Source: Alphaproteobacteria bacterium (lineage in GTDB: Bacteria > Pseudomonadota > Alphaproteobacteria > Sphingomonadales > JAKSBY01). Taken from it: 64,000 bases of DNA. Below, in pieces: positions 1-64,000 of this stretch. Made by a program: the position numbers and the translations under genes. The stretch is from assembly GCA_021774625.1 (NCBI GenBank), contig JAJFIV010000030.1, forward strand, positions 64,493 through 128,492, read 5' to 3'. The notes under the pieces are model-generated. The model worked only from the letters and a program-made list of their open reading frames with translations, was not told the origin of the DNA and did no database searches. Positions within the stretch are counted from its first letter, which is position 1. Each line of letters starts with the position of its first letter.

Positions 1-1395
<1,395 letters not shown>

Positions 1396-1489
1396 GCAGG
1401 TATTGGGCGGGCACTCCCGCTTAGACTATTATTCCAACCATATTCCTACATAGATCCATTTCAAACATATTGAGCCTCGTGCTCTTACG

Positions 1490-2629
1490 TTAGTGCGCTA
1501 AAAAATTGACAACAAGCACGCCGGCCAGATTGGCGATGGCAAACCCCAAAGAGCCGACAACAACGCCCGGCGCGACCAGATGATTCCAGCCAGCGTTTGC
1601 GGCCATGGCAGCCGCCGTTGGCGGGCCGCACACACAAGCATTGGATGCAGTTGTGATCTCGCCAATGTCAAATTTAAAGAGGAAACCGGCGCCAAACGTA
1701 ATGATAAAATGGACACTCATTATTGTGGCGGCAAATATCAGCAATTCCGGCCCCCTCTCCGTCAGGGCCGCAACATCGCCGGAAGCGCCCAGCGCCGCGA
1801 AAAATATCATGAGGAGAATGAGACCCAGCTGAAATGGTTCTTGCCGGGCCTTGATCTGTTCCCGGAACACCGTACCGGCTATCAGGCTCAACAGCGTAAT
1901 CACCAGGATTGCTACGCCTTTTATCTCTGTCAGGCTTTGAATATAATTCCCGAGCACAACGATAGTGAACGCGCCGGCCAAAGACAAAATCACTGACAGC
2001 AGGTTTATATTCTGCAACGCCGAGGGCAAAGAATGATGAGCATTCGTGGTCTCAGATGAGCCGTTCGTCTGATCTTTCTTAAAGAAAGCATATATTTGGG
2101 GGACGGTTCCGAGAATAAATAAATAGGCAATTGTTACCAGCGTGTCCGCGGCCAGCGCCGGCACCAGAATGCTGCTGTCAGTCAGCGCAAAGGCGTCGGC
2201 TATCGCTGCGAAGTTTGAAGAGCCACCGATATAGGTGGCTGCAAACATCCCGGCTAACTCCGCAGGATATTGAGCCGGGCTTATCAGGTGAAAAGCTATA
2301 ACCGATCCGATGATCGTCCCGAAGGCGCCGATAGCAAAAATTAACAGTGTGGGCCCCGCTTCCCGCCTGAGGGATCGCAAATCCACGGAAAATAAAAGGA
2401 GAGCCAGCCCCAGAGGAATAAAATTCCCCATCACGATTCCATAAACCGGCGCATCGGATGGGATGATATTGATGTTCGACAGAAAAAGGGCGGTCAAAAG
2501 AATAACGACCGTTGCCGTTAATTTCCGGCCTAATACGGTCCGCTCGGACCAGATGCCGAAAGCAACGATAGCCAGCAAGATAGCCCATATCGACAAGGTG
2601 CTCTCGGCATCAAGCATTGGACACGGCAA
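1490..2629 (-). CDS. DUF819 family integral membrane protein
   Basis: A 379-residue polytopic protein with about ten hydrophobic segments and the small-residue motif GGSSNFAAIADA characteristic of the DUF819 (YjcL-like) family. Members are predicted transporters of unknown substrate. It is the last gene of a leftward run behind merB, the thioredoxin-like gene and a second membrane protein, only 9 bp after the gene before it, so it should be co-transcribed from the MerR-type promoter near 4254-4284. Family membership is by recognition. A role in moving mercury or a product of organomercurial cleavage is inference from position only. Confidence 0.8.
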   Translation of the reverse strand: MPCPMLDAESTLSIWAILLAIVAFGIWSERTVLGRKLTATVVILLTALFLSNINIIPSDAPVYGIVMGNFIPLGLALLLFSVDLRSLRREAGPTLLIFAIGAFGTIIGSVIAFHLISPAQYPAELAGMFAATYIGGSSNFAAIADAFALTDSSILVPALAADTLVTIAYLFILGTVPQIYAFFKKDQTNGSSETTNAHHSLPSALQNINLLSVILSLAGAFTIVVLGNYIQSLTEIKGVAILVITLLSLIAGTVFREQIKARQEPFQLGLILLMIFFAALGASGDVAALTERGPELLIFAATIMSVHFIITFGAGFLFKFDIGEITTASNACVCGPPTAAAMAANAGWNHLVAPGVVVGSLGFAIANLAGVLVVNFLAH

Positions 2630-2638
2630 GCCTTTCTC

Positions 2639-3196
2639 TTAACCTCGTTTCATCCAGTTTTGACTGGCTTCCCAGCGATCAAGAGGTTGCAGCGGGCCGA
2701 CAGGGCAGTGGTGTTCCATGGTAGGCTTGCGGGTGATCAGGGAATAAAGATGATGAAAGGCGCGCATCTCGCAGCCCGGCGTGCCAATCAGGCCGGACAG
2801 GACAAAGGCCAGCCCAAGATGGGTGAACAGATAAAGTTCCCAACTGTGAAGTGCCCGGCCCAACATTGGTGTTTCGAATGATCCTGTCTGAAGAAACCCA
2901 AGACCGGCGATGGAAAGCATGACAAGCACACTCAATATAGCGGGCCATTTCTTCCAGGCCCGCGAAAAACCGATATTGACGATATAGCTGATCAGAAAAA
3001 CGCCGGGCAGAATTCCATTCCAGACCAGCGGGCGGATGCCGTCATTTTCCAGCATCATATCGCCCCGTATTTCCCACAACATAAAAACATAGGATAGCGT
3101 GGCGATGCCGAAAATCAGGCGGACAAGTCTGCCCAGCGGCCCCGGTTTGGGCAGTGCCCCGGTCTCCTGCAGTTTTAGGTCAGTTGTCGTCATCAT
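2639..3196 (-). CDS. Unrecognised four-helix membrane protein in merB operon
   Basis: I do not recognise a named family. The 185-residue product has a short hydrophilic N-terminus, four likely membrane helices (about residues 25-45, 58-75, 84-105 and 120-140) and a hydrophilic tail. The tail has two cysteines in distinctive settings, GTPGCEMRAFHH and EHHCPVGPL, each close to histidines. The gene lies 15 bp after the thioredoxin-like gene and 9 bp before the DUF819 gene, so it belongs to the merB operon. Cys/His clusters after the last helix would suit binding of a soft metal such as Hg(II), but this is inference. It is not MerT, MerC, MerF or MerE by length or motif. Confidence 0.7.
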   Translation of the reverse strand: MMTTTDLKLQETGALPKPGPLGRLVRLIFGIATLSYVFMLWEIRGDMMLENDGIRPLVWNGILPGVFLISYIVNIGFSRAWKKWPAILSVLVMLSIAGLGFLQTGSFETPMLGRALHSWELYLFTHLGLAFVLSGLIGTPGCEMRAFHHLYSLITRKPTMEHHCPVGPLQPLDRWEASQNWMKRG

Positions 3197-3211
3197 TGGA
3201 TTCCATAAGGA

Positions 3212-3520
3212 TTATAGATGCTTCGTGATCGCGGACCTGATTTTTTCGATTTCCGGCACTCCGCCTTTGCCGTCATATATCCGGCATGCCGCGGCATTTT
3301 GCGGCAACATTCCTTCTATATCCTCGCCTTGCACCAAAATGGTTGGAGAAGGATAATTCCGGAATTGTTCCGGACAGGAAGGGTCATGAATATTGATTTC
3401 GGTAAATTTGGTCGCCGGCAGGTTTGTTCCTTCTAACGCTGCTGTCAGAAGATTCCTGGTTTCGGCCGCATTGGGACAGCCGGGAAAGGTCAGAAGTTTT
3501 ATATCAGGGCGGGTGGTCAT
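3212..3520 (-). CDS. Small thioredoxin-fold protein of merB operon
   Basis: A 102-residue protein with the pattern of a short thioredoxin-like domain: a first strand ending in FPGCPN, a central YPSPTILVQGEDIEG strand-turn with the usual cis-proline position, and a C-terminal helix (PEIEKIRSAI). It has a single Cys at the active-site position (PGCPN) and two more (PSCPE, AACRIY), so it is not a standard CxxC oxidoreductase. Similar small proteins occur beside mercury genes. The start codon overlaps the merB stop by 4 bp, implying translational coupling. A role in passing Hg(II) or reducing thiols after MerB is inferred. Confidence 0.7.
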   Translation of the reverse strand: MTTRPDIKLLTFPGCPNAAETRNLLTAALEGTNLPATKFTEINIHDPSCPEQFRNYPSPTILVQGEDIEGMLPQNAAACRIYDGKGGVPEIEKIRSAITKHL

Positions 3521-4221
3521 ATTTTTACGGCTCCATTTAAAGTCAGGGCGGGCGCTTTCCAGTTTATGCCCGGGTAGCGCCAGCCATTGCGTTCAACCGC
3601 AAGATCATAGGCATCGGACAAAGCAATGCCGATGACGTCCGGACGTTCTCTGCGCCATTTCTCGAAAGCTGAAAAATCAGAGAACAAATTGACATGATTA
3701 CAAAACGAGGCGCGAAGGTCGTTACGGCATGCGTTTTGATCGGTTGAAGTCAATGAAACGACCGGGCTGGGGCAATTCGAAGAAAGAACGGTACAGGGGG
3801 AAAGAAAGACTTCGATAGTCTGCCCGCTTTCCGGGCATTCCGTTAAAAGCGTCGCGTCCGCTTGTAAAATTGATGGAAGGAAAAGGGCGTCCAGCACGCA
3901 CCAGGTGAACAACGGATACGAGTTCACGATAAAGCGGTGGTTGCCTGCCTTCAGGCTCAATCCAACAAATCCGCTAATATTACCCGTTCTGTCAAATTCA
4001 ATGGCGGTCACCGGAACCAGCTTCAGAAACCTGTGAATCTGCTCCGGGGATATATGCAGTTGCTGCGCCAATTCGTTTTTCGAAACCGAATGCCCCTTTG
4101 CCAGTTGGCGGTAAATGGCGACGGAAAGCCGCTGAAGGTCCGGGGGGTTGTCATGCAAATAATTGCCAAGCCTGAGAAATTCTCTGCACTCGGCAAGGCT
4201 GATAGCGGATTCCGGATTCAT
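3517..4221 (-). CDS. merB: Alkylmercury lyase MerB
   Basis: Cleaves the carbon-mercury bond of organomercurials to a hydrocarbon and Hg(II). The 234-residue protein has an N-terminal winged-helix-like region (residues about 20-75, KNELAQQLHISPEQIHRFL) and the lyase core. The catalytic set is present: the Cys and Asp of WCVLDAL and the second Cys of ASFCNHVNLF, plus the supporting Cys of LTECPESG. It is the first gene of the leftward operon and is transcribed from the MerR-type promoter at 4254-4284. No mercuric reductase (merA) or MerT/MerP transporter lies in this operon or elsewhere in the window, so Hg(II) must be handled by other genes. Confidence 0.92.
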   Translation of the reverse strand: MNPESAISLAECREFLRLGNYLHDNPPDLQRLSVAIYRQLAKGHSVSKNELAQQLHISPEQIHRFLKLVPVTAIEFDRTGNISGFVGLSLKAGNHRFIVNSYPLFTWCVLDALFLPSILQADATLLTECPESGQTIEVFLSPCTVLSSNCPSPVVSLTSTDQNACRNDLRASFCNHVNLFSDFSAFEKWRRERPDVIGIALSDAYDLAVERNGWRYPGINWKAPALTLNGAVKI

Positions 4222-4253
4222 GATTTTTCCATATTTCCGACTCGAATTAAGAC

Positions 4254-4284
4254 AATGTAGGGCCTATACTAACTACAGGTGCAA
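4254..4284 (-). promoter_or_regulatory. MerR-type promoter/operator for merB operon
   Basis: Read on the minus strand, a -35 element TTGCAC (4279-4284) and a -10 element TACATT (4254-4259) are separated by exactly 19 bp. This is the over-long spacer typical of promoters that MerR proteins activate by untwisting DNA. The spacer and its edges hold a dyad, TGTAG at 4256-4260 and CTACA at 4273-4277, where a MerR dimer would sit. It lies between divergent merB and merR and can control both. Confidence 0.8.
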
Positions 4285-4327
4285 GAAAAAATTCGAAACC
4301 CTGCCCCTGAAAATATCCAAGGTGGAT

Positions 4328-4747
4328 ATGGATTGTATTATGGAGGCCGATTTGTTCAAGATAGGCGCGCTAGCCCAAAAGACCGGATGCCAGGTGGAGA
4401 CCGTTCGCTTTTACGAACGGGTGGGGCTGCTTGCCGATCCGGCCCGGACGGCGAGTGGTCACAGGGTCTATGACCGCAGCCATGAAAAACGTCTCAGATT
4501 TATCCGCCGGAGCCGCGAACTGGATTTTTCTCTCGAGGAAATAAAAGCCCTGCTGGGTTTTCTGGACAGTGATGATTATTCCTGTGATCAGGTGCAGGAA
4601 TTCGCGGAAGAACATATTCAAAAAATCAAAGCCAAAGTAGCCGAACTCCGGAAAATGGAAAAATCACTGGTGCAACTGGCCAGTCAGTGTGAAGTCAATA
4701 TAAAAAAGGGGTGCCCTTTGCTCGACCAGCTTTTTGACGGCCAGTGA
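4328..4747 (+). CDS. merR: MerR family mercury-responsive regulator
   Basis: A 139-residue regulator with an N-terminal winged helix (FKIGALAQKTGCQVETVRFYERVGLL) and a long dimerisation helix. The three cysteines that bind Hg(II) in MerR are present in the expected places: SCDQ, then QCE 35 residues later, then GCPLL 8 residues on (9 in classical MerR). This sets it apart from copper, zinc or redox members of the family. The start at 4328 is preceded by AAGGTGG; further in-frame codons upstream run into the promoter region. It faces away from merB and should repress or activate the shared operator. Confidence 0.9.
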   Translation: MDCIMEADLFKIGALAQKTGCQVETVRFYERVGLLADPARTASGHRVYDRSHEKRLRFIRRSRELDFSLEEIKALLGFLDSDDYSCDQVQEFAEEHIQKIKAKVAELRKMEKSLVQLASQCEVNIKKGCPLLDQLFDGQ

Positions 4748-4758
4748 CGGATTTTTAA

Positions 4759-5352
4759 TCAGTCCTTATGCTTGCCGGCTTCCCAGGTTCCATCATTGAG
4801 GGTATTTTCGGCAAAATTGGTGGGAATGTCTTCCAGCGATGTCGCCATGGTATCGTTCCAGCGGTTAAGAAAGCCGAAATAGGCGACGGTGGCCATAATT
4901 TCGACGATTTCCTCTTCTGAGTAATGTTCGCGAAGATCGGCGAAGACCTCCTCATCGGCCATATTGGGGACCGCGGCCGCGCATTGCGCAAAGCGCAGAA
5001 CCGCGCGTTCGGCATCCGAAAAAAGCGGGCTGGTTTCATATTCCCAGGCCTTGGCGATCTTTTGATCCTCGACGCTGGAGCGATGAGCGTTGGAGGCCGT
5101 GTGGGCGACGCAATACTGGCAGCCGGCGGACCGGCTCGCCATATTGGCGATCAGATTGCGGAGCGATATGGAAATGCCGGCATCCGGATCATACACTTCC
5201 TTTGCCAGTTGAGTGAAAGCCGCGACAATATTGGGCTTGCGGGCCATGGTCAGAAGACTGTTCGGCAAAAAACCCATGCGGCTTTCAAAATAATCGAAAT
5301 CCTCCTCGCATTCCGGCACATCCGCACGATTGAGCGGCTTTAAGCGGGGCAT
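4759..5352 (-). CDS. Carboxymuconolactone decarboxylase/AhpD-like protein
   Basis: A helical protein of about 197 residues with the CxxC-x2-H core of the alkylhydroperoxidase D-like branch of the CMD family (CQYCVAHTAS, about residue 83). Such proteins act as peroxidatic or disulfide-exchange enzymes; the substrate is unknown here. The start at 5352 is chosen because AAAGGA lies just upstream; an in-frame ATG 15 bp earlier is also possible. It converges on merR with 11 bp between stops. A strong palindrome lies upstream (5374-5394), suggesting repressor control. Confidence 0.85.
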   Translation of the reverse strand: MPRLKPLNRADVPECEEDFDYFESRMGFLPNSLLTMARKPNIVAAFTQLAKEVYDPDAGISISLRNLIANMASRSAGCQYCVAHTASNAHRSSVEDQKIAKAWEYETSPLFSDAERAVLRFAQCAAAVPNMADEEVFADLREHYSEEEIVEIMATVAYFGFLNRWNDTMATSLEDIPTNFAENTLNDGTWEAGKHKD

Positions 5353-5373
5353 GGCGGTTCCTTTCATAAATTT

Positions 5374-5394
5374 TTTGTAAGGTAGACTTACAAA
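5374..5394. promoter_or_regulatory. Perfect inverted repeat, probable repressor operator
   Basis: Two 8-bp arms, TTTGTAAG and CTTACAAA, are perfect inverted repeats separated by GTAGA. The site sits 22 bp upstream of the AhpD-like gene start, between that gene and a divergently placed secreted-protein gene. Size and symmetry fit a TetR-type dimer site. No regulator gene is adjacent, so the protein that binds it is unknown. Confidence 0.6.
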
Positions 5395-5503
5395 TCAGAC
5401 CTGTCAATAATTGGCCAGCGTTCCGTGCCGACAATTTGATTTCTGTCTTTTTGCAAAATCATTTAGAATGCCGACAGATATACTCTGACTGAAAGGAAAA
5501 AAA

Positions 5504-5881
5504 ATGCGAAACTATCTTCTGGTGGCGGCCGGTATTTTTCTTCCGCTTACCCTGGGTGCGCTGTCCGCAACTGCCGGGGACGATGAGAATACCAAGGCCT
5601 GCATTCGCCCGCAGAATATAAAATCAACCACCGTTCTGGATGACAAAACCATTCTGTTCGAAATGCGCAACGGCAAAATCTGGCAGAATGAGATGAAGTA
5701 CGCCTGTTCCGGCTTGAAATTCCATCGGCGGTTTACCTATGAAGTGCATACGGGCAATCTGTGTTCGACCGATACCATCACGGTTATTCCCACAGGCGGG
5801 ATTGCCGGGCCGACATGCGGGCTGGACAAGTTTACTCTCTATGTACCAGATGAGGAAGCAACGGACCCTGATGGTGTTTAG
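5504..5881 (+). CDS. Small secreted protein, DUF6491-like
   Basis: A 125-residue protein with a clear signal peptide (MRNYLLVAAGIFLPLTLGAL, cleavage probably after SATA). The mature part has five cysteines and the pattern ACI...ILFEMRNGKIW...YACSGL...LCSTDTI...CGLDKF, which resembles the DUF6491 family of small periplasmic proteins. The start has a purine-rich GAAAGGAAAAAA leader. Function is unknown. Resemblance to DUF6491 is by pattern only and should be taken as likely, not certain. Confidence 0.75.
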   Translation: MRNYLLVAAGIFLPLTLGALSATAGDDENTKACIRPQNIKSTTVLDDKTILFEMRNGKIWQNEMKYACSGLKFHRRFTYEVHTGNLCSTDTITVIPTGGIAGPTCGLDKFTLYVPDEEATDPDGV

Positions 5882-5910
5882 GGTCAGGACTCATTAAATC
5901 CATCCATTCT

Positions 5911-6009
5911 GCGCCCCGTCATGGCTTTCCGGGCAGGCGCAGGGCAGCAGGAAATGCGGCGCATTTTCAAGGCCTTGCAACGCCTTCGGAAAGCCGTGAC
6001 ATGAGCGCC
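5911..6009. repeat. Palindromic intergenic element
   Basis: GTCATGGCTTTCCG at 5918-5931 pairs with CGGAAAGCCGTGAC at 5987-6000 (13 of 14 positions), enclosing about 55 bp that includes GCGGCGCATTTTC. The whole would fold into a long hairpin. It fills the gap between the small secreted protein and the M28 peptidase and has no open frame. The shape is that of a dispersed MITE-like or REP-like repeat. Confidence 0.55.
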
Positions 6010-6077
6010 CGGCGGGCTCACTTGACGGCGCTCAGAAAGAATGAAATGGTCATTCCAAACAGTTGGGGAATACTTTC

Positions 6078-7721
6078 ATGAAATGGATATCATTCACACT
6101 GGTACCGGTTTTTCTTTTTGCTGCGGCCTGCAGTGAGCCGCGAGGAACACAATCGGGCGCAATTTCCGAAGACGCTTTAAGACAGCATATCAAAATTCTG
6201 TCATCCGATGAATTTGAGGGCCGCGGACCATCTTCTCCGGGCGAGGAAAAAACAGTCGCTTATCTGGCGAAACAGTTTCAGTCCTATGGTCTGAAGCCAA
6301 TCAATGGCGACAGCTATTTTCAGGACGTGCCGCTGGTAGAGATCACCGCCGCCCCGTCGACGGTGCTGACGGTTGACGCTGGCGCCGGCTCAGTCGATCT
6401 TGCCAATGGCGGCGACATGATGGTCTGGACCAAGCGGGTGGTAGAGAGCGTGTCTGTCAGTGACAGCGACATGGTTTTTGTTGGGTACGGCATCAACGCA
6501 CCGGAATATGACTGGAATGATTATGACGGCGTGGATGTCACCGGGAAAACCGTAGTGATTCTGGTCAATGATCCCGGTTATGCCACACAGGATGCTGAAC
6601 TGTTTAACGGCAACGCCATGACCTATTATGGCCGTTGGACCTACAAATATGAGGAAGCCGCCCGTCAGGGAGCTGCGGCGGCCCTTATTATCCATGAAAC
6701 CAGGCCTGCCGCCTATCCCTGGGAAGTGGTGACCGGAAGCTGGTCGGGGCCGCAGTTCGATCTGGTGCGGGATGATGACAATATGTCGCGGGTTGCCGTT
6801 GAAGGCTGGATACAGGAACGGGTGGCCGATGATCTTTTTTCGCGGGCCGGGCTGGATTTTGACGCTCTGAAAAAAGCCGCGCTGACCGGCGATTTTAAAG
6901 CGTTGCCCATGGGTGATCTGAAGGCGTCCATCAGCATTGAAAACAGCTTGCGCCGCTCGATTTCCCGCAATGTCATCGGCTATGTGAAGGGCTCGGAAAG
7001 GCCGGAGGAATATTTTCTCTATATGGCCCATTGGGATCATCTCGGCAAGGATCCGGGCCTTGAAGGCGATCAGATTTATAATGGCGCACTGGACAATGCG
7101 ACCGGGACCGCCGGCCTTCTGGAACTTGCCAGACATTTTGCCAACCCGGTCAATCAGCCCCGGCGCTCGGTCGTCTTTGTGGCTGTGACGGCGGAAGAGC
7201 AGGGGCTTTTGGGCTCCGCCTATTACGCCAGCGCGCCGGTTTTTCCGCTGAATAAAACCGTAGCCGGCATCAATATGGACGGCTTGAGTATCATTGGCAA
7301 AACCAGAGATGTTACGGTGATCGGTTTTGGTGCGTCGGAGCTGGAGAACTATCTGCGGGAGGCCGCATCAGAGCAAGACCGGGTCGTTGAGCCGGAGCCG
7401 ACCCCGGAAAACGGCTATTACTATCGCTCCGACCACTTCAATCTGGCGAAAGTGGGGGTGCCGATGCTTTACACGGAAGCCGGGGTCGATTCCCGGCTGC
7501 GCGGCCGGGAGTGGGGCCTGGCGCAGGGTGAGGATTATGTCGCGAACCGCTATCACAAACCGGCGGATGAATATGATCCCGACTGGGATTTAAGCGGCGC
7601 AGTCGAAGATCTGGAACTTTTCTATGCTATCGGCAAGCGCATCGCCAACGGAAATAACTGGCCGAACTGGTATGAAGGCACAGAATTCCGCGCGATCCGT
7701 GATGAAAGTATGGGGCAGTAG
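6078..7721 (+). CDS. M28 family zinc aminopeptidase, lipoprotein
   Basis: An exported metallopeptidase of 547 residues. The N-terminus is a lipoprotein signal (FLFAAACSE; lipid-bearing Cys at residue 18), so it is likely anchored in a membrane facing the periplasm. A PA-domain insert (about residues 130-230) precedes the M28 catalytic core. There the zinc ligands and catalytic acids are visible as HWDH (about 317), ALDNATG (about 338) and TAEEQG (about 373), with a late RSDHFNL histidine. The ATG at 6078 is preferred over the in-frame TTG at 6063 because the lipoprotein signal begins there. It probably releases N-terminal amino acids from peptides. Confidence 0.9.
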   Translation: MKWISFTLVPVFLFAAACSEPRGTQSGAISEDALRQHIKILSSDEFEGRGPSSPGEEKTVAYLAKQFQSYGLKPINGDSYFQDVPLVEITAAPSTVLTVDAGAGSVDLANGGDMMVWTKRVVESVSVSDSDMVFVGYGINAPEYDWNDYDGVDVTGKTVVILVNDPGYATQDAELFNGNAMTYYGRWTYKYEEAARQGAAAALIIHETRPAAYPWEVVTGSWSGPQFDLVRDDDNMSRVAVEGWIQERVADDLFSRAGLDFDALKKAALTGDFKALPMGDLKASISIENSLRRSISRNVIGYVKGSERPEEYFLYMAHWDHLGKDPGLEGDQIYNGALDNATGTAGLLELARHFANPVNQPRRSVVFVAVTAEEQGLLGSAYYASAPVFPLNKTVAGINMDGLSIIGKTRDVTVIGFGASELENYLREAASEQDRVVEPEPTPENGYYYRSDHFNLAKVGVPMLYTEAGVDSRLRGREWGLAQGEDYVANRYHKPADEYDPDWDLSGAVEDLELFYAIGKRIANGNNWPNWYEGTEFRAIRDESMGQ

Positions 7722-7726
7722 ACAGA

Positions 7727-7849
7727 AGATTGCCGCGTCGCTTCGCTCCTCGCAATGACGGCCTCACCAGGCGGCAGGCGGGAGATTGCCGCATCGCTTT
7801 GCTCCTTGCAATGACCCTTGGTGTCATTGCGAGCGGAGCGAAGCAATCT
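7727..7849. repeat. Three copies of a dispersed intergenic repeat
   Basis: Two direct copies of a unit beginning AGATTGCCGC and ending GCAATGAC lie at 7727-7759 and 7783-7815. A third, inverted, copy (GTCATTGCGAGCGGAGCGAA) lies at 7823-7849. The last two can form a hairpin between the convergent M28 and M20D genes. This family of GC-rich cloverleaf-like repeats is common in bacterial intergenic DNA; it may also act as a transcription end here. Confidence 0.6.
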
Positions 7850-7860
7850 TTTGGCGGTTC

Positions 7861-9447
7861 TTATTCCGATTCTTCCACGGTCGGATATTCGATTCCCAAC
7901 TGCTCAAGATAGGTGTCGTATTTATCCGGATCGTAATAGAACTTTTCGAGATCCGGACGGAAGCGGGCCATCAGTTCCGTATTCTTGTCGATCGCCGGTT
8001 TGTCGTCTGCGGAGATAAACGCTTCGTAGGTGACGCCTGCGAGCTGTTCATCGCGGAAATGGGTCCAGGCGTCCTCCAGCAGTTTCGGGCGCAGCAGAAG
8101 ATCAAGGCCGGTCATGGCGAGGGCCTTTGCGCCGGCCGTGGCCCCCTTGTGCGCGATAGGCGTCGCCATGGCGATCGAGGAGGACCAGTGATGGAAAATC
8201 GCGCCCTCGACATTGGACGGGAAGCGCAAAGTTACAGTCGGGACATTCCACGACACATCGCCAATATCGTCAGAGCCGCCGCTTTGCGGCTCGGCGGGCG
8301 GGCCTTCGATTTCGTCGAGTTCCGTCGCCAGTCCTTTTTCTTCCGACCCCACCCGCTTCTGTACGGCGCGGGCCATGGCATGGTCCTGCTCGCTCCAGTC
8401 CGGCAGGCCGACGGTCCGGATATTTTCATACATGGCTTCCGCGATCGTGCGGTTGAAATTGCGCGGCCAGGCGGAGCCGACAATGCGGCTGGTGAAGCTG
8501 GTGTCGGTCATCAGGGCGGCGCCCTCCGCCGTGCGGTTCAGTTTGCCGAAATTTTCGCGGATTTTATCGGCGGTCATTTCGCGCACGAAATACCAGACGC
8601 CGGCTTTCGACGGCACCACATTGGGCTGATCGCCGCCATCTGTGATCACATAATGAGAACGCTGATTGAAATGCAGATGTTCGCGGCGGAAATTCCATGC
8701 CACATTCATCAGTTCGACGGCATCCAGCGCGCTTTTGCCGCGCCACGGATCCCCCGCGCCATGGGCCGATGAGCCTTGAAAATTATACTCGACGGAAATC
8801 AGGCCTGTGCCGCGGCCCTTGCCCCATGAGACGCTCATATTGTTGGACACATGGGTAAACAGAACGGCATCGACGCCTTTGAAGCGGCCATCGCGGGCAT
8901 AAAAAGCTTTTGCGCCCACCAGTTCTTCGGCAATGCCCGGCCAGACCATCAGGGTGCCGGCGATATTTTCCCGCTGCATGATGTCTTTCAGGACCAGCGC
9001 GGCGGTGATATTGACGCCCATGCCTGAATTGTGGCCTTCGCCATGGCCGGGGCCGCCGGGCACGAATTCGGAGCGGTAGGCGACGCCCGGCCGCTGGTTG
9101 GTTTTCGGCAGGCCATCGACATCCGTGCCCAGGGCGATCACCGGGCCGCCCGACCCATTGGTCCAGCTTGCCCACCAGGAGGTTGGGAGACCGGATATGC
9201 CGCGCTCCACCGCAAAGCCGTTATCTTCCAGAATCCCGGTCAGATATTCCTGCGACTTATATTCGTGAAAACCGAGTTCCGAAAAGGAGAACAGGCTATC
9301 GACAATCACCTGGGTGAGTTTGGCGTTGGCGTCGATCTTTTCCATCGCTTCGACCTTCAGATTTGCAAGCCGCCCAGCGTCCTGCGCAAATGTGGTGGAA
9401 GCCGTTGCGAATGCTATGCAGGCAGCAAGGATGGTGTGCCGGATCAT
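7861..9447 (-). CDS. Secreted M20D-type amidohydrolase (AbgB-like)
   Basis: A 528-residue metal-dependent amidohydrolase of the M20D family, closest in pattern to the B subunit of aminobenzoyl-glutamate hydrolase. A signal peptide (AACIAFATASTTFAQD) sends it to the periplasm, which is unusual for AbgB. Metal-ligand regions are GHGEGHNSGMG, GIAEELVGAK and, near the C-terminus, FHHWSSSIAMATPIAHKG; the lid domain holds the conserved SSAHGAGDPW. It probably cleaves N-acyl or amide-linked amino acids. It stands alone between convergent and unrelated genes. Confidence 0.88.
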   Translation of the reverse strand: MIRHTILAACIAFATASTTFAQDAGRLANLKVEAMEKIDANAKLTQVIVDSLFSFSELGFHEYKSQEYLTGILEDNGFAVERGISGLPTSWWASWTNGSGGPVIALGTDVDGLPKTNQRPGVAYRSEFVPGGPGHGEGHNSGMGVNITAALVLKDIMQRENIAGTLMVWPGIAEELVGAKAFYARDGRFKGVDAVLFTHVSNNMSVSWGKGRGTGLISVEYNFQGSSAHGAGDPWRGKSALDAVELMNVAWNFRREHLHFNQRSHYVITDGGDQPNVVPSKAGVWYFVREMTADKIRENFGKLNRTAEGAALMTDTSFTSRIVGSAWPRNFNRTIAEAMYENIRTVGLPDWSEQDHAMARAVQKRVGSEEKGLATELDEIEGPPAEPQSGGSDDIGDVSWNVPTVTLRFPSNVEGAIFHHWSSSIAMATPIAHKGATAGAKALAMTGLDLLLRPKLLEDAWTHFRDEQLAGVTYEAFISADDKPAIDKNTELMARFRPDLEKFYYDPDKYDTYLEQLGIEYPTVEESE

Positions 9448-9529
9448 AATGTCCCCCCGGTGTTTGATTATATATTTGGAAAGAACCTATCCCTGTCGGG
9501 CCGGACTTGGCAAGCCCCAGGATTAATCC

Positions 9530-10489
9530 CTATTCTTCAAGGCGAAGGAACCGGACTGCATTTTCGTATAAAATGCCGCGCTTTTGTTCCGGCGACAGGA
9601 AATCAAACCCCTCATAGCGGTCAATGATCGGTGCAGCGTCCCAATTATCCGTCCCCATCATCAGGCGGTCAATATAACCACGTTCCTGGAATAGCCTGAC
9701 GGCTGCCGTGTGCACCGGTGGCGGCGGGACGGAATTGAGCGCCGTCATATCGGCATAGACATTGGGGTAATCCCGCATCAGGGCGAAGGTTTCTTCAAGA
9801 TAGTCGATGTCACCCAGGTCCGGGAAGGCAGGAAATCCGGCATGTTGCAGGATAATCCTTAGTTTTGGATGTTTTTTAAGCACCGGGCGTAAAAGTTCAG
9901 GATTGCCAAGGTCGGCATCGAAATTCGGGCAACATCCCGTGGGCCGGGATGGCGTATTGGGCGGTGGCCCGCGATTAATATGGATGGCCACGGGAATATC
10001 GAATTCTGCTGCCAGGGCCCAATAGTCATCCATTCTGGAATCGGTTGGAGTAATGCCGGCATAGATGAAGAGCATTTCGCCCATGATGGACAGGGTACCA
10101 TTTTCATAATTTTCACGAAGCCAAGCGATATCAGGCCAGTTGCCCCCATTCCAAGAGCATATCTGTTGCTGCCCTTCCTCATTTTGCCAGCATGGAAAGG
10201 CTGGGCCGGCAAGGAAACGTCCGGGGGCAGCGTGAACCCAATCTTCTACATCGCTGGCCTCATTTAAATGCAGCAAAGCCTTCGAGATATTATGGGCGTC
10301 CATTTCAGCGAGCACCTGGTTGCGGTAATTCGCATCATCCATCTCCAGACGAGCCGCATGCATGTGCGTGTTGATAATAGGCTCCGTTGCAGAAGTGCCA
10401 GAATCCGAGGCCACCTGAGCTTCAGAGCAAGCATTCAGGAATAATCCTCCCGCCAGAGAGAGGGCACTGAATATTTTGAGGGTCTGCAC
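9530..10489 (-). CDS. Amidohydrolase family lipoprotein (COG2159-like)
   Basis: A TIM-barrel hydrolase of 319 residues. The N-terminus is a lipoprotein signal ending FLNACSE. The first metal-binding pair is NTHMHAAR, barrel histidines follow (IHINRG, LQHAGFPAF) and the last-strand Asp is in MGTDNWDAAP, as in the 2-amino-3-carboxymuconate-6-semialdehyde decarboxylase-like group of amidohydrolases. Substrate is unknown. It is transcribed away from the symporter pair starting at 10622. Confidence 0.85.
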   Translation of the reverse strand: MQTLKIFSALSLAGGLFLNACSEAQVASDSGTSATEPIINTHMHAARLEMDDANYRNQVLAEMDAHNISKALLHLNEASDVEDWVHAAPGRFLAGPAFPCWQNEEGQQQICSWNGGNWPDIAWLRENYENGTLSIMGEMLFIYAGITPTDSRMDDYWALAAEFDIPVAIHINRGPPPNTPSRPTGCCPNFDADLGNPELLRPVLKKHPKLRIILQHAGFPAFPDLGDIDYLEETFALMRDYPNVYADMTALNSVPPPPVHTAAVRLFQERGYIDRLMMGTDNWDAAPIIDRYEGFDFLSPEQKRGILYENAVRFLRLEE

Positions 10490-10621
10490 CTGAAATTCTC
10501 CCTTATTTCTTATTTGGATTGTCCTAATTCACTGTGGACCAACAGTTTGTACAAAACAAGGGCATGGTATTTGGTCTTTTCTTGTCCTAAAGTCGGGAAA
10601 AATAATTCGGGAAGGTTTCAT

Positions 10622-11866
10622 ATGTGGCGTAAATGGCAGGGGCTGACGCTGTGGGTCAGAGTTCTGACGGGTCTCACGCTTGGTGTCATTGCCGGGCTCG
10701 TTTTTAATCTGCTTGATGTCCCGCAATATGCGGAAAACATCCGCCCCATTGGCACCTTGTTTCTTAATGCCATCAAAATGCTGATGGTGCCGATCATTTT
10801 CTTTTCGCTGACCAGCGGCATCATGTCGGTTTCCGACCCCGCCAAAATGGGCCGGGTGGGCATCAAAACCATTTCCTGGTTTTTCGGGACGACCGCTTTT
10901 GCCGTCACCATCGGCCTGCTGATTGCCAACCTCATCGGTCCGGGGGTCGGCGCAATCCTTCCGGGGGCCGATGCGGATGCGGCGCCCTCCCTCAGCCTGA
11001 CCGAAATTCTTGTCGGCCTGGTGCCGGCCAATCCTGTGGCTGCCTTTGCCAGCGCAAATGTGCTGCAGATCATCGTCTTTTCCCTGTTGATCGGCATATG
11101 CGTCAATCTGGTCGGTGAGAAAGCGGCGCCGGTGCGGCATTTCATCGATGCCGGCGCGGAAATCATGTACAAACTGACCCATCTGGTGATGGAACTTGCG
11201 CCCTATGGCGTCTTTGCGCTGATTGCCTGGGTGGTAGGGATTTATGGCCTTGAAACGCTTAAGGGTTTGAGCCTTGTGATCCTGTCTGCCGCCATAGCCA
11301 GTGCGCTTCATATGGCTGTGACCTATGGCGGGATTCTTGTTTTTTATGCGCGGCTTAATCCGAAACGGTTTTTCGGCGGGGTGCTGGACGCCATGATGGT
11401 ATCCTTCTCGACCGCGTCCAGCGCCGGGACCCTGCCGGTCACCCTGGCCAATGTGCAGGATAATCTGGGGGTATCGAAGGGGATTTCCTCCTTTGTCCTG
11501 CCGCTGGGCTCCACCATGAATATGAACGGAACCGCTATTTATCTGGGAACCGGCGTCGTGTTTACAGCGCAGGCCATGGGCGTCGATCTCGGCCTCAGCC
11601 AGTATATCGTGATCATTCTGACGACCACGCTGGCGGCGATTGGCGCTGCGAGCGTGCCGGCGGCCGGTCTGATCATGCTGCCGGTGGTGCTGGGCGCGGC
11701 GGAATTGTCGTTGGGAACGGTTGCGCTTTTTGCCGGTATCGACCGTATTCTCGACATGATCCGGACCATGACCAATGTGACCGGCGATGCCCTTATCGCG
11801 ACTCTGGTTGCGCAGTCCGAGGGCGAACTGGATCTGGAAACCTATAACGCGCCACCTGTGGAGTAA
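10622..11866 (+). CDS. Dicarboxylate/amino acid:cation symporter (DAACS), copy 1
   Basis: A sodium- or proton-coupled symporter of the glutamate/C4-dicarboxylate (SLC1-like) family, 414 residues with eight transmembrane helices and two re-entrant hairpins. The first hairpin reads SFSTASSAGTLPVT and the sodium-site motif is NMNGTAIY, where most relatives have NMDGT. The start at 10622 follows GGAAGG; frame-compatible codons further upstream lie in the intergenic region. It is followed after 4 bp by a paralogue, so the two are co-transcribed and may have arisen by tandem duplication. Confidence 0.92.
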   Translation: MWRKWQGLTLWVRVLTGLTLGVIAGLVFNLLDVPQYAENIRPIGTLFLNAIKMLMVPIIFFSLTSGIMSVSDPAKMGRVGIKTISWFFGTTAFAVTIGLLIANLIGPGVGAILPGADADAAPSLSLTEILVGLVPANPVAAFASANVLQIIVFSLLIGICVNLVGEKAAPVRHFIDAGAEIMYKLTHLVMELAPYGVFALIAWVVGIYGLETLKGLSLVILSAAIASALHMAVTYGGILVFYARLNPKRFFGGVLDAMMVSFSTASSAGTLPVTLANVQDNLGVSKGISSFVLPLGSTMNMNGTAIYLGTGVVFTAQAMGVDLGLSQYIVIILTTTLAAIGAASVPAAGLIMLPVVLGAAELSLGTVALFAGIDRILDMIRTMTNVTGDALIATLVAQSEGELDLETYNAPPVE

Positions 11867-11870
11867 GTCT

Positions 11871-13127
11871 ATGTGGAAATCCTGGCAAAGCATTATTCTG
11901 TGGCAGCGGATTCTGGGGGCGTTGGTCCTCGGGATTGTTATTGGCTACGCCCTGAATGCGACCGGAAATTCGGAATATGCCGAATATACAAGGCCCATCG
12001 GCACAATGTTCATCAATGCCATCAAGATGCTGATGATCCCGATTATTGTGACAACTCTTATCAGTGCGATTACCTCGCTTGGGGATCCGGAACGGCTTGG
12101 CCGGGTCGGCCTGAAAACCTTCGGTCTGTATATGGTGACGACGGCGCTAGCCATTCTTATCGGCTTTGTCGTCACATGGATTATTCAACCGGGAGCAGGC
12201 GCCGGGGAAGCCGTGCTTGCGGCAAGCGGCGATACCAGCCTTGATAAAAAACTTTCCCTCACGGATATTTTTGTCGGCCTGGTGCCGTCCAATCCGATCG
12301 CGGCCATGGCAGAGGGAAATGCGCTTCAGATTATCGTTTTTACAATTCTCATTGGTCTTTGCATCAACCTGGTCGGCGAAAAGGCAGAGCCGGTAAAACG
12401 GTTTTTCGATGCCGGCGCCGAAGTCATTTACAAACTGGTCCATCTGGTGATGGAAGTAGCGCCTTTTGGCGTGCTGGCGCTGATGATCACGGTTGTCGGA
12501 ACGCTGGGTCTCGAACAATTGAAAAATCTTTTCTGGCTGGCGCTTTCCCTGCATGTTGCGTGTTTTTTGCATATTATTCTGGTGCATTGGGGCGCGATTG
12601 CCTTTGTTGCGAAACTTAACCCTGCCCGGTTTATCAGGGGTATAATTGATGCGCAGGCGGTGGCCTATTCCACCGGCACCAGCACCGGCACCATTCCGGT
12701 GACCATGTCGAATGTTGAGGGTAATCTGGGGGTTTCAAAAAAGGTCGCCAGTGTGGTTATTCCGCTTGGGGCGACGATCAATATGGATGGAACGGCGCTG
12801 TATGTCGGGTTGATTACAATCTTTACGGCCCAGGCATTGGGCGTCACGCTGGATGTGTCACAATATTTCATCATCATTGTCACCGGCGTGCTGATTTCCA
12901 TCGGCGCAGCGGGTATCCCGAGCGCCAGCCTGTTCATCATGCCGGTGGTTTTAAGCGCCGTCGGATTGCCTCTGGGCGCCATCGCCCTGGTTCTGCCCAT
13001 CGATAAAATCCTCGATATGATGCGGACCTTCACCAATGTGACCGGCGATGCCATGGTTTCCGTTCTGGTCGCCAAGTCGGAAGGCGAGCTTGATCTGGAC
13101 GTCTATAATCACAAAGCGGTGGAATGA
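11871..13127 (+). CDS. Dicarboxylate/amino acid:cation symporter (DAACS), copy 2
   Basis: The second of two adjacent SLC1-like symporters (418 residues). It keeps the standard sodium motif NMDGTALY, but its first hairpin reads YSTGTSTGTIPVT rather than the serine-rich SSSAATLP type. The two proteins align along their whole length (for example NAIKMLMVPII against NAIKMLMIPII). Family members work as homotrimers, so a hetero-oligomer or two transporters with different substrates are both possible. The gene starts 4 bp after copy 1 stops. Confidence 0.92.
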   Translation: MWKSWQSIILWQRILGALVLGIVIGYALNATGNSEYAEYTRPIGTMFINAIKMLMIPIIVTTLISAITSLGDPERLGRVGLKTFGLYMVTTALAILIGFVVTWIIQPGAGAGEAVLAASGDTSLDKKLSLTDIFVGLVPSNPIAAMAEGNALQIIVFTILIGLCINLVGEKAEPVKRFFDAGAEVIYKLVHLVMEVAPFGVLALMITVVGTLGLEQLKNLFWLALSLHVACFLHIILVHWGAIAFVAKLNPARFIRGIIDAQAVAYSTGTSTGTIPVTMSNVEGNLGVSKKVASVVIPLGATINMDGTALYVGLITIFTAQALGVTLDVSQYFIIIVTGVLISIGAAGIPSASLFIMPVVLSAVGLPLGAIALVLPIDKILDMMRTFTNVTGDAMVSVLVAKSEGELDLDVYNHKAVE

Positions 13128-13133
13128 GTTGCG

Positions 13134-13175
13134 TGCTTTGATACAGGCCTCCGGCTTTGCTCAGCACGAACGGCT
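13134..13175. repeat. Dispersed intergenic repeat, copy near 13.1 kb
   Basis: A short imperfect hairpin (GATACAGGCCTCCGGCTTTG, then CTCAGCACGAACGG) between the convergent symporter and Kef genes. A related copy lies at 18421-18463 with the same order of blocks: TTTGATAC or TTCGATAC, a small stem, CTCAG, then GCGAACGG or ACGAACGG. Probably a REP-like element. Confidence 0.4.
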
Positions 13176-13193
13176 AACGTAAAGCCCGCCTTT

Positions 13194-14981
13194 TCACTCT
13201 GAATGGCCTTTTTTCGCTGCTTCGTCTTCTTTCATAATGCGCTCAAGTTCCAGCGCCCACTCCCGGGCCTCGGCCGCCATTTTGTCTTCGTCGCGATAGA
13301 TGCCCTGCTGGGCAGAGAGCCTTTCCTCATCCTGAAGGCGGAAGGTTTCGACAATTTCAGCGGCCTCGCTGGTCACATACCCCAGGCCGCTCAAAACCTG
13401 GCGGGACATTTCCAGACTGGAGAGAAAAGTCTCCCGCTGGACATGCTTTACACCCAATTCCATCAACTGGTGGGCATGCATGCGATTGCGGGCGCGGGCG
13501 TGAATGGTGAGATTGGGGAAGTGTTTGTGAATGATGCGGACGGCTTCCAGGGACGAATCAACATCATCCACCGCCAGCACAAAGATACGGGCTTTATGGG
13601 CCTTCGCCGCCCGTAAAAGGCCGATCCGCGATGGATCGCCATAATAGATTTTATTGCCGAATTTGCGGACAAAATCGACCTGACTGGGATTTTTTTCAAT
13701 CGCGGTAAAGCCGATATTCTTCGCTCTGAGAACGCGTCCGATAATTTGCCCGACCCGGCCAAAACCGGCGATGATAACCTGATTTTCCTCATCCTTCGGC
13801 GTTTCGAATTCCCGCTTGTCGGCCAGCCCTGGCCGGCCCTTTCCCAGCCAGCCGTCAATCGCTATCAGCAAAGGGGTTATCCCCATGGATAGCGTCACCG
13901 CCAGAATGATCTGATCGGATATTGCCGTATCGACGGCGCCGCTGGCGACGGCTGCGCCCAGTATGACGAAGGCAAATTCACCGCCCTGGGCGATTGTCAG
14001 AGCAAGACTGCGGGCGGAGGCGTTATCCAGCCCGAACAGACGTCCGACGATATAAAGCACAATGCCTTTTACGGTGATCAGGCCAAGCACAATCGCGAAA
14101 ACCGTCATAGGCTCGGAAAACGCCAGGCCAAGATTGACCGACATGCCCACCGCAATGAAAAAAAGTCCAAGCAAAAGGCCCTTAAAGGGTTCGATATCGG
14201 CTTCCAGTTCGTGGCGATATTCGGAATCGGCCAGCAGTACGCCGGCAACGAAAGCCCCCAGCGCCATCGAGAGACCGCTGACTTCCGCGAGCAAGGCCGT
14301 CCCGGTCACCAGAAAGAGCGCGACGGCGGAAAATATTTCCCGGATGCCGGTGAGCGCCACCAACCGTAACAGCGGGCGCAACAGATAATGCCCGGCGATC
14401 AGAACACCGGCGAAAAAGGCGATGGCTTTCAGGAAGGCGCCCAAGTTAATGATATCCGCCGGATCGCTATGATCGCCGCTGAGCAATTGCACCAGCGCCA
14501 GCAGGGGCACCACGGCGAGGTCCTGGAAAAGCAGGACCGAAAAAGCGGCCCGTCCGGGTCTGGTGGTCAGCATGCCTTTTTCCGCAAGGATCTGCAGGGC
14601 AAAGGCGGTGGAGGAGAGAGCCAGGGTAAAACCGACAATAATCGCTGCCGGGAGCGCCAGCCCGGCCATGACGGCAAGGGCCGTCAATATTGCGCCGGTG
14701 GCGGCGACCTGCAATCCGCCCATGCCGAAAACCGATTTCCGCATGGTCCAGAGCCGCGACGGCTGCAATTCCAGGCCGATGATGAAAAGCAGAAGAACGA
14801 TGCCGAATTCGGCAAAGTGCAGGATGGAATCCACATGGCCGATCAGGGAGAGAGCGAACGGGCCGATGATAATGCCGCCGATCAGATAACCAAGCACAGC
14901 GCCGAGACCCAGCCGCTTTGCGATGGGGACCGTAATGATGGCCGTTCCCAGAAAAATCAGGGTCTGCAACAGCAAAGACAT
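13194..14981 (-). CDS. KefB/KefC-type cation:proton antiporter (CPA2)
   Basis: A 595-residue inner-membrane protein with an N-terminal sodium/proton-exchanger domain of about 12 helices (residues 1-375), a TrkA-N/KTN nucleotide-binding domain with GFGRVGQIIGR (about 410) and a charged coiled C-terminus. The KTN pattern HFPNLTIHARARNRMHAHQL matches the glutathione-gated potassium efflux systems KefB and KefC rather than simple sodium/proton antiporters. It probably protects against electrophiles by letting potassium out and protons in. No KefF/KefG-type ancillary gene is adjacent. Confidence 0.9.
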   Translation of the reverse strand: MSLLLQTLIFLGTAIITVPIAKRLGLGAVLGYLIGGIIIGPFALSLIGHVDSILHFAEFGIVLLLFIIGLELQPSRLWTMRKSVFGMGGLQVAATGAILTALAVMAGLALPAAIIVGFTLALSSTAFALQILAEKGMLTTRPGRAAFSVLLFQDLAVVPLLALVQLLSGDHSDPADIINLGAFLKAIAFFAGVLIAGHYLLRPLLRLVALTGIREIFSAVALFLVTGTALLAEVSGLSMALGAFVAGVLLADSEYRHELEADIEPFKGLLLGLFFIAVGMSVNLGLAFSEPMTVFAIVLGLITVKGIVLYIVGRLFGLDNASARSLALTIAQGGEFAFVILGAAVASGAVDTAISDQIILAVTLSMGITPLLIAIDGWLGKGRPGLADKREFETPKDEENQVIIAGFGRVGQIIGRVLRAKNIGFTAIEKNPSQVDFVRKFGNKIYYGDPSRIGLLRAAKAHKARIFVLAVDDVDSSLEAVRIIHKHFPNLTIHARARNRMHAHQLMELGVKHVQRETFLSSLEMSRQVLSGLGYVTSEAAEIVETFRLQDEERLSAQQGIYRDEDKMAAEAREWALELERIMKEDEAAKKGHSE

Positions 14982-14987
14982 GAAATT

Positions 14988-16226
14988 TTAAGCTCCTGCT
15001 ATCTGGTCATAATCAATGGATTGCGTGCAATCGATAAAAGGAACATCAACCTTTATGGGATATTTTAATCCCGACCCCGTGTTGAAGATGACCACCTGTT
15101 CATCCTTCCCGATACGGCCGTCTTCAAGCGCCTGTTTATAGGCGGCATAAGTTGCCGCCCCTTCCGGACACATATGGAAGCCTTCAATTTTGCCCATTTC
15201 CAGCCGTGCGGAGTTGATATCCTCTTCGCTGACCGCAATGGCAAAGCCGTTGCTATCCCTGATCAGACCGAGAATAATAAAATCACCCAGAACCACAGGC
15301 ACCCGGATGCCGGCCGCCCCGGTGGCGGCATTTTCCCAGGGTTCCGATTCCATTTTACCTTCTTCATAGGCTTTGACGATCGGTGCGCAGCCTGCCGACT
15401 GCACCGCCACCATGCGTGGCAGTTCGCCACTGATCCAGCCGATTTCCTGCAGTTCCAGAAAGGCCTTCCACATGCCGATGAGGCAGGTGCCGCCGCCGGC
15501 CGGATACAGGATCACGTCCGGCAATTCCCAGCCCAACTGCTCGGCGATCTCAATGCCGGTGGTTTTTTTCCCTTCAACCCGGTAGGGCTCCTTCAGGGTC
15601 GATGCGTCGAACCAGCCCATTTTTTCTTTACCCTCGCCGACAATCCTGCCGCAGTCGCTGATGTAGCCGTTGACGTGGAAGACCTTGGCTCCCTGAATGA
15701 CCATCTCCTGCACATTCACCTCGGGTGTCAATTCAGGACAGAAAATAAAACTCTCGATCCCGGCCCGCGAGGCATAGGCCGACAGCGCCCCGCCCGCATT
15801 GCCGTTGGTCGGCATGGCAATGCGTTTGATCCCGAGCTCCTTCGCCATAGAGATGGCGACTGAAAGGCCGCGCGCCTTGAAAGAGCCCGTGGGAAAACGG
15901 CTTTCATCCTTGATCAGAAGCCGGTTACCATCTTGCAGGCCAAATTTGGCGGCCATATTGGGGCAGGAGACGAGCGGCGTGACGCCTTCGTCGAAGCTCA
16001 CCATGTTTTCACTGCTTTTCAACGGCAGGAATTCCCGGTATCGCCAAAACCCGCCTTTGCGGTTTTGCAATGCGTCCTTGGTGAGATGGGCTTTTAAAGC
16101 CGTCAGATCATAGCGGACAAAAAGCGGTTTTCCCGCTGCCGAAAGATTATGTATTTCGCCTGCCGGATAGGCCTCGCCGCTTGCCGTGCACTCCAGATGA
16201 GTCACAAAATGAGCAAAACCAGACAT
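14988..16226 (-). CDS. thrC: Threonine synthase
   Basis: A PLP enzyme that converts O-phosphohomoserine to threonine. The 412-residue protein has the substrate-side EGVTPLV motif, the PLP lysine in GSFKARG (K117), the asparagine-rich PTNGNAGGAL loop and the glycine-rich phosphate-binding PAGGGTCLIGMW segment. An N-terminal Cys (LECTASG) is typical of this subgroup. It is 6 bp upstream of the Kef-type gene and reads in the same direction, so they may be co-transcribed, though the functions are unrelated. Confidence 0.93.
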   Translation of the reverse strand: MSGFAHFVTHLECTASGEAYPAGEIHNLSAAGKPLFVRYDLTALKAHLTKDALQNRKGGFWRYREFLPLKSSENMVSFDEGVTPLVSCPNMAAKFGLQDGNRLLIKDESRFPTGSFKARGLSVAISMAKELGIKRIAMPTNGNAGGALSAYASRAGIESFIFCPELTPEVNVQEMVIQGAKVFHVNGYISDCGRIVGEGKEKMGWFDASTLKEPYRVEGKKTTGIEIAEQLGWELPDVILYPAGGGTCLIGMWKAFLELQEIGWISGELPRMVAVQSAGCAPIVKAYEEGKMESEPWENAATGAAGIRVPVVLGDFIILGLIRDSNGFAIAVSEEDINSARLEMGKIEGFHMCPEGAATYAAYKQALEDGRIGKDEQVVIFNTGSGLKYPIKVDVPFIDCTQSIDYDQIAGA

Positions 16227-16338
16227 ATATCCTGCACCCTTTTTTATGCAATTTTCAGTTATCTATCACTGTTTTAAGTTTTTTTCATGAATTGTTCTTA
16301 AAAACGAATGGGGGAAGTCAATAATTACAGGATACAAA

Positions 16339-17322
16339 ATGTTGGATTTAGCAACGCTTCAAAGGGATCTGCCGGCGGCCGATCCAGAAGCCAGGGCGGA
16401 ACTCGCGGAAAAAGTCGGGCGGTTTCTCTCTGCGGATCAAGCACGGGTGGAACATAAGACGGCGGAAGACCTGGCGCGGATTCTTGCCAATGACGCCACT
16501 GTTAAAGTGCGGGAACTATTGGCCACAGAGATCCGCAATTGCCCCTTTCTTTCGCCGGATATTGCCGAAAAAATTGCCCGTGATGTTGATGAAGTTGCCG
16601 CGCCATTCTTATTATGCACCGAGGCTTTGACCGCTGAAGCCCTGGAAGAGATTGTCTATCAGTGCGGCGCCGGCGCCAGGGAGGCGATCGCGCTCAGAGA
16701 AGGGTTGCCGGAAAAAGTCAGTTATGCAATTTCGGAAGTCGGCCACGAAAAGGCGGTGTGTAACCTTCTGGGCAACATGTCGGCCGAAATATCCGACCGC
16801 ATCTGCTACAAAGTTACCGAGCGGTTTCCCGAAAGCAAGAGTTTGATGGAGCGCATGGCGGAGCGGCCCGACCTCTCCCTCACTGTGGTTGAAATTCTGG
16901 TTGATCGCCTTTCGGACGGTTACAAGAACAAAATCGTTTCCGCATACGGTCTTGGTGAAGATTATGCCTCCTATATTGCCGGTGAAACAAAGCGGAAAGC
17001 ACTGGCAAACCTGCTGGAGGATGCCACCGGTCCTGAAATTGAGGCTTATCTTAAGAAACAGTTTGAAGAGGGTAAACTGTCTGTTGATCTCCTTTTGCAG
17101 ACATTGAAAGACAGCAATATCCGGGCATTCAAATATGCGTTGTCGCTAAAGTCGGGTATTTCAATGGATGAAATTGAACAAGCATTGGCGGATGACGTCG
17201 ATGACAGCTTCAAAAACCTGCTTATCAAGGCTGACATTGGGGAGCAGCTTATTCAGCTTTTTATCTCGACTTATAAATCCGGTCTTGCCGGCCAGGTATC
17301 GTCAGCCATATCCATTGGGTGA
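16339..17322 (+). CDS. DUF2336 domain protein
   Basis: A 327-residue, soluble, almost wholly helical protein with HEAT-like repeats. The motif ANDATVKVRELLATEI and the following acidic helix pairs match DUF2336, a family found mainly in alphaproteobacteria. Function is unknown. The start has an upstream purine tract (TTACAGGATACAAAATG). The next gene starts about 40 bp downstream on the same strand. Confidence 0.82.
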   Translation: MLDLATLQRDLPAADPEARAELAEKVGRFLSADQARVEHKTAEDLARILANDATVKVRELLATEIRNCPFLSPDIAEKIARDVDEVAAPFLLCTEALTAEALEEIVYQCGAGAREAIALREGLPEKVSYAISEVGHEKAVCNLLGNMSAEISDRICYKVTERFPESKSLMERMAERPDLSLTVVEILVDRLSDGYKNKIVSAYGLGEDYASYIAGETKRKALANLLEDATGPEIEAYLKKQFEEGKLSVDLLLQTLKDSNIRAFKYALSLKSGISMDEIEQALADDVDDSFKNLLIKADIGEQLIQLFISTYKSGLAGQVSSAISIG

Positions 17323-17362
17323 ATGATGGCCATTTTTGTTGCCGTCATCTTTCGATCCTTCT

Positions 17363-18394
17363 ATGTATAGGGATGTGTCTGGCTGTTCAGGGTTCAATAA
17401 AGTGCGGCGCGTTCGTCTTCTCGTTTTCTTTTTCCTGTTCTGGACTCCGGTTGCAGACGCGCAGACTCTGGTGCTTCACTCATCGCTTCCCGCCGATGTT
17501 ACGGATGCTTTGACCGGCGCTTTTGGCCAACAGACGCGCAGCGGTCCAACCGTTGTTAAGGAAAGCACTCAACGCACGGCGGAAAGAGTCTTGACAAATG
17601 AGAATTTTAACGGGGATGTCATTCTTTCCGCAGATGCGCCGGGCCTTTTAAGCCTGGCGGAAGCCGGCTCCCTTGCGCCCAATCGATCCGGCGCCATTCA
17701 TCTTCCCGGCTATCTGAATGGACCGCGGGGGCTGTGGCAGGCGATATCCGCCCGGGCGCGGCTGATCCTCTATAATGAAAAATTGATCGCAGGGGATCCG
17801 CCTGCGGGTTATCGTGATCTTGCCGACCCGGCTTACCGCGGCGCTATCTGTGTCAGCTCCGGTCATCAGGCCGGGAATATCACGCTGGCTGCCAACAGTA
17901 TGGCTCGCATGGGCCGGCGTTCGACAGCAGCCTGGCTGGCCGGCATGAAAGCTAATTTTGCCAGTGAGCCTGCGGCGTCTGACTTTGATCAGCTGCAGGC
18001 ATTGAAGAATGGTGAATGCGGAATTTCGCTTATTGCCAGCGATACCTATCTGCGGCTTCTCAATTCATCGCGGGCAGGGGAGCGCGCGCTGGTTGACGGG
18101 CTTGCCGTTATGGTTCCCGACCAGCCAAATCTGGATTTTACCTTTGCGGCTATATTGGCATCCTCAAAAAATCCGGCCCTGGCGGAGCAGTTTATCGACT
18201 TCCTGACGCGGGAAACGGCTCAGCGCATTTTGGCCCGCATATATTATCAGATTCCCGCCATTGATGCTTATCACGACGAACCGGCCCTGGCCATTTTGGG
18301 TCGGTCTGTGGCCTTGAGCACCAATACTTTCCCGGCGTCCAGGGAAGCCTATGATGCGGCAAGGGAATTGCTCGCCCGGATCGGCTGGGACTGA
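17363..18394 (+). CDS. Periplasmic solute-binding protein (iron-type, type 2 PBP)
   Basis: An exported binding protein of about 343 residues in the ferric-iron/Fbp-like solute-binding class. Signal peptide VRRVRLLVFFFLFWTPVADA is followed by the mature strand TLVLHSSLPADV. Two-lobe features are visible: NENFNGDVILSAD, DLADPAYRGAICVSSG, GECGISLIASDTYLR. The start is uncertain: ATG at 17363, or a GTG at 17402 that would leave only the signal peptide upstream. No ABC permease or ATPase gene is next to it, so it is an orphan, possibly feeding a transporter elsewhere or acting as a sensor partner. Confidence 0.8.
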   Translation: MYRDVSGCSGFNKVRRVRLLVFFFLFWTPVADAQTLVLHSSLPADVTDALTGAFGQQTRSGPTVVKESTQRTAERVLTNENFNGDVILSADAPGLLSLAEAGSLAPNRSGAIHLPGYLNGPRGLWQAISARARLILYNEKLIAGDPPAGYRDLADPAYRGAICVSSGHQAGNITLAANSMARMGRRSTAAWLAGMKANFASEPAASDFDQLQALKNGECGISLIASDTYLRLLNSSRAGERALVDGLAVMVPDQPNLDFTFAAILASSKNPALAEQFIDFLTRETAQRILARIYYQIPAIDAYHDEPALAILGRSVALSTNTFPASREAYDAARELLARIGWD

Positions 18395-18420
18395 TATCTG
18401 GAGCGTTTAGCAGAAAGCAC

Positions 18421-18463
18421 CCACACTTCGATACGCCTCTTCGAGGCTACTCAGTGCGAACGG
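18421..18463. repeat. Dispersed intergenic repeat, copy near 18.4 kb
   Basis: CTTCGATACGCCTCTTCGAG then GCTACTCAGTGCGAACGG forms a short stem between two convergent genes. It belongs to the same repeat type as the copy at 13134-13175. Confidence 0.45.
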
Positions 18464-18501
18464 AGGTGCAATTTGTTGATTCTGTCAAAAACTGAAAGAC
18501 C

Positions 18502-19251
18502 CTAACGGGTTTGCATGGGCCAATAGCCGGAAAGAAGACGTTCTCCGCGATGTCCGCCATCAATTTCATCAAGAACCCGCGTACCGATGCCGGAAAGATT
18601 CTTATCATGCATCCTGTAATTAAACAGCGGTTCGGGAATATGATGACCGTGCCAGCCATTGTTGATGATCCGTCGCCATTTATGGTGTTTTGTCCCTTTC
18701 AGAATGCCTTCATCAAAGGGAGCGGCTTCCAACATGGCAGACATCAGAACCACGGCCGGTTCGGGAATAAAGCTGAAACGCTCAATGAGCGTAGGATCGA
18801 ATTCGGTTGATTTTCCCTGCCCGACATGATCGCCGCCGGGGCCGATCAGCATACAGTTTGTATAAATAAATCCAATATTAGCCCTCGTCTCCCGCTCTTT
18901 TGCAAGCGCATTAATGCAGCGGCTTGCATAACTGTCCGTGAGCTTGTCATCCGCATCAAGCAGGATGCAAAATTCGCCCCGGCAATATTCAATCCCGACA
19001 TTGATGGCGGCCAGTTTACCGGAATTGCGGGGCATCTCGATCACTTCAATCCGCGACAGTTTGTTAGGCCGCTTGACAATCTGGTGAATTGCTTTCACCG
19101 AATTATCCGTGCTGCCGTCATCAACAATAATAAGCTCAATCGAATCATAGTCCTGCCGGAATACGCTTTCGACTGCCTCCGCAATATACTGACCGTAATT
19201 ATAGTTTGGGATCAGGATGGACAGAAGCCCGGAAGATGGTTGTGAAGTCAT
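18502..19251 (-). CDS. Family 2 glycosyltransferase
   Basis: A cytoplasmic GT-A fold glycosyltransferase of 249 residues. It opens with the nucleotide-sugar strand SILIPNYNYGQYIAEAVESV, then VDDGSTDNS and the metal-binding LLDADD. Late residues RRIINNGWHGHHIPEPLFNY line the acceptor side. The ATG at 19251 is chosen because the family pattern begins there; longer frames overlap the sulfotransferase gene, whose stop is 16 bp upstream. It is probably co-transcribed with that gene in glycan synthesis. The sugar and acceptor are unknown. Confidence 0.85.
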   Translation of the reverse strand: MTSQPSSGLLSILIPNYNYGQYIAEAVESVFRQDYDSIELIIVDDGSTDNSVKAIHQIVKRPNKLSRIEVIEMPRNSGKLAAINVGIEYCRGEFCILLDADDKLTDSYASRCINALAKERETRANIGFIYTNCMLIGPGGDHVGQGKSTEFDPTLIERFSFIPEPAVVLMSAMLEAAPFDEGILKGTKHHKWRRIINNGWHGHHIPEPLFNYRMHDKNLSGIGTRVLDEIDGGHRGERLLSGYWPMQTR

Positions 19252-19267
19252 ACTGTTCTGGTCTCGT

Positions 19268-20404
19268 TTAGCTGGTATAAGCCGATACGGGCTCTGGTAT
19301 GCCTTCGCTTGTCCGGAGGTTCCTGTCGGATGCACGAAGGGCCGCCATAGGTTCCGAGCAATAGCGATCGACCATTTTTAATTCTGCGTGAGATAAGGCC
19401 GCCTTTTTCCTGGCTGTATCATTCACGAATTTCTTTCCACCGTCGTCATCCTTGGAATGATATCGAAACTGATCCTGCATCAATAGCAGATCAGCTGGAT
19501 CGGCAGAATAATTAAAACACGAGGCAATCACATCACCAAAAGCCTGCGGTCCCAAGTTTCGATAATCCATTAATGATACCGAAGTCCCGCTGCGAAGTAC
19601 AGTTCGGAAATAATGCGCATAACATGCGGCCAGATATTCCGTATCGCCCATCTGGTCAACCTTATTTTGCGGCAGCCCGGTTAGAAAAGCGGATTGACGG
19701 GTGCCGCGGGCCAGAAGGACCGCGGTAGTGGCTTTTTTTACAGAGGCAATCACTTCCGCCGGATTCCGGTAAAGAAAGAGGTAGGGAACCTCGGGAAAAG
19801 CGGCGGCGATAAAATCTAAATAAAGGACATTCCAGCTGATGAATTTTATGAATGCTCTGCGTTCATTTCCGATCCTGCGGCGGGTCATGGCGAATATCAG
19901 TGACTGAAAGCGGCGAAGATTTTGCGGAGACGGCTCCGCTTCACGGCGCCAATCGTCGGTGATATGCGCCCAGAACCCACGTTGCAGGGGCGAGCCCTGG
20001 CTGATCATGATATTTTCTTCCGGGCGGGCCAGCGCTTTGGTCACAAGGGTGGAGCCGCACCGCGAAACGTGAAAAATAAAGCCGGTTGGCTGCACGCTGT
20101 CACAGAACAAATCCTCATCATCCAAAACGGACATGTCTGTACTGAAGCTATTGCTGATCTGCCCGGTTTCCGCCAGCTGTTTTACGGTGAATATATACTG
20201 CCATTCCTGCAGCGGGTGAACGCCAAAATCGGCCCAGAGAATCCGGCCTGTCCCGTTTGGTTCGATTGCAACGGGCGCGGCGCAGGGAAAATCAAGGACC
20301 ATCTGCCGCGCAGCCTCTCCGTCGAAATGACGATCCAGAATTCCCGGCATCAGTTCCATGACAACTTCATGGTCCGGCAATGCGTATATTGCCTCACTGG
20401 GCAA
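19268..20404 (-). CDS. Sulfotransferase family protein
   Basis: A 378-residue protein with the 5'-phosphosulfate-binding loop HVSRCGSTLVTKAL (about residue 112), a variant of the PAPS P-loop, and the 3'-phosphate-binding region YLFLYRNPAEVIASVKKA. These are the two signatures of sulfotransferases that use PAPS. The acceptor is unknown. Just downstream is a glycosyltransferase, so sulfation of a sugar or glycan is a reasonable inference. Confidence 0.75.
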   Translation of the reverse strand: MPSEAIYALPDHEVVMELMPGILDRHFDGEAARQMVLDFPCAAPVAIEPNGTGRILWADFGVHPLQEWQYIFTVKQLAETGQISNSFSTDMSVLDDEDLFCDSVQPTGFIFHVSRCGSTLVTKALARPEENIMISQGSPLQRGFWAHITDDWRREAEPSPQNLRRFQSLIFAMTRRRIGNERRAFIKFISWNVLYLDFIAAAFPEVPYLFLYRNPAEVIASVKKATTAVLLARGTRQSAFLTGLPQNKVDQMGDTEYLAACYAHYFRTVLRSGTSVSLMDYRNLGPQAFGDVIASCFNYSADPADLLLMQDQFRYHSKDDDGGKKFVNDTARKKAALSHAELKMVDRYCSEPMAALRASDRNLRTSEGIPEPVSAYTS

Positions 20405-20614
20405 ACAGCTCTCCTCTTTTCTGAAGCGTTTCAGTTCCGGAAATGTTATTAACAGGCTGGCGTTTCTTGCATATTAAAAATAGTAAATCAAGATATGGCT
20501 CCAATACCCTCAACAAGGAGGCTGGATGACCGTTCTGCCGGAGGGTAATATTAATATAGGGTGAATCGGCCAAGGATCGCCCGGTTTCAATTTTTTCCAA
20601 TCTAGGTGCTGAAA

Positions 20615-21451
20615 ATGAATGAGTTCAAAACGCCCGGCCAAAACAAACCAAGACCCACGGCGCTGGTGCTGGCGGCCAGCCGCAGAGGCGCCGAGGATCC
20701 GGTCGCAAAATTGCAGAACAAATCCCACAAATGTTTTGTGGAAATCGACGGCGAAGTCATGCTGGAACGGGTGATCGCTGTGCTGCTTGACGCGGGGATA
20801 TTCCACCAGATTCTGGTGTCCATCGAATCCGCTGACTGGCTCGGATCTTCATCACGCTTGCAACAATGGCTGGATGAGGGGGCCATTCAATTTTCCGTGA
20901 GCGCCGGGACGCTGACGGACAGCGTCTTCAATGCGGTCAATCAAGCGGATACACCATTCCCCCTGATGATCACCACAGGTGACAATGCGCTCCATACGGC
21001 GGAACTGATAAAGGGGTTCTGGGAGACTGTGCAGTCTTCGGACGCGGAAATTCTGATCGGGGTCACGGAGGAAAAGCTGGTCAAATCCGTCTACCCGGAC
21101 AGCCCGTTGGCCTTTCACCGTTTTCGTGAGGGCGCCTACTCGAACTGTAACCTCTATTTCATACGGTCCTCAGCCGGACTCTCGTTAGCCGAAGTGTTCA
21201 GGGGCGGGGGACAGTTCGGAAAAAAACATATGCGGGTGATTAAGGCATTAGGTCTTTGGACGTTCATTGTTTACCGGTTCCGTCTTAAAACAATGAAGGA
21301 TTTCCTGGCCCATATCGGCCGCAGGTTCGGCACTACGGCGGAACCCGGTCTCATAGCTTATGCCTTCGCCCCCATTGATGTGGATAATCGCGCGAGTTTT
21401 CTGCTGACGGAAGAAATTTTGAAAAAGCGGCGCACCGCAAAAAGGAAATGA
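20615..21451 (+). CDS. MobA-like nucleotidyltransferase
   Basis: A 278-residue protein of the MobA-like NTP-transferase family (NTP_transf_3): an N-terminal nucleotide-binding segment ALVLAASRRG, a lysine-bearing KCFVEIDGEVMLERVI and the metal-binding strand LMITTGDNALHTAE. Relatives transfer a nucleotide to a sugar phosphate, molybdopterin or phosphocholine-type acceptor. The C-terminal 90 residues are basic and contain a hydrophobic stretch (ALGLWTFIVYRF), which may touch the membrane. It lies opposite the sulfotransferase/glycosyltransferase pair and may act in the same pathway. Confidence 0.78.
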   Translation: MNEFKTPGQNKPRPTALVLAASRRGAEDPVAKLQNKSHKCFVEIDGEVMLERVIAVLLDAGIFHQILVSIESADWLGSSSRLQQWLDEGAIQFSVSAGTLTDSVFNAVNQADTPFPLMITTGDNALHTAELIKGFWETVQSSDAEILIGVTEEKLVKSVYPDSPLAFHRFREGAYSNCNLYFIRSSAGLSLAEVFRGGGQFGKKHMRVIKALGLWTFIVYRFRLKTMKDFLAHIGRRFGTTAEPGLIAYAFAPIDVDNRASFLLTEEILKKRRTAKRK

Positions 21452-21512
21452 TAATTCCGCAAGGTAAGGGAAAGAAAACTTCCGGTCAGACAGAGGGAAG
21501 AGAGACCATGCC

Positions 21513-22745
21513 TCACTCAAACCGCAAGGCGTCAATCGGATTGAGCTTTGCGGCTTTGCGGGCTGGATAAAAACCAAAGAAAACGCCGATCAGCCCGGAA
21601 ATGGCGAAAGCGGCCATGGCCATATCGACGCGGATCAGGGTCGGCCATCCGGCAAGATTGGAAACCAGTATGGCGCCGCCGGTCCCGATGGTGATGCCGA
21701 TCAGCCCGCCAATCAGACACAATGTTACCGCTTCGACCAGGAACTGGAACAGAATGTCCCGCTGTTTGGCGCCAAGCGCCATGCGAAGGCCGATTTCGCG
21801 GGTGCGCTCTGTCACCGAAACCAGCATGATATTCATGATCCCGATTCCGCCGACCAGAAGAGAGACGGAAGCAATAGCGGCAAGCAGAATGGCGAAGATC
21901 TGCGTCGCTTCCTGGCCCGCTTCCTGCATTTCCTGCAGGTTGCGGATGCTGAAAGTGTCAATCGCCCCGTTGGCGATGCGGTGACGGACACGCAGCAGAG
22001 TGGCGATATCCTCCATCACGGCATTCATATTTACCCCCTGCTGCACTTTAACGGTGATCAGTTGCACCGCATCGGGCGCCGCCTTGCTCTGACCGAGAAT
22101 GCGTTTTTTTGCAGTCGATAAGGGAAGCATGATGGTGTCGTCCTGATCCGAGCCGAATGCGCTTTGACCCTTGGCCTTCAGGACGCCGACAATCTGGACC
22201 GGAACTTTGTTGATGCGCACGGTCTGGCCGACGGCGAGCGATTCACCAAACAATTCTTCGCGGACAGTGGCGCCGATGACCGCTACCTTGGCGGCGGTGC
22301 GGATGTCTCCTTCCTCAACAAAACGGCCTGCCTCGATTTCCCAGTCCCGCGCCAGAAGATAGTCCGGAGAAACGCCAATGATCGAAGTGCTCCAGTTTAT
22401 ATTGCCGAGAACGGCCTGTGCCGCGCCCCGCACCTCGGGCGCCACCAGAACAATGCCGGGGATGGTGCGGGCAATGGCGGTGGCATCGCCTTCCTTCAAC
22501 TCCATCCCGCTGCCGCCGCCAAGACGCCGGCCGCCCTGCCGGCTGGCGCCGGGGGAGACCATCAGCAGGTTGGAGCCAAGGCTTTGCAGCCGCTCGGAAA
22601 CCTGTCTTTCCGCGCCGCTACCCATGGAAACCATGGTGATTACTGCTCCGACGCCGATAATGATGCCAAGCATAGTCAGGACGCTGCGAAGCGCATTGGT
22701 CCGCAAAGCGATCAGAGCGACTTTGAAACTGGCGAAAATATTCAT
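21513..22745 (-). CDS. MacB-type ABC transporter permease
   Basis: A 410-residue permease with one N-terminal helix (LTMLGIIIGVGAVITMVSMG), a large periplasmic MacB_PCD domain (about residues 45-245) and three C-terminal FtsX helices with GGIGIMNIMLVSVTERTREI. In Enterobacteria MacB is a fusion of ATPase and permease; here they are separate genes. Its start overlaps the end of the ATPase gene by 4 bp, so they are coupled. With the adaptor and an outer-membrane channel elsewhere it should form a tripartite exporter for a peptide, lipid or antibiotic. Confidence 0.9.
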   Translation of the reverse strand: MNIFASFKVALIALRTNALRSVLTMLGIIIGVGAVITMVSMGSGAERQVSERLQSLGSNLLMVSPGASRQGGRRLGGGSGMELKEGDATAIARTIPGIVLVAPEVRGAAQAVLGNINWSTSIIGVSPDYLLARDWEIEAGRFVEEGDIRTAAKVAVIGATVREELFGESLAVGQTVRINKVPVQIVGVLKAKGQSAFGSDQDDTIMLPLSTAKKRILGQSKAAPDAVQLITVKVQQGVNMNAVMEDIATLLRVRHRIANGAIDTFSIRNLQEMQEAGQEATQIFAILLAAIASVSLLVGGIGIMNIMLVSVTERTREIGLRMALGAKQRDILFQFLVEAVTLCLIGGLIGITIGTGGAILVSNLAGWPTLIRVDMAMAAFAISGLIGVFFGFYPARKAAKLNPIDALRFE

Positions 22746-23464
22746 TGGGCGGCCTTTATACGGTCCGAACTCGCGGTGTCGGATATCACTTCACCGTCAT
22801 GGAAGGTAAGGGTGCGTTTGGCATAATCAGCAATATTCTGCTCATGGGTGACCAGGATAATCGTCATGCCGCTGGCATTAAGCGTTTGAAAAAGCGCCAT
22901 GATTTCTTCCCCGGTTTTGCTGTCGAGCGCTCCGGTGGGCTCATCGGCAAGGATGATTTCGGGATCATTCACCAACGCCCGGGCGATGGCGACACGCTGC
23001 TGCTGACCGCCGGATAACTGCGAAGGATGGTGATCCAGCCTGCCGGAAAGTCCAACTTCATCAAGCCGTTTCAAGGCCTTGTCTTTTCGCTCGGCCGTAC
23101 TCATCCCGGCATAAATCAGCGGCACCTGAACATTGTCCAGGGCACTGGTCCGGGCCAGCAGATTAAACTGCTGGAAGACAAAACCCAATTTTCTGTTGCG
23201 CACCGCTGCCAGCCGGTTGCTGGACAGTCTGGACACTTCCTCGCCGCCAATGAAAAGCTGGCCGCGGGTTGGTGAATCCAGACAGCCCAACAGATTCATG
23301 AACGTGGATTTCCCGGACCCCGACGGCCCCATGATGGCGACGAACTCGCCTTTGCCTACGCTCAGGGAAACATCGCGCAACGCATGCACGGTCTCGCCGC
23401 CCATCACATAATCCTTGGAAAGGCCGATGGTTTCGATCAAAAGGGCGCCCATTGCCATCGTCAT
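22742..23464 (-). CDS. MacB/LolD-type ABC transporter ATP-binding protein
   Basis: A 240-residue ATPase with Walker A GPSGSGKST, Q-loop FVFQQFNLL, signature LSGGQQQRVAIARAL, Walker B ILADEPTGALDS and the H-loop VTHE. Pattern and size fit the MacB/LolD group that drives mechanotransmission-type transporters. It overlaps both neighbours by 4 bp (adaptor upstream, permease downstream), which means a single coupled operon. Start choice among MTMAMG codons is not critical. Confidence 0.92.
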   Translation of the reverse strand: MTMAMGALLIETIGLSKDYVMGGETVHALRDVSLSVGKGEFVAIMGPSGSGKSTFMNLLGCLDSPTRGQLFIGGEEVSRLSSNRLAAVRNRKLGFVFQQFNLLARTSALDNVQVPLIYAGMSTAERKDKALKRLDEVGLSGRLDHHPSQLSGGQQQRVAIARALVNDPEIILADEPTGALDSKTGEEIMALFQTLNASGMTIILVTHEQNIADYAKRTLTFHDGEVISDTASSDRIKAAQ

Positions 23465-24741
23465 CCTCTAAAACCAGCGCGCGGCGGTCTTGGGCTCCGG
23501 CCCTGCGGCGCCTCCCCGCCACCGTTGCGGCTGGCCCGGACAATCACCTGATCGCCCGGCTTCAGTTCCTCCGAGGTGATTTCCGTATAGAGGGAATCGG
23601 CAAGTCCCGGCTGCACGCGCCGCGGTTCAGGTTCGCTGTTATCGCCCTCTACCCAAACGCGTCCGTCGCGTCCCCCCCGTCCGCGGAAGCTGCCTTGCGC
23701 GGCGTTGGCGCCCTCCCGGGGCCGCGCAGCCATCAGCGGCTGAAAACGAAGCGCAGCATTGGCGATGCGCATTACATCTTTGCGTTCGCCGGTGGTAATT
23801 TCCACATTGGCTGTCATGCCGGGCAGCAGTTTCAGATTTTCGTTTCCCGCGGCAATAATCACCGTATAGGTCGTTACATTCTGGATCTCCTGAGGCGACA
23901 TGCGGATTTGTATCACTTCACCCGTAAAACTTTCGGCCGGGTAGGCATCGACGCTGAAACTGACCGGCTGACCTTTTACAAGCTGGCCGATATCGGCTTC
24001 GTCAACATCCGCCTCGACCTGAACCCGGCGCATATCTTCGGCGATGCGGAACAACACCGGCGCCTGGAAGGATGCGGCGACGGTCTGGCCGATATCAATG
24101 GCCCGCTCGATCACCATGCCGTCAATGGGAGAGCGGATGTCGGTCCGTTCCAGATCAACCTTGGACTGGGCGACGGCGGCCTCCCGCTGGATGACGACGG
24201 CCTTGGCGTTCACCACCTGCGCCCTGGCGATATCCCGCTGGGCGACGGCGTTTTCATAGGTGACCTGGGCAATATCCAGTTCGGCTTCTGAAATATGGCC
24301 GCGTTCGACGAGCGCACGTTTGCGTTCCAGTTCCCGCTCGTCACGGTGCATGATGGCATCTGCCTGTGTGACCCCGGCCTCGGAAACAGCGACATTGGAT
24401 TTTGCCACTTCCAGTTCGGCGCGGGCCTGCTGGTAGCGGGCCTCAAAGCTGGCCGCATCGATCCTGGCGAGGATATCGCCTTTTTTGACCTCGGAATTAA
24501 AATCCACATTCAGCTCATTAATCTGGCCGGAAAGCTGCGAACCGACCTCGACGGTGACCAGCGGGCTGATCGTGCCCGACGCGGCGACAATGCGGCGGAT
24601 ATCCCCGGTCTCGACCGTGGCGAATGTGTAGGTCAGGCTTTCTTCTTCCGCACTGTCACCGAATACCATCAAAGCGATGACAATAATCATAATGAGCGCC
24701 AGCGCCCCGAGCACGCTCTTTTTACCGAAAAACTTTTTCAT
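23461..24741 (-). CDS. macA: MacA-like periplasmic adaptor subunit
   Basis: A membrane-fusion protein of 426 residues anchored by one N-terminal helix (ALALIMIIVIALMVFG). It has the barrel-sandwich lipoyl halves (VEVGSQLSGQINELNVDFNS and RSPIDGMVIER), an alpha-helical hairpin (about residues 105-180) and beta-barrel domains. The C-terminus is unusual for its Arg/Gly/Pro-rich stretches (GRGGRDGRVW, GRSPRPPRAGFRG). It is the first gene of the operon and bridges the permease to an outer-membrane TolC-like channel not found in this window. Confidence 0.9.
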   Translation of the reverse strand: MKKFFGKKSVLGALALIMIIVIALMVFGDSAEEESLTYTFATVETGDIRRIVAASGTISPLVTVEVGSQLSGQINELNVDFNSEVKKGDILARIDAASFEARYQQARAELEVAKSNVAVSEAGVTQADAIMHRDERELERKRALVERGHISEAELDIAQVTYENAVAQRDIARAQVVNAKAVVIQREAAVAQSKVDLERTDIRSPIDGMVIERAIDIGQTVAASFQAPVLFRIAEDMRRVQVEADVDEADIGQLVKGQPVSFSVDAYPAESFTGEVIQIRMSPQEIQNVTTYTVIIAAGNENLKLLPGMTANVEITTGERKDVMRIANAALRFQPLMAARPREGANAAQGSFRGRGGRDGRVWVEGDNSEPEPRRVQPGLADSLYTEITSEELKPGDQVIVRASRNGGGEAPQGRSPRPPRAGFRG

Positions 24742-24797
24742 ACGAAATGATCCTGGCAGACTGTTACTCTATACTATACGCGTTTCAACGGAATTTC

Positions 24798-25766
24798 CTA
24801 CGCAACAATATCGAGCGGTTTTCCGGTTTTCAGAAAATGCTCGATATTCTGTAAAGTGCGGAAGCCCATGGCCTCCCGGCTTTCGAGCGTCGCGGAGCCG
24901 ATATGAGGCAATAGGGTGGCATTGGAAAGCTTCGCAAGGCCGCGGCTGAGCCTTGGCTCATGTTCGTAAACGTCAAGACCGGCGCCGGCAATCACGCCAT
25001 CCTTGAGCGCCGCAACCAGGGCGGTTTCGCGCACCAGTTCACCGCGGCCGGTATTGATAAGATAAGCCGATGGTTTCATGAGGCGCAGGGCATTGATGTC
25101 AATCAGATGACGGGTTTCAGGGGTCAGCGGGCAGTGCAGGGAAACAATGTCCGCCTGCTTGAAAAGGTCAGAAAGAACATCCAGATAATTTAACCCGAAC
25201 ATCTTTTCCGCATCCGGCTTGCGGGAACGCGAGTGATACAGAAGCTTCATATCAAACGCGCGGGCGCGTTTGGCCACGGCCAGGCCAATCCGGCCGAGCC
25301 CGATAATGCCGAGCGTTTTGCCGGTCAGCTTGCGGCCGAGAAAACCGAGCGGCGAGGGACCTTGCCAACGGCCTTGCCTTACCATTGTCTCACCTTCATG
25401 AAATCGCCGGAGCGTCGCCAGCATCAGCCCGATGGCCAGATCGGCGGTATCCTCAGTAAGCACATCCGGCGTGTTGCTGATGACTATGCCGCGGGTTTTT
25501 GCGGCGGCCAGATCCACCTGATTGACGCCGACGCCGTAAATGGCGATCAACCGGGTGCTATCGGGCAGGGCGTTGATCAACGGCGCCTGCACGGCGTCAA
25601 AAACGCTTGGGGCGAAAATGTCGCAAGCCTTCAGAGCGCGCACAAGCGCATGGCCGGCCAGAATACCCTCTTTTTCCGGGGCGGTCAGGTCGAATTTCTC
25701 CGCCATTTCGGCCATGACCCGTTCCGGCCAGCGGCGGGTCAAAATGACTTTTGCCTTTTTGTTCAT
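24798..25766 (-). CDS. D-isomer-specific 2-hydroxyacid dehydrogenase
   Basis: An NAD(P)-dependent oxidoreductase of about 322 residues of the glyoxylate/hydroxypyruvate reductase type. It has the Rossmann motif GIIGLGRIGLAVAKRA, catalytic Arg in NTGRGELV, Glu in YEHEPRL and His in LPHIGSAT. The substrate-side YGVGVNQVD replaces the commoner GVG-N-D. The start at 25766 (MNKKAKV) is preferred; an in-frame ATG lies 21 bp earlier. It is divergent from the aminotransferase-fold gene with a shared promoter region of about 40 bp. Confidence 0.88.
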   Translation of the reverse strand: MNKKAKVILTRRWPERVMAEMAEKFDLTAPEKEGILAGHALVRALKACDIFAPSVFDAVQAPLINALPDSTRLIAIYGVGVNQVDLAAAKTRGIVISNTPDVLTEDTADLAIGLMLATLRRFHEGETMVRQGRWQGPSPLGFLGRKLTGKTLGIIGLGRIGLAVAKRARAFDMKLLYHSRSRKPDAEKMFGLNYLDVLSDLFKQADIVSLHCPLTPETRHLIDINALRLMKPSAYLINTGRGELVRETALVAALKDGVIAGAGLDVYEHEPRLSRGLAKLSNATLLPHIGSATLESREAMGFRTLQNIEHFLKTGKPLDIVA

Positions 25767-25808
25767 TGTCGTATGAATAACCTCCACATAGAGAATAGGC
25801 AGACAGTA

Positions 25809-26951
25809 ATGATTTTACCCAGCCAGCGCCACCTGTTCGGCATGCCGCGCGATGTCTGTTATCTGAATGCTGCCTACATGACCCCCCAGACAATCCGGAT
25901 GGAGGAAGTGGGGGATTGGTCTTTGCGGCTGAAATCACGCCCCTGGGAACTGGCGCCCGCCGATTTTTTCACGGAAGTGGAAAAACTGCGGTCAGTATTT
26001 GCCCGGCTGATTGATGCGTCAGCGGATGATATCGCCATCACCCCGTCCGCCAGTTACGGTCTGGCCATTGCGGCAAAAAACCTGAAACCGGCCAAAGACA
26101 GCCGTATTCTGCTGCTGGAGGAACAATTTCCCAGCAATGTCTATCCGTGGATGCGGGTGGCGGAACAGTCGGGCGCAAAGCTGGAATTTGTGCCCATGCC
26201 GTCAGACTATGACATGACGGGGGCGGTTCTCGACCGGATTGAGACACTGGGAGACCAAATCGCCCTGGCGGCGTTGCCTCATCACTACTGGTCCAATGGG
26301 GTGAAGGTTGATCTGGCGGCTGTGGGCAGAGCCTGCCGGAAATACGGCATCAGACTGGCGCTCGATTTGACGCAGTCGCTGGGCGCTGTGCCCTTTTCGG
26401 TGCGGGATGTCGATCCCGATTATATTACCGCAGCCGCCTATAAATGGCTGTTCGGGCCCTATATCGTTTCATATTTCTACGCCGCCCCGCGCAATCAGGC
26501 AGATCTTCCAATCGAGGAAAACTGGATCAACCGGGCAGGCAGCGAGGATTTTGCCGGGCTGGTTCATTATCAGAAGGAATATCTTCCGGGCGCCCGGCGT
26601 TTCGATGTCGGGGAGCGGGCGAATTTTGCTCTGGTGCCGATGGCCCGTGCCGCCCTTGAACAGATTCTTGACTGGGGTGTTGTGAATATTGCGGAAACCA
26701 TCGCCGGACATAGCAGGGCAATCGGCGAAATTTTCCGGCGGGCCGGATTCGAAATTATCCCCGGGGATAAACGCGGCCCCCACCTGATGGGGGCGCTGTC
26801 AAAAGACCCGTTGCCGGAAGATTTTCTCGTTAAACTTCAGGAGCATGGTGTTTATCTCAGTGTTCGCGGGCGGTCTGTCCGCATCGCCCCGCATGTCTAT
26901 AACGACGCGGAGGATATCGAGCGGCTGGCCCGCGCCATGACGTTTTTGTGA
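25809..26951 (+). CDS. Class V aminotransferase-fold PLP enzyme
   Basis: A 380-residue PLP enzyme similar to isopenicillin-N epimerase and cysteine-desulfurase-like proteins. The PLP lysine is in AAYKWLFGPY (K212), the cofactor Asp is in LALDLTQSLG and the N-terminal cue is VCYLNAAYMTP. The reading frame is open far upstream, but protein-like sequence and an AGGCAG leader place the start at 25809; the upstream part is antisense to the dehydrogenase. The reaction is unknown. The divergent 2-hydroxyacid dehydrogenase might act on the 2-oxoacid it makes. Confidence 0.87.
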   Translation: MILPSQRHLFGMPRDVCYLNAAYMTPQTIRMEEVGDWSLRLKSRPWELAPADFFTEVEKLRSVFARLIDASADDIAITPSASYGLAIAAKNLKPAKDSRILLLEEQFPSNVYPWMRVAEQSGAKLEFVPMPSDYDMTGAVLDRIETLGDQIALAALPHHYWSNGVKVDLAAVGRACRKYGIRLALDLTQSLGAVPFSVRDVDPDYITAAAYKWLFGPYIVSYFYAAPRNQADLPIEENWINRAGSEDFAGLVHYQKEYLPGARRFDVGERANFALVPMARAALEQILDWGVVNIAETIAGHSRAIGEIFRRAGFEIIPGDKRGPHLMGALSKDPLPEDFLVKLQEHGVYLSVRGRSVRIAPHVYNDAEDIERLARAMTFL

Positions 26952-27044
26952 AACCGAAATGCCCCCGCAAGCCATAATCTGCTGGTAATTTCCGCGCAGA
27001 AGGATATGCTCCCACAGGAATATTAGGGGAAAGTCGTAATAAAC

Positions 27045-27734
27045 ATGCGTAAACCATCGCGCATTCTTGTTTTTTCTTTGTCACTGGTTGGCGGGCTTTA
27101 CTTGCTTCCGGTGAGCGCCGGCCTTCCAGCCGGCATGTCCTCTGACTATGAATATTCGATTTTTAGAAATGACAGGGAAATCGGCCGGCATATTGTGCGG
27201 TTTGAAGAAACCAGCGACGGTATAAAGGTCGATATTGAAGCCCAAATCCGCATCAAGGTGGCCTTTATTACCGTGTTTCGCCTGAACCACAATGCCAGTG
27301 AATTATGGCAGGGCGGACAACTGGTGACGATGTCGGCCCTGACCAAACGCAATTCGAAAAAAGCCCATGTCGAGGTCACGGCCCGCCCCGGCCATCTGGA
27401 AGTTAAAACCGACAAGGATGTTACGTCTGCCCCTCTGGATTCGGTTCCCACCAGTTTTACCAAAACCAATTTGTGGGAGACGGTGGGGGACAGACCGCTG
27501 GTTCTGCTTGATACCCTGACCGGTCAGCAACAACCGTCCGATTTTCGTGCCGGGGGCCTTGTCGGCCTGGACCTTGACGGCCGGACAGTTGATGCCCGCT
27601 ATTATTCCATCACCCGCCGCGACACCGGCGCGCTGACCCATGAATTCTGGGTGGATGAAGCGGGGAACATGATGCAGACACATCTGATGACCAAGGATGA
27701 CCAGTCAATCTATTACCGCTTTTCCGGTATTTGA
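27045..27734 (+). CDS. DUF6134 family secreted protein
   Basis: A 229-residue exported protein with a signal peptide (RILVFSLSLVGGLYLLPVSAG). The mature part is beta-rich, starting YEYSIFRNDREIGRHIVRFEE, the typical opening of DUF6134 proteins, and ending YYRFSG. Its function is unknown; the fold is probably a lipocalin-like or LolA-like barrel (inference). It is followed by a 390-bp region holding palindromes, a sigma-54 promoter and a terminator, and is not obviously co-transcribed with gcdH. Confidence 0.8.
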   Translation: MRKPSRILVFSLSLVGGLYLLPVSAGLPAGMSSDYEYSIFRNDREIGRHIVRFEETSDGIKVDIEAQIRIKVAFITVFRLNHNASELWQGGQLVTMSALTKRNSKKAHVEVTARPGHLEVKTDKDVTSAPLDSVPTSFTKTNLWETVGDRPLVLLDTLTGQQQPSDFRAGGLVGLDLDGRTVDARYYSITRRDTGALTHEFWVDEAGNMMQTHLMTKDDQSIYYRFSGI

Positions 27735-27747
27735 GCCTCCGTCCCCC

Positions 27748-27806
27748 TGTTCCAATTCGGGACAGTGTGCCAAATCGGCACAACTAAATTGTCCCAAAAC
27801 AATACA
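27748..27806. promoter_or_regulatory. Three tandem 17-bp palindromes, probable enhancer-binding sites
   Basis: TGTTCCAATTCGGGACA (27748-27764), TGTGCCAAATCGGCACA (27766-27782) and the weaker TGTCCCAAAACAATACA (27790-27806) share the pattern TGTnCC-N5-GGnACA. Their centres lie about 138, 120 and 96 bp upstream of the start expected from the sigma-54 promoter at 27868-27883. That is the usual place for an NtrC-family activator. The middle site is perfect in its 6-bp arms. Confidence 0.6.
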
Positions 27807-27867
27807 TTAACTTTTATTAAAATTAACGTTAACTGTTAAGTTATTGATTTTTATGGAATAAAATTTC

Positions 27868-27883
27868 TGGCACGGAGTTTGCT
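27868..27883 (+). promoter_or_regulatory. Sigma-54 (RpoN) promoter
   Basis: TGGCACGGAGTTTGCT matches the -24/-12 consensus at every conserved base: GG at 27869-27870 and GC at 27881-27882 are separated by exactly 10 bp. It lies in a gene-free region, reads rightward, and is followed about 110 bp later by a strong terminator and preceded by three palindromes. Confidence 0.75.
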
Positions 27884-27893
27884 CTGTAAAGGG

Positions 27894-28029
27894 ATGTCAT
27901 CCCGATAACTTTGCCTGAGGTTAGAAGGTTGACAGTGTGTCCCGAGTACGGCGCCGGCTCGTTTGCCTGAGCGGGCCGGCGCTATGAACTTCGGCGGCGG
28001 GTCTCTGACCCTCCGCCTTTTTCTTTTTC
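27894..28029 (+). ncRNA. Candidate sigma-54-dependent small RNA, about 135 nt
   Basis: No protein-coding frame fits here, yet the stretch has a promoter, internal structure and an end. From the expected start near 27894 it contains a stem GCGCCGGC (27951-27958) with GCCGGCGC (27975-27982), then a terminator stem and T-run at 27993-28029. The only frame beginning ATG near the end (27984) runs through the terminator and is not credible. I do not recognise it as SRP RNA, 6S, tmRNA or RNase P RNA. The call is inference from signals; expression is untested. Confidence 0.55.
27993..28029 (+). terminator. Strong rho-independent terminator
   Basis: An 11-position stem (one C-T mismatch) with a 3-nt TCT loop, left arm 27993-28003 and right arm 28007-28017, is followed directly by TTTTTCTTTTT. 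It is too far from DUF6134 (about 260 bp) to be that gene's obvious end and probably ends the small RNA. Confidence 0.8.
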
Positions 28030-28050
28030 AAGCCCTTCTTTTTCTTGTTA

Positions 28051-28080
28051 TTGACAAAAATATGCTATTAGTCCTATGGC
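28051..28080 (+). promoter_or_regulatory. Possible sigma-70 promoter for gcdH
   Basis: A perfect TTGACA -35 element lies at 28051-28056. The best -10 match 17-18 bp downstream (CTATGG/TATGGC, 28074-28080) is weak. The gcdH start is at 28128. Called on the -35 box and position only. Confidence 0.35.
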
Positions 28081-28127
28081 GCACTGTAAGAGTATTTTAT
28101 ACTTAAAATAATTAAACGGAGACGCCT

Positions 28128-29318
28128 GTGACTGCACCGACTCCCTGGCCCGGGATGGACTGGGCCGATCCTTTGCTGCTGACGGAAAGTCTGAGCGAAG
28201 AAGAGCGGCTGATCCGGGACAGCGCCCATGCCTATTGTCAGGAAAAGCTGATGCCGCGGGTGCTGGAAGCCAACCGGCATGAAATTTTCCACCGGGAAAT
28301 CATGACCGAGATGGGCGAGCAGGGCTTGCTGGGGCCGACCATCGAAGGCTATGGCTGCGCCGGGGTCTCCTATGTCGCCTATGGCCTGATTGCGCGGGAA
28401 GTGGAGCGGGTCGATTCCGGTTACCGTTCCGCCATGTCGGTGCAGTCCAGCCTCGTAATGTATCCGATCTATGCTTACGGCAGTGAACAACAGCGGGAGA
28501 AATACCTGCCCAAACTGGCGAGCGGCGAATGGGTCGGCTGTTTTGGCCTGACCGAGCCCGATGCCGGGTCCGATCCCGGCGCCATGAAAACCCGGGCGAA
28601 ACCGGTGGATGGCGGTTATTCTCTCTCGGGCTCGAAAATGTGGATCACCAATTCCCCCATCGCCGATGTGTTTGTCGTCTGGGCCAAAACCGATGACGGC
28701 GTCATCCGGGGGTTCGTGCTGGAAAAGGGCATGAAGGGCCTGAGTGCGCCGAAGATCGAGGGCAAATTCTCACTCCGCGCCTCCACCACCGGGGAAATCG
28801 TGATGGACGGGGTTTTCGTCCCGGAAGACAATCTGCTGCCCAATGTGGAGGGCCTGAAAGGGCCGTTCGGCTGTTTGAATAACGCCCGGTTCGGCATTGC
28901 GTGGGGCGCGCTGGGGGCGGCGGAATTCTGCTGGCACGCCGCCCGGCAATATACGCTGGACCGCAAACAGTTCGGCCGGCCGCTGGCTGCCAATCAGCTG
29001 ATTCAGAAAAAACTCGCCGACATGCAGACCGAAATCACCCTCGGCCTGCAGGGTTGTTTGCAGGCGGGACGGCTGAAGGAGCAGGGCAAGCTCGCCCCCG
29101 AAGTCATCTCCCTTCTGAAACGCAATTCCTGCGGCAAATCCCTGGACATTGCCCGCGCCGCCCGCGACATGCATGGCGGCAACGGCATTGCTGATGAATT
29201 TCACGTCATCCGCCATGTGATGAATCTGGAGGCCGTCAACACCTATGAAGGCACCCACGACGTCCACGCCCTGATCCTGGGCCGCGCCCAAACCGGCATC
29301 CAGGCCTTTTCCAACTGA
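28128..29318 (+). CDS. gcdH: Glutaryl-CoA dehydrogenase
   Basis: An FAD-dependent acyl-CoA dehydrogenase of 396 residues that oxidises and decarboxylates glutaryl-CoA to crotonyl-CoA in lysine and tryptophan breakdown. Distinguishing features of GcdH are [12 protein letters not shown], the FAD-binding [13 protein letters not shown] and [16 protein letters not shown], and the C-terminal [20 protein letters not shown], which holds the catalytic Glu (about E374). It stands alone, with no transporter or CoA-transferase gene beside it. Confidence 0.93.
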
Positions 29319-29367
29319 TAATTTTTCAGGTGGGGCAACCTGTCAGGCGTGTTTTATATTACATATA

Positions 29368-29383
29368 GTAAAAAATACTTTAC
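29368..29383. promoter_or_regulatory. Possible operator upstream of membrane protein/XRE pair
   Basis: GTAAAAAATACTTTAC has 5-bp arms (GTAAA/TTTAC) in an AT-rich tract 59 bp before the membrane-protein gene. A similar AT-rich, palindrome-like tract follows the XRE gene near 30185-30220. It may be the site of the encoded XRE regulator. Confidence 0.35.
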
Positions 29384-29441
29384 ATTATGTTATTTCCATA
29401 TTACATGATGGCTGGCACATGCTCAGATGGAGAAGATTATT

Positions 29442-29906
29442 ATGTCAAAACGCGAGCAGGCGACCTGGGTCGCTCTTGTTACCGAAGCCCTGGTGGCCTG
29501 GTATTATTTCACCAGTCTGCAGGGGTTTGCCGACCCGCTGGATATTTACAGCGTTGAGATGGCCGGGCTGATTATCAAGGTCATTGTGATTTCCATCGCG
29601 CTCGCCATCGGCGGGGAAATTGTGCTGTCCGTCGCATCCCGCGATGTTAAAGACAAAGTAGACGCTGACGAGCGCGATTACATGATCGACGCCAAAGCCA
29701 CCCGCAATGCCTATTATGCCGTTGTGGTTGGTGTGGCCCTGCTGATCGGGCAGATCGCAGTGGGCGAGGGCTGGCAGATGGGCCTTGCCGAACGGAATAT
29801 ACAGATCACGCCCATTCTGGCGGCGCATATACTGCTCGCACTTCTGATATTTGCCGGCTTTGTGAAATACGGCACCCGGCTGTTTTATTACCGGCGGGGG
29901 TATTAG
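29442..29906 (+). CDS. Four-helix membrane protein paired with XRE regulator
   Basis: A 154-residue membrane protein with four hydrophobic helices and a polar loop between helices 2 and 3 carrying KVDADERDYMIDAKATRNAYY. This layout, followed directly by a small YozG-like XRE regulator, is a recurrent two-gene module in bacteria whose function is unknown. The start at 29442 (MSKREQ) is preferred over an ATG 15 bp upstream. The next gene begins 9 bp after the stop. Confidence 0.75.
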   Translation: MSKREQATWVALVTEALVAWYYFTSLQGFADPLDIYSVEMAGLIIKVIVISIALAIGGEIVLSVASRDVKDKVDADERDYMIDAKATRNAYYAVVVGVALLIGQIAVGEGWQMGLAERNIQITPILAAHILLALLIFAGFVKYGTRLFYYRRGY

Positions 29907-29915
29907 GAGCGGGAC

Positions 29916-30134
29916 ATGGTTGCGACAAGGATACAGAATTCCATCCGCCGTCACCGCTTTGATGCGGGGGAGATGACCCAGCAGCTACTGGCCGACCGGG
30001 TGGGCGCGACGCGCCAGACGATCATTGCGCTGGAGGCCGGGAAATACGCCCCCTCTCTCGAACTCGCCTTCCGCATCGCCCGCGCCTTTAATGCGGATAT
30101 CGAGGATGTCTTTCACTATCCGGACCATATTTAG
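29916..30134 (+). CDS. Small XRE-family transcriptional regulator
   Basis: A 72-residue protein that is essentially one helix-turn-helix domain: [25 protein letters not shown], then [20 protein letters not shown]. This is the YozG-like group, usually partnered with a membrane protein, as here (9 bp upstream). It probably controls its own operon through the AT-rich palindromes nearby. Confidence 0.85.
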
Positions 30135-30362
30135 GGCCATGCCCTTAAATCACAGAAACCGGCAAATGTTAGATGTCACGTAGAATATTCTATACTATAC
30201 TAATAGTGTAAAATATAGAGAGGGAGCCAGCTGCCAAACAAAAGTCCGGTTTTATGTCAGGCCGGTCTCGCTTGCCGGCCGCTCCCGGGGGAATTAGTTC
30301 CGGGGACATAGCGTATATCCCCAGATACTGGACAAAGTGGACAGATATAGCAGTATTTATTC

Positions 30363-31034
30363 ATGAAAGTTTTGAAGCCAACAATCACTGCCTTTGAAAG
30401 CTCCCCCGATTGTGGCATGGGACTGGCGCGTGACATGCGCGTTCGCTGGGCACTTGAAGAGGTGGAGCAGCCATATGACGTTCGTCTTGTGTCATTCATT
30501 GAGATGAAAGAACCCGCGCATCTCGCGGTTCATCCTTTCGGGCAGATTCCGACTTACGAAGAGGGCGAACTCGCCCTCTTCGAGTCGGGGGCAATTGTGT
30601 TCCATATCGCAGAGCACCATGCAGGTCTGTTGCCAGTTGATGCGAATGCTCGGGCGCGAGCCATCACTTGGATGTTCGCCGCGCTAAGTACGGTGGAACC
30701 ACCGATCGTCGATCGCGACGTCGTTGAATATTTTGAAGATGGCAAGAGTTGGCAGGCCGAACGCTTTGCTATGGTGGATGAGCGCATTCGTGGACGGCTG
30801 AACCAACTTGTTGCGCACATGGGCAACGCCGACTGGCTCGATGGCGCATTCAGCGCGGCCGACATTTTGATGGTGCATGTGCTGCGCAGGCTGGAAGGAT
30901 CAGGCATCCTGGACGAATATCCGACTCTCTCTGCCTACATAGCCCGCGCCGAAGACAGGCCCGCTTACAAACGCGCTTTCGCCGCTCAATTGGCTGCCTT
31001 TACTGCGTCCCACGGTGAAGGAGCAAACCAGTGA
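30363..31034 (+). CDS. Glutathione S-transferase family protein
   Basis: A 223-residue cytosolic GST. The N-terminal thioredoxin-like domain includes the glutathione-contacting PFGQIPTYEEGELALFESGAI segment with cis-Pro and the ES pair. The C-terminal helical domain ends DWLDGAFSAADILMVHVLRRLE, the N-capping box of GSTs. The substrate is unknown. The gene is flanked by copies of a repeat containing TATCTGGGGGCAG-like sequence and may sit in a recombination-prone patch. Confidence 0.88.
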   Translation: MKVLKPTITAFESSPDCGMGLARDMRVRWALEEVEQPYDVRLVSFIEMKEPAHLAVHPFGQIPTYEEGELALFESGAIVFHIAEHHAGLLPVDANARARAITWMFAALSTVEPPIVDRDVVEYFEDGKSWQAERFAMVDERIRGRLNQLVAHMGNADWLDGAFSAADILMVHVLRRLEGSGILDEYPTLSAYIARAEDRPAYKRAFAAQLAAFTASHGEGANQ

Positions 31035-31122
31035 CGGCGACCAATCCTCAACAAGCCAGTTGAGCAGCCGACTGATCGCTCCTGGCCGATCAGGGCCTTA
31101 AGCAGCACAATTTTAGGGTACC

Positions 31123-31150
31123 TGTATCTGGGGGCAGTACATAATTAATT
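31123..31150. repeat. Repeat copy: TATCTGGGGGCAG block
   Basis: A 28-bp unit starting TGTATCTGGGGGCAG and ending ATTAATT recurs in direct orientation at 32069-32096 (22 of 26 aligned positions). Between 31035 and 31338 I see no gene; the stretch holds this repeat, a degenerate inverted copy at 31290-31325 and nothing else clear. Confidence 0.5.
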
Positions 31151-31289
31151 TGGCGGCGATTCACGGATTACGTGGATTATGGCGCAGTTTACCAAATACA
31201 CTTGATCATTGCTCTTTGACAGTGGCAATCATCCCTCCCGGGTTGCGCTGCAACTCAACCTTGGGCGGGTCCCGCACCCAGTTCCTAAT

Positions 31290-32098
31290 GCAATTACGCT
31301 ATGCCCCCGGATACCCTGATACCTGTCCGGATACCTGTCTAGTCGCTTTTGTGCTCCGCACTAAATGTGGGAACGCCCGCCGCATCGAACATCTCAATTG
31401 ATGGTTCGCCCGCGTCATCGACAGCTATACGGATGCGAGGTCGTCCTTCATGATCGGAGATCACGAGAGAAGCGGTTTTATTTTCATTTGATAGCCAGAT
31501 TCTCTCAACACCCTGACTGCTTTTGACCGATCCCGGCTCAAAGGGACGTCTGTCGCTTATAAAAAAACCGGACTTCCAACCGCTTCCATCTTCGCTTTCC
31601 CTCTTTATCATTCCAATTCCGTCAGTGAGTTGGTGGGTATAGTCGAATATGAAGGCGCTTTGGCGGCTGTCGCGCAGGCGCGCCAGCGCTATCCCACCCG
31701 CCTCATTGCCGTCCTCTTCGTAAAAGATGATGCCCGCCATACCTTCAATGCTTCGTTTGGGATAGGTTTCGCCCCTGTATATTACAGCGGGCTGATGCGC
31801 TTGATTTGCGATCGCGAGGCGCAACGTTCCATCCGGATCCACGATATTAATCCGTTCGGCAGTGATTGTTTCGAATGCCGCCGGGATCGGGCCACGGATA
31901 TCGGATGCGCTTGGGGAACCGGGTATGTATGGCCAAGCGGCAAGCCCCAATGCGGTTGCCGCGAGCGCGATGGCCAAGTGGTTCGAAGAAAAGCGGCGAT
32001 TGGTCTCTGTCATTGGTTTCTCCTTTTTGCTCTGGTTGCCTGTATCTGGGCAGGGTATCAGGGTATCAGGTATCTGGGGGCAGCATATCATTAATTGC
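31290..32098. repeat. Inverted-repeat-bounded cassette with one gene
   Basis: The left end (31290-31325) begins GCAATTACGCTATGCCCCCG and runs into GATACCCTGATACCTG. The right end (32067-32098) is its imperfect reverse complement, ending CATATCATTAATTGC. The 809-bp interval holds only the 224-residue gene on the minus strand. No transposase is present. It could be a non-autonomous mobile unit or a chance pairing of REP-like repeats. Confidence 0.4.
31339..32013 (-). CDS. Membrane-anchored protein of unknown function
   Basis: No named family recognised. The start at 32013 is fixed by an AGGAG just upstream. The 224-residue product has an N-terminal hydrophobic anchor (LAIALAATALGLAAWPYIPG) and a beta-rich outer part. 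The core reads ITAERINIVDPDGTLRLAIA, then GMAGIIFYEEDGNEAGGIAL and RIWLSNENKTASLVISDHEG: repeats of the DxxGxxR type that suggest a beta-sandwich or propeller-like surface domain. It lies between inverted repeats and is unrelated to its neighbours. Confidence 0.7.
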   Translation of the reverse strand: MTETNRRFSSNHLAIALAATALGLAAWPYIPGSPSASDIRGPIPAAFETITAERINIVDPDGTLRLAIANQAHQPAVIYRGETYPKRSIEGMAGIIFYEEDGNEAGGIALARLRDSRQSAFIFDYTHQLTDGIGMIKRESEDGSGWKSGFFISDRRPFEPGSVKSSQGVERIWLSNENKTASLVISDHEGRPRIRIAVDDAGEPSIEMFDAAGVPTFSAEHKSD

Positions 32099-32260
32099 CG
32101 GGGGTTTGCAGGCGGCCTGGTTTTGTCCATGGCTTGGTTGGCTGGACGGGCGGTTTCCAACCATCCGCACCTTCACGGGTTCCGGGCGGGCCTTATCACA
32201 GTCCCGTCAGACCGGAATTTGCCAGATGCAAAGCCAGAGTATCCGGGTTAGTGTTTTGGC

Positions 32261-33436
32261 ATGAGATCAATCGTGAAGCCGCCGGTTATCGCTCTTTTCC
32301 TGTTGGCCGGACTGGGGCTGGCCGCCTATCAGGTCGCGGGTTCCAGCCAGGTGCTGTTGCTGGCAATCGGCGGGCTTCTCGGCCTTTCCCTTTATCATGC
32401 GTCCTTCGGCTTTACGTCGGCGTGGCGCAATTTTATCCGGGACGGGAAAAGCGCGGGGCTGCGGGCGCAGATGGTTATGCTGGCGCTGGCTGTTTTGTTG
32501 TTTTTTCCGGTTTTGAGTTCCGGGGTGCTGTTTGGCGCGCCGGTCAGCGGCAGTATTGCCCCGGCCGGCACTTCCGTGCTGGTTGGCGCTTTTCTGTTCG
32601 GTATCGGCATGCAGCTTGGCGGCGGCTGTGCGTCGGGAACATTGTTCACGGTCGGCGGCGGCAGCACCAAGATGATCGTGACCCTGCTATTCTTCATTGC
32701 GGGTTCTGTCATCGGTACGGTTCATCTTGACTGGTGGCATGCCCTGCCGGCCCTGAAATCCATTTCCATGACGCGGGAAATGGGTCTGTTCCCGGCCCTG
32801 GCAGTCAATCTCGGCCTGTTTTCGCTGATTGGTTTCGGGGCCTGGTACTGGGAAAAACGGCGCCATGGCGTCACCGAGCCGATTGGCCGGAAATCCGGCG
32901 GCTCCAGGCTTCTGCAAGGTCCCTGGCCGATGGTATGGGGGGCGGTGGCTCTCGCGGTTTTGAATTTTGCAACCTTGATCGTCGCCGACCGGCCCTGGGG
33001 AATTACCTCGGCCTTCGCCCTCTGGGGGGCGAAGGGCGCCTATGCCGCAGGATATGACATCACCGCCATCCCGTACTGGCAGGGGACGGAAGGGCTGCTA
33101 TCGCGGTCTGTCTTTGCCGACAAAACCTCGGTGATGAATTTTGGCATCATGGCAGGGGCATTTCTGGCCGCCGGTGTGGCCGGCAAATTCGCGCCGGTGT
33201 GGCGGATTCCTGTCAGACATCTGATCGGCGCGGTCATCGGCGGCCTGCTGCTGGGATATGGCGCGCGGCTCGCCTATGGCTGTAACATCGGGGCCTATTT
33301 TTCGGGTATTGCGTCCGGCAGTCTGCACGGCTGGGCGTGGCTGGTCGCCGGCCTTGCCGGCAACGCGGCTGGCGTGAAATTCCGGCCGTTCTTTGCACTG
33401 GATACGCCGGATACCACCATCCAGGGCGGTTGCTGA
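32261..33436 (+). CDS. YeeE/YedE (TsuA-like) sulfur-compound transporter
   Basis: A 391-residue inner-membrane protein with about nine to ten helices in two related halves. The conserved cysteines of the thiosulfate transporter TsuA are present in GGGCASGTLF and AYGCNIGAYFSG, and a third Cys occurs at the extreme C-terminus (QGGC). TsuA-like proteins take up thiosulfate through thiol relay. No TusA-like (TsuB) partner gene is adjacent, so the substrate is inferred by family only. Confidence 0.85.
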   Translation: MRSIVKPPVIALFLLAGLGLAAYQVAGSSQVLLLAIGGLLGLSLYHASFGFTSAWRNFIRDGKSAGLRAQMVMLALAVLLFFPVLSSGVLFGAPVSGSIAPAGTSVLVGAFLFGIGMQLGGGCASGTLFTVGGGSTKMIVTLLFFIAGSVIGTVHLDWWHALPALKSISMTREMGLFPALAVNLGLFSLIGFGAWYWEKRRHGVTEPIGRKSGGSRLLQGPWPMVWGAVALAVLNFATLIVADRPWGITSAFALWGAKGAYAAGYDITAIPYWQGTEGLLSRSVFADKTSVMNFGIMAGAFLAAGVAGKFAPVWRIPVRHLIGAVIGGLLLGYGARLAYGCNIGAYFSGIASGSLHGWAWLVAGLAGNAAGVKFRPFFALDTPDTTIQGGC

Positions 33437-33532
33437 AACATACTCGCCAATTCCTGTTTTGATATGCTAGAAAAGTGTCGTGCGCAGGATTCGGAATCCC
33501 CTGCGTCCGTTAACAGCGAGGAGATTAAAACA

Positions 33533-36271
33533 ATGTCAAAGATGACTCACTATACAATCGGGGCGGTCTTTTTGTTTTCCGCCTCCATGGCCTCGGCGCA
33601 GGACGTCGATATTCCTTATGAAAAATTCAAGCTTGATAACGGTCTGACCGTTGTCGTGCATGAGGACCGGAAAGCCCCCATCGTGGCCGTTTCGGTCTGG
33701 TACCATGTGGGATCGAAAGATGAAAAGCCGGGCAAGACCGGCTTCGCCCATCTGTTTGAGCATCTGATGTTCAACGGATCGGAAAATTATAATGATGAAT
33801 ATTTCAAGCCGTTCGAGCAGGTCGGCGCCACCGGCATGAACGGCACCACCTGGTTTGACCGCACCAATTATTTCCAGAACATACCGACGCCGGCGCTTGA
33901 TATGGCGCTGTGGATGGAATCGGACCGTATGGGCCATATGCTGGGCGCCGTCACCCAGGAAAAACTGGATGAACAGCGCGGCGTCGTGCAAAATGAGAAA
34001 CGTCAGGGCGACAATCAGCCCTATGGCCTGACGGAATATAGCATTCTTGAGGGCCTGTATCCGGAAGGACATCCCTATCGCTGGTCGACCATCGGCTCGA
34101 TGGAGGATTTGAATGCGGCCTCGCTTGAAGATGTGCATGAATGGTTCAAGGCCTATTACGGCACGGCCAATGCCGTTCTGGTTCTGGCCGGTGATATCGA
34201 CGCTGAAACCGCCCGGCCATTAGTAGAAAAATACTTTGGTGATATCGCCGCCGGACCGCCGGTGAAGCAGCTGAAATCGCTGGTGCCCGACCGTACGGTC
34301 AATACCCGCGAAATGATGTATGACCGGGTGCCCCAGGCGCGCATCTACCGGACTTGGGCGGTACCGGGACGGATAGAACAGGATGCCAGCGTGCTGGCAC
34401 TTGCTGCCACGGTTATAGGTGACGGCAAAAATTCCCGGCTTTATCAGGAACTGGTTTACAAGTCGCAGATTGCGGTCAATGTCAGCGCCAATCTTCAGCC
34501 GTTCGAACTGACCAGCCAGTTTGAAATACAGGTCACCCTGAAAAATGCTGATGACATGGATCAGGCCAATGCAATCATTGACCGGGTGCTGACGGAATTT
34601 CTGGAAAAAGGCCCGAGTGCAGACGAATTGAAGCGCGCCAAGACCAAAATCAACGCTTCCGTCATTCGCGGACTGGAGCAGATCGGCGGTTTTGGCGGCA
34701 AGGCGGTCACCCTGGCGCAGGGCGAGCTGTATGCCGGTGATCCCGGTTTCTTCAAAACGTCGCTGAACTGGATTAATCAGGCATCCGCCGCGGATGTCCG
34801 TGCGGTTGCCAATGCATGGCTGGCCGATGGTCATTATCAGCTGGATGTGCTGCCTTATCCGGATTACCAGGTGGCGTCCGCAGGGGCGGACCGCTCAAAA
34901 CTGCCGGATGTCACCAATCTGCCGGATCTGAAGTTCCCGGATATCCAGAGGGCAAAGTTGGATAACGGCATTGAAGTGGTATTGGCGGAACGGCATACCA
35001 TTCCGGTGGTTAATATCGCCATGCAGTTTGATGCCGGATACGCCGCGGACCAGGGCGCCAAGCTGGGTACTTCGGGTTTCACCCTTTCCATGATGGATGA
35101 GGGAACGAAAAGCCGCTCAGCCCTGGAAATCAGTGCTGAGGCGGAAAACCTTGGAGCCAATATCTCCACCGCCTCCAGCCTCGACACGTCCCGTGTAACG
35201 CTGTCGGCTTTGAAAGCCGAGCTGCGGAGTTCGGTGGACCTGTTTGCCGATATCATCCGCAATCCGGCCTTTGCGCAGGCCGAGATTGACCGGCTCAGAC
35301 CCCGCTGGCTGGCCAATATCCAGCAGGAGAAGGCGCAGCCCCTACAACTAGCGCTACGCACCCTGCCGCCTCTGATGTTCGGGGAGAATCACGCCTATGG
35401 CATTCCGCTGACCGGTTCGGGAACGGAAGCCTCCATTTCGTCACTCAGCCGGGCTGATCTGCAGGCTTTTCACCGGACCTGGATCCGGCCCGATAACGGC
35501 ACGCTTTTTGTGGTCGGCGATACCAGCATGGATGAAATCCTGCCCATTCTGCAACGCGCCTTCGGCAACTGGCAGGCGCCGTCGGCTCCTGTTCCGGAAA
35601 AGAATATAGCGGAAGTTGCCGTGCCGGATAAGGCGCGGGTGGTCCTGATTGACAAACCGGGTTCGCCGCAAACGGTCATCTTTGCCGGTCATGTAGCACC
35701 TCCCACCGGGGCCGAAAACACTCTCGCCATCGACACCATGAATGCGGTGCTGGGCGGGCAGTTCACCGCGCGGGTCAACATGAACCTGCGGGAAGACAAG
35801 GGCTGGTCCTATGGCGCTTTCACCTTCATGCCCAATGCGAAAGGGCAGCGGTCGTGGCTGGCTTTTGCACCGGTTCAGACGGACAAGACGAAAGAGTCCA
35901 TTGCGGAACTGGTCCGGGAATTCGACGAGTATCTGTCAGATAATCCGGCGTCGGCAGAAGAAGTTCAAAAGGTCGTCAACAACAATGTGCGGCAATTGCC
36001 TGGTCAGTTCGAGACGGCGGGTGCTGTCCTCGGCAGCCTTTTGTCCAACGCCCGCTTTGACCGGTCGGATGATTATGTGCCGAGGCTGAAAAGCCGCTAT
36101 GAAGCCCTCGATACGAGTCAGATCAGGGCGGCGGCCTCTCAGGTTCTCCGTCCCGATCATCTGATCTGGGTGATTGTCGGCGACCGGGCGCAGATTGAAT
36201 CCGGCATCCGTGAACTAGGACTCGGTGACATCGAAATCCGCGATGCCGACGGCAATTCCGTCGCGCCTTAA
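33533..36271 (+). CDS. M16 family zinc metallopeptidase (two-domain)
   Basis: A periplasmic peptidase of 912 residues with a signal peptide (IGAVFLFSASMASAQD). The first M16 domain has the inverted zinc motif HLFEH (H73, E76, H77) and a distal Glu in VVQNEKRQ. The second domain (from about residue 470) keeps the fold but lacks HxxEH, as in the pitrilysin-like architecture with one active and one inactive half. The start at 33533 follows GAGGAG. A hairpin terminator lies 24 bp after the stop. It probably degrades peptides in the periplasm. Confidence 0.92.
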   Translation: MSKMTHYTIGAVFLFSASMASAQDVDIPYEKFKLDNGLTVVVHEDRKAPIVAVSVWYHVGSKDEKPGKTGFAHLFEHLMFNGSENYNDEYFKPFEQVGATGMNGTTWFDRTNYFQNIPTPALDMALWMESDRMGHMLGAVTQEKLDEQRGVVQNEKRQGDNQPYGLTEYSILEGLYPEGHPYRWSTIGSMEDLNAASLEDVHEWFKAYYGTANAVLVLAGDIDAETARPLVEKYFGDIAAGPPVKQLKSLVPDRTVNTREMMYDRVPQARIYRTWAVPGRIEQDASVLALAATVIGDGKNSRLYQELVYKSQIAVNVSANLQPFELTSQFEIQVTLKNADDMDQANAIIDRVLTEFLEKGPSADELKRAKTKINASVIRGLEQIGGFGGKAVTLAQGELYAGDPGFFKTSLNWINQASAADVRAVANAWLADGHYQLDVLPYPDYQVASAGADRSKLPDVTNLPDLKFPDIQRAKLDNGIEVVLAERHTIPVVNIAMQFDAGYAADQGAKLGTSGFTLSMMDEGTKSRSALEISAEAENLGANISTASSLDTSRVTLSALKAELRSSVDLFADIIRNPAFAQAEIDRLRPRWLANIQQEKAQPLQLALRTLPPLMFGENHAYGIPLTGSGTEASISSLSRADLQAFHRTWIRPDNGTLFVVGDTSMDEILPILQRAFGNWQAPSAPVPEKNIAEVAVPDKARVVLIDKPGSPQTVIFAGHVAPPTGAENTLAIDTMNAVLGGQFTARVNMNLREDKGWSYGAFTFMPNAKGQRSWLAFAPVQTDKTKESIAELVREFDEYLSDNPASAEEVQKVVNNNVRQLPGQFETAGAVLGSLLSNARFDRSDDYVPRLKSRYEALDTSQIRAAASQVLRPDHLIWVIVGDRAQIESGIRELGLGDIEIRDADGNSVAP

Positions 36272-36294
36272 CGGTCATTACAGAGCGAGTGCGG

Positions 36295-36326
36295 GCCCCT
36301 CCCTCTGACAGGGGGAGGGGCTTCTC
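36295..36326 (+). terminator. Rho-independent terminator after M16 peptidase
   Basis: GCCCCTCCC pairs with GGGAGGGGC across a short loop (36295-36321) and is followed by the T-rich TTCTCTTT. It separates the peptidase gene from the NatA-like gene. Confidence 0.65.
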
Positions 36327-36399
36327 TTTGCCCGAAATCTTCATCTTTTGGTAAGGCGTATTGGGTCTAATTGCTGCTGTCAGTATTGGGAGCAGTGCC

Positions 36400-37128
36400 G
36401 TGATTCGTGTCTCGGGCCTTATCAAGCGTTTTGGCGATCTTGTCGCCGTGGATGGACTGGATTTTCAGGCGGAAGACGGCCGCATCACCGGTCTGATCGG
36501 CCATAACGGCGCCGGGAAAACCACCACATTCCGCATTCTGTGCGGTCTTTTAAAGCCGGATCAGGGAGAGGGGCGCGTTGACGGTTTCGATGTGGTCAGG
36601 GACCGGATCGAAGCGCAGCGGCGGCTGGGTATTCTGCCGGATGTGCGGGGGCTTTACCCCCGGCTGACCGCCCGCGAACATATCCGCTACTATGGTTCGC
36701 TGCATGGCCTCGAAGGTTTGGCGCTGGAAAGCCGCATTCAAACGCTGATCAGCCGGCTCGGCATGGAGGAATTTGCCGACCGCCGGGCCAAAGGTTTCTC
36801 CCGCGGGCAGGAACTGAAAGTCGCGCTGGCCCGGGCTCTGGTCCATGCGCCTTCAAACCTGATTCTGGATGAGCCGACCAACGGATTGGATGTGGCCTCG
36901 ACCCGCGCGGTGCACGCCCTGATCCGGGAAATGCGCGATCAGGGAACGGCCATTGTGATTTCCAGCCATATCATGAGCGAGGTCGCGAGCCTGTGTGACC
37001 GGCTGGTGATCATGGCCAATGGGCAGGCGGTGATGGAAGGGAGCCCGGATGAGCTGCGGGATCGCACCGGGCATGGCGAAATGGAGGATATTTTTCTTGC
37101 CGCCACGGCAGGGATGGCAGTGGCATGA
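36400..37128 (+). CDS. natA: NatA-like ABC transporter ATP-binding protein
   Basis: A 242-residue ATPase with Walker A GHNGAGKTT, Walker B LILDEPTNGLD and the H-loop SSHIMSEV. The signature motif is FSRGQ in place of LSGGQ, as in NatA-type exporters. The start is taken as the GTG at 36400, preceded by GGGAG; an in-frame TTG lies 39 bp upstream. Its stop overlaps the permease start by 4 bp. NatAB exports sodium in Bacillus; here the substrate is unproven. Confidence 0.85.
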   Translation: MIRVSGLIKRFGDLVAVDGLDFQAEDGRITGLIGHNGAGKTTTFRILCGLLKPDQGEGRVDGFDVVRDRIEAQRRLGILPDVRGLYPRLTAREHIRYYGSLHGLEGLALESRIQTLISRLGMEEFADRRAKGFSRGQELKVALARALVHAPSNLILDEPTNGLDVASTRAVHALIREMRDQGTAIVISSHIMSEVASLCDRLVIMANGQAVMEGSPDELRDRTGHGEMEDIFLAATAGMAVA

Positions 37129-38324
37129 TGAACGGATTTCAGCCGGGATGGCTCAAACGGGCTTTGATCGTCTTCAAAAAGGAAATCCGGGATCACACCC
37201 GGGACAAGCGGTCGATTGTCTTGTCCCTGGTTTTTCCGCTGATGGCGCCTGTTCTGCTGGGTCTTCTGCTGTCCAGCATTGCCGATGTCAATGTTGACGG
37301 CGGTGATGTCCGCCGGGTGATAGCACCGGTCGCGGGCGCAGATTATGCCCCCGGCCTGATTCGTTATTTTGAAACCAATAATGTGGCGATCATTCAGGCT
37401 CCAATAAGCCGGGAGGAACAGGAAACAGCCGTCGCCGAACGCGAACTGCCCTTTGTTCTTGTGATCCCTGAGCGGTCTGTCGCGGACCCCTTTTTCAGTG
37501 TCGATCTGATCGTCAACCGCTCCAGCACCCGCTCAAATGCCGATGCGGCGCAGATCATGCGCCATATCACCGCCTATGGCCGTCTTCAGGCAGAGCGCAT
37601 GGCCGTCAGGGCCGGTCAGGATACGCGGAGCGTGACACCGGTGACGGTGCAGCAGGTGCGGGTCGGCCGGGCGCCCAACACGGCGCATCTTTTCTATAAT
37701 ATGATTCCGGCGCTGCTGATTTTCATGGTGTTTATGGGCGCGGTTTATCTCGCCATCGACACCACCGTCGGCGAGCGGGAGCGGGGATCGCTGGAACCCC
37801 TGCTGTCTGCGCCCGTCGCCCGCTGGGAATTGCTGCTCGGAAAATCATTCGCCGCCTTTTGTTTTACCGCCGTCATTGTCGCCATTAATCTTCTGGCCTT
37901 TAATGTCTCGCTCAGCTGGGCAACGGCGGGTTCGGAATCTCTGGCGGCTCCGCCGGATGCCGGGACGTTCGCCGCCATGTTTCTGATCGCCCTGCCATTG
38001 ATGGCGCTTGGTGTTGCCGTGCAGATGTCCATCTCCTCGGTGACCCGCAGCGCCAAGGAAGCGCAGATTTATCTCGGTCTGCTGCCGATCGTGCCGCTGA
38101 TCCCGGGGTTGCTGCTGGCCTTTAAGCCGGTGTCCCTGTCACTGGGCCTGACAGCCATCCCGATCTTTGGCCAGATCGCACTGTTCGGAAAACTGATTTC
38201 AGAGGAAGCGGTTTTCCTGCCTCACATTCTTCTGGTCAGCGTGACCACATTCATCCTGTCGGGTGTGATTTTCTATGTGGCGTCCAGACTGTTCGAACGG
38301 GAAAAGCTCATCTTCGGGACCTGA
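37125..38324 (+). CDS. natB: NatB-like ABC-2 family permease
   Basis: A 399-residue membrane protein with one N-terminal helix (IVLSLVFPLMAPVLLGLLLS), an external domain of about 130 residues and five or six C-terminal helices, the ABC-2 permease layout. The stretch VGERERGSLEPLLSAPVARW is the typical cytoplasmic coupling segment. It is translationally coupled to the ATPase by a 4-bp overlap. Cation or peptide export is possible; the family name follows NatB. Confidence 0.85.
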   Translation: MMNGFQPGWLKRALIVFKKEIRDHTRDKRSIVLSLVFPLMAPVLLGLLLSSIADVNVDGGDVRRVIAPVAGADYAPGLIRYFETNNVAIIQAPISREEQETAVAERELPFVLVIPERSVADPFFSVDLIVNRSSTRSNADAAQIMRHITAYGRLQAERMAVRAGQDTRSVTPVTVQQVRVGRAPNTAHLFYNMIPALLIFMVFMGAVYLAIDTTVGERERGSLEPLLSAPVARWELLLGKSFAAFCFTAVIVAINLLAFNVSLSWATAGSESLAAPPDAGTFAAMFLIALPLMALGVAVQMSISSVTRSAKEAQIYLGLLPIVPLIPGLLLAFKPVSLSLGLTAIPIFGQIALFGKLISEEAVFLPHILLVSVTTFILSGVIFYVASRLFEREKLIFGT

Positions 38325-38392
38325 TCGCGGCAAGCTTGTATCGCAGTCTCTCAAAAGTTACAGTGCTCATCCGGGAAACAGGGGAGAGCATT

Positions 38393-39301
38393 ATGATCCG
38401 CCGCATCTTTATTTCTATAATTTTGATTTTCACATTGCCGGTATTTTCCGCTGTTAATGCGCAGGATAAAGGGCTTCGGCTTCACATTTCAGTCGATATG
38501 GAAGGGCTGGCCGGGGTCGTGACGGGCGAGCAGCTTGGCCCGGGCGGGTTTGAGTATGAGCGGTTCCGTGAATTTATGACCGGCGAGGCCAATGCCGCGA
38601 TTGAGGCCGCCTTCGCGGCGGGCGCAACGGAGATCGTCGTGGCCGACAGTCATGGCAATATGCAGAATCTGCTGATCGAAAAACTGCCGGACAATGTGAC
38701 GCTTGTCCGCGCTTCGCCGCGGCCGCTTTCCATGATGCAGGGCATTGAAGACGGTCGTTTCGACGGCGCAATCTTTATCGGCTATCACGCGGGGACGACG
38801 GAAATGACCGGCGTGCGGGCGCACACCATGTCGAGCGCCCGGCTGACCGATGTCAAAATCAATGGCGAAGCCGTGAACGAAGCGGCCTGGAATGCCGCCG
38901 TGGCCGGTTATTTTGGCGTCCCGGTCATTATGATTTCGGGCGATGACGCCACGGTGGCGGAAAGCCGGCGGCTGATCGGCGATCTGGAAGGGGCGGTTGT
39001 GAAATGGAATTACGGCTTTCATTCCGCCCGGTCTTTGACACCGGCGGCGGCACAGGCGCTGATCCGGGAAAAAGTCAGCGCCGCCATCAGCCGTATCGGC
39101 GATTTTGCTCCGGTGCAAACGGACGGCCCGGTCACCATCGATATTGCTTTCAAACATTACCGCGCGGTGGAGCTTCTGGGCTATCTGCCGAATGTGGAAC
39201 GCACCAGCGCGCATTCCATCCGCTTTGTGTCGGACAATATGGTGGAAGCCGCAAAAATGATGGAGTTCATCACCAGCTATGACAGCAATCTGAGCCCCTG
39301 A
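38393..39301 (+). CDS. M55 family D-aminopeptidase (DppA-like)
   Basis: A 302-residue zinc peptidase of family M55, here with a signal peptide (IFISIILIFTLPVFSAVNAQ), whereas DppA of Bacillus is cytoplasmic. The metal-binding motifs are in order: SVDMEGLAGV, ADSHGNMQ and FIGYHAGT, then RAHTMSSA. DppA releases D-alanine from peptides, so a role in cell-wall peptide turnover or use is likely. The start at 38393 follows GGGGAGAG. The kinase gene starts 9 bp after the stop, so the two are co-transcribed. Confidence 0.9.
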   Translation: MIRRIFISIILIFTLPVFSAVNAQDKGLRLHISVDMEGLAGVVTGEQLGPGGFEYERFREFMTGEANAAIEAAFAAGATEIVVADSHGNMQNLLIEKLPDNVTLVRASPRPLSMMQGIEDGRFDGAIFIGYHAGTTEMTGVRAHTMSSARLTDVKINGEAVNEAAWNAAVAGYFGVPVIMISGDDATVAESRRLIGDLEGAVVKWNYGFHSARSLTPAAAQALIREKVSAAISRIGDFAPVQTDGPVTIDIAFKHYRAVELLGYLPNVERTSAHSIRFVSDNMVEAAKMMEFITSYDSNLSP

Positions 39302-39310
39302 TGCCGGATA

Positions 39311-40540
39311 ATGGATGAACGCGTATTTCTGCAGGATCTGTTCCGGACAGCGCTAAAAGCGGCAGACCCCTGCCGGCTGACGCTGGAAGCGCTGGAGAAG
39401 CGCGCATTTCCAAAAGAGAGAATCACCATTGCCGGGGCCGGGAAAGCGGCGGCGGAAATGGCGCGGGCGGCGGCGGACTATTTTGGCGACCTCGCCTCAG
39501 GTCTGGTCATTGTTCCTTATGGCCATGGTTGCGAAACACACCGGATTTCCGTGGTGGAAGCGGCGCATCCCGTCCCGGACAAGGCAGGACAGAAGGCGGC
39601 GCAGGAAATTCTTGCCCTTGCCCGATCCCTTGGCGGCAAGGATCACCTGCTCTGTCTGCTGTCCGGTGGCGGCTCGGCGCTTTTGAGTCTGCCTGCGGCG
39701 GGAATTACATTCACGGAAAAACAGCGGATCAACAGGGTATTGCTGAAATCCGGCGCGCCCATTGCCGCGATCAATACGGTCCGCAAGCATCTGTCGGCGA
39801 TCAAGGGCGGCAGGCTGGCGGCGGCGGCCTATCCAGCAAAAGTCACGACCTTAGTCATTTCCGATGTGCCGGGCGATGATCCGTCCGTCATTGCGTCCGG
39901 CCCGACGGTGGCCGATGTCACCACGCGGCAGGAGGCCCTGGCAATTCTGCAACATTACGGCATCGATATCGCCGGAGATATCCTGTCGGAAACCCCCAAA
40001 CCCGATGATCCGAGGCTTGCCGGAATATCCGTAACGATTGTGGCCAATGCCGCCACCGCCCTGAACGCGGCGGCAGCTAAAGCGCAGACACGGGGCATAA
40101 AGGCGGTTATGCTCGGTGGTAATCTCGAAGGAGAGGCGAGGCGGCTTGCCCGGGCTCATGCCGCGGCCATCCGGCAACATCCGGATGGGCCACTGCTGTT
40201 GCTGTCCGGCGGGGAGGGGACGGTAAAGGTTACAGGGTCAGGCCAAGGCGGCCGCAATACGGAATTTTTGCTGGCGCTGGCGCTGGAGTTACGCGGCAAA
40301 GCCGGGATATTTGCGCTGGCTGCCGATACGGACGGCATTGACGGGACAAGCGACGCTGCCGGCGCCGTCATTACGCCCGATACCCTGATCCGCGCGCAGA
40401 AACTTGGCCTTGATGCGGCGTCGATGCTGGCAGATAATGACTCGTATCGTTTTTTTAAGGCGCTGGATGATTTGATTATCACCGGTCCGACCCGCACCAA
40501 TGTGAATGATTTCCGCGCCATCTTCGTGCGTTCCTGTTGA
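39311..40540 (+). CDS. Glycerate 2-kinase (MOFRL family)
   Basis: A 409-residue kinase that phosphorylates D-glycerate at C2 in glyoxylate, serine or sugar-acid catabolism. It has the N-terminal GAGKAAAEMARA loop, the phosphate-binding LLSGGGSALL, the ISDVPGDDPSVIASGPT segment and the C-terminal MOFRL domain (GQGGRNTEFLLALAL, AADTDGIDGTSDAAG). It is also known as TtuD/GckA in other bacteria. It is 9 bp behind the M55 gene, an odd functional pairing. Confidence 0.9.
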   Translation: MDERVFLQDLFRTALKAADPCRLTLEALEKRAFPKERITIAGAGKAAAEMARAAADYFGDLASGLVIVPYGHGCETHRISVVEAAHPVPDKAGQKAAQEILALARSLGGKDHLLCLLSGGGSALLSLPAAGITFTEKQRINRVLLKSGAPIAAINTVRKHLSAIKGGRLAAAAYPAKVTTLVISDVPGDDPSVIASGPTVADVTTRQEALAILQHYGIDIAGDILSETPKPDDPRLAGISVTIVANAATALNAAAAKAQTRGIKAVMLGGNLEGEARRLARAHAAAIRQHPDGPLLLLSGGEGTVKVTGSGQGGRNTEFLLALALELRGKAGIFALAADTDGIDGTSDAAGAVITPDTLIRAQKLGLDAASMLADNDSYRFFKALDDLIITGPTRTNVNDFRAIFVRSC

Positions 40541-40584
40541 ATTTGGTGTAGGTTTCGGACGGGAAATTTAGAGGGAGGACGCAT

Positions 40585-41142
40585 ATGCTGGCGTTTTTAA
40601 TGATTCTTGGCCTGGTCGTTCTGGTGGTCGGCTATGGTGTGCTGGCCTACAACAAATTTGTTTCGCAGAAAAACAAAGTGGAAGAAGCCTGGAGCGACAT
40701 CGAAGTTCAGATGAAGCGGCGTTATAACCTGATTCCGAACCTGGTCGAAACGGTAAAAGGCTATGCGGGGCATGAGAAGGACACTTTTGCCGCAGTGGTC
40801 AAGGCGCGTACGGCGGCGGTCAACAATCAGGGCAGTCCGGCAGAGCAGGTGAAGACGGAAAATATGCTGACCGGCGCGCTGCGGTCCCTGTTCGCGGTCG
40901 CGGAAGCCTATCCCGACCTGAAGGCCAGCCGGAATTTTGCGGATCTTCAACAAAAGCTGGCTGAAGTGGAAGACCATATTCAGAAAGCGCGGCGTTTTTA
41001 TAACGGCAATGTGCGGGATTTGAATACACGGGTTGAACAGTTCCCGTCCAACCTGATCGCGAACTGGTTTGGCTTTATCAAGGCCGAATTTTTTGAGCTG
41101 GACGATCCGGCAGCGGCGAAAGTCCCGAAGGTCAAATTCTAG
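40585..41142 (+). CDS. lemA: LemA family protein
   Basis: A 185-residue protein with one N-terminal membrane helix (FLMILGLVVLVVGYGVLAYN) and a helical-bundle domain beginning VEEAWSDIEVQMKRRYNLIP and containing DLNTRVEQFPSNLIANWFGF. This is the LemA signature. It is followed 10 bp later by a DUF2207 gene, a pairing seen in many bacteria and thought to concern the envelope. The start follows GAGGGAGG. Confidence 0.92.
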   Translation: MLAFLMILGLVVLVVGYGVLAYNKFVSQKNKVEEAWSDIEVQMKRRYNLIPNLVETVKGYAGHEKDTFAAVVKARTAAVNNQGSPAEQVKTENMLTGALRSLFAVAEAYPDLKASRNFADLQQKLAEVEDHIQKARRFYNGNVRDLNTRVEQFPSNLIANWFGFIKAEFFELDDPAAAKVPKVKF

Positions 41143-41152
41143 GGGAAGGGCT

Positions 41153-43069
41153 GTGTTCCGCGGGATCGTTCTGGCCATTTTTTTTCTTGTGCCGGCGGCG
41201 TTGAGCGCCCGCGAGGAAATTATCGACTATCACAGTGAGATCGTTGTTCAGCGGGATGGTCTGCTGGACGTGACGGAAACCATCCGGGTAAGGGCGGAAG
41301 GCCGGCAGATCAGGCGCGGCATTTTCCGGGATTTTCCCACCCGTTACAAAAATGCCGACGGCACGATTTCCGCCACCGGGTTTGATGTGCTGGAGGTCAG
41401 GCGGGACGGCGCGCCCGAACCCTGGTTCACTGAACGGCAATCGAACGGAACCCGGCTTTACATTGGCGCCCGGGACGTAAGTCTTTCGCCGGGTGTTTAC
41501 ACCTATATTATCCATTACACATCTCCCCGCCAGCTTCGGCATTTTGAGGCGCAGGACGAGCTGTACTGGAATGTGACCGGGACGGACTGGGCGTTCCCGA
41601 TCCTGCAGGCGAGCGCCAGGGTCATTCTGCCGCCGGGAGCTGAAATCACCGGAACAACGGCCTATACCGGCGCCCAGGGTGAGCGCGGCCAGGATTTCAG
41701 CGTGACCTATGACGGCGAAGCGAGCGCCCGTTTTGAAACCACACGCCCGCTTCGGCCGCAGGAAAATATCAGTATTGTCGTTGCCTGGCCTCCCGGCTTT
41801 GTCGATAAGCCGACCGCAATGGACGAAGCGGGTTATCTGCTATCGGACAATATCCATATTCTGGTCGGAGCGTTGGGTCTTGGCGCGGTCTTTGTTTATT
41901 TTCTGGTTATGTGGGTGCGGGTCGGCCGCGATCCCGAAAAGGGCGCCATTATCGCCCGCTATGAGCCGCCCGCCGGCTTTTCCCCCGCCGCCTGCCATTT
42001 CGTCAGCAACATGGGCTTTTCCAACACGGCCTTCACTGCCGCCATCGTCAATATGGCGGTCAAGGGCTACCTGATCATTTCGGAAGATGACGACAAGGAT
42101 TATACGCTTACCCGGACCGGGAAAGACGCCGGCTTGTCCAAGGGAGAGCAGACAATTGCTTCCAGACTGCTGTCTTATGACAGTTCGATCAAAATGGAGC
42201 AGAAAAATCATACGAAAATCCGCGGGGCGCGAAAGGCCCTTGAAAGAGCCCTCGGAGCGGAATTTGAAGAAAATTATTTCCGGCGCAACCGGGGAGCCTA
42301 TTTTACCGGGTTTGGCCTGGCGATTTTGGCCATTCTCGGCATGGCGCTGTTAAGTCCCCAGAGGGAAATAACCATTTTTATGAGCATATGGCTGGCGGGC
42401 TGGAGTTTCGGGGTTTATGCCCTGCTGGTGAGGGTGAAGAATAAATGGGTCAGCGCCTTTTCGAAGCGCTCGCTTGCGGGTGGTTTCGGCGCTCTCTTCG
42501 CTACTCTGTTTGCCTTGCCGTTTGTGGCGGGTATGGTCATCGGGCTGGTGTTTTTTTCCGCATCCTTTTCGATTCCCGCTGCGGTTCTCACCAGTCTCAT
42601 TCTGTTTGTCACCCTGTCCTTTTATCACCTTCTCAAAGCGCCTACGCGCCTTGGCCGCCGCATCATGGATGAGATTGAAGGCTTCAAGCTTTACCTGTCT
42701 GTGGCGGAATCCGACCGTATGCGCTTTTTCAACCCGCCGGAAAAAACGCCTGAACTGTTTGAAAAATATCTTCCCTATGCCATTGCACTCGGGGTTGAGG
42801 ATCAATGGGGCGGTCAGTTTGAGGATGTTCTGGCGGCGGCCTCGCTTGATCCCGGCCGGCGTGGCGGCGGTTATCATCCCGGCTGGTATCATTCCCGTGG
42901 CGGATTTTCCCGCGGCTTTCAGGCGGGCAGCTTTGCGTCCGGTCTGGGCGCCGGGTTTTCCAGCGCCATCGCGTCGGCGGCCACGTCGCCCTCCAAAGGC
43001 GGTTCCGGTTTTTCCGGCGGTGGCTTTTCCGGCGGTGGCGGCGGCGGTGGCGGCGGAGGGGGCTGGTAG
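41153..43069 (+). CDS. DUF2207 membrane protein with glycine-rich tail
   Basis: A 638-residue protein with a signal peptide (VLAIFFLVPAALSARE), a beta-rich extracytoplasmic DUF2207 domain (about residues 20-240), a membrane helix (ILVGALGLGAVFVYFLVMWV), cytoplasmic winged-helix-like sequence and two more helices near 400-470. It ends in a low-complexity tail of Gly, Ser and Phe (FSGGGFSGGG...GGW). The GTG start at 41153 is chosen because GGGGAAGGG lies directly before it and the signal peptide begins there. It is coupled to lemA 10 bp upstream. Confidence 0.88.
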   Translation: MFRGIVLAIFFLVPAALSAREEIIDYHSEIVVQRDGLLDVTETIRVRAEGRQIRRGIFRDFPTRYKNADGTISATGFDVLEVRRDGAPEPWFTERQSNGTRLYIGARDVSLSPGVYTYIIHYTSPRQLRHFEAQDELYWNVTGTDWAFPILQASARVILPPGAEITGTTAYTGAQGERGQDFSVTYDGEASARFETTRPLRPQENISIVVAWPPGFVDKPTAMDEAGYLLSDNIHILVGALGLGAVFVYFLVMWVRVGRDPEKGAIIARYEPPAGFSPAACHFVSNMGFSNTAFTAAIVNMAVKGYLIISEDDDKDYTLTRTGKDAGLSKGEQTIASRLLSYDSSIKMEQKNHTKIRGARKALERALGAEFEENYFRRNRGAYFTGFGLAILAILGMALLSPQREITIFMSIWLAGWSFGVYALLVRVKNKWVSAFSKRSLAGGFGALFATLFALPFVAGMVIGLVFFSASFSIPAAVLTSLILFVTLSFYHLLKAPTRLGRRIMDEIEGFKLYLSVAESDRMRFFNPPEKTPELFEKYLPYAIALGVEDQWGGQFEDVLAAASLDPGRRGGGYHPGWYHSRGGFSRGFQAGSFASGLGAGFSSAIASAATSPSKGGSGFSGGGFSGGGGGGGGGGGW

Positions 43070-43074
43070 GGTTC

Positions 43075-43935
43075 CTATCCCCTTAAGTAAGTTTCGAAAA
43101 AGGCGAGGGTGCGCTGCCAGGCCAGTGTGGCCGCGGCCTCATTATAGCGGGCAGCGCTGGAATCATTGTGAAAGCCGTGATCGGTGCCGGGATACATATT
43201 AAGACTGTAGAAAATGCCGGCGGCATCAAGCGCCGCCCGGAAATCCGGAATGGCGGCGTTGATGCGGCTGTCATTGCCGGCATAATGCATCATCAGCGGC
43301 GCTCTGACCTTCGCAATATCTTCCGCTGCAAGCGTCCGGCCATAGAAACAGACCGCAGCATTCAGTTCCGGATAGGCCGCAGCGCATTGCAGGGACGCGC
43401 CGCCGCCAAAGCAGAAACCGACCGAGCCGACTTTGCCGGTGGTGGCTTCATGGTTCCGCAAGTGGGGGACAGCGGCAAGAATGTCCTGCACGATCAGACT
43501 GCGGTCCGACGCCCCGAACAGATTGCGGGCGGCATCCTGATCTTCCGGCGCGCCGCCGGCCAGGGTCAGGCCATCGGGCGCAAAGGCAAAATATCCCGCA
43601 AGCGCCGCCCGCCGCGCCACGTCCTCGATATGCTTGTTCAGCCCGCGATTTTCATGGATCACCAGGATGGCGGGGAGCGTTACAGCGTCTTTGGGCCGAG
43701 CCCAATAGGCCTTCACCGCGCCGGAAACGCCATCATACATCGCATAGCCGGTATCCAGCCGCCCGTCGCTCTCGCTGACCTGCCGGGCCGCGGCATAGTC
43801 GGGCTCGATCAGCGGCAGGATGGCGCTTGCCGCGGCCGCACCTCCGGCAATTCCTGCCAGCCGCGCCAAAAACCGCCGCCGTGGCATCGCCGAATGAATA
43901 TAATCATTGTAAAGCTCTATAATGCGTGGATCCAT
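43075..43935 (-). CDS. Dienelactone hydrolase family protein
   Basis: An alpha/beta hydrolase of 286 residues. The DLH triad is present: nucleophile Cys in GFCFGGGAS, Asp in YAGNDSRI and His in GTDHGFHN, with the helper Glu in HENRGL. A twin-arginine-like signal (MPRRRFLARLAGIAGGAAA) suggests export in folded form. The N-terminal 15 residues (MDPRIIELYNDYIHS) precede it, as in several relatives. It converges on DUF2207 with only 5 bp between stops. The natural substrate is unknown. Confidence 0.88.
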   Translation of the reverse strand: MDPRIIELYNDYIHSAMPRRRFLARLAGIAGGAAAASAILPLIEPDYAAARQVSESDGRLDTGYAMYDGVSGAVKAYWARPKDAVTLPAILVIHENRGLNKHIEDVARRAALAGYFAFAPDGLTLAGGAPEDQDAARNLFGASDRSLIVQDILAAVPHLRNHEATTGKVGSVGFCFGGGASLQCAAAYPELNAAVCFYGRTLAAEDIAKVRAPLMMHYAGNDSRINAAIPDFRAALDAAGIFYSLNMYPGTDHGFHNDSSAARYNEAAATLAWQRTLAFFETYLRG

Positions 43936-43965
43936 AAGTGCCTCCTGCGATAAGTATGTAGGGTG

Positions 43966-44451
43966 TCACTCACCCTGCTTCTGAAATAAGAAGACCTGCG
44001 GCGCGGCATTTTTATCCTCAAGGGAACGCCACGTGACCTGCATTCTGGTGGGCGACAGCAGGCGCAGTTCGCTTTCGAAGTTACAGTTTTTGGTGCAGGT
44101 GAAGACGATTTCCCTATCCGTCAGCCGGGTGACCCTGTCTTCAATTACCGGCCCGCGCGGTTCGAAATCCGCCCCGAAATCCTGCCCGCGGGCAATGATG
44201 GCGTCTCCCACCTGCCGGGTGATGGCGAAATTATAGTTCACATCGCCGGTTTCCTTGTTAAAGCCCTGAAAAACAGTCGCGAAACTGCCGCCCTGCGGCT
44301 CCACGCTGATCGTAACGCTCCGCGCCGCATCGTCTTCGGCCCGCCACATTCCTGCGAGCCAGCCTAACCTCCCGATGTCGTAAGGTTCCTGCGCCCAAAC
44401 CGCAGTAAATGGGAGTAAAAGGAATGAAACAATTGTGAAACTGAACCTCAT
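43966..44451 (-). CDS. DUF6265 family secreted protein
   Basis: A 161-residue exported protein with signal peptide FSFTIVSFLLLPFTAVWAQE. The mature part starts with the motif RLGWLAGMWRAE, typical of DUF6265 proteins, and is beta-rich, consistent with a lipocalin-like barrel. Two cysteines (FTCTKNCNF) may pair. The stop is 30 bp upstream of the hydrolase gene start on the same strand and 9 bp from the next upstream gene's stop, so it may be the middle of a three-gene leftward run. Confidence 0.75.
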   Translation of the reverse strand: MRFSFTIVSFLLLPFTAVWAQEPYDIGRLGWLAGMWRAEDDAARSVTISVEPQGGSFATVFQGFNKETGDVNYNFAITRQVGDAIIARGQDFGADFEPRGPVIEDRVTRLTDREIVFTCTKNCNFESELRLLSPTRMQVTWRSLEDKNAAPQVFLFQKQGE

Positions 44452-44460
44452 ATGCGTTTC

Positions 44461-46347
44461 CTACCGCACTACGGGCAACACGATATAGGACGGATGCTCG
44501 GCGGAATGGTGGACCGTATTGCGGGCGGCCACGGCCTCACTTTCATCGTAATTATTGCCGCCGGTATTGAGGTTGCGGACATATTTCGGGAAGCTGGAGG
44601 AGGTGACTTCCAGCCGGATGCGGTGGTCTTTCTGAAAGACGATGGAGGTGGTCATGGGGGTGAAATCGAGTTTGTAGACTTCACCGTCCTCCATAAAGAC
44701 TTCCCTGTCATAGCCTTCCCGGTAGCGGGCGCGGAGGATGCTGTCATCCAGGACATAGGCGGTGCCGTCAGGGGCAACATCCACCAGCTTAACCGTGAAG
44801 TCGGTGTCCTTCGCATCCGATGAAACATGAAGGATCGTGTCGATAAAGCCGGTGACTTCCATCGGCTCCGCCAGCGGCTCGCTGGTATAGACCAGAACGT
44901 CCTGCCGCGCCTCGACGGACCGCTGATCGCGGGCGCCGGGATGGACCAGACCACCATTGCAGCAATCGCCGCCGCCAATGGTTTTAACGGGGTTCATCGG
45001 ATCATAGGTAAAGCTGTCTGACGCGGCGCCATCTCCTTCCGGCTCCAGGTTCAGCCGGCCATCGCCATACAGGCTGTTGGCGTTGCCATCGGATGTCAGA
45101 TACATCCGCACGTCCTCGGCCTCTTCCGGCGGCCATTGATCGGCGGCGCGCCATTCATTGACGCCCATGGCGAAATAGCGCACATGCGGCGTATCGGCGG
45201 CAAAGGCGTTCTGATCGCCTTTCAGCCATTTGTCAAACCAGCGGAAAACCTCACCGGTGGCGTCAAAGCTGGTATCGCCCATATTGCGCTCGCCGATAAC
45301 GGAATCGGGGCCGAGCGTATTAAACCGGCAATGGACATTGGGCGCGGCCACCACATACTGATTGTCCCGCGCCTCCGCGTCGACGCCGGCTTCCCGGGCA
45401 TGGTTGAACAGCGCCATGTTGGGACCGATAGACACGTCATACCAGCTGTTGAACCAGAGCGCAGGCACCCCCCAGGGTTCGTCATCATGATAGAGCCCGC
45501 CTTCAAACCAGCCCGCATCATCGGGTTTGCGTTTGATGAAGTCCTCATAGGTGGCCGGCGGTTCGCCCAGGCTGCTGAGAAGCTCGCTGATCGGCAGATG
45601 GTTGATATGCTTTTCCCAGTCCACATCCGGCTTATCGACGGCAAGATCGTTATACTGGCTGACATAGGCCCGGGTTTTGGCATCCAGTCCCTCGGGAATT
45701 TGCGCGCGCAGGGGATTGTCGACGCCATAAAGCCAGACAAAAAACAGAATGCGCGGCGCGCCGCCCTTATACCAGTTTCCCTGTTCCTGGAATTCGCCGA
45801 CCCGACCGATGCCGGCGCCCGACGCCTGCGGCACCATGGCGGCGTGGGCCGGGTGATTTTGCGCCGCCAGCGCCAGCTGCCATTCCGCCGTCGAGGAACA
45901 GCCGAGGGTGCCGACCTTGTCATTGGACCAGCCTTGATCCGCAATCCAGGTCAGGGCGTCATAGCCGTCGGTGCGGGGATGGCCGAGAATTTCAAACTTG
46001 CCTTCGGAAAAATACCGTCCCCGTTCATTCTGGACGATAAAAGCATAACCGCGGGTCACGGCTTCCACCGCATTGCGCAGATTGCCGCCGCGCAGTGTGT
46101 TGAAATTATAAGGCGTGCGGACAAAAATGGCGGGCAGGGGGCCGTCCGCATCCTTCGGCCGGTAAATATCCGTGGAAAGACCGACCCCGTCCCGCATCGG
46201 CATCAGCACCTTCTGCTCGACGGTAGCGATTTCGCTCAATAGCTTTTTGAGCGCTTCCTCGCTGTATTTTGAATAGTCCTGCGCCGCAGCTCCCGCCGCA
46301 AAAAACATCGTGGCCGCAAAAAATATAACTGTCCTGATTGTCCGCAT
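44461..46347 (-). CDS. CocE/NonD family hydrolase (S15-like)
   Basis: A secreted serine hydrolase of 628 residues with signal peptide VIFFAATMFFAAGAAAQD. The catalytic serine is in GTLGCSSTAEWQL and the N-terminal cue is MRDGVGLSTDIYRPKDADGP. A C-terminal jelly-roll domain (from about residue 420) ends with HRIRLEVTSSSFPKYVRNLN. Members are X-Pro dipeptidyl-peptidases, cocaine esterase or glutaryl-acylases. The peptidase-rich context favours acyl-peptide or ester substrates. The ATG at 46347 is chosen because the signal peptide starts there. Confidence 0.9.
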   Translation of the reverse strand: MRTIRTVIFFAATMFFAAGAAAQDYSKYSEEALKKLLSEIATVEQKVLMPMRDGVGLSTDIYRPKDADGPLPAIFVRTPYNFNTLRGGNLRNAVEAVTRGYAFIVQNERGRYFSEGKFEILGHPRTDGYDALTWIADQGWSNDKVGTLGCSSTAEWQLALAAQNHPAHAAMVPQASGAGIGRVGEFQEQGNWYKGGAPRILFFVWLYGVDNPLRAQIPEGLDAKTRAYVSQYNDLAVDKPDVDWEKHINHLPISELLSSLGEPPATYEDFIKRKPDDAGWFEGGLYHDDEPWGVPALWFNSWYDVSIGPNMALFNHAREAGVDAEARDNQYVVAAPNVHCRFNTLGPDSVIGERNMGDTSFDATGEVFRWFDKWLKGDQNAFAADTPHVRYFAMGVNEWRAADQWPPEEAEDVRMYLTSDGNANSLYGDGRLNLEPEGDGAASDSFTYDPMNPVKTIGGGDCCNGGLVHPGARDQRSVEARQDVLVYTSEPLAEPMEVTGFIDTILHVSSDAKDTDFTVKLVDVAPDGTAYVLDDSILRARYREGYDREVFMEDGEVYKLDFTPMTTSIVFQKDHRIRLEVTSSSFPKYVRNLNTGGNNYDESEAVAARNTVHHSAEHPSYIVLPVVR

Positions 46348-46665
46348 GATCCGCCCCTTGAATTGAGTGTTACAGATCAAACTATAAGGTCTTTTCCGGT
46401 TCCGGCAAGAAGCCAGTTGACGAATTCATTTGCTATTTTCTCTGATCTATGTGACACACCGGCAGCTTTTACCTCGCGTGGACGGCGATCAGATCGCCCA
46501 GGGTGAAGGCTGGTTGAGCAATAATCCCTATGATCGTTGCCATTCGATAAGTGCGAAAAGCACATGAACAAGGCAGCTGATCTACGCTAGCTCCCTCCAA
46601 ATTAAAGCATATGATCGCGGGTCACCGGATAACAATTCCGCCTGCGGCAAAATGAAAGTTTCCCA

Positions 46666-47973
46666 TTGAAACAGTTTAATGAACTCGGCCTCGCCGAGCC
46701 TATCCTTCGCGTTATTACGGCGGAAGGATACACCAGTCCCACACCCATTCAGGCCCAGGTGATTCCCACCATGCTGGCCGGACGGGACGTTGTCGGCATC
46801 GCGCAGACAGGCACCGGCAAGACCGCCGCCTTTGTGCTGCCGTTGTTGCACCGGATCGCCAATGACCGCACCCGGCCGCAGCCCAAAACCTGCCGGACGC
46901 TGATCCTGGCTCCGACCCGTGAACTTGCGGCGCAGATCGCCGACAGCATCCGCACCTATGGCCGCCTGGTCCGTCATTCAGCAACCGTGGTTGTTGGCGG
47001 CGCGAAGCCGTTCCCGCAAATCAAGGCAATGGCGCGCGGCGTCGATATTATTGTCGCAACGCCTGGCCGGCTGGAAGACCATGTCCGCACCGGCGCCCTG
47101 CGGCTCGATGCGACAACCACCGTGGTGCTGGATGAAGCCGATCAGATGATGGATCTCGGCTTTATGCCGGCCATCCGCCGGATTATGGCGAAGCTGCCAA
47201 AAGGCCGTCAAACGCTCTTGCTGTCGGCGACCATGCCGAAGCAGATCCGGGCGCTAGCCAATGATTTTCTGACCAATCCGGCGGAAATTTCCGTCGCGCC
47301 GCAATCCAGACCCATCGAGCGCATTGACCAGAAAGTGTTTCTGACCGACGGGCCCACCAAGCGCCAGTTGCTAAACGATATCCTGAAAGGCACGGACGCC
47401 CGGCGCACCATTGTTTTTACCCGCACCAAACGCGGCGCCGACAAGGTGAAGACCAATCTCGACAAGGCCGGCCTTTCCGCCGTTGCGATTCATGGCAATA
47501 AAAGCCAGAACCAGCGGGAGAAGGCCCTGGCGGGCTTCCGTTCCGGCCGCACGAAAATTCTGGTCGCCACCGATATCGCCGCGCGCGGTATTGATGTCGA
47601 TGATATCTCGCACGTGATCAATTATGAACTGCCCAATATCCCCGAAGCCTATGTTCACCGCATCGGGCGGACGGCGCGGGCGGGCAAAAGCGGCATCGCG
47701 ATTTCCTTCTGTGATAACACCGAACGCGCCTACCTCAGGGACATCGAGCGGCTGATCGGCAGCGTCATCGTCAAGGAAACCACCGGCGCCGCCAGCGACT
47801 GGTCGCCGGATGCCCGGACCGACGTCAAACCCAAGGGCAATGGCAGGGGCAATGGCGCGGGCCGTAGTGCAAAACCGGGCCAGAAGCGTCATTCCAGCAG
47901 CCACAAACCCTGGCATAAACGCGCCAAAAGGCGGGACCGTACGCAGGGGCAAACGCAGCAGGCCAGCGTTTAA
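46666..47973 (+). CDS. rhlE: DEAD-box RNA helicase (RhlE-like)
   Basis: A 435-residue ATP-dependent RNA helicase with all core motifs: Q-motif region GYTSPTPIQ, motif I AQTGTGKT, PTRELAAQI, motif II DEAD, SAT, and motif VI HRIGRTARAG. A basic, low-complexity tail (NGRGNGAGRSAKPGQKRHSS) follows, as in RhlE proteins that act on rRNA and mRNA. The start appears to be the TTG at 46666, since the Q-motif region begins soon after and no in-frame ATG is near. The 285 bp upstream hold no gene I can support. Confidence 0.9.
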   Translation: MKQFNELGLAEPILRVITAEGYTSPTPIQAQVIPTMLAGRDVVGIAQTGTGKTAAFVLPLLHRIANDRTRPQPKTCRTLILAPTRELAAQIADSIRTYGRLVRHSATVVVGGAKPFPQIKAMARGVDIIVATPGRLEDHVRTGALRLDATTTVVLDEADQMMDLGFMPAIRRIMAKLPKGRQTLLLSATMPKQIRALANDFLTNPAEISVAPQSRPIERIDQKVFLTDGPTKRQLLNDILKGTDARRTIVFTRTKRGADKVKTNLDKAGLSAVAIHGNKSQNQREKALAGFRSGRTKILVATDIAARGIDVDDISHVINYELPNIPEAYVHRIGRTARAGKSGIAISFCDNTERAYLRDIERLIGSVIVKETTGAASDWSPDARTDVKPKGNGRGNGAGRSAKPGQKRHSSSHKPWHKRAKRRDRTQGQTQQASV

Positions 47974-48335
47974 TCGACGATTTGGATCGTACTCCACTGC
48001 TGACGGCTGACGATATCGGACAGCCGGGCAAAAGCATCGCCCATGGCCGCATCCCCGGGGAAGTCCGCGCGGCTGTGGCCGTGCTGTGACAGGGGTTCGA
48101 TGCGGAACAGGATCAGTTCGGCCTCATTCCCGGGGCCAACCTCCCGCACCATGCGCGACATGATAACCTCGCTTTCCATATTCAGGCCCTGATCGGCCAG
48201 AAACCGAAGGGTGCGGGCGGCCTCGCCCGACGGGTCCGCCTGACTGTAAGCCCAGGTGTTATGGACATAACGTCCCTGGAATTCTGTCGGACAGGAACAT
48301 TGCCCTAAAGGTAAATCGGGTTTCGCCCTCAGCAA
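47970..48335 (-). CDS. Small conserved-looking protein with displaced 5' end
   Basis: Unrecognised family. The frame encodes ...EFQGRYVHNTWAYSQADPSG, then a charged helical region and ends WSTIQIVD. The first 18 residues (MLRAKPDLPLGQCSCPT) come from DNA that lies beyond a 13-bp direct repeat and look foreign. The same repeat occurs at 50953-50965, where the frame reads AYTVEFQG, so removing the intervening 2.7 kb would rebuild AYTVEFQGRYVHNTWAY. The gene was therefore probably split by an insertion, and the present start is accidental. It overlaps the rhlE stop by 4 bp. Confidence 0.55.
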   Translation of the reverse strand: MLRAKPDLPLGQCSCPTEFQGRYVHNTWAYSQADPSGEAARTLRFLADQGLNMESEVIMSRMVREVGPGNEAELILFRIEPLSQHGHSRADFPGDAAMGDAFARLSDIVSRQQWSTIQIVD

Positions 48336-48452
48336 GGTGGGTAGATATTTGATGCAACTATTTATTGTAATAATTCGTATAAATATTATTGCATCAATTG
48401 TTAGTTAATGAATAGGATGGGCAGTGAAGGCAAAGGGGCTTGGAGAAACAGT

Positions 48453-50897
48453 ATGTTGAGAAATTTTGTTGTTATCGCTTTGCGCAATTTGATGAAGAAC
48501 AAGTTGTTTTCTCTCATTAATATTGGTGGGTTAGCCTTAGGACTAACAGTTTTTCTCTTCACGAATATCCTCGCCAATTATGAACGCGAATATGATTCGT
48601 TCTTTGAAAAGTCGGACCGGATCTTTATGCCGACAATTCACTTCGCCCCGGGATGGTCGGCAAACATGCGCACTGCGCCTTTCGTGCCGACGGCAATGGG
48701 CCCACTGATGGGCGAATTTCCAGGGGTGGAACAGGTCGCGCGAGGGCTCGAGCGCCCCTTTATCGCCCGGATTGATGACAGGAAATTTCAACAGAAAATC
48801 CGCTTTGTCGATGAAGGATTTTTTGAGATTTTCGATCTTGAGTTTGTTGCGGGCGATCCCAACACGATGCTTGGCACCCCTAACTCTCTAATCATCAGCG
48901 ATAGGATGGCTGAGAAGTATTTTGGAGAGGCAGACCCTCTACATAAGATTATTACTGTAGACGGCCAGCATGACATGCAGGTCTCGGGTATTTTCCAGAG
49001 CTTGCCGGAAAACAGCCATTTTAGGAATTCCTGGGTGGTCGAATCCCCGTTGGATATGATTGCGTCGATGGAGGCCATTTCGCAGCTGAACGGAGAGGAT
49101 AAGATTGGTAACTGGGAAGAAATCGATCCTAAGAATATGACCTATGTTCTTCTTAAGGAAGGGGTCGCTCCGGCGGATCTGAATAATAGTCTTGAAGAAC
49201 TAAGATTAGCTCATATGCCCGAAGAACTGCGCGAATTGATCAGTAAATTCACCCTGATCCATGTTTCCAGGTTTAATACCTATATCGAGGACGCTATGGG
49301 CATTCCCGTTTACGGGGTGATTCAGGCGATCGGGTTGTTGATCCTGATAATGGCCATATTCAATTATACCAACCTCACAACTGCCCAAGCCATGACCCGG
49401 TCGCGCGAAGTCGGTATACGCAAAGTCTTGGGTGCGGACAGAAAGAGCTTATTTGTCCAGTTCACGATGGAGTCATTCATTCTTACTTTCATCGCGGCGT
49501 TTCTGTCGATCGCCATTCTTGAATTTGTGTTGCCGTTCCTAAACGACATCATTCACCGCAATGTTCGCTTTGACATTTTTGGCAACCCAGGCGCGGCGAC
49601 CTTTTACTTCGGCACCATATTCCTTACCGGATTATTGAGTGCTGCATATCCGTCTACGGTGCTTGCACGCATGAATATCAGCCAAGTGCTGTCCGCTTCC
49701 ATGCGGTTTGGCAAGGCGACTGTTTGGCTGCGCAACCTGATGCTTGGCGTACAATTCACGTTCGCGATTGTGTTGACGACTATTGTTTTCATCATAAGTG
49801 CTCAGAGCAATATGGTCAAGGAAGCCACAAATTCTTTCGATCGTCAGCACATTGTCAATTTGTTTGATGTCCGACCGGAAATGTTATCTTCGTACGACGT
49901 GTTAATTAACGAATTGAACGCAATTTCCAGCGTTATAGCCGCTTCAGGCGAAAGTATCGTCCCGTTTGAGGGTACGCAGTTCTTACTGGATATGGCTACA
50001 ACACGTCAACCAGAGGACAGGGTCCAAACAAATTTCTATTTTGTCGATGAGCACTTCATGGATGTATTCGAAGTGCCGCTTCTTGAGGGCCGAAGCCTGA
50101 TGCGAAGCCGCCGCGATCTGGTTGAAGAATGGGACGAAGGTGATGACGCTCCTGCCACAATCAACATCCTTATCAACGAAATGGCCGTGCAGCAGTTTGG
50201 CTGGGTGTCGCCGCAAGAAGCGATCGGAAAACACATCTTCCAGATGTCGTCTAGTCCAGACTCAACCGCTTATACCATTGTTGGCGTGGTCGAAGATCGC
50301 GATTTGATTGGTCCGTCAGGCAGGCTTGCTCCGGCTGTATTCGAATTGCGACCAGGCTTCTTCAGCAGGGTATCGATCAGGATCGCAAATGGTGAAGTGA
50401 GTGAAACGCTCTCATCAATTGAGGAAGTCTGGAATCGAGTTTACCCGGCTTACCCATTGGTCCAAAACTCTTTGGAAGAACAGGTCACAAAAAGCTTCTC
50501 GTTATTTAATAACATCAGTTTGGCGCTAACAGGCCTTGCAATAATCGCGATTATCTTGGCTGGTCTCGGATTGTTCGGCCTCACCGTTTTCATGACGGAA
50601 AAGCGTACAAAGGAAATCGGTTTGCGCAAAGTATTCGGGGCTAGCATCCCCGTTATAGTTCGATTGCTGTTGTGGCAGTTTTTAAAACCGGTAATGGTTG
50701 CTATTGTATTTGGATTACCACTGGCATGGTGGCTCGCTCAGTTCTACCTTGAATTCTTCGGTAATCGCGTGACTTTGACCGCCGCGATCTTTATCGGAGC
50801 GGCCGTTTTGAACCTAGGAATTGCATGGGTTACGGTGGCGATCCACGCGGTTCAGGCAGCCCTGCCAAACCCAATTCACGCACTTCGCTATGAATAG
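48453..50897 (+). CDS. Large two-module FtsX/MacB-type ABC permease
   Basis: An 814-residue permease made of two tandem MacB_PCD-FtsX modules. Module 1 has the N-terminal helix FSLINIGGLALGLTVFLFTN and the FtsX segment TTAQAMTRSREVGIRKVLGA; module 2 ends with FGLTVFMTEKRTKEIGLRKV and NPIHALRYE. The start at 48453 follows GGAG. No ATPase or adaptor is adjacent, so it must pair with subunits made elsewhere. Codon use and base composition differ from flanking genes, and it sits inside a direct-repeat-bounded segment, so it is probably acquired. Such large permeases are common in Bacteroidetes and Acidobacteria. Confidence 0.88.
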   Translation: MLRNFVVIALRNLMKNKLFSLINIGGLALGLTVFLFTNILANYEREYDSFFEKSDRIFMPTIHFAPGWSANMRTAPFVPTAMGPLMGEFPGVEQVARGLERPFIARIDDRKFQQKIRFVDEGFFEIFDLEFVAGDPNTMLGTPNSLIISDRMAEKYFGEADPLHKIITVDGQHDMQVSGIFQSLPENSHFRNSWVVESPLDMIASMEAISQLNGEDKIGNWEEIDPKNMTYVLLKEGVAPADLNNSLEELRLAHMPEELRELISKFTLIHVSRFNTYIEDAMGIPVYGVIQAIGLLILIMAIFNYTNLTTAQAMTRSREVGIRKVLGADRKSLFVQFTMESFILTFIAAFLSIAILEFVLPFLNDIIHRNVRFDIFGNPGAATFYFGTIFLTGLLSAAYPSTVLARMNISQVLSASMRFGKATVWLRNLMLGVQFTFAIVLTTIVFIISAQSNMVKEATNSFDRQHIVNLFDVRPEMLSSYDVLINELNAISSVIAASGESIVPFEGTQFLLDMATTRQPEDRVQTNFYFVDEHFMDVFEVPLLEGRSLMRSRRDLVEEWDEGDDAPATINILINEMAVQQFGWVSPQEAIGKHIFQMSSSPDSTAYTIVGVVEDRDLIGPSGRLAPAVFELRPGFFSRVSIRIANGEVSETLSSIEEVWNRVYPAYPLVQNSLEEQVTKSFSLFNNISLALTGLAIIAIILAGLGLFGLTVFMTEKRTKEIGLRKVFGASIPVIVRLLLWQFLKPVMVAIVFGLPLAWWLAQFYLEFFGNRVTLTAAIFIGAAVLNLGIAWVTVAIHAVQAALPNPIHALRYE

Positions 50898-50911
50898 ATT
50901 AAGCGGACGCA

Positions 50912-50949
50912 ATACTTAATTATGCATCTGACATGCGCCAATTAAGTAT
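50912..50949. terminator. AT-rich hairpin downstream of FtsX-type permease
   Basis: ATACTTAATT (50912-50921) pairs perfectly with AATTAAGTAT (50940-50949), with an inner GCAT/ATGC pair. It begins 14 bp after the permease stop and ends just before the right 13-bp repeat. There is no T-run, so it may be an element end rather than a terminator. Confidence 0.4.
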
Positions 50950-50952
50950 GGT

Positions 50953-51063
50953 GTCCCTGGAATTCGACGGTGTAAGCGCGGAATAACTCACTCCGCCGCC
51001 TGGCCACCGGATGCTTCTTTTTCAAAATCGGCGCGAGATATCGCCCCATATAGCGTTTCTTCA
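50953..51063 (-). pseudogene. Separated 5' part of split gene joined to uvrA-tail remnant
   Basis: Reading leftward from about 51046 the frame gives [20 protein letters not shown], a copy of the UvrA C-terminus. After a one-base deletion that removes the uvrA stop it continues ELFRAYTVEFQG up to the 13-bp repeat. Joined to the sequence left of the inserted segment it would run on into RYVHNTWAY. Whether a real gene once began inside or after the uvrA remnant cannot be told. Confidence 0.45.
50987..51063 (-). repeat. Degenerate copy 1 of uvrA 3' end
   Basis: Aligns by hand with 52401-52478 over 77 positions with about 9 substitutions and one 1-bp gap. The gap turns the AKAAE-stop end of UvrA into a frame that reads through. 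The block begins, on the minus strand, with TGAAGAAA, whose TGA is the stop codon of the RelE-type toxin gene. Confidence 0.8.
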
Positions 51064-51327
51064 TTTATAGACTTGGCTGCGGTGGGCGATGCGGATGACA
51101 AAGACGGTAACGATGTCATCATTAATTTTCACGCTGACCCGGTAGTCGTCTATGCGGTAGCGCCAGAACCCTGTCCATTCACCGGCAAGCGGGCCGCCAA
51201 ATGCGCGGGGGTCACCCGATTCCACAAGCCGCTTTTCCAGCAAGGTGACAATCCTCCGGGCCTGTGTCCGGTCAAGCTTCATCAACGCCTTATAGGCGCG
51301 GCGCTCAAATTCAATCGTCCAGGCCAA
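51061..51327 (-). CDS. RelE/ParE-family toxin
   Basis: An 88-residue toxin of the RelE/ParE fold: MAWTIEFERRAYKALMKLD, then GDPRAFGGPLAGEWTGFWRYRIDDYRV and VIRIAHRSQVY. The conserved WRYRIDDYRV strand and late HR are typical of RelE-type mRNA interferases. Its start overlaps the antitoxin gene by 17 bp. The TGA stop lies within the first bases of the uvrA-tail copy downstream, so the toxin's end was set by the junction. Confidence 0.9.
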   Translation of the reverse strand: MAWTIEFERRAYKALMKLDRTQARRIVTLLEKRLVESGDPRAFGGPLAGEWTGFWRYRIDDYRVSVKINDDIVTVFVIRIAHRSQVYK

Positions 51328-51529
51328 GGGCCTGCTTCACCGTTTCAAGCGGAATGGTATCGCTGGGCGCGAAGTCCTTCATGGTCTCGCGCGCCAGATA
51401 ATAATCCTCAAGGTCTTCTATATATTCCACAATCGCCTGACGGGCATAAAAAGTCTTGGTCCGCCCGGTTTTTCTGGCGAGCTCGGCAAGGCGCTGTTCA
51501 AGTTCGACAGGCAAACGAATAGCCAGCAT
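51311..51529 (-). CDS. Ribbon-helix-helix antitoxin (RelB-like)
   Basis: A 72-residue antitoxin. The N-terminal ribbon-helix-helix MLAIRLPVELEQRLAELARK with FYARQAIVEYIEDLEDYYLA binds DNA; the C-terminal part (TIPLETVKQALGLDD) should wrap the toxin. It precedes and overlaps the RelE-type gene, the standard order. GGAG lies just before the ATG. A palindromic operator lies upstream at 51552-51567. Confidence 0.88.
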   Translation of the reverse strand: MLAIRLPVELEQRLAELARKTGRTKTFYARQAIVEYIEDLEDYYLARETMKDFAPSDTIPLETVKQALGLDD

Positions 51530-51551
51530 GTGAGGCTCCAGTGATAAAGTT

Positions 51552-51567
51552 GCTATACGTATATAGC
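51552..51567 (-). promoter_or_regulatory. Operator of the RelE-type toxin-antitoxin module
   Basis: GCTATACGTATATAGC has perfect 6-bp arms (GCTATA/TATAGC) around CGTA, 23 bp before the antitoxin start. It overlaps a likely -10 region on the minus strand (TATATA, with TTGGAT about 18 bp upstream). The ribbon-helix-helix antitoxin would be expected to bind here and repress the operon. Confidence 0.55.
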
Positions 51568-51617
51568 ATAAATTGGATTAAATATCCAAGTTTATCGGTT
51601 GTTATTGGGAGCTACGA

Positions 51618-51669
51618 TCACTCCGTTGCCTTTGCCACCGCATTTTTTCTTCAAAATCGGCGCTATATA
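51618..51669 (-). repeat. Degenerate copy 2 of uvrA 3' end
   Basis: Matches the uvrA end from its stop region inward: TCACTCCG, then GCC-rich bases, and TTTTTTCTTCAAAATCGGCG intact. About 45 positions align with a few changes and a 2-bp gap. On the minus strand it begins within about 4-10 bp of the HicB stop codon and ends before the RelE-module promoter. Confidence 0.75.
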
Positions 51670-51672
51670 CAA

Positions 51673-52092
51673 CTAAGCCGCGCTCCGCACTTTCAAATCC
51701 AATGCTTTCCCGGTTGCCAGTAACGCACGTTCCACTTCGCCGATATGGGAGCGGTGGTTGAGGTCGATGAGGCGGCGCACGGCGCGCTGGTCGCATTGCA
51801 GGCGGTCGGCGAGTGTGGCCTGGGTCATGTTCTGTTTGGCCATGGCGGCGATCAGGGCAAGTTTTGCGGCAAGCAGGATGGGAACGCTGATGGTCCGCCC
51901 GGAGGCAGATGATTGCGGCCTGGGGACGGCCCTGCCTTCCTTCGCGTAACCGGCGAGTGCGGTGACAAGGACATCGAGGGCATCTTCCGCATAATTGTTC
52001 GCCGGGGCGCTGGTCATGGCTTCCGGTACATCGGGAAAGGTAATGACACACTCGTCACCATAGCGTTTCAAATCGTAGCGATAATTCAACAT
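51673..52092 (-). CDS. hicB: HicB family antitoxin
   Basis: A 139-residue antitoxin with the N-terminal degenerate RNase H-like HicB fold (YRYDLKRYGDECVITFPDVPEAMT) and a C-terminal helix-turn-helix (NMTQATLADRLQCDQRAVRRLIDL) of the XRE type. It lies 12 bp after hicA, the usual HicA-then-HicB order. It should neutralise HicA and repress the tandem promoters at 52323-52384. Confidence 0.92.
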   Translation of the reverse strand: MLNYRYDLKRYGDECVITFPDVPEAMTSAPANNYAEDALDVLVTALAGYAKEGRAVPRPQSSASGRTISVPILLAAKLALIAAMAKQNMTQATLADRLQCDQRAVRRLIDLNHRSHIGEVERALLATGKALDLKVRSAA

Positions 52093-52104
52093 GCTCTATG
52101 CCTT

Positions 52105-52317
52105 TCAAATCTTCTTTCTATCGACGCCCAGATGCTTGCACATGGCCTTCAAGAGCCCTTCGCCGATTTCGGTTCGCGGGTTTTTCATGGTGGTGAATTT
52201 ATCACCGTAATAGAGTCTGCCATGCGAGCCTTTACCATGCTCGGCATCGTAATAAACCTGAATGCCTTCGGCCTTTCCGTGCCTCTTCAGCCTCTTGATC
52301 AGTTCTTTGCCGTTCAT
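52105..52317 (-). CDS. hicA: HicA family mRNA interferase toxin
   Basis: A 70-residue toxin with a double-stranded-RNA-binding-like fold. It starts MNGKELIKRLKRHG and carries the catalytic histidine in GKGSHGRLYY (H32). HicA cleaves mRNA and tmRNA. It is the first gene of the module and is transcribed leftward, away from the end of uvrA, from two near-identical promoters. Confidence 0.92.
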   Translation of the reverse strand: MNGKELIKRLKRHGKAEGIQVYYDAEHGKGSHGRLYYGDKFTTMKNPRTEIGEGLLKAMCKHLGVDRKKI

Positions 52318-52322
52318 GTCGG

Positions 52323-52384
52323 AATATAGGACATATACGTCCTTATTGCAAGCGATTAATAGGACATATGTGTCCTGTCTGCAA
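52323..52384 (-). promoter_or_regulatory. Tandem hicAB promoters with operators in both spacers
   Basis: On the minus strand two promoters follow each other. The first has TTGCAG (52379-52384), a 17-bp spacer and TATTAA (52356-52361). The second has TTGCAA (52346-52351), a 17-bp spacer and TATATT (52323-52328). Each spacer holds a palindrome, AGGACATATGTGTCCT (52361-52376) and AGGACATATACGTCCT (52328-52343) on the plus strand. The operators are 33 bp apart, about three helical turns, so HicB could bind both on one DNA face. Confidence 0.7.
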
Positions 52385-52401
52385 ATGTATGCATGGGGAA
52401 C

Positions 52402-55281
52402 TCACTCCGCCGCCTTGGCCACCGGGTGTTTTTTCTTCAAAATCGGCGCGAGATACTGCCCCGTGTAGCTTTTCTTCACTTTGGCCACATCCTCCGGTGT
52501 TCCGGTGGCGACGATCATTCCGCCTTTGTCGCCGCCTTCCGGGCCTAAATCGATGATCCAGTCGGCGGTTTTGATGACCTCCAGATTGTGTTCGATGACC
52601 ACCACCGTGTTGCCGGTGTCGACGAGGGCGTGGAGGACTTCCAGAAGTTTTTTGACGTCCTCGAAATGGAGGCCGGTGGTGGGCTCGTCCAGGATATAGA
52701 GGGTTTTGCCGGTGGCGCGTTTGGAAAGTTCCTTGGCGAGCTTGACGCGCTGGGCTTCGCCGCCGGAAAGCGTCGTGGCGGATTGCCCGACATGAATATA
52801 TCCAAGCCCGACTTTTTTCAGCATTTCCATCCTGTCGCGCACCGATGGGACCGCCTTGAAGAATTTCGCGGCTTCCTCGACAGTCATATCGAGCACATCG
52901 GCGATGGATTTATCCTTGAATTTGATCTCCAGGGTTTCCCGGTTATAGCGCTTGCCCTTGCACTGGTCGCACTGGACATAGACGTCGGGCAGGAAATGCA
53001 TTTCGATCTTGATCAGGCCGTCGCCCTGACAGGCCTCACAGCGGCCGCCCTTCACATTGAAGGAAAAACGCCCCGGCTTGTAGCCCCGCGCCTTGGCTTC
53101 CGGCAGGCCGGCGAACCAGTCGCGGATCGGCGTAAAGGCGCCGGTATAGGTGGCGGGGTTGGAACGCGGCGTGCGGCCGATGGGCGACTGGTCGATATCG
53201 ATGATTTTGTCGAGATATTCCAGGCCCTGCAAATCGTCATGATCGCCGGGCAGGGTACGGGAATTCATCAGCCGCTTTGCTGCCGCCTTATAGAGCGTGT
53301 CGATGGTCAGGGTGGACTTGCCGGAACCGGAGACGCCGGTGATGCAGGTGAGCGTGCCAAGGGGGAGGCTCGCCGAGACATTCTTCAGGTTGTTGGCCCG
53401 CGCGCCGGTCAGGGTCAGCAGCCTGCCTTTCTTACCGGGCCGCCGTTCACCCGGCACCGGAATCCAGCGCGCGCCGGTGAGATACTGGCCGGTCAGGCTT
53501 TTCTCTGACGCCATGACGTCCGCGGGCGTGCCTTCGGCGACCACTTCGCCGCCATGAATACCCGCCCGCGGGCCCATATCGATGACATGATCGGCGGTGC
53601 GCACCGCATCCTCGTCATGTTCCACCACCAGCACCGTATTGCCGAGATCGCGCAGGCCCTTGAGCGTTTCCAGAAGCCGGTTATTGTCCCGCTGATGGAG
53701 GCCGATTGAGGGCTCATCCAGCACATACAAAACACCCGTCAGGCCGGAGCCGATTTGCGAGGCGAGCCGGATGCGCTGGCTTTCCCCGCCCGACAGCGTG
53801 CCCGACGCGCGCGCCATGGTAAGATATTCCAGCCCTACATTGTTGAGGAAGCCGAGCCGTTCCTGCACCTCCTTCAACACCCGTTCGGCGATTTCCTTTT
53901 GCTTGGCGTTGAGTCTTTCCGGCAGGGCGTCGAACCACGCGCCGGCTTCCGATATGGAAAGATTGGTGATTTCGCCGATATGTTTGCCGGCTATCTTCAC
54001 CGCCCGTGCCTCGGGCTTTAAACGGTAGCCGGAGCAGGCTTCGCAGGGAGCCGAGGACTGATAGCGGCCCAGTTCCTCCCGCATCCAGGCGGAATCCGTT
54101 TCCTTCCAGCGCCGCTCGATATTGCCGATCACGCCTTCGAATGGCCGCGCGACTTCATAGCGCCGGTGGCCGTCGTCATAGACCATGGTGATCTCTTCTC
54201 CGCCGGTGCCATGCAGGATGACCTGTTGCGCTTTTTCCGGCAGGTCTTCCCACGGCGCGGTGGTGGAGAATTTATAATGCCGGGCCAGGGCATCCAGCGT
54301 CTGTTCATAATAGGGCGACGGGTTTTTCTGTTTCGACCAGGGGGAAAGCGCCCCGTCCCGCAAGGATTTGGATTTGTCCGGCACCACCAGATCGACATCG
54401 AAATAAAGCTTTACGCCGAGCCCATCACAGGTCGGGCAGGCGCCGTGCGGGCTGTTGAAGGAAAACAGCCGGGGTTCAATCTCGGAAATGGTAAAGCCGG
54501 AAACCGGGCAGGCGAAACGTTCGGAAAACATCACCCGGGCTGGCTCGCCCTTGTCATCTTTCTCATCGGCCAGTTCGGCGACGGCCAGTCCCTCGGCGAG
54601 GCGGAGCGCGGTTTCCATACTGTCGGCAAGCCGGGTTTCCAGCCCTTCGCGCACCACCAGCCGGTCCACCACCACATCAATGTCATGCTTGAATTTCTTG
54701 TCAAGGTCGGGGGCGTCCTCAATCTCATAGAACTGCCCGTCCACCTTGATGCGCTGAAAGCCCGCCTTCGCCAGTTCGCGGAATTCCTTCTTATATTCGC
54801 CCTTGCGGCCGCGCACGATGGGGGCCAGCAGATAGAGCCGCGTCCCTTCCTCCATCGCCATCACCCGGTCAACCATTTGCGTGACCGTCTGGCTTTCGAT
54901 GGGGAGGCCGGTGGCGGGGGAATAGGGGATGCCAATGCGCGCCCACAAAAGCCGCATATAGTCGTATATTTCCGTTACCGTGCCGACGGTGGAGCGGGGA
55001 TTGCGGCTGGTGGTTTTCTGTTCGATGGATATGGCCGGGCTCAGACCGTCAATATGGTCCATATCCGGCTTTTGCATCAATTGCAGAAACTGCCGGGCAT
55101 AGGCGGACAGACTCTCCACATAGCGCCGTTGTCCTTCCGCATAAATGGTGTCGAAAGCCAGCGAGGATTTGCCCGAGCCCGAAAGCCCGGTGATCACCAC
55201 CAGCGCATCACGTGGAATATCCACATCCACCGATTTCAGATTATGCTCCCGCGCTCCGCGGACCGAAATGAATTTGTTCAT
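52402..55281 (-). CDS. uvrA: Excinuclease ABC subunit A
   Basis: The damage-sensing ATPase of nucleotide excision repair, 959 residues. It has two ABC modules: Walker [10 protein letters not shown] (about residue 32) and GVSGSGKST (about 650), signatures [12 protein letters not shown] and [12 protein letters not shown], and zinc-binding Cys pairs (CPTCDG, CEACSG, CEACQG, CDQCKG). The C-terminal tail [20 protein letters not shown] is the source of two degenerate copies found further left. The gene is intact. No ssb lies next to it. A DUF4197 gene is divergent upstream. Confidence 0.97.
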
Positions 55282-55426
55282 GGTGTGTTCTTAACTATGC
55301 TTAACCGCCTCGGCAAGTCTTTATATGGCCGCTGCTGACAGGGATGCGGCAGCAGAAAAAAACCTGCCTTGTTCTCGCCGTTTATACTGCTCATACTCCC
55401 ATATGGGGATAGACGGAAGGCTGGCC

Positions 55427-56170
55427 ATGAAAATTTTACAGGCGTTTGTTGCGCTGCTTTTTGCAGCGGTTTTATTAACGGGCCCGGTCCTGGCGCAATC
55501 CCGGTTTCTCGACAAACTGAAAGACAAAGTTACGGATAAAGAAACCGTGGCCAGCGCCCTCAGCGAATCGGAAATCGCGGATGGCTTAAAGGAAGCATTG
55601 AAGGTCGGGACGGAAACGGTGGTTTCCCAGTTAGGAGCGACGGATGGTTTTCTGGCGGATCCGGATATCCATATTCCATTGCCGAAGTCGCTGGAACGGG
55701 CGCAAAAGCGGCTGGACACTATTGGCCTTGGCAATTTGGGGAATGATCTGGAAGAACGACTGAACCGCGCCGCCGAAGCCGCTACGCCCAGGGCCCGCGC
55801 GTTGTTTGTCAGCGCCATTCAGGATATGACGTTGGACGATGCAAGGGGCATCCTTAACGGCCCGGACGATTCCGCCACCCAATATCTGCGCGGTAAAATG
55901 TCGGAGCAACTCAGCGCCGATATGAAGCCGGTGGTCGACGACACCCTGGCTCAGGCCGGCGCGCTCGACGCCTATGACAGTTTCGCCGGCCGCTACGAAC
56001 AAATCCCCTTTGTGCTTGTGCCGGATGTGAAAGCGGACCTGACGGACCATGTGACCGAACGCGCCCTTGACGGCATTTTCCACTATGTCGCCAAAGAAGA
56101 AGCCGCCATCCGCCAGAACCCGGTGAAACGCACCACGGATATCCTGAAAAAGGTCTTTGGCGCAGATTAG
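55427..56170 (+). CDS. DUF4197 domain secreted protein
   Basis: A 247-residue exported protein with signal peptide ILQAFVALLFAAVLLTGPVLAQ. The mature protein is helical: KEALKVGTETVVSQLGATDG is the typical DUF4197 opening, followed by ALFVSAIQDMTLDDARGILN. The function is unknown. The start at 55427 follows GGAAGG. Frame-open codons upstream are not supported. Confidence 0.85.
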   Translation: MKILQAFVALLFAAVLLTGPVLAQSRFLDKLKDKVTDKETVASALSESEIADGLKEALKVGTETVVSQLGATDGFLADPDIHIPLPKSLERAQKRLDTIGLGNLGNDLEERLNRAAEAATPRARALFVSAIQDMTLDDARGILNGPDDSATQYLRGKMSEQLSADMKPVVDDTLAQAGALDAYDSFAGRYEQIPFVLVPDVKADLTDHVTERALDGIFHYVAKEEAAIRQNPVKRTTDILKKVFGAD

Positions 56171-56284
56171 GATTAACGTCCACTTGATGCCTCACCCAGC
56201 GTCACCCGGGTTTGATCCGGGGTTCATACGTCAATAGAAATAGGAATTCCTGACCGAGTTCGGACTGACAGCTTAACCTTTCCC

Positions 56285-56660
56285 GTCATACCGGACTTGA
56301 TCCGGCATCTATCTTCGTGACACGCTCTACGGATGCAAAAGAATGGCTATATCTATATCCTGGCCAGCAAAAAGCGGGGCACAATTTATATCGGCGTCAC
56401 GTCAAATCTGATAAGGCGGATCTATGAACACAAGGAGGGGCTCATTGATGGCTTTACCAAAAGATATGCTCTCAAACATCTTGTGTGTTTCGAAGCCTTT
56501 GACGACATTGAAGCTGCTATCCGGCGCGAAAAACAACTTAAAACTGGAGGCGGGATTGGGAAATTCAATTGATAGAAACCAGCAACCCTCAATGGAATGA
56601 CCTATATTCGACCTTATTTTAACGGCCGCAACATGGATGCCGGATCAAGTCCGGCATGAC
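56285..56660. repeat. Inverted-repeat-flanked unit containing a GIY-YIG gene
   Basis: A 25-bp sequence ending CTTGATCCGGCATC (56285-56309) recurs in reverse complement at 56636-56660 with 24 of 25 positions equal. The 376-bp unit holds nothing but a GIY-YIG nuclease frame. More fragments of similar repeats lie at 56208-56230, 56673-56704 and 56740-56756. The 190 bp from 56573 to 56765 contain only these repeats and the end of the shifted frame. Confidence 0.55.
56333..56622 (+). pseudogene. GIY-YIG nuclease (YhbQ-like), frameshifted
   Basis: The first 72 codons encode a single-domain GIY-YIG endonuclease: YIYILASKKRGTIYIGVTSN (with GIY as TIYIG), then RRIYEHK and a late REKQLK. After REKQLK the frame gives TGGGIGKFN and stops at 56572. 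Reading one base back instead gives NWRRDWEIQLIETSNPQWND, the normal family ending, to a stop at 56622. One A is missing from the A-run near 56541-56546. It may be a real decay event or a sequencing slip. Confidence 0.75.
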
Positions 56661-56765
56661 AAATAGGATTAAATCGTCATTCCGGGCATGACCCGGAATC
56701 CATGCTTCAGGCGATGAAACGGCGGATAGATGGACCCTGGATCAAGTCGGGGGGCTATTATTGGT

Positions 56766-57191
56766 TTATGTCTTCGGCCACAATACCATCTGGGTGCAGC
56801 GGAACAGGGCCAGCCTTTTGCCGGTACCTTTACCGGTGACGATGGCGTCCCAGACCTGGCTGGTGCGCCCCAGATGTTCGGCCTTGGCTTCGCACATTAC
56901 GATGCCTTCCGTCAGGGTGCCGAGAAAGTTGGACTTAAGCTCGATGGTGGTGAAATTGAATGCGCCCTGGGGCAGGGCGAAGATAGCGCCATAGCCGCAG
57001 GCGGTGTCAGCAAGGGCGATGATGCTGGCGGCGTGGAGAAAGCCGTTGGGGGCCAGCAGGTCCGGCCGGATCACCATTTCGGCGGTCATCCGGCCATGCT
57101 CGGCATGGGTGAAGGTGATGCCAAGAAGCCCGGGCAGATAGTCCTGACCGCGTTCATTGATGGGGGCAAGGTCAAAAGGTGCGTCGTTCAT
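56766..57191 (-). CDS. PaaI-type hotdog-fold thioesterase
   Basis: A 141-residue hotdog-fold protein of the PaaI/YdiI kind. The active-site region is APNGFLHAASIIALADTACG, with the usual GxxHGG replaced by GFLHAA. Members hydrolyse acyl-CoA thioesters. The gene start overlaps the stop of the dehydratase gene by 4 bp, so the two are translated together, a link between amino-acid deamination and acyl-CoA handling that is only inferred. Confidence 0.85.
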   Translation of the reverse strand: MNDAPFDLAPINERGQDYLPGLLGITFTHAEHGRMTAEMVIRPDLLAPNGFLHAASIIALADTACGYGAIFALPQGAFNFTTIELKSNFLGTLTEGIVMCEAKAEHLGRTSQVWDAIVTGKGTGKRLALFRCTQMVLWPKT

Positions 57192-58174
57192 TCTATCAGT
57201 CCTTTCAGGGCCAGAAGTTTTTCGGCCGCCACATTATCGCCGGAACAGATGGCGGCGATGGGGCCTTTGAAATTTTTGGCGCGGTCATCCAGCAGCAGGG
57301 CGATAGCGGCGGCGCCGCCGCCCTCGAGGACGATCTTTTCATATTTCAGCGCATGGACCATGGCCTCCTCAATCTGTTCATCGCTCACCTGCAAAATCTT
57401 GTCCACCAGATCACGGCACATGGGGAAGGTATAGCGGTTGTCGGCCTGGATCGGGCCGGGCAGGGCATCGGCGATGCTGGGGATTTCCTCCACCGGAACT
57501 ATGCGGCCCGCCCTGATACATTCGATCATCGCCGCACCTTTCAGGGTCGAGACGCCGATCAGATTGATATCCGGTTTCAGTGTGCGGGCGGCGAGCGCAA
57601 TGCCGGACATCAGTCCGCCGCCTGACACCTGAACGATCAGGGTTTCGATCTCCGGCCGGGCTTCGAGAATTTCAAGCCCGATGGTACCCTGGCCTGCAAT
57701 CACATGCCGGTCGTCAAAGGGGGAGACGAAGGTCAAACCCTCCGCCTTTTCAATCTCATGGGCTTTTTCGGAAGCGATATCCTGATCGCTGCCATGAATG
57801 ACGATTTCCGCTCCCAGATCGCGGATGGCATTGACCTTGCCTTCCGGCACAATCTCCGTCAGGCAGATCACCGCCCGGATGCCGAGCCGCTTGGCCATAT
57901 AGGCTACCGACTTGCCATGATTGCCGCTGGAAGCCGTGACCACGCCCCGGGCGCGTTCTTCTTCGTTCAGGCTGAGGATCTTGTTGGCGGCTCCCCGGAT
58001 CTTGAAGGAGCCGGTGTCCTGCATGGTCTCCATCTTCAGGTAAACGTTCGTCCCCAGCCGTTTGGAGAGCGAAAAAGATGGTTTCAGCGGCGTTACACAG
58101 GCAATATCGCGGATATTGACGGCCGCGTCCCGCACATCCTGAAATGCCAGATCATCATAACGTATACCGGTCAT
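57188..58174 (-). CDS. Threonine/serine dehydratase (PLP-dependent)
   Basis: A 328-residue fold-type II PLP enzyme without the C-terminal ACT-like regulatory domain, hence catabolic rather than biosynthetic. The PLP lysine is in TGSFKIRGAANK (about K56), the substrate loop in ASSGNHGKSVAYMA and the phosphate-binding loop in VSGGGLMSGIAL. It probably converts threonine or serine to the 2-oxoacid and ammonia. A hydroxy-amino-acid racemase or hydroxyectoine-pathway dehydratase cannot be excluded. It is coupled to a thioesterase gene. Confidence 0.87.
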   Translation of the reverse strand: MTGIRYDDLAFQDVRDAAVNIRDIACVTPLKPSFSLSKRLGTNVYLKMETMQDTGSFKIRGAANKILSLNEEERARGVVTASSGNHGKSVAYMAKRLGIRAVICLTEIVPEGKVNAIRDLGAEIVIHGSDQDIASEKAHEIEKAEGLTFVSPFDDRHVIAGQGTIGLEILEARPEIETLIVQVSGGGLMSGIALAARTLKPDINLIGVSTLKGAAMIECIRAGRIVPVEEIPSIADALPGPIQADNRYTFPMCRDLVDKILQVSDEQIEEAMVHALKYEKIVLEGGGAAAIALLLDDRAKNFKGPIAAICSGDNVAAEKLLALKGLIE

Positions 58175-58246
58175 TGTCCCGTCTTTACTCCGTCAGACCT
58201 GGCTGCCAATATGACCGGATCATTGTTTCGAGACAAGGAGAGAAAA

Positions 58247-59125
58247 ATGGGCGCAGAGACACCTGTCGATCTGGTGATTGAGGGCCGGGCCCGCGATCTT
58301 GGCGGTTTCGGGGTGCGCCGGGTGTTGCCCTCGGCAAAACGCCGGCTGGTCGGACCGTTTATTTTCCTGGACCAGATAGGCCCGGCGGAATTCTCGCCTG
58401 GCGAAGGCATCGATGTCCGGCCTCATCCGCATATCAATCTTGCCACCGTCACCTATCTGTTTGATGGCGAGATATTTCACCGCGACAGTCTGGGTTCTGC
58501 GCAGGCCATCCGGCCCGGCGCGGTCAATCTGATGGTGGCCGGGCGCGGGATTGTCCATTCGGAACGGACCGGCGGTGACGTGCGGGCAGCCGGCCACCGG
58601 CTGTTTGGCATCCAGTCCTGGATTGCGCTTCCGCAAGCGGATGAGGAAGCGGAGCCGGCATTTTATCACCATCCGGCAGACAGCCTGCCGGTGATGGAGC
58701 GGGACGGCATCAAAATGCGCCTGATCATGGGGACGGCATACGGTGAAACCTCGCCGGTCCAGACATATTCCCCGATGTTTTATCTGGAAGTGGATATGGC
58801 GGCGGGGAGCGAGCTGGCATTGCCGGATGAATACGCAGAACGGGCCGCTTATATCGTGTCCGGAAACGTGGCTTGCGGCGGGACGGCATACCCGCCAGGC
58901 CGGATGGTTGTTTTCAAACCGGATGGACCGGCTTCGATCAAGTCGGAAAAAGCGGCAAAAGTCTTGCTGCTCGGCGGCGCTCCCATTGATGGCGAACGCC
59001 ATATCTGGTGGAATTTTGTCTCCAGCCGCAAGGAAAGGATCGAACAGGCCAAGCGGGACTGGAAAGAGGGGCGTTTTCCCGAGGTGCCCGGCGAGACGGA
59101 GTTTATCCCGCTGCCGGAGAAATAA
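58247..59125 (+). CDS. Pirin family protein
   Basis: A bicupin of 292 residues. The iron-binding residues of pirin are visible in RPHPHINLAT and VHSERT. A conserved FIFLDQIGPAEF and GIQSWIALP also mark the family. Some pirins have quercetinase activity, others act as redox cofactors; the role here is unknown. The start at 58247 follows AAGGAG. The frame is open far upstream, but that part is antisense to the dehydratase gene. It ends near a shared terminator. Confidence 0.92.
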   Translation: MGAETPVDLVIEGRARDLGGFGVRRVLPSAKRRLVGPFIFLDQIGPAEFSPGEGIDVRPHPHINLATVTYLFDGEIFHRDSLGSAQAIRPGAVNLMVAGRGIVHSERTGGDVRAAGHRLFGIQSWIALPQADEEAEPAFYHHPADSLPVMERDGIKMRLIMGTAYGETSPVQTYSPMFYLEVDMAAGSELALPDEYAERAAYIVSGNVACGGTAYPPGRMVVFKPDGPASIKSEKAAKVLLLGGAPIDGERHIWWNFVSSRKERIEQAKRDWKEGRFPEVPGETEFIPLPEK

Positions 59126-59162
59126 GGCCCTTCGGCGGGCTCAGAAAAGACTCTCGCCCAAA

Positions 59163-59195
59163 CAAAAAGGCCCGCGCTAATTTGCACGGGCCTTT
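59163..59195. terminator. Bidirectional terminator between pirin and cold-shock genes
   Basis: AAAGGCCCG (59166-59174) and CGGGCCTTT (59187-59195) form a perfect 9-bp stem with a 12-nt loop. On the minus strand the stem is followed by a T-rich run (TTTTTGTTT), so it is best suited to end the cold-shock gene, and it may also end the pirin transcript. Confidence 0.8.
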
Positions 59196-59216
59196 CAGAG
59201 TTCTTGTCGTAGTGGT

Positions 59217-59426
59217 TTAGCTGACGACCTGAAGTTGTTCTGCAGATGTTTTCCCGTTTTTGCCGGTTTCGAGCTCGTAAGAGACAACCTGTCCCTCATC
59301 AAGACCGGCAAGGCCGGCGCGCTCAACGGCGGAAATGTGAACGAAGGCGTCTTTGCCGCCATCGTCCGGGGTGATGAATCCATAACCCTTAACGGGGTTG
59401 AACCACTTAACGGTTCCTTTAGCCAT
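59217..59426 (-). CDS. Cold-shock domain protein (CspA family)
   Basis: A 69-residue single OB-fold RNA chaperone with both RNA-binding motifs, KGYGFI (RNP1) and DAFVHI (RNP2), and the usual [14 protein letters not shown] start. A long leader of about 135 nt separates it from a promoter at 59566-59594, in keeping with cold-shock genes whose leaders control translation by temperature. A strong terminator follows. Confidence 0.95.
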
Positions 59427-59565
59427 AGTATCTTCCTAACAATAGTCATTAATGCTTGCGCTTCATTGCGCAAGGGATAGTCAGCTCGTATGTTTCCGCA
59501 GGGTAGGTCGCTCGGTCGGCGTGACGAAGCAGAATACGCCATGGTCGCTAAGAACTGATCACGCC

Positions 59566-59594
59566 CATATAGTAGGCCCTTTTAAAAACAGCAA
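59566..59594 (-). promoter_or_regulatory. Likely promoter of cold-shock gene
   Basis: On the minus strand TTGCTG (59589-59594) and TATATG (59566-59571) are 17 bp apart. The predicted start leaves a leader of about 135 nt before the cold-shock gene. The 310-bp gap between this gene and motA holds this promoter, the leader and a possible motA promoter. Confidence 0.5.
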
Positions 59595-59676
59595 GTAAAA
59601 ATTACCGTTTTCTCTTTCGATACGCCGTGTAACGCACTGAAAACCCGTCAAAATTAAATCAATTTTAAGCCTATTT

Positions 59677-59684
59677 GCCGATAG
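59677..59684 (+). promoter_or_regulatory. Possible sigma-28 -10 element before motA
   Basis: GCCGATAG is one base from the flagellar sigma-28 -10 consensus GCCGATAA and lies 53 bp before the motA start. A TAAA block is present upstream but 18 bp away rather than the usual 15-16, so the case is weak. Confidence 0.3.
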
Positions 59685-59736
59685 TGGCGGCAATGACAGC
59701 CGGTAAAGGGGCCGGCGGCAAGATCAGGTATGTCTT

Positions 59737-60606
59737 ATGTTTGTTGCAATCGGGTTGGTTGTTGTTTTCGCCATGGTGTTCGGCGGTTTCGTCTGGGCCG
59801 GCGGAAAATTCGATATTATCCTTCATGCGCTGCCCCATGAAATGATGACCATTTTCGGCGCTGCGGTCGGCGCTTTCATCATCGCCAACTCCCTGCCGAA
59901 AATCAAAAAAGGCCTTGGCGGTCTAGCCACCGCCTTTAAGGGTTCCAAGTGGACTGCGCAGGACTATGTCGACATATTAAGTCTTTTGTATCTGCTTCTT
60001 AAGACCATGCGCACCAAGGGCGTTGTCGCGGTCGAGGCGCATATCGAGAACCCCCATGAAAGCAAGATCTTCCAGCATTTCCCCAAAGTCGCCGCCGACC
60101 ATCACGTGACGGATTTTATCAGCGACTATATGCGCATGCTGACCATGAATTTTGACGATGCGCACCAGATGGAAGACATTATGGAGAAGGATCTGGAAAA
60201 ACATCATGCGGAAGAGCATGAGGTCCAGCACAATTGGCAGAATATGGCGGACGGACTGCCCGCCCTCGGGATTGTGGCGGCCGTGCTCGGCATCATCAAG
60301 ACAATGGGTTCCATCAACGCGCCGGTCGAGGTTCTGGGCGCCCTGGTCGGCGGCGCCCTGACCGGCACCTTCCTCGGCATTCTCCTGTCCTATGGGATGG
60401 TCGGGCCGATTGCCGCAAGAATGGGCCAGGTGATTGCCGAAAACGGGCAGTTCATGAATGTCATCAAAAACGTGATTGTCGCCCATATGCATGGCAATGC
60501 CCCGCAGATTTCCATCGAGATCGGCCGCAAGGCCATCCCCACCTTGCTGCAGCCCGGCTTTGTCGAACTGGAAGACGCCCTGTCCGAACTGCCGCCTGAT
60601 CTGTAA
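59737..60606 (+). CDS. motA: Flagellar motor stator protein MotA
   Basis: An inner-membrane stator subunit of 289 residues with four helices: two near the N-terminus (ATP-independent anchor LVVVFAMVFGGFVWAGG and MMTIFGAAVGAFIIANSLP) and two after the large cytoplasmic loop (ALGIVAAVLGIIKTMGSIN, VGGALTGTFLGILLSYGMVG). The loop carries the charged residues that contact FliG. Its proton channel partner MotB is not adjacent, so motB must be elsewhere. The presence of motA says the organism swims. Confidence 0.93.
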   Translation: MFVAIGLVVVFAMVFGGFVWAGGKFDIILHALPHEMMTIFGAAVGAFIIANSLPKIKKGLGGLATAFKGSKWTAQDYVDILSLLYLLLKTMRTKGVVAVEAHIENPHESKIFQHFPKVAADHHVTDFISDYMRMLTMNFDDAHQMEDIMEKDLEKHHAEEHEVQHNWQNMADGLPALGIVAAVLGIIKTMGSINAPVEVLGALVGGALTGTFLGILLSYGMVGPIAARMGQVIAENGQFMNVIKNVIVAHMHGNAPQISIEIGRKAIPTLLQPGFVELEDALSELPPDL

Positions 60607-60643
60607 GCTTGTCTCGTTTTAAAATTCTCCCTACGGTGCGGTC

Positions 60644-61204
60644 ATGAACAAAGATTTTGGCGGCGGATCAGTTTTTACGCTTGGCGATCTGATCCCGAAA
60701 ATTGCGGATGATGTGTTTATCGCGCCCGGCGCTCAGGTGATCGGCGATGTGACGATCGGCGCGGGTTCCTCCATCTGGAACAATACGGTGGTGCGCGGCG
60801 ACGTGCATGAAATCCGCATCGGCTCGAATACCAATATTCAGGACGGCTCTGTCGTTCACGTCACCCACGATAAATTTGGCACTTATATCGGCGATAATGT
60901 GCTGATCGGCCATTCGGTCATGCTGCATGGCTGCATTCTCGAAGACTGGTGTTTTGTCGGCCTCTCGACGGTGATCATGGATGGCTCGGTGATCGAGACA
61001 AATGGCATGCTCGGGGCAGGAGGGCTTCTGCCGCCCGGTAAGCGAATCCGGTCCGGCCAGCTCTGGGTCGGCAGTCCGGCCCGCTATATTCGTGATCTGA
61101 CACCGGAGGAAATCGCCCGCAACCGTGAAAGCGCGCCCTATTATTCAAAGCTTGCCCGGCGGCATCTGAAAGACCTGAAGCCCTGTAAAAAAGGCCAGCT
61201 TTAG
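60644..61204 (+). CDS. Gamma-class carbonic anhydrase family protein
   Basis: A 186-residue left-handed beta-helix trimer subunit. Hexapeptide repeats run from VFIAPGAQVIGDVTIGAGSS to LGAGGLLPPGKRI. The metal-binding histidines are in VVHVTHD and NVLIGHSVMLHG. A C-terminal helix follows. Members include YrdA-like proteins and complex I-linked gamma-carbonic anhydrases; activity is not certain for this branch. Confidence 0.88.
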   Translation: MNKDFGGGSVFTLGDLIPKIADDVFIAPGAQVIGDVTIGAGSSIWNNTVVRGDVHEIRIGSNTNIQDGSVVHVTHDKFGTYIGDNVLIGHSVMLHGCILEDWCFVGLSTVIMDGSVIETNGMLGAGGLLPPGKRIRSGQLWVGSPARYIRDLTPEEIARNRESAPYYSKLARRHLKDLKPCKKGQL

Positions 61205-61323
61205 AGTCTTTTCTGATCAGGTTGACGCAATTTGATGACTGGAGGTGGCTGTCCGGACAGGCGCCTTGCCACAGAGCAAAATCATCCCGGTCAAATGGGT
61301 CAACCTAATCAGAAAAGACTCTA
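61203..61323. repeat. MITE-like palindromic element
   Basis: The 24 bp starting AGAGTCTTTTCTGAT (61204-61227) pair with the 24 bp ending ATCAGAAAAGACTCT (61299-61322) at 23 of 24 positions. Inside lies a perfect palindrome CTGTCCGGACAG. The 121-bp unit has no coding frame, begins at the carbonic-anhydrase stop codon and has TA-containing ends (TTTAG/CTAAG). Size and symmetry fit a miniature inverted-repeat element. Confidence 0.6.
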
Positions 61324-61356
61324 AGCCGGCCCTTTTCTCCTCCCAATTATTCTGTC

Positions 61357-61869
61357 TTACGAAATATGATAGAGGCTTTGCGCCGATACCATACAGTAAA
61401 GCATCGGGATCGACAGCAGAGTATTGGTCCTTGAAAACAGCATGGCCTTTCGGGCCGCGCCGGGTTTTGCCGCGGCGTCGGCTTCGATCAGGCCGAGAGC
61501 GATTTTCTGATTGGGCCAGATAATGAACCAGACATTGAAGGCCATGATCAGACCGAACCACATGCCGATGCCGATCATGGTGTGACCGACCACGCCAGTC
61601 GTTGTTCCCAATGCGAGGGCATCAACCATATAGCCGTTGAGATGGGCGAGGATTAGCCCGAACAGAACGGTAAAGGCGGCGCCCCAGCGGAACCAGAACA
61701 GCGCTTCCGGCGCGATATGCTTGCCGATGGCGGGTTTCAGTTCATCGGGAATTTTCGGCATGACCGGCATCTGCACAAAATTGAAATACCATAACAGTCC
61801 GATCCACATGACACCGGATATCACATGCAGCCAGCGGATCACGAAGGTGATAAATTCCATATTTTCCAT
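61357..61869 (-). CDS. PuuD-like membrane protein (urate hydroxylase family)
   Basis: A 170-residue membrane protein with four helices, starting FITFVIRWLHVISGVMWIGL, the typical opening of the DUF989/PuuD membrane domain, with conserved His residues (WLHVISG, VVGHTMIG). Full-length PuuD has an additional cytochrome-c-like domain for oxidising urate, which is absent. The catalytic role is therefore doubtful; a haem-binding membrane component is possible. GGGGAG lies before the start. A 34-residue membrane peptide gene lies 12 bp upstream. Confidence 0.8.
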   Translation of the reverse strand: MENMEFITFVIRWLHVISGVMWIGLLWYFNFVQMPVMPKIPDELKPAIGKHIAPEALFWFRWGAAFTVLFGLILAHLNGYMVDALALGTTTGVVGHTMIGIGMWFGLIMAFNVWFIIWPNQKIALGLIEADAAAKPGAARKAMLFSRTNTLLSIPMLYCMVSAQSLYHIS

Positions 61870-61881
61870 GATATTGCTCCC

Positions 61882-61986
61882 CTACATTCCAAGATTTGCG
61901 ATATAGGGCGCAACGAAATGCACCACGACGGTGAGCACGATGCCGGCAATAACCGTCATCTGCAATGATTCGAGAATTTTTCCCAT
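61882..61986 (-). CDS. 34-residue single-helix membrane peptide
   Basis: A short frame with an AAGGGG ribosome-binding site 8 bp before its ATG encodes MGKILESLQMTVIAGIVLTV and ends PYIANLGM. It has one hydrophobic helix (about residues 11-28) with His23 in it. The stop is 12 bp before the PuuD-like gene start, so the two form an operon. Codon choice looks like that of real genes. No family recognised; a small accessory subunit of the PuuD-like protein is the natural guess. Confidence 0.6.
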   Translation of the reverse strand: MGKILESLQMTVIAGIVLTVVVHFVAPYIANLGM

Positions 61987-62113
61987 TTAGTGTCCCCTTG
62001 TTGTTGATGAGCCCATTGATCTTTGTGTTGGGGCACAGCTTATCACATGGCCGGAATCCCGCAAGGGCGAAGCGACAATTGACCTGAGCTCTGTCACTCT
62101 GCATGGTGCGCTG

Positions 62114-62938
62114 ATGGACCAGACCAATATACTGCAGTGCCGGGAAATTGCCAGAACCCGGGATCGGGACCGGTATCTCTGCGCACTTTTCGCCCCCGCG
62201 GACCGGCGGGATGCCCTGTTTGCCCTGATCGCCTTCAATTATGAAATTGCCCGTATCCGGGAAACGGTATCGGAAGCTATGCTTGGCGAAATCCGCCTGC
62301 AATGGTGGCGGGACAGTATTGAAGGGTTCTTTCAGGGAACGGTACGGAAGCATCCGGTGGCAGAACTTTTGGCGGAGGTGATCGGGGCTTACAATCTGAA
62401 GGCAGCGCCGTTTCTAAGCATGATCGACGCCCGCGCGGCCGATCTATATGACGAAAGGCCGAAGGATGTCGCGGCGGTGATCCGGTATTGCGAAGCGACA
62501 TCGGGAACCCTTGCGGCCATTGCCGCCAACATTGTCAACCCTGCCGCCGCCGACGCATCACATGCCGCCGGCACCGCTTTCGCACTTGCCGGATTAATCA
62601 GGGCGCTTGGTTTTCAGGCGGGGATCGGGCGAAAGAATATTCCGCAGCAGGAACTGGAAGCAGCCGGAATTGATCCAGGTACGCTTTATCAGGGGCCGTT
62701 GCCGGACGGAATTGACACCGTTGTTGAAAAACTGGCTGGGGCGGCGTTTGATCAGATTGATCTGGCGCGCCGCCATAAAGCCAGGGCCGAAGGCGTGCTG
62801 TTACAGGCTACCCTGGCGGAATGGCACCTGAAACGCATCCGGAAACACGGCTATGCGGCCCGCCAGGTGCAGACGCCTTTTGATGACATCCGGCTGCTTT
62901 CCAGACTGGCTTTTTATTCCCTGCGGGGAAAATATTGA
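62114..62938 (+). CDS. Squalene/phytoene synthase-family protein, NDUFAF6-like
   Basis: A 274-residue all-helical protein of the squalene/phytoene synthase superfamily. Recognisable segments are FNYEIARIRETVSEAMLGEI, RLQWWRDSIEG and YCEATSGTLAAIAANI. The two Asp-rich motifs needed for prenyl-diphosphate chemistry are missing: NYEIARIRE and RALGFQAGIGRKNIP stand where DxxxD would be. This fits the NDUFAF6-like branch, linked to complex I assembly in mitochondria, more than a carotenoid enzyme. No carotenoid genes are near. Confidence 0.82.
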   Translation: MDQTNILQCREIARTRDRDRYLCALFAPADRRDALFALIAFNYEIARIRETVSEAMLGEIRLQWWRDSIEGFFQGTVRKHPVAELLAEVIGAYNLKAAPFLSMIDARAADLYDERPKDVAAVIRYCEATSGTLAAIAANIVNPAAADASHAAGTAFALAGLIRALGFQAGIGRKNIPQQELEAAGIDPGTLYQGPLPDGIDTVVEKLAGAAFDQIDLARRHKARAEGVLLQATLAEWHLKRIRKHGYAARQVQTPFDDIRLLSRLAFYSLRGKY

Positions 62939-62948
62939 AGAAAGAGGC

Positions 62949-64000
62949 TTATTCGCCGGTCAGATCTTTCAGAAGATCATACCAGTAGCCCAGCGAGCCG
63001 TAATATTCCTTCACCAGCACCCGTTCGTCCTTGCCATGCGCGCGGGCATCGTCGACATCGCCGAAAATGCCGGCAATGCCGTATACCGGAATGCCGACAT
63101 TTCGCACATACAGCCCGTCCGTCGCCCCCGTCGACATGTTGGGGATGATGGGAATGGCGGGGTAGCGGGCGTGAATATGGCGGGCAACGGTTTCCATTAC
63201 ATCGGTCCGCAAAGGTGAGGGCGGGCTTGGCGTCGGCTCATTCACCCGGGACATTTCCACCGCCTCGTCGGCAAATACAGCGTTCAGCTTTGCCTCGACT
63301 TCCTCCACCGGAACACCCGGCAGAATGCGGCAATTGACTATGGCCTGTGCGGTCTGCGGCAGGGCGTTATCCGCATGACCGCCAAACAGCCGGGTGGCGA
63401 CACAGGTGGTGCGCATCAGGGCATTGTAGAAAGGCGATGTAGCGGAGAGCCGGCCGGCCGCCTCGGGATCAGTTGTTTCGGCCAGCGCCTGCATATCGTG
63501 CGCTTCCTGACCGCTGCGGATTTTTGCGGATTCCCGGAAATAGCCGCGGGTGATTTCATTGAGTCTTACCGGGAAATCATAGGCCGCCAGCCGGGTAAGG
63601 GCTGCTGACAGCCGGTAGATGGCATTGTCTTTCACCGGGCGCGACGAATGACCGCCCTTATTCCGAATCTCCAGTTTGAAAGTCGCATAGACCTTTTCGC
63701 TTGCCTGAACATTATAGGATATGGCTTCGCCGTTCCTGAGATCTCCGCCGCCGCCATCGGTGTTCAGCGCATATTCCGCATCGATCAGGTTCTTATGATC
63801 ATTGGCCAGCCATTTGATGCTGTTTGACGATGTTTCCTCATCGGCCGTCAGCACGACAATCAGATCGCGGTCCGGCACAAAGCCTTCCTGTTTGAAGCGA
63901 ATCAGACTGGCGGTCAGGATTGCTGCCCCCGCTTTATTGTCCGATGTTCCCCGGCCATAAAAATAGCCGTCCCGTTCGGTCAGAACAAAGGGGTCCAGCG
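62949..64000 (-). CDS. M20 family metallopeptidase, truncated by window edge
   Basis: The C-terminal part of a zinc peptidase of the M20/carboxypeptidase-S-like type. The frame stays open to base 64000, and residues before the in-frame ATG at 63878 still fit the family (DGYFYGRGTSDNKAGAAI, which carries the bridging Asp). Then come the catalytic and metal Glu pair in TADEETSSN, the dimerisation lid (KGGHSSRP) and a final metal His region. The N-terminus and any signal peptide are off the window. A dipeptidase or aminoacylase activity is likely. Confidence 0.92.
   Translation of the reverse strand, partial: LDPFVLTERDGYFYGRGTSDNKAGAAILTASLIRFKQEGFVPDRDLIVVLTADEETSSNSIKWLANDHKNLIDAEYALNTDGGGGDLRNGEAISYNVQASEKVYATFKLEIRNKGGHSSRPVKDNAIYRLSAALTRLAAYDFPVRLNEITRGYFRESAKIRSGQEAHDMQALAETTDPEAAGRLSATSPFYNALMRTTCVATRLFGGHADNALPQTAQAIVNCRILPGVPVEEVEAKLNAVFADEAVEMSRVNEPTPSPPSPLRTDVMETVARHIHARYPAIPIIPNMSTGATDGLYVRNVGIPVYGIAGIFGDVDDARAHGKDERVLVKEYYGSLGYWYDLLKDLTGE

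Follow-up and report, generated by a model that had tools for sequence, protein, structure and literature searches.

A predicted small RNA with two identical loop motifs downstream of an enhancer-type sigma-54 promoter in Alphaproteobacteria

The window analyzed in this work (the whole stretch of 64,000 nucleotides) carries on its forward strand, at 27892–28028, what we consider, with a probability of roughly 0.7, to be the gene of a trans-acting regulatory RNA, which would be driven through sigma-54 by an enhancer-binding protein (EBP) and would expose two identical seed loops. Judged from the available sequences, the RNA family is genuine and absent from Rfam. Very strong covariation supports this uncatalogued family, whose promoter is defined; a dedicated activator is probable, and a concrete candidate seed can be named.

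Promoter, activator sites, and predicted transcript

The following features were distinguished in the region:

27748–27764, no strand assigned: activator site 1 (predicted), TGTTCCAATTCGGGACA, exact; position conserved in homologues
27766–27782, no strand assigned: activator site 2 (predicted), TGTGCCAAATCGGCACA, exact; position conserved in homologues
27790–27806, no strand assigned: degenerate activator site 3 (predicted), TGTCCCAAAACAATACA; left half intact
27868–27883, + strand: sigma-54 -24/-12 element, TGGCACGGAGTTTGCT; sequence match, homologues keep TGGCA-N8-GC at the same place
27892–28028, + strand: small RNA (predicted), start placed about 12 nt downstream of the -12 element, end in the T-run of the terminator; family and covariation
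27895–27934, + strand: hairpin 1; fold and covariation (helices 1-2, 14/16 pairs changed on both sides)
27910–27919, + strand: loop motif 1, TTTGCCTGAG, proposed seed; near-invariant in alignments A4 and A5
27944–27991, + strand: hairpin 2; fold and covariation (helix 3, 12/12 pairs changed on both sides)
27962–27971, + strand: loop motif 2, TTTGCCTGAG, second copy of the proposed seed; no change of GCCTGA in alignments A3 and A4
27993–28024, + strand: terminator hairpin and T-run; fold, helices 5-6 covary

The -24/-12 element named in a preliminary description of this DNA was confirmed as a perfect match, unique in the window: in a scan of the 64 kb, TGGCACGGAGTTTGCT was the sole mismatch-free match to TGGCACGNNNNTTGCW. 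The same description placed three 17-bp TGTnCC-N5-GGnACA sites upstream. Two of them are exact (27748 and 27766, the only such copies in 64 kb, with 0.07 expected), whereas the third, TGTCCCAAAACAATACA, has a good left half only and departs from the pattern at two positions, so the set is better described as two sites plus one degenerate. The distances from the palindrome ends to the -24 element (103, 85, and 61 bp) agree with those given earlier.

The fold of the segment 27894–28027, at -62.6 kcal/mol (z = -4.8), has two hairpins followed by that of the terminator. An 8-bp GC stem had been described between promoter and terminator; a GC-rich stem is indeed present, but it comprises 15 or more pairs (hairpin 2), and the additional 5' hairpin 1 had been overlooked. 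In the window copy, TTTGCCTGAG is common to the loops of both hairpins. The strong terminator was found as expected, with its stem at 27993–28017 followed by the T-run. There is likewise no credible ORF: the longest complete one in the window RNA has 19 codons and starts from TTG, while the longest ORFs of the homologues are scattered between 0 and 38 codons without conservation, and therefore the RNA is read as non-coding. A small RNA of about 130 nt, running from about 27894 to the terminator, is strongly supported as a predicted transcript by the conservation and covariation described below.

Immediately upstream of this region, at 27045–27734, a gene of a DUF6134 protein with a signal-like N-terminus is localized, and such a gene adjoins the RNA also in G001. 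A scan of genome contigs for the neighboring proteins yielded nothing.

Conservation and covariation of the RNA family

By DNA sequence comparison alone, homologues were recovered in G001, of the same family, and in G015, of another family of the order (i.e., f1 and f2); a further match (L004) was rejected as spurious, since it sits within a REC gene. A covariance model built from three sequences (R1) matched 19 of 249 genomes of the order and reached further families, although some weak matches in family f6 were spurious. Those rejected (L029, L030, and L032-L036) were without a palindrome and were lost with the second model, R2, built from nine sequences; the second weak match in G076 (L037), also without a palindrome, dropped out in the same way. 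With R2, the search of alphaproteobacteria proposed in the preliminary description was extended to 399 genomes of the order, of which 30 have the RNA, with covarying stems. Most of these genomes belong to one family, which includes the culturable species Kordiimonas marina and K. gwangyangensis as well as Pseudokordiimonas caeni. The sequence of G264 (f6, L072) is tentatively regarded as a diverged family member. In a class-wide covariance search of a 385-genome sample, the RNA was found in the window's own genome only.

Within the 29 distinct sequences, aligned by fitting to the model, 92.7% of the pair cells were paired and 34 of the 39 pairs had changed on both sides; the covariation score reached 0.612, as opposed to 0.187 for shuffled and at most 0.125 for slid alignments. 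An unfitted MAFFT alignment of nine sequences showed the same, with 22 of 28 pairs and a score of 0.522 versus 0.253. While the stems vary, UUGCCUGA is nearly invariant in both loops across the homologues. No Rfam family reached its gathering score and nothing relevant appeared at E<=5, in line with the earlier failure to match the RNA to a known family.

As promoter DNA was excluded from the covariance models, the conservation of the promoter is an independent count. The pattern TGGCA-N8-GC occurs just upstream of the RNA in 29 of the 30 covariance-model matches (0.21 expected from shuffles), the thirtieth having a TTGCA variant; promoter and stems are both conserved in relatives. In these 29 homologues the -24/-12 element lies about 12 nt before the conserved structured RNA, as a broad definition of a sigma-54-dependent trans-acting small RNA would have it. 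At least one palindrome was found within 240 bp upstream in 28 of the 30 (0.18 expected), which ends 37-106 bp before the -24 element, the sites occurring in clusters spaced roughly 10-12 bp apart. The consensus of 50 sites is TGT-N-Y-C-A-W-W-W-Y-G-R-N-A-C-A, or about TGTNYCAWWWYGRNACA. As far as sequence can tell, the promoter region has the layout expected of an enhancer-activated promoter.

The genes around the RNA differ between genomes. The one before it is a class-V aminotransferase gene in some, as near the window copy, and in six loci (L021, L023, L024, L056, L057, and L071) it encodes a protein with a Cys-containing N-terminus (MVSIGVRGGGY..CLxCPAR), which looks Crp/Fnr-like. Downstream, the RNA ends 100 bp before an acyl-CoA (glutaryl-CoA type) dehydrogenase gene at 28128 and the same gene follows in G001 and G015, which could make it a structured, attenuated leader of that gene. 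Other genomes, however, keep the RNA in front of a different gene, often on the opposite strand, and the RNA ends in a strong covarying terminator, so that the leader reading is hardly credible. A covarying terminator, the lack of a conserved ORF, and variable downstream genes all point to an independent terminated unit, as expected of a small RNA gene.

The candidate activator

Three genomes were scanned for the palindrome. Besides the RNA, it was found at a PEP-CTERM gene, at two short ORFs, and, in each genome, just upstream of the start of one EBP gene. The scan for further sites near RpoN promoters, suggested earlier, was thus productive for the PEP-CTERM gene and the ORFs of 72 and 68 aa, but the EBP sites are not accompanied by a -24/-12 element. 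The PEP-CTERM gene lies outside the window, on contig C1 of the window's genome, G000 (L008 1-1517, L189 4609-5406). It shares the palindrome, here TGTCTCAAATTGGGACA, and has in TGGCACGATGTTTGCT a perfect match to the -24/-12 element, an arrangement that makes co-regulation with the RNA probable. The 72-aa ORF (L017, G000 C25:105385) and the 68-aa ORF (L016, G001 C636:657) also have both elements, and neither of them has a Pfam match. In G061, a PEPxxWA-CTERM gene (L044 1501-2408) has the palindrome upstream, with no clear -24/-12 element.

The EBP shows the REC-AAA+-Fis architecture; it has a GAFTGA/GSFTGA motif, and the aspartate that would be phosphorylated is intact. A single ortholog, scoring 455-895 bits, is present in 29 of the 30 RNA-bearing genomes, the next paralogs reaching at most 440 bits. 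In the 249-genome sample the EBP was found in 81 genomes, and the RNA in 27 of these 81 and in 2 of the 168 EBP-negative ones, a co-occurrence confounded by phylogeny, as most positives represent one family. The two RNA-bearing EBP-negative cases are a truncated ortholog at a contig edge and a 76%-complete assembly. In many EBP-positive genomes (f4, f8, and part of f6) no RNA was detected. Each of the 28 EBP leaders read has the palindrome, at 43-200 bp before the start of the gene, and so do four further EBP genes from genomes where no RNA was detected. No -24/-12 element adjoins the palindrome at the EBP promoter, and therefore autoregulation is suggested, in which the EBP would control, and probably repress, its own gene.

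Since the promoter of this one EBP shares the palindrome and its gene co-occurs with the RNA, this specific protein appears to drive the RNA, its binding being deduced from these two observations. Of the earlier claim of an NtrC-type-activated small RNA of about 135 nt, the part on a small RNA (about 130 nt) that depends on sigma-54 and an enhancer-bound activator is strongly supported, whereas "NtrC-type" holds only broadly, as the cognate-looking EBP is neither NtrC nor PrsR.

NtrC itself had to be considered, as a nitrogen-starvation RNA resembling NrsZ could be activated from palindromes that are in fact NtrC boxes. Their length, spacing, and TGnnCC-N5-GGnnCA outline resemble such boxes, and these genomes commonly encode regulators of the NtrC type. 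NtrC boxes have TGC/GCA outer arms. The conserved third base T and the TGT/ACA arms of most of the 50 sites argue against this assignment, and so does the recurrence of the palindrome in the promoter region of another EBP, which scores 398 bits against the NtrC profile (cut-off, 558.6). NtrC is thus probably not the activator, and we judge the nitrogen-starvation reading quite improbable.

The other candidate was PrsR, the response regulator of the PEP-CTERM box, which would place the RNA in the PrsK-PrsR regulon. Upstream of PEP-CTERM genes, a motif of 17 nt was described that is followed, after about 63 nt, by a -24/-12 element (Haft et al. 2006, PMC1569441), and the window's genome has PrsK, PrsR, and PrsT plus the PEP-CTERM gene bearing the present palindrome. 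The published motif, however, ends in TTTACA. Moreover, most RNA-bearing Kordiimonadaceae are without a PrsR above the cut-off (the best E-value, about 1e-110, is paralog background), while f6 genomes having PrsR mostly lack the RNA. Among the RNA-bearing genomes, G011, G015, G023, G061, G064, and G076 gave no PrsR above the cut-off. Activation by PrsR was therefore rejected as highly improbable. The full PrsK-PrsR-PrsT set of the window's genome is localized on contig C10 (L188 6310-12666), adjoining exopolysaccharide-type genes; two EBPs are therefore linked to PEP-CTERM genes in this genome, and their sites are different.

As for the affiliation of the EBP that we favor as the activator, LuxO was its best match in both NCBIfam and PDB, with 409.5 bits versus a LuxO cut-off of 800. 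Its nearest annotated relative in a plasmid/chromid collection is a Sinorhizobium (S. meliloti) EBP encoded beside pyk (44-52% identity, versus 35-38% to paralogs), which is probably TacA. The palindrome was not found upstream of the homologous EBP genes of Sinorhizobium or Tistrella, and in Methylobacterium only a 2-mismatch match is present. By sequence, the clade is placed near LuxO by profile and near the Sinorhizobium EBP, which itself is probably TacA. One of the collected records, CP090106.1 (L226), is titled S. meliloti pSymB; at 3.7 Mb and with pyk and other chromosomal genes, its label looks wrong.

Possible targets and comparison with known systems

The complement of the loop motif, TCAGGC, was found in 5 of 28 EBP leaders (0.34 expected; 0 of 500 shuffles), a count uncorrected for kinship. 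These leaders come from families f1, f2, f5, and f7; that of G032 has TCAGGC twice in tandem, and TCAGGCAA occurs in those of G011, G040, and G032. Most Kordiimonas-type EBP leaders are without the seed complement, and a duplex-energy test of the RNA loops against the EBP leaders gave a weak overall signal (combined p = 0.02). Taken together, negative feedback of the small RNA on the EBP mRNA is suggested.

Besides the EBP, no conserved mRNA targets were found. Searches for TCAGGCAA near ATG and for tandem seeds returned too many coding matches, and among the matches read in the window's genome only a few had credible starts. Another possible target, the best one besides the EBP, is a 140-aa ORF without a Pfam match (L174), which is directly preceded, by the ribosome-binding region, by a tandem CAGGCAAAAATCTCAGGCAAAA (L174 105-140, G000 C30:63755-63790). 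The leader of the 68-aa ORF of G001 (L016) also contains two copies of the seed complement.

Twin near-invariant loops on variable stems are reminiscent of decoy RNAs as well, and the lack of a broadly conserved mRNA target would suit a sponge that titrates a protein or another small RNA, its identical loops serving as decoys and not as mRNA antisense. The enrichment of TCAGGC in EBP leaders speaks against such a sponge, and the tandem seed complements (the EBP of G032, the 140-aa ORF on C30 of G000, and the 68-aa ORF of G001) fit a two-seed antisense RNA, which leads us to consider the sponge unlikely.

The antisense reading may be pictured as follows. The phosphorylated EBP would bind two or three palindromes and switch the RNA on through RpoN, and the two loops would act as identical seeds pairing with mRNA leaders that bear UCAGGC. 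In several lineages the EBP mRNA would be among these targets, so that the regulator would be subject to negative feedback of the LuxO-Qrr type. A PEP-CTERM (surface/exopolysaccharide) gene of the window's genome also seems to belong to the regulon, and the RNA may therefore take part in surface or biofilm-type switching.

Among the known systems, the PrsK-PrsR regulon resembles the present one in its 17-nt motif, -24/-12 element, and spacing, but no RNA was described there (PMC1569441), and most of the RNA-bearing genomes are without PrsR. Like the NtrC-dependent nitrogen RNAs of the NrsZ and NalA type, the present RNA has a sigma-54 promoter preceded by palindromic boxes for an activator; it differs in the box and the EBP clade, and no Rfam match links them. 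CbrB-dependent CrcZ and CrcY of Pseudomonas are EBP- and sigma-54-dependent small RNAs too. CrcZ is a decoy of about 400 nt with repeated CA-rich motifs, and the only Rfam match to it here scored 13.6 bits, on the other strand, with a gathering score of 95. Given the lack of an Rfam match, the unlikely involvement of NtrC or PrsR, and no likeness to CrcZ, the RNA represents a new family among small RNAs of the known, EBP- and sigma-54-driven kind.

The EBP's nearest annotated relative leads to TacA, although the Sinorhizobium gene is without the upstream palindrome. To our knowledge, no TacA-controlled small RNA has been described. TacA is one of seven EBPs of S. meliloti, of which only NifA, DctD, and NtrC have known targets (PMC3616915), and in Caulobacter the ShkA-ShpA relay, which is under c-di-GMP control, has TacA as its output (PMC7010744).

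The arrangement most resembles LuxO-Qrr of Vibrio, with an NtrC-family response regulator, a sigma-54 promoter with upstream activator palindromes, an RNA of about 100-140 nt with several hairpins and a terminator, and feedback on the regulator, which is here suggested. It is not related to that system: no Qrr match was found in Rfam and the activator and its site are different, so the RNA is not a Qrr, and furthermore the host belongs to another bacterial class, the EBP scores far below the LuxO cut-off, and the two loops present identical GCCUGA motifs. Tentatively, it could be an independent counterpart of LuxO-Qrr, in which a TacA-like, possibly c-di-GMP-linked, autoregulated regulator and a twin-seed small RNA, acting back on the regulator mRNA and on surface/exopolysaccharide genes, would form a switch of the sessile state. 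Sigma-54/EBP-driven small RNAs elsewhere (Qrr, CrcZ) work as switches. If this non-homologous, TacA/LuxO-like-controlled system is confirmed, the circuit design would have arisen more than once, and an RNA output could be assigned to a family of regulators linked to the transition from the motile to the sessile state.
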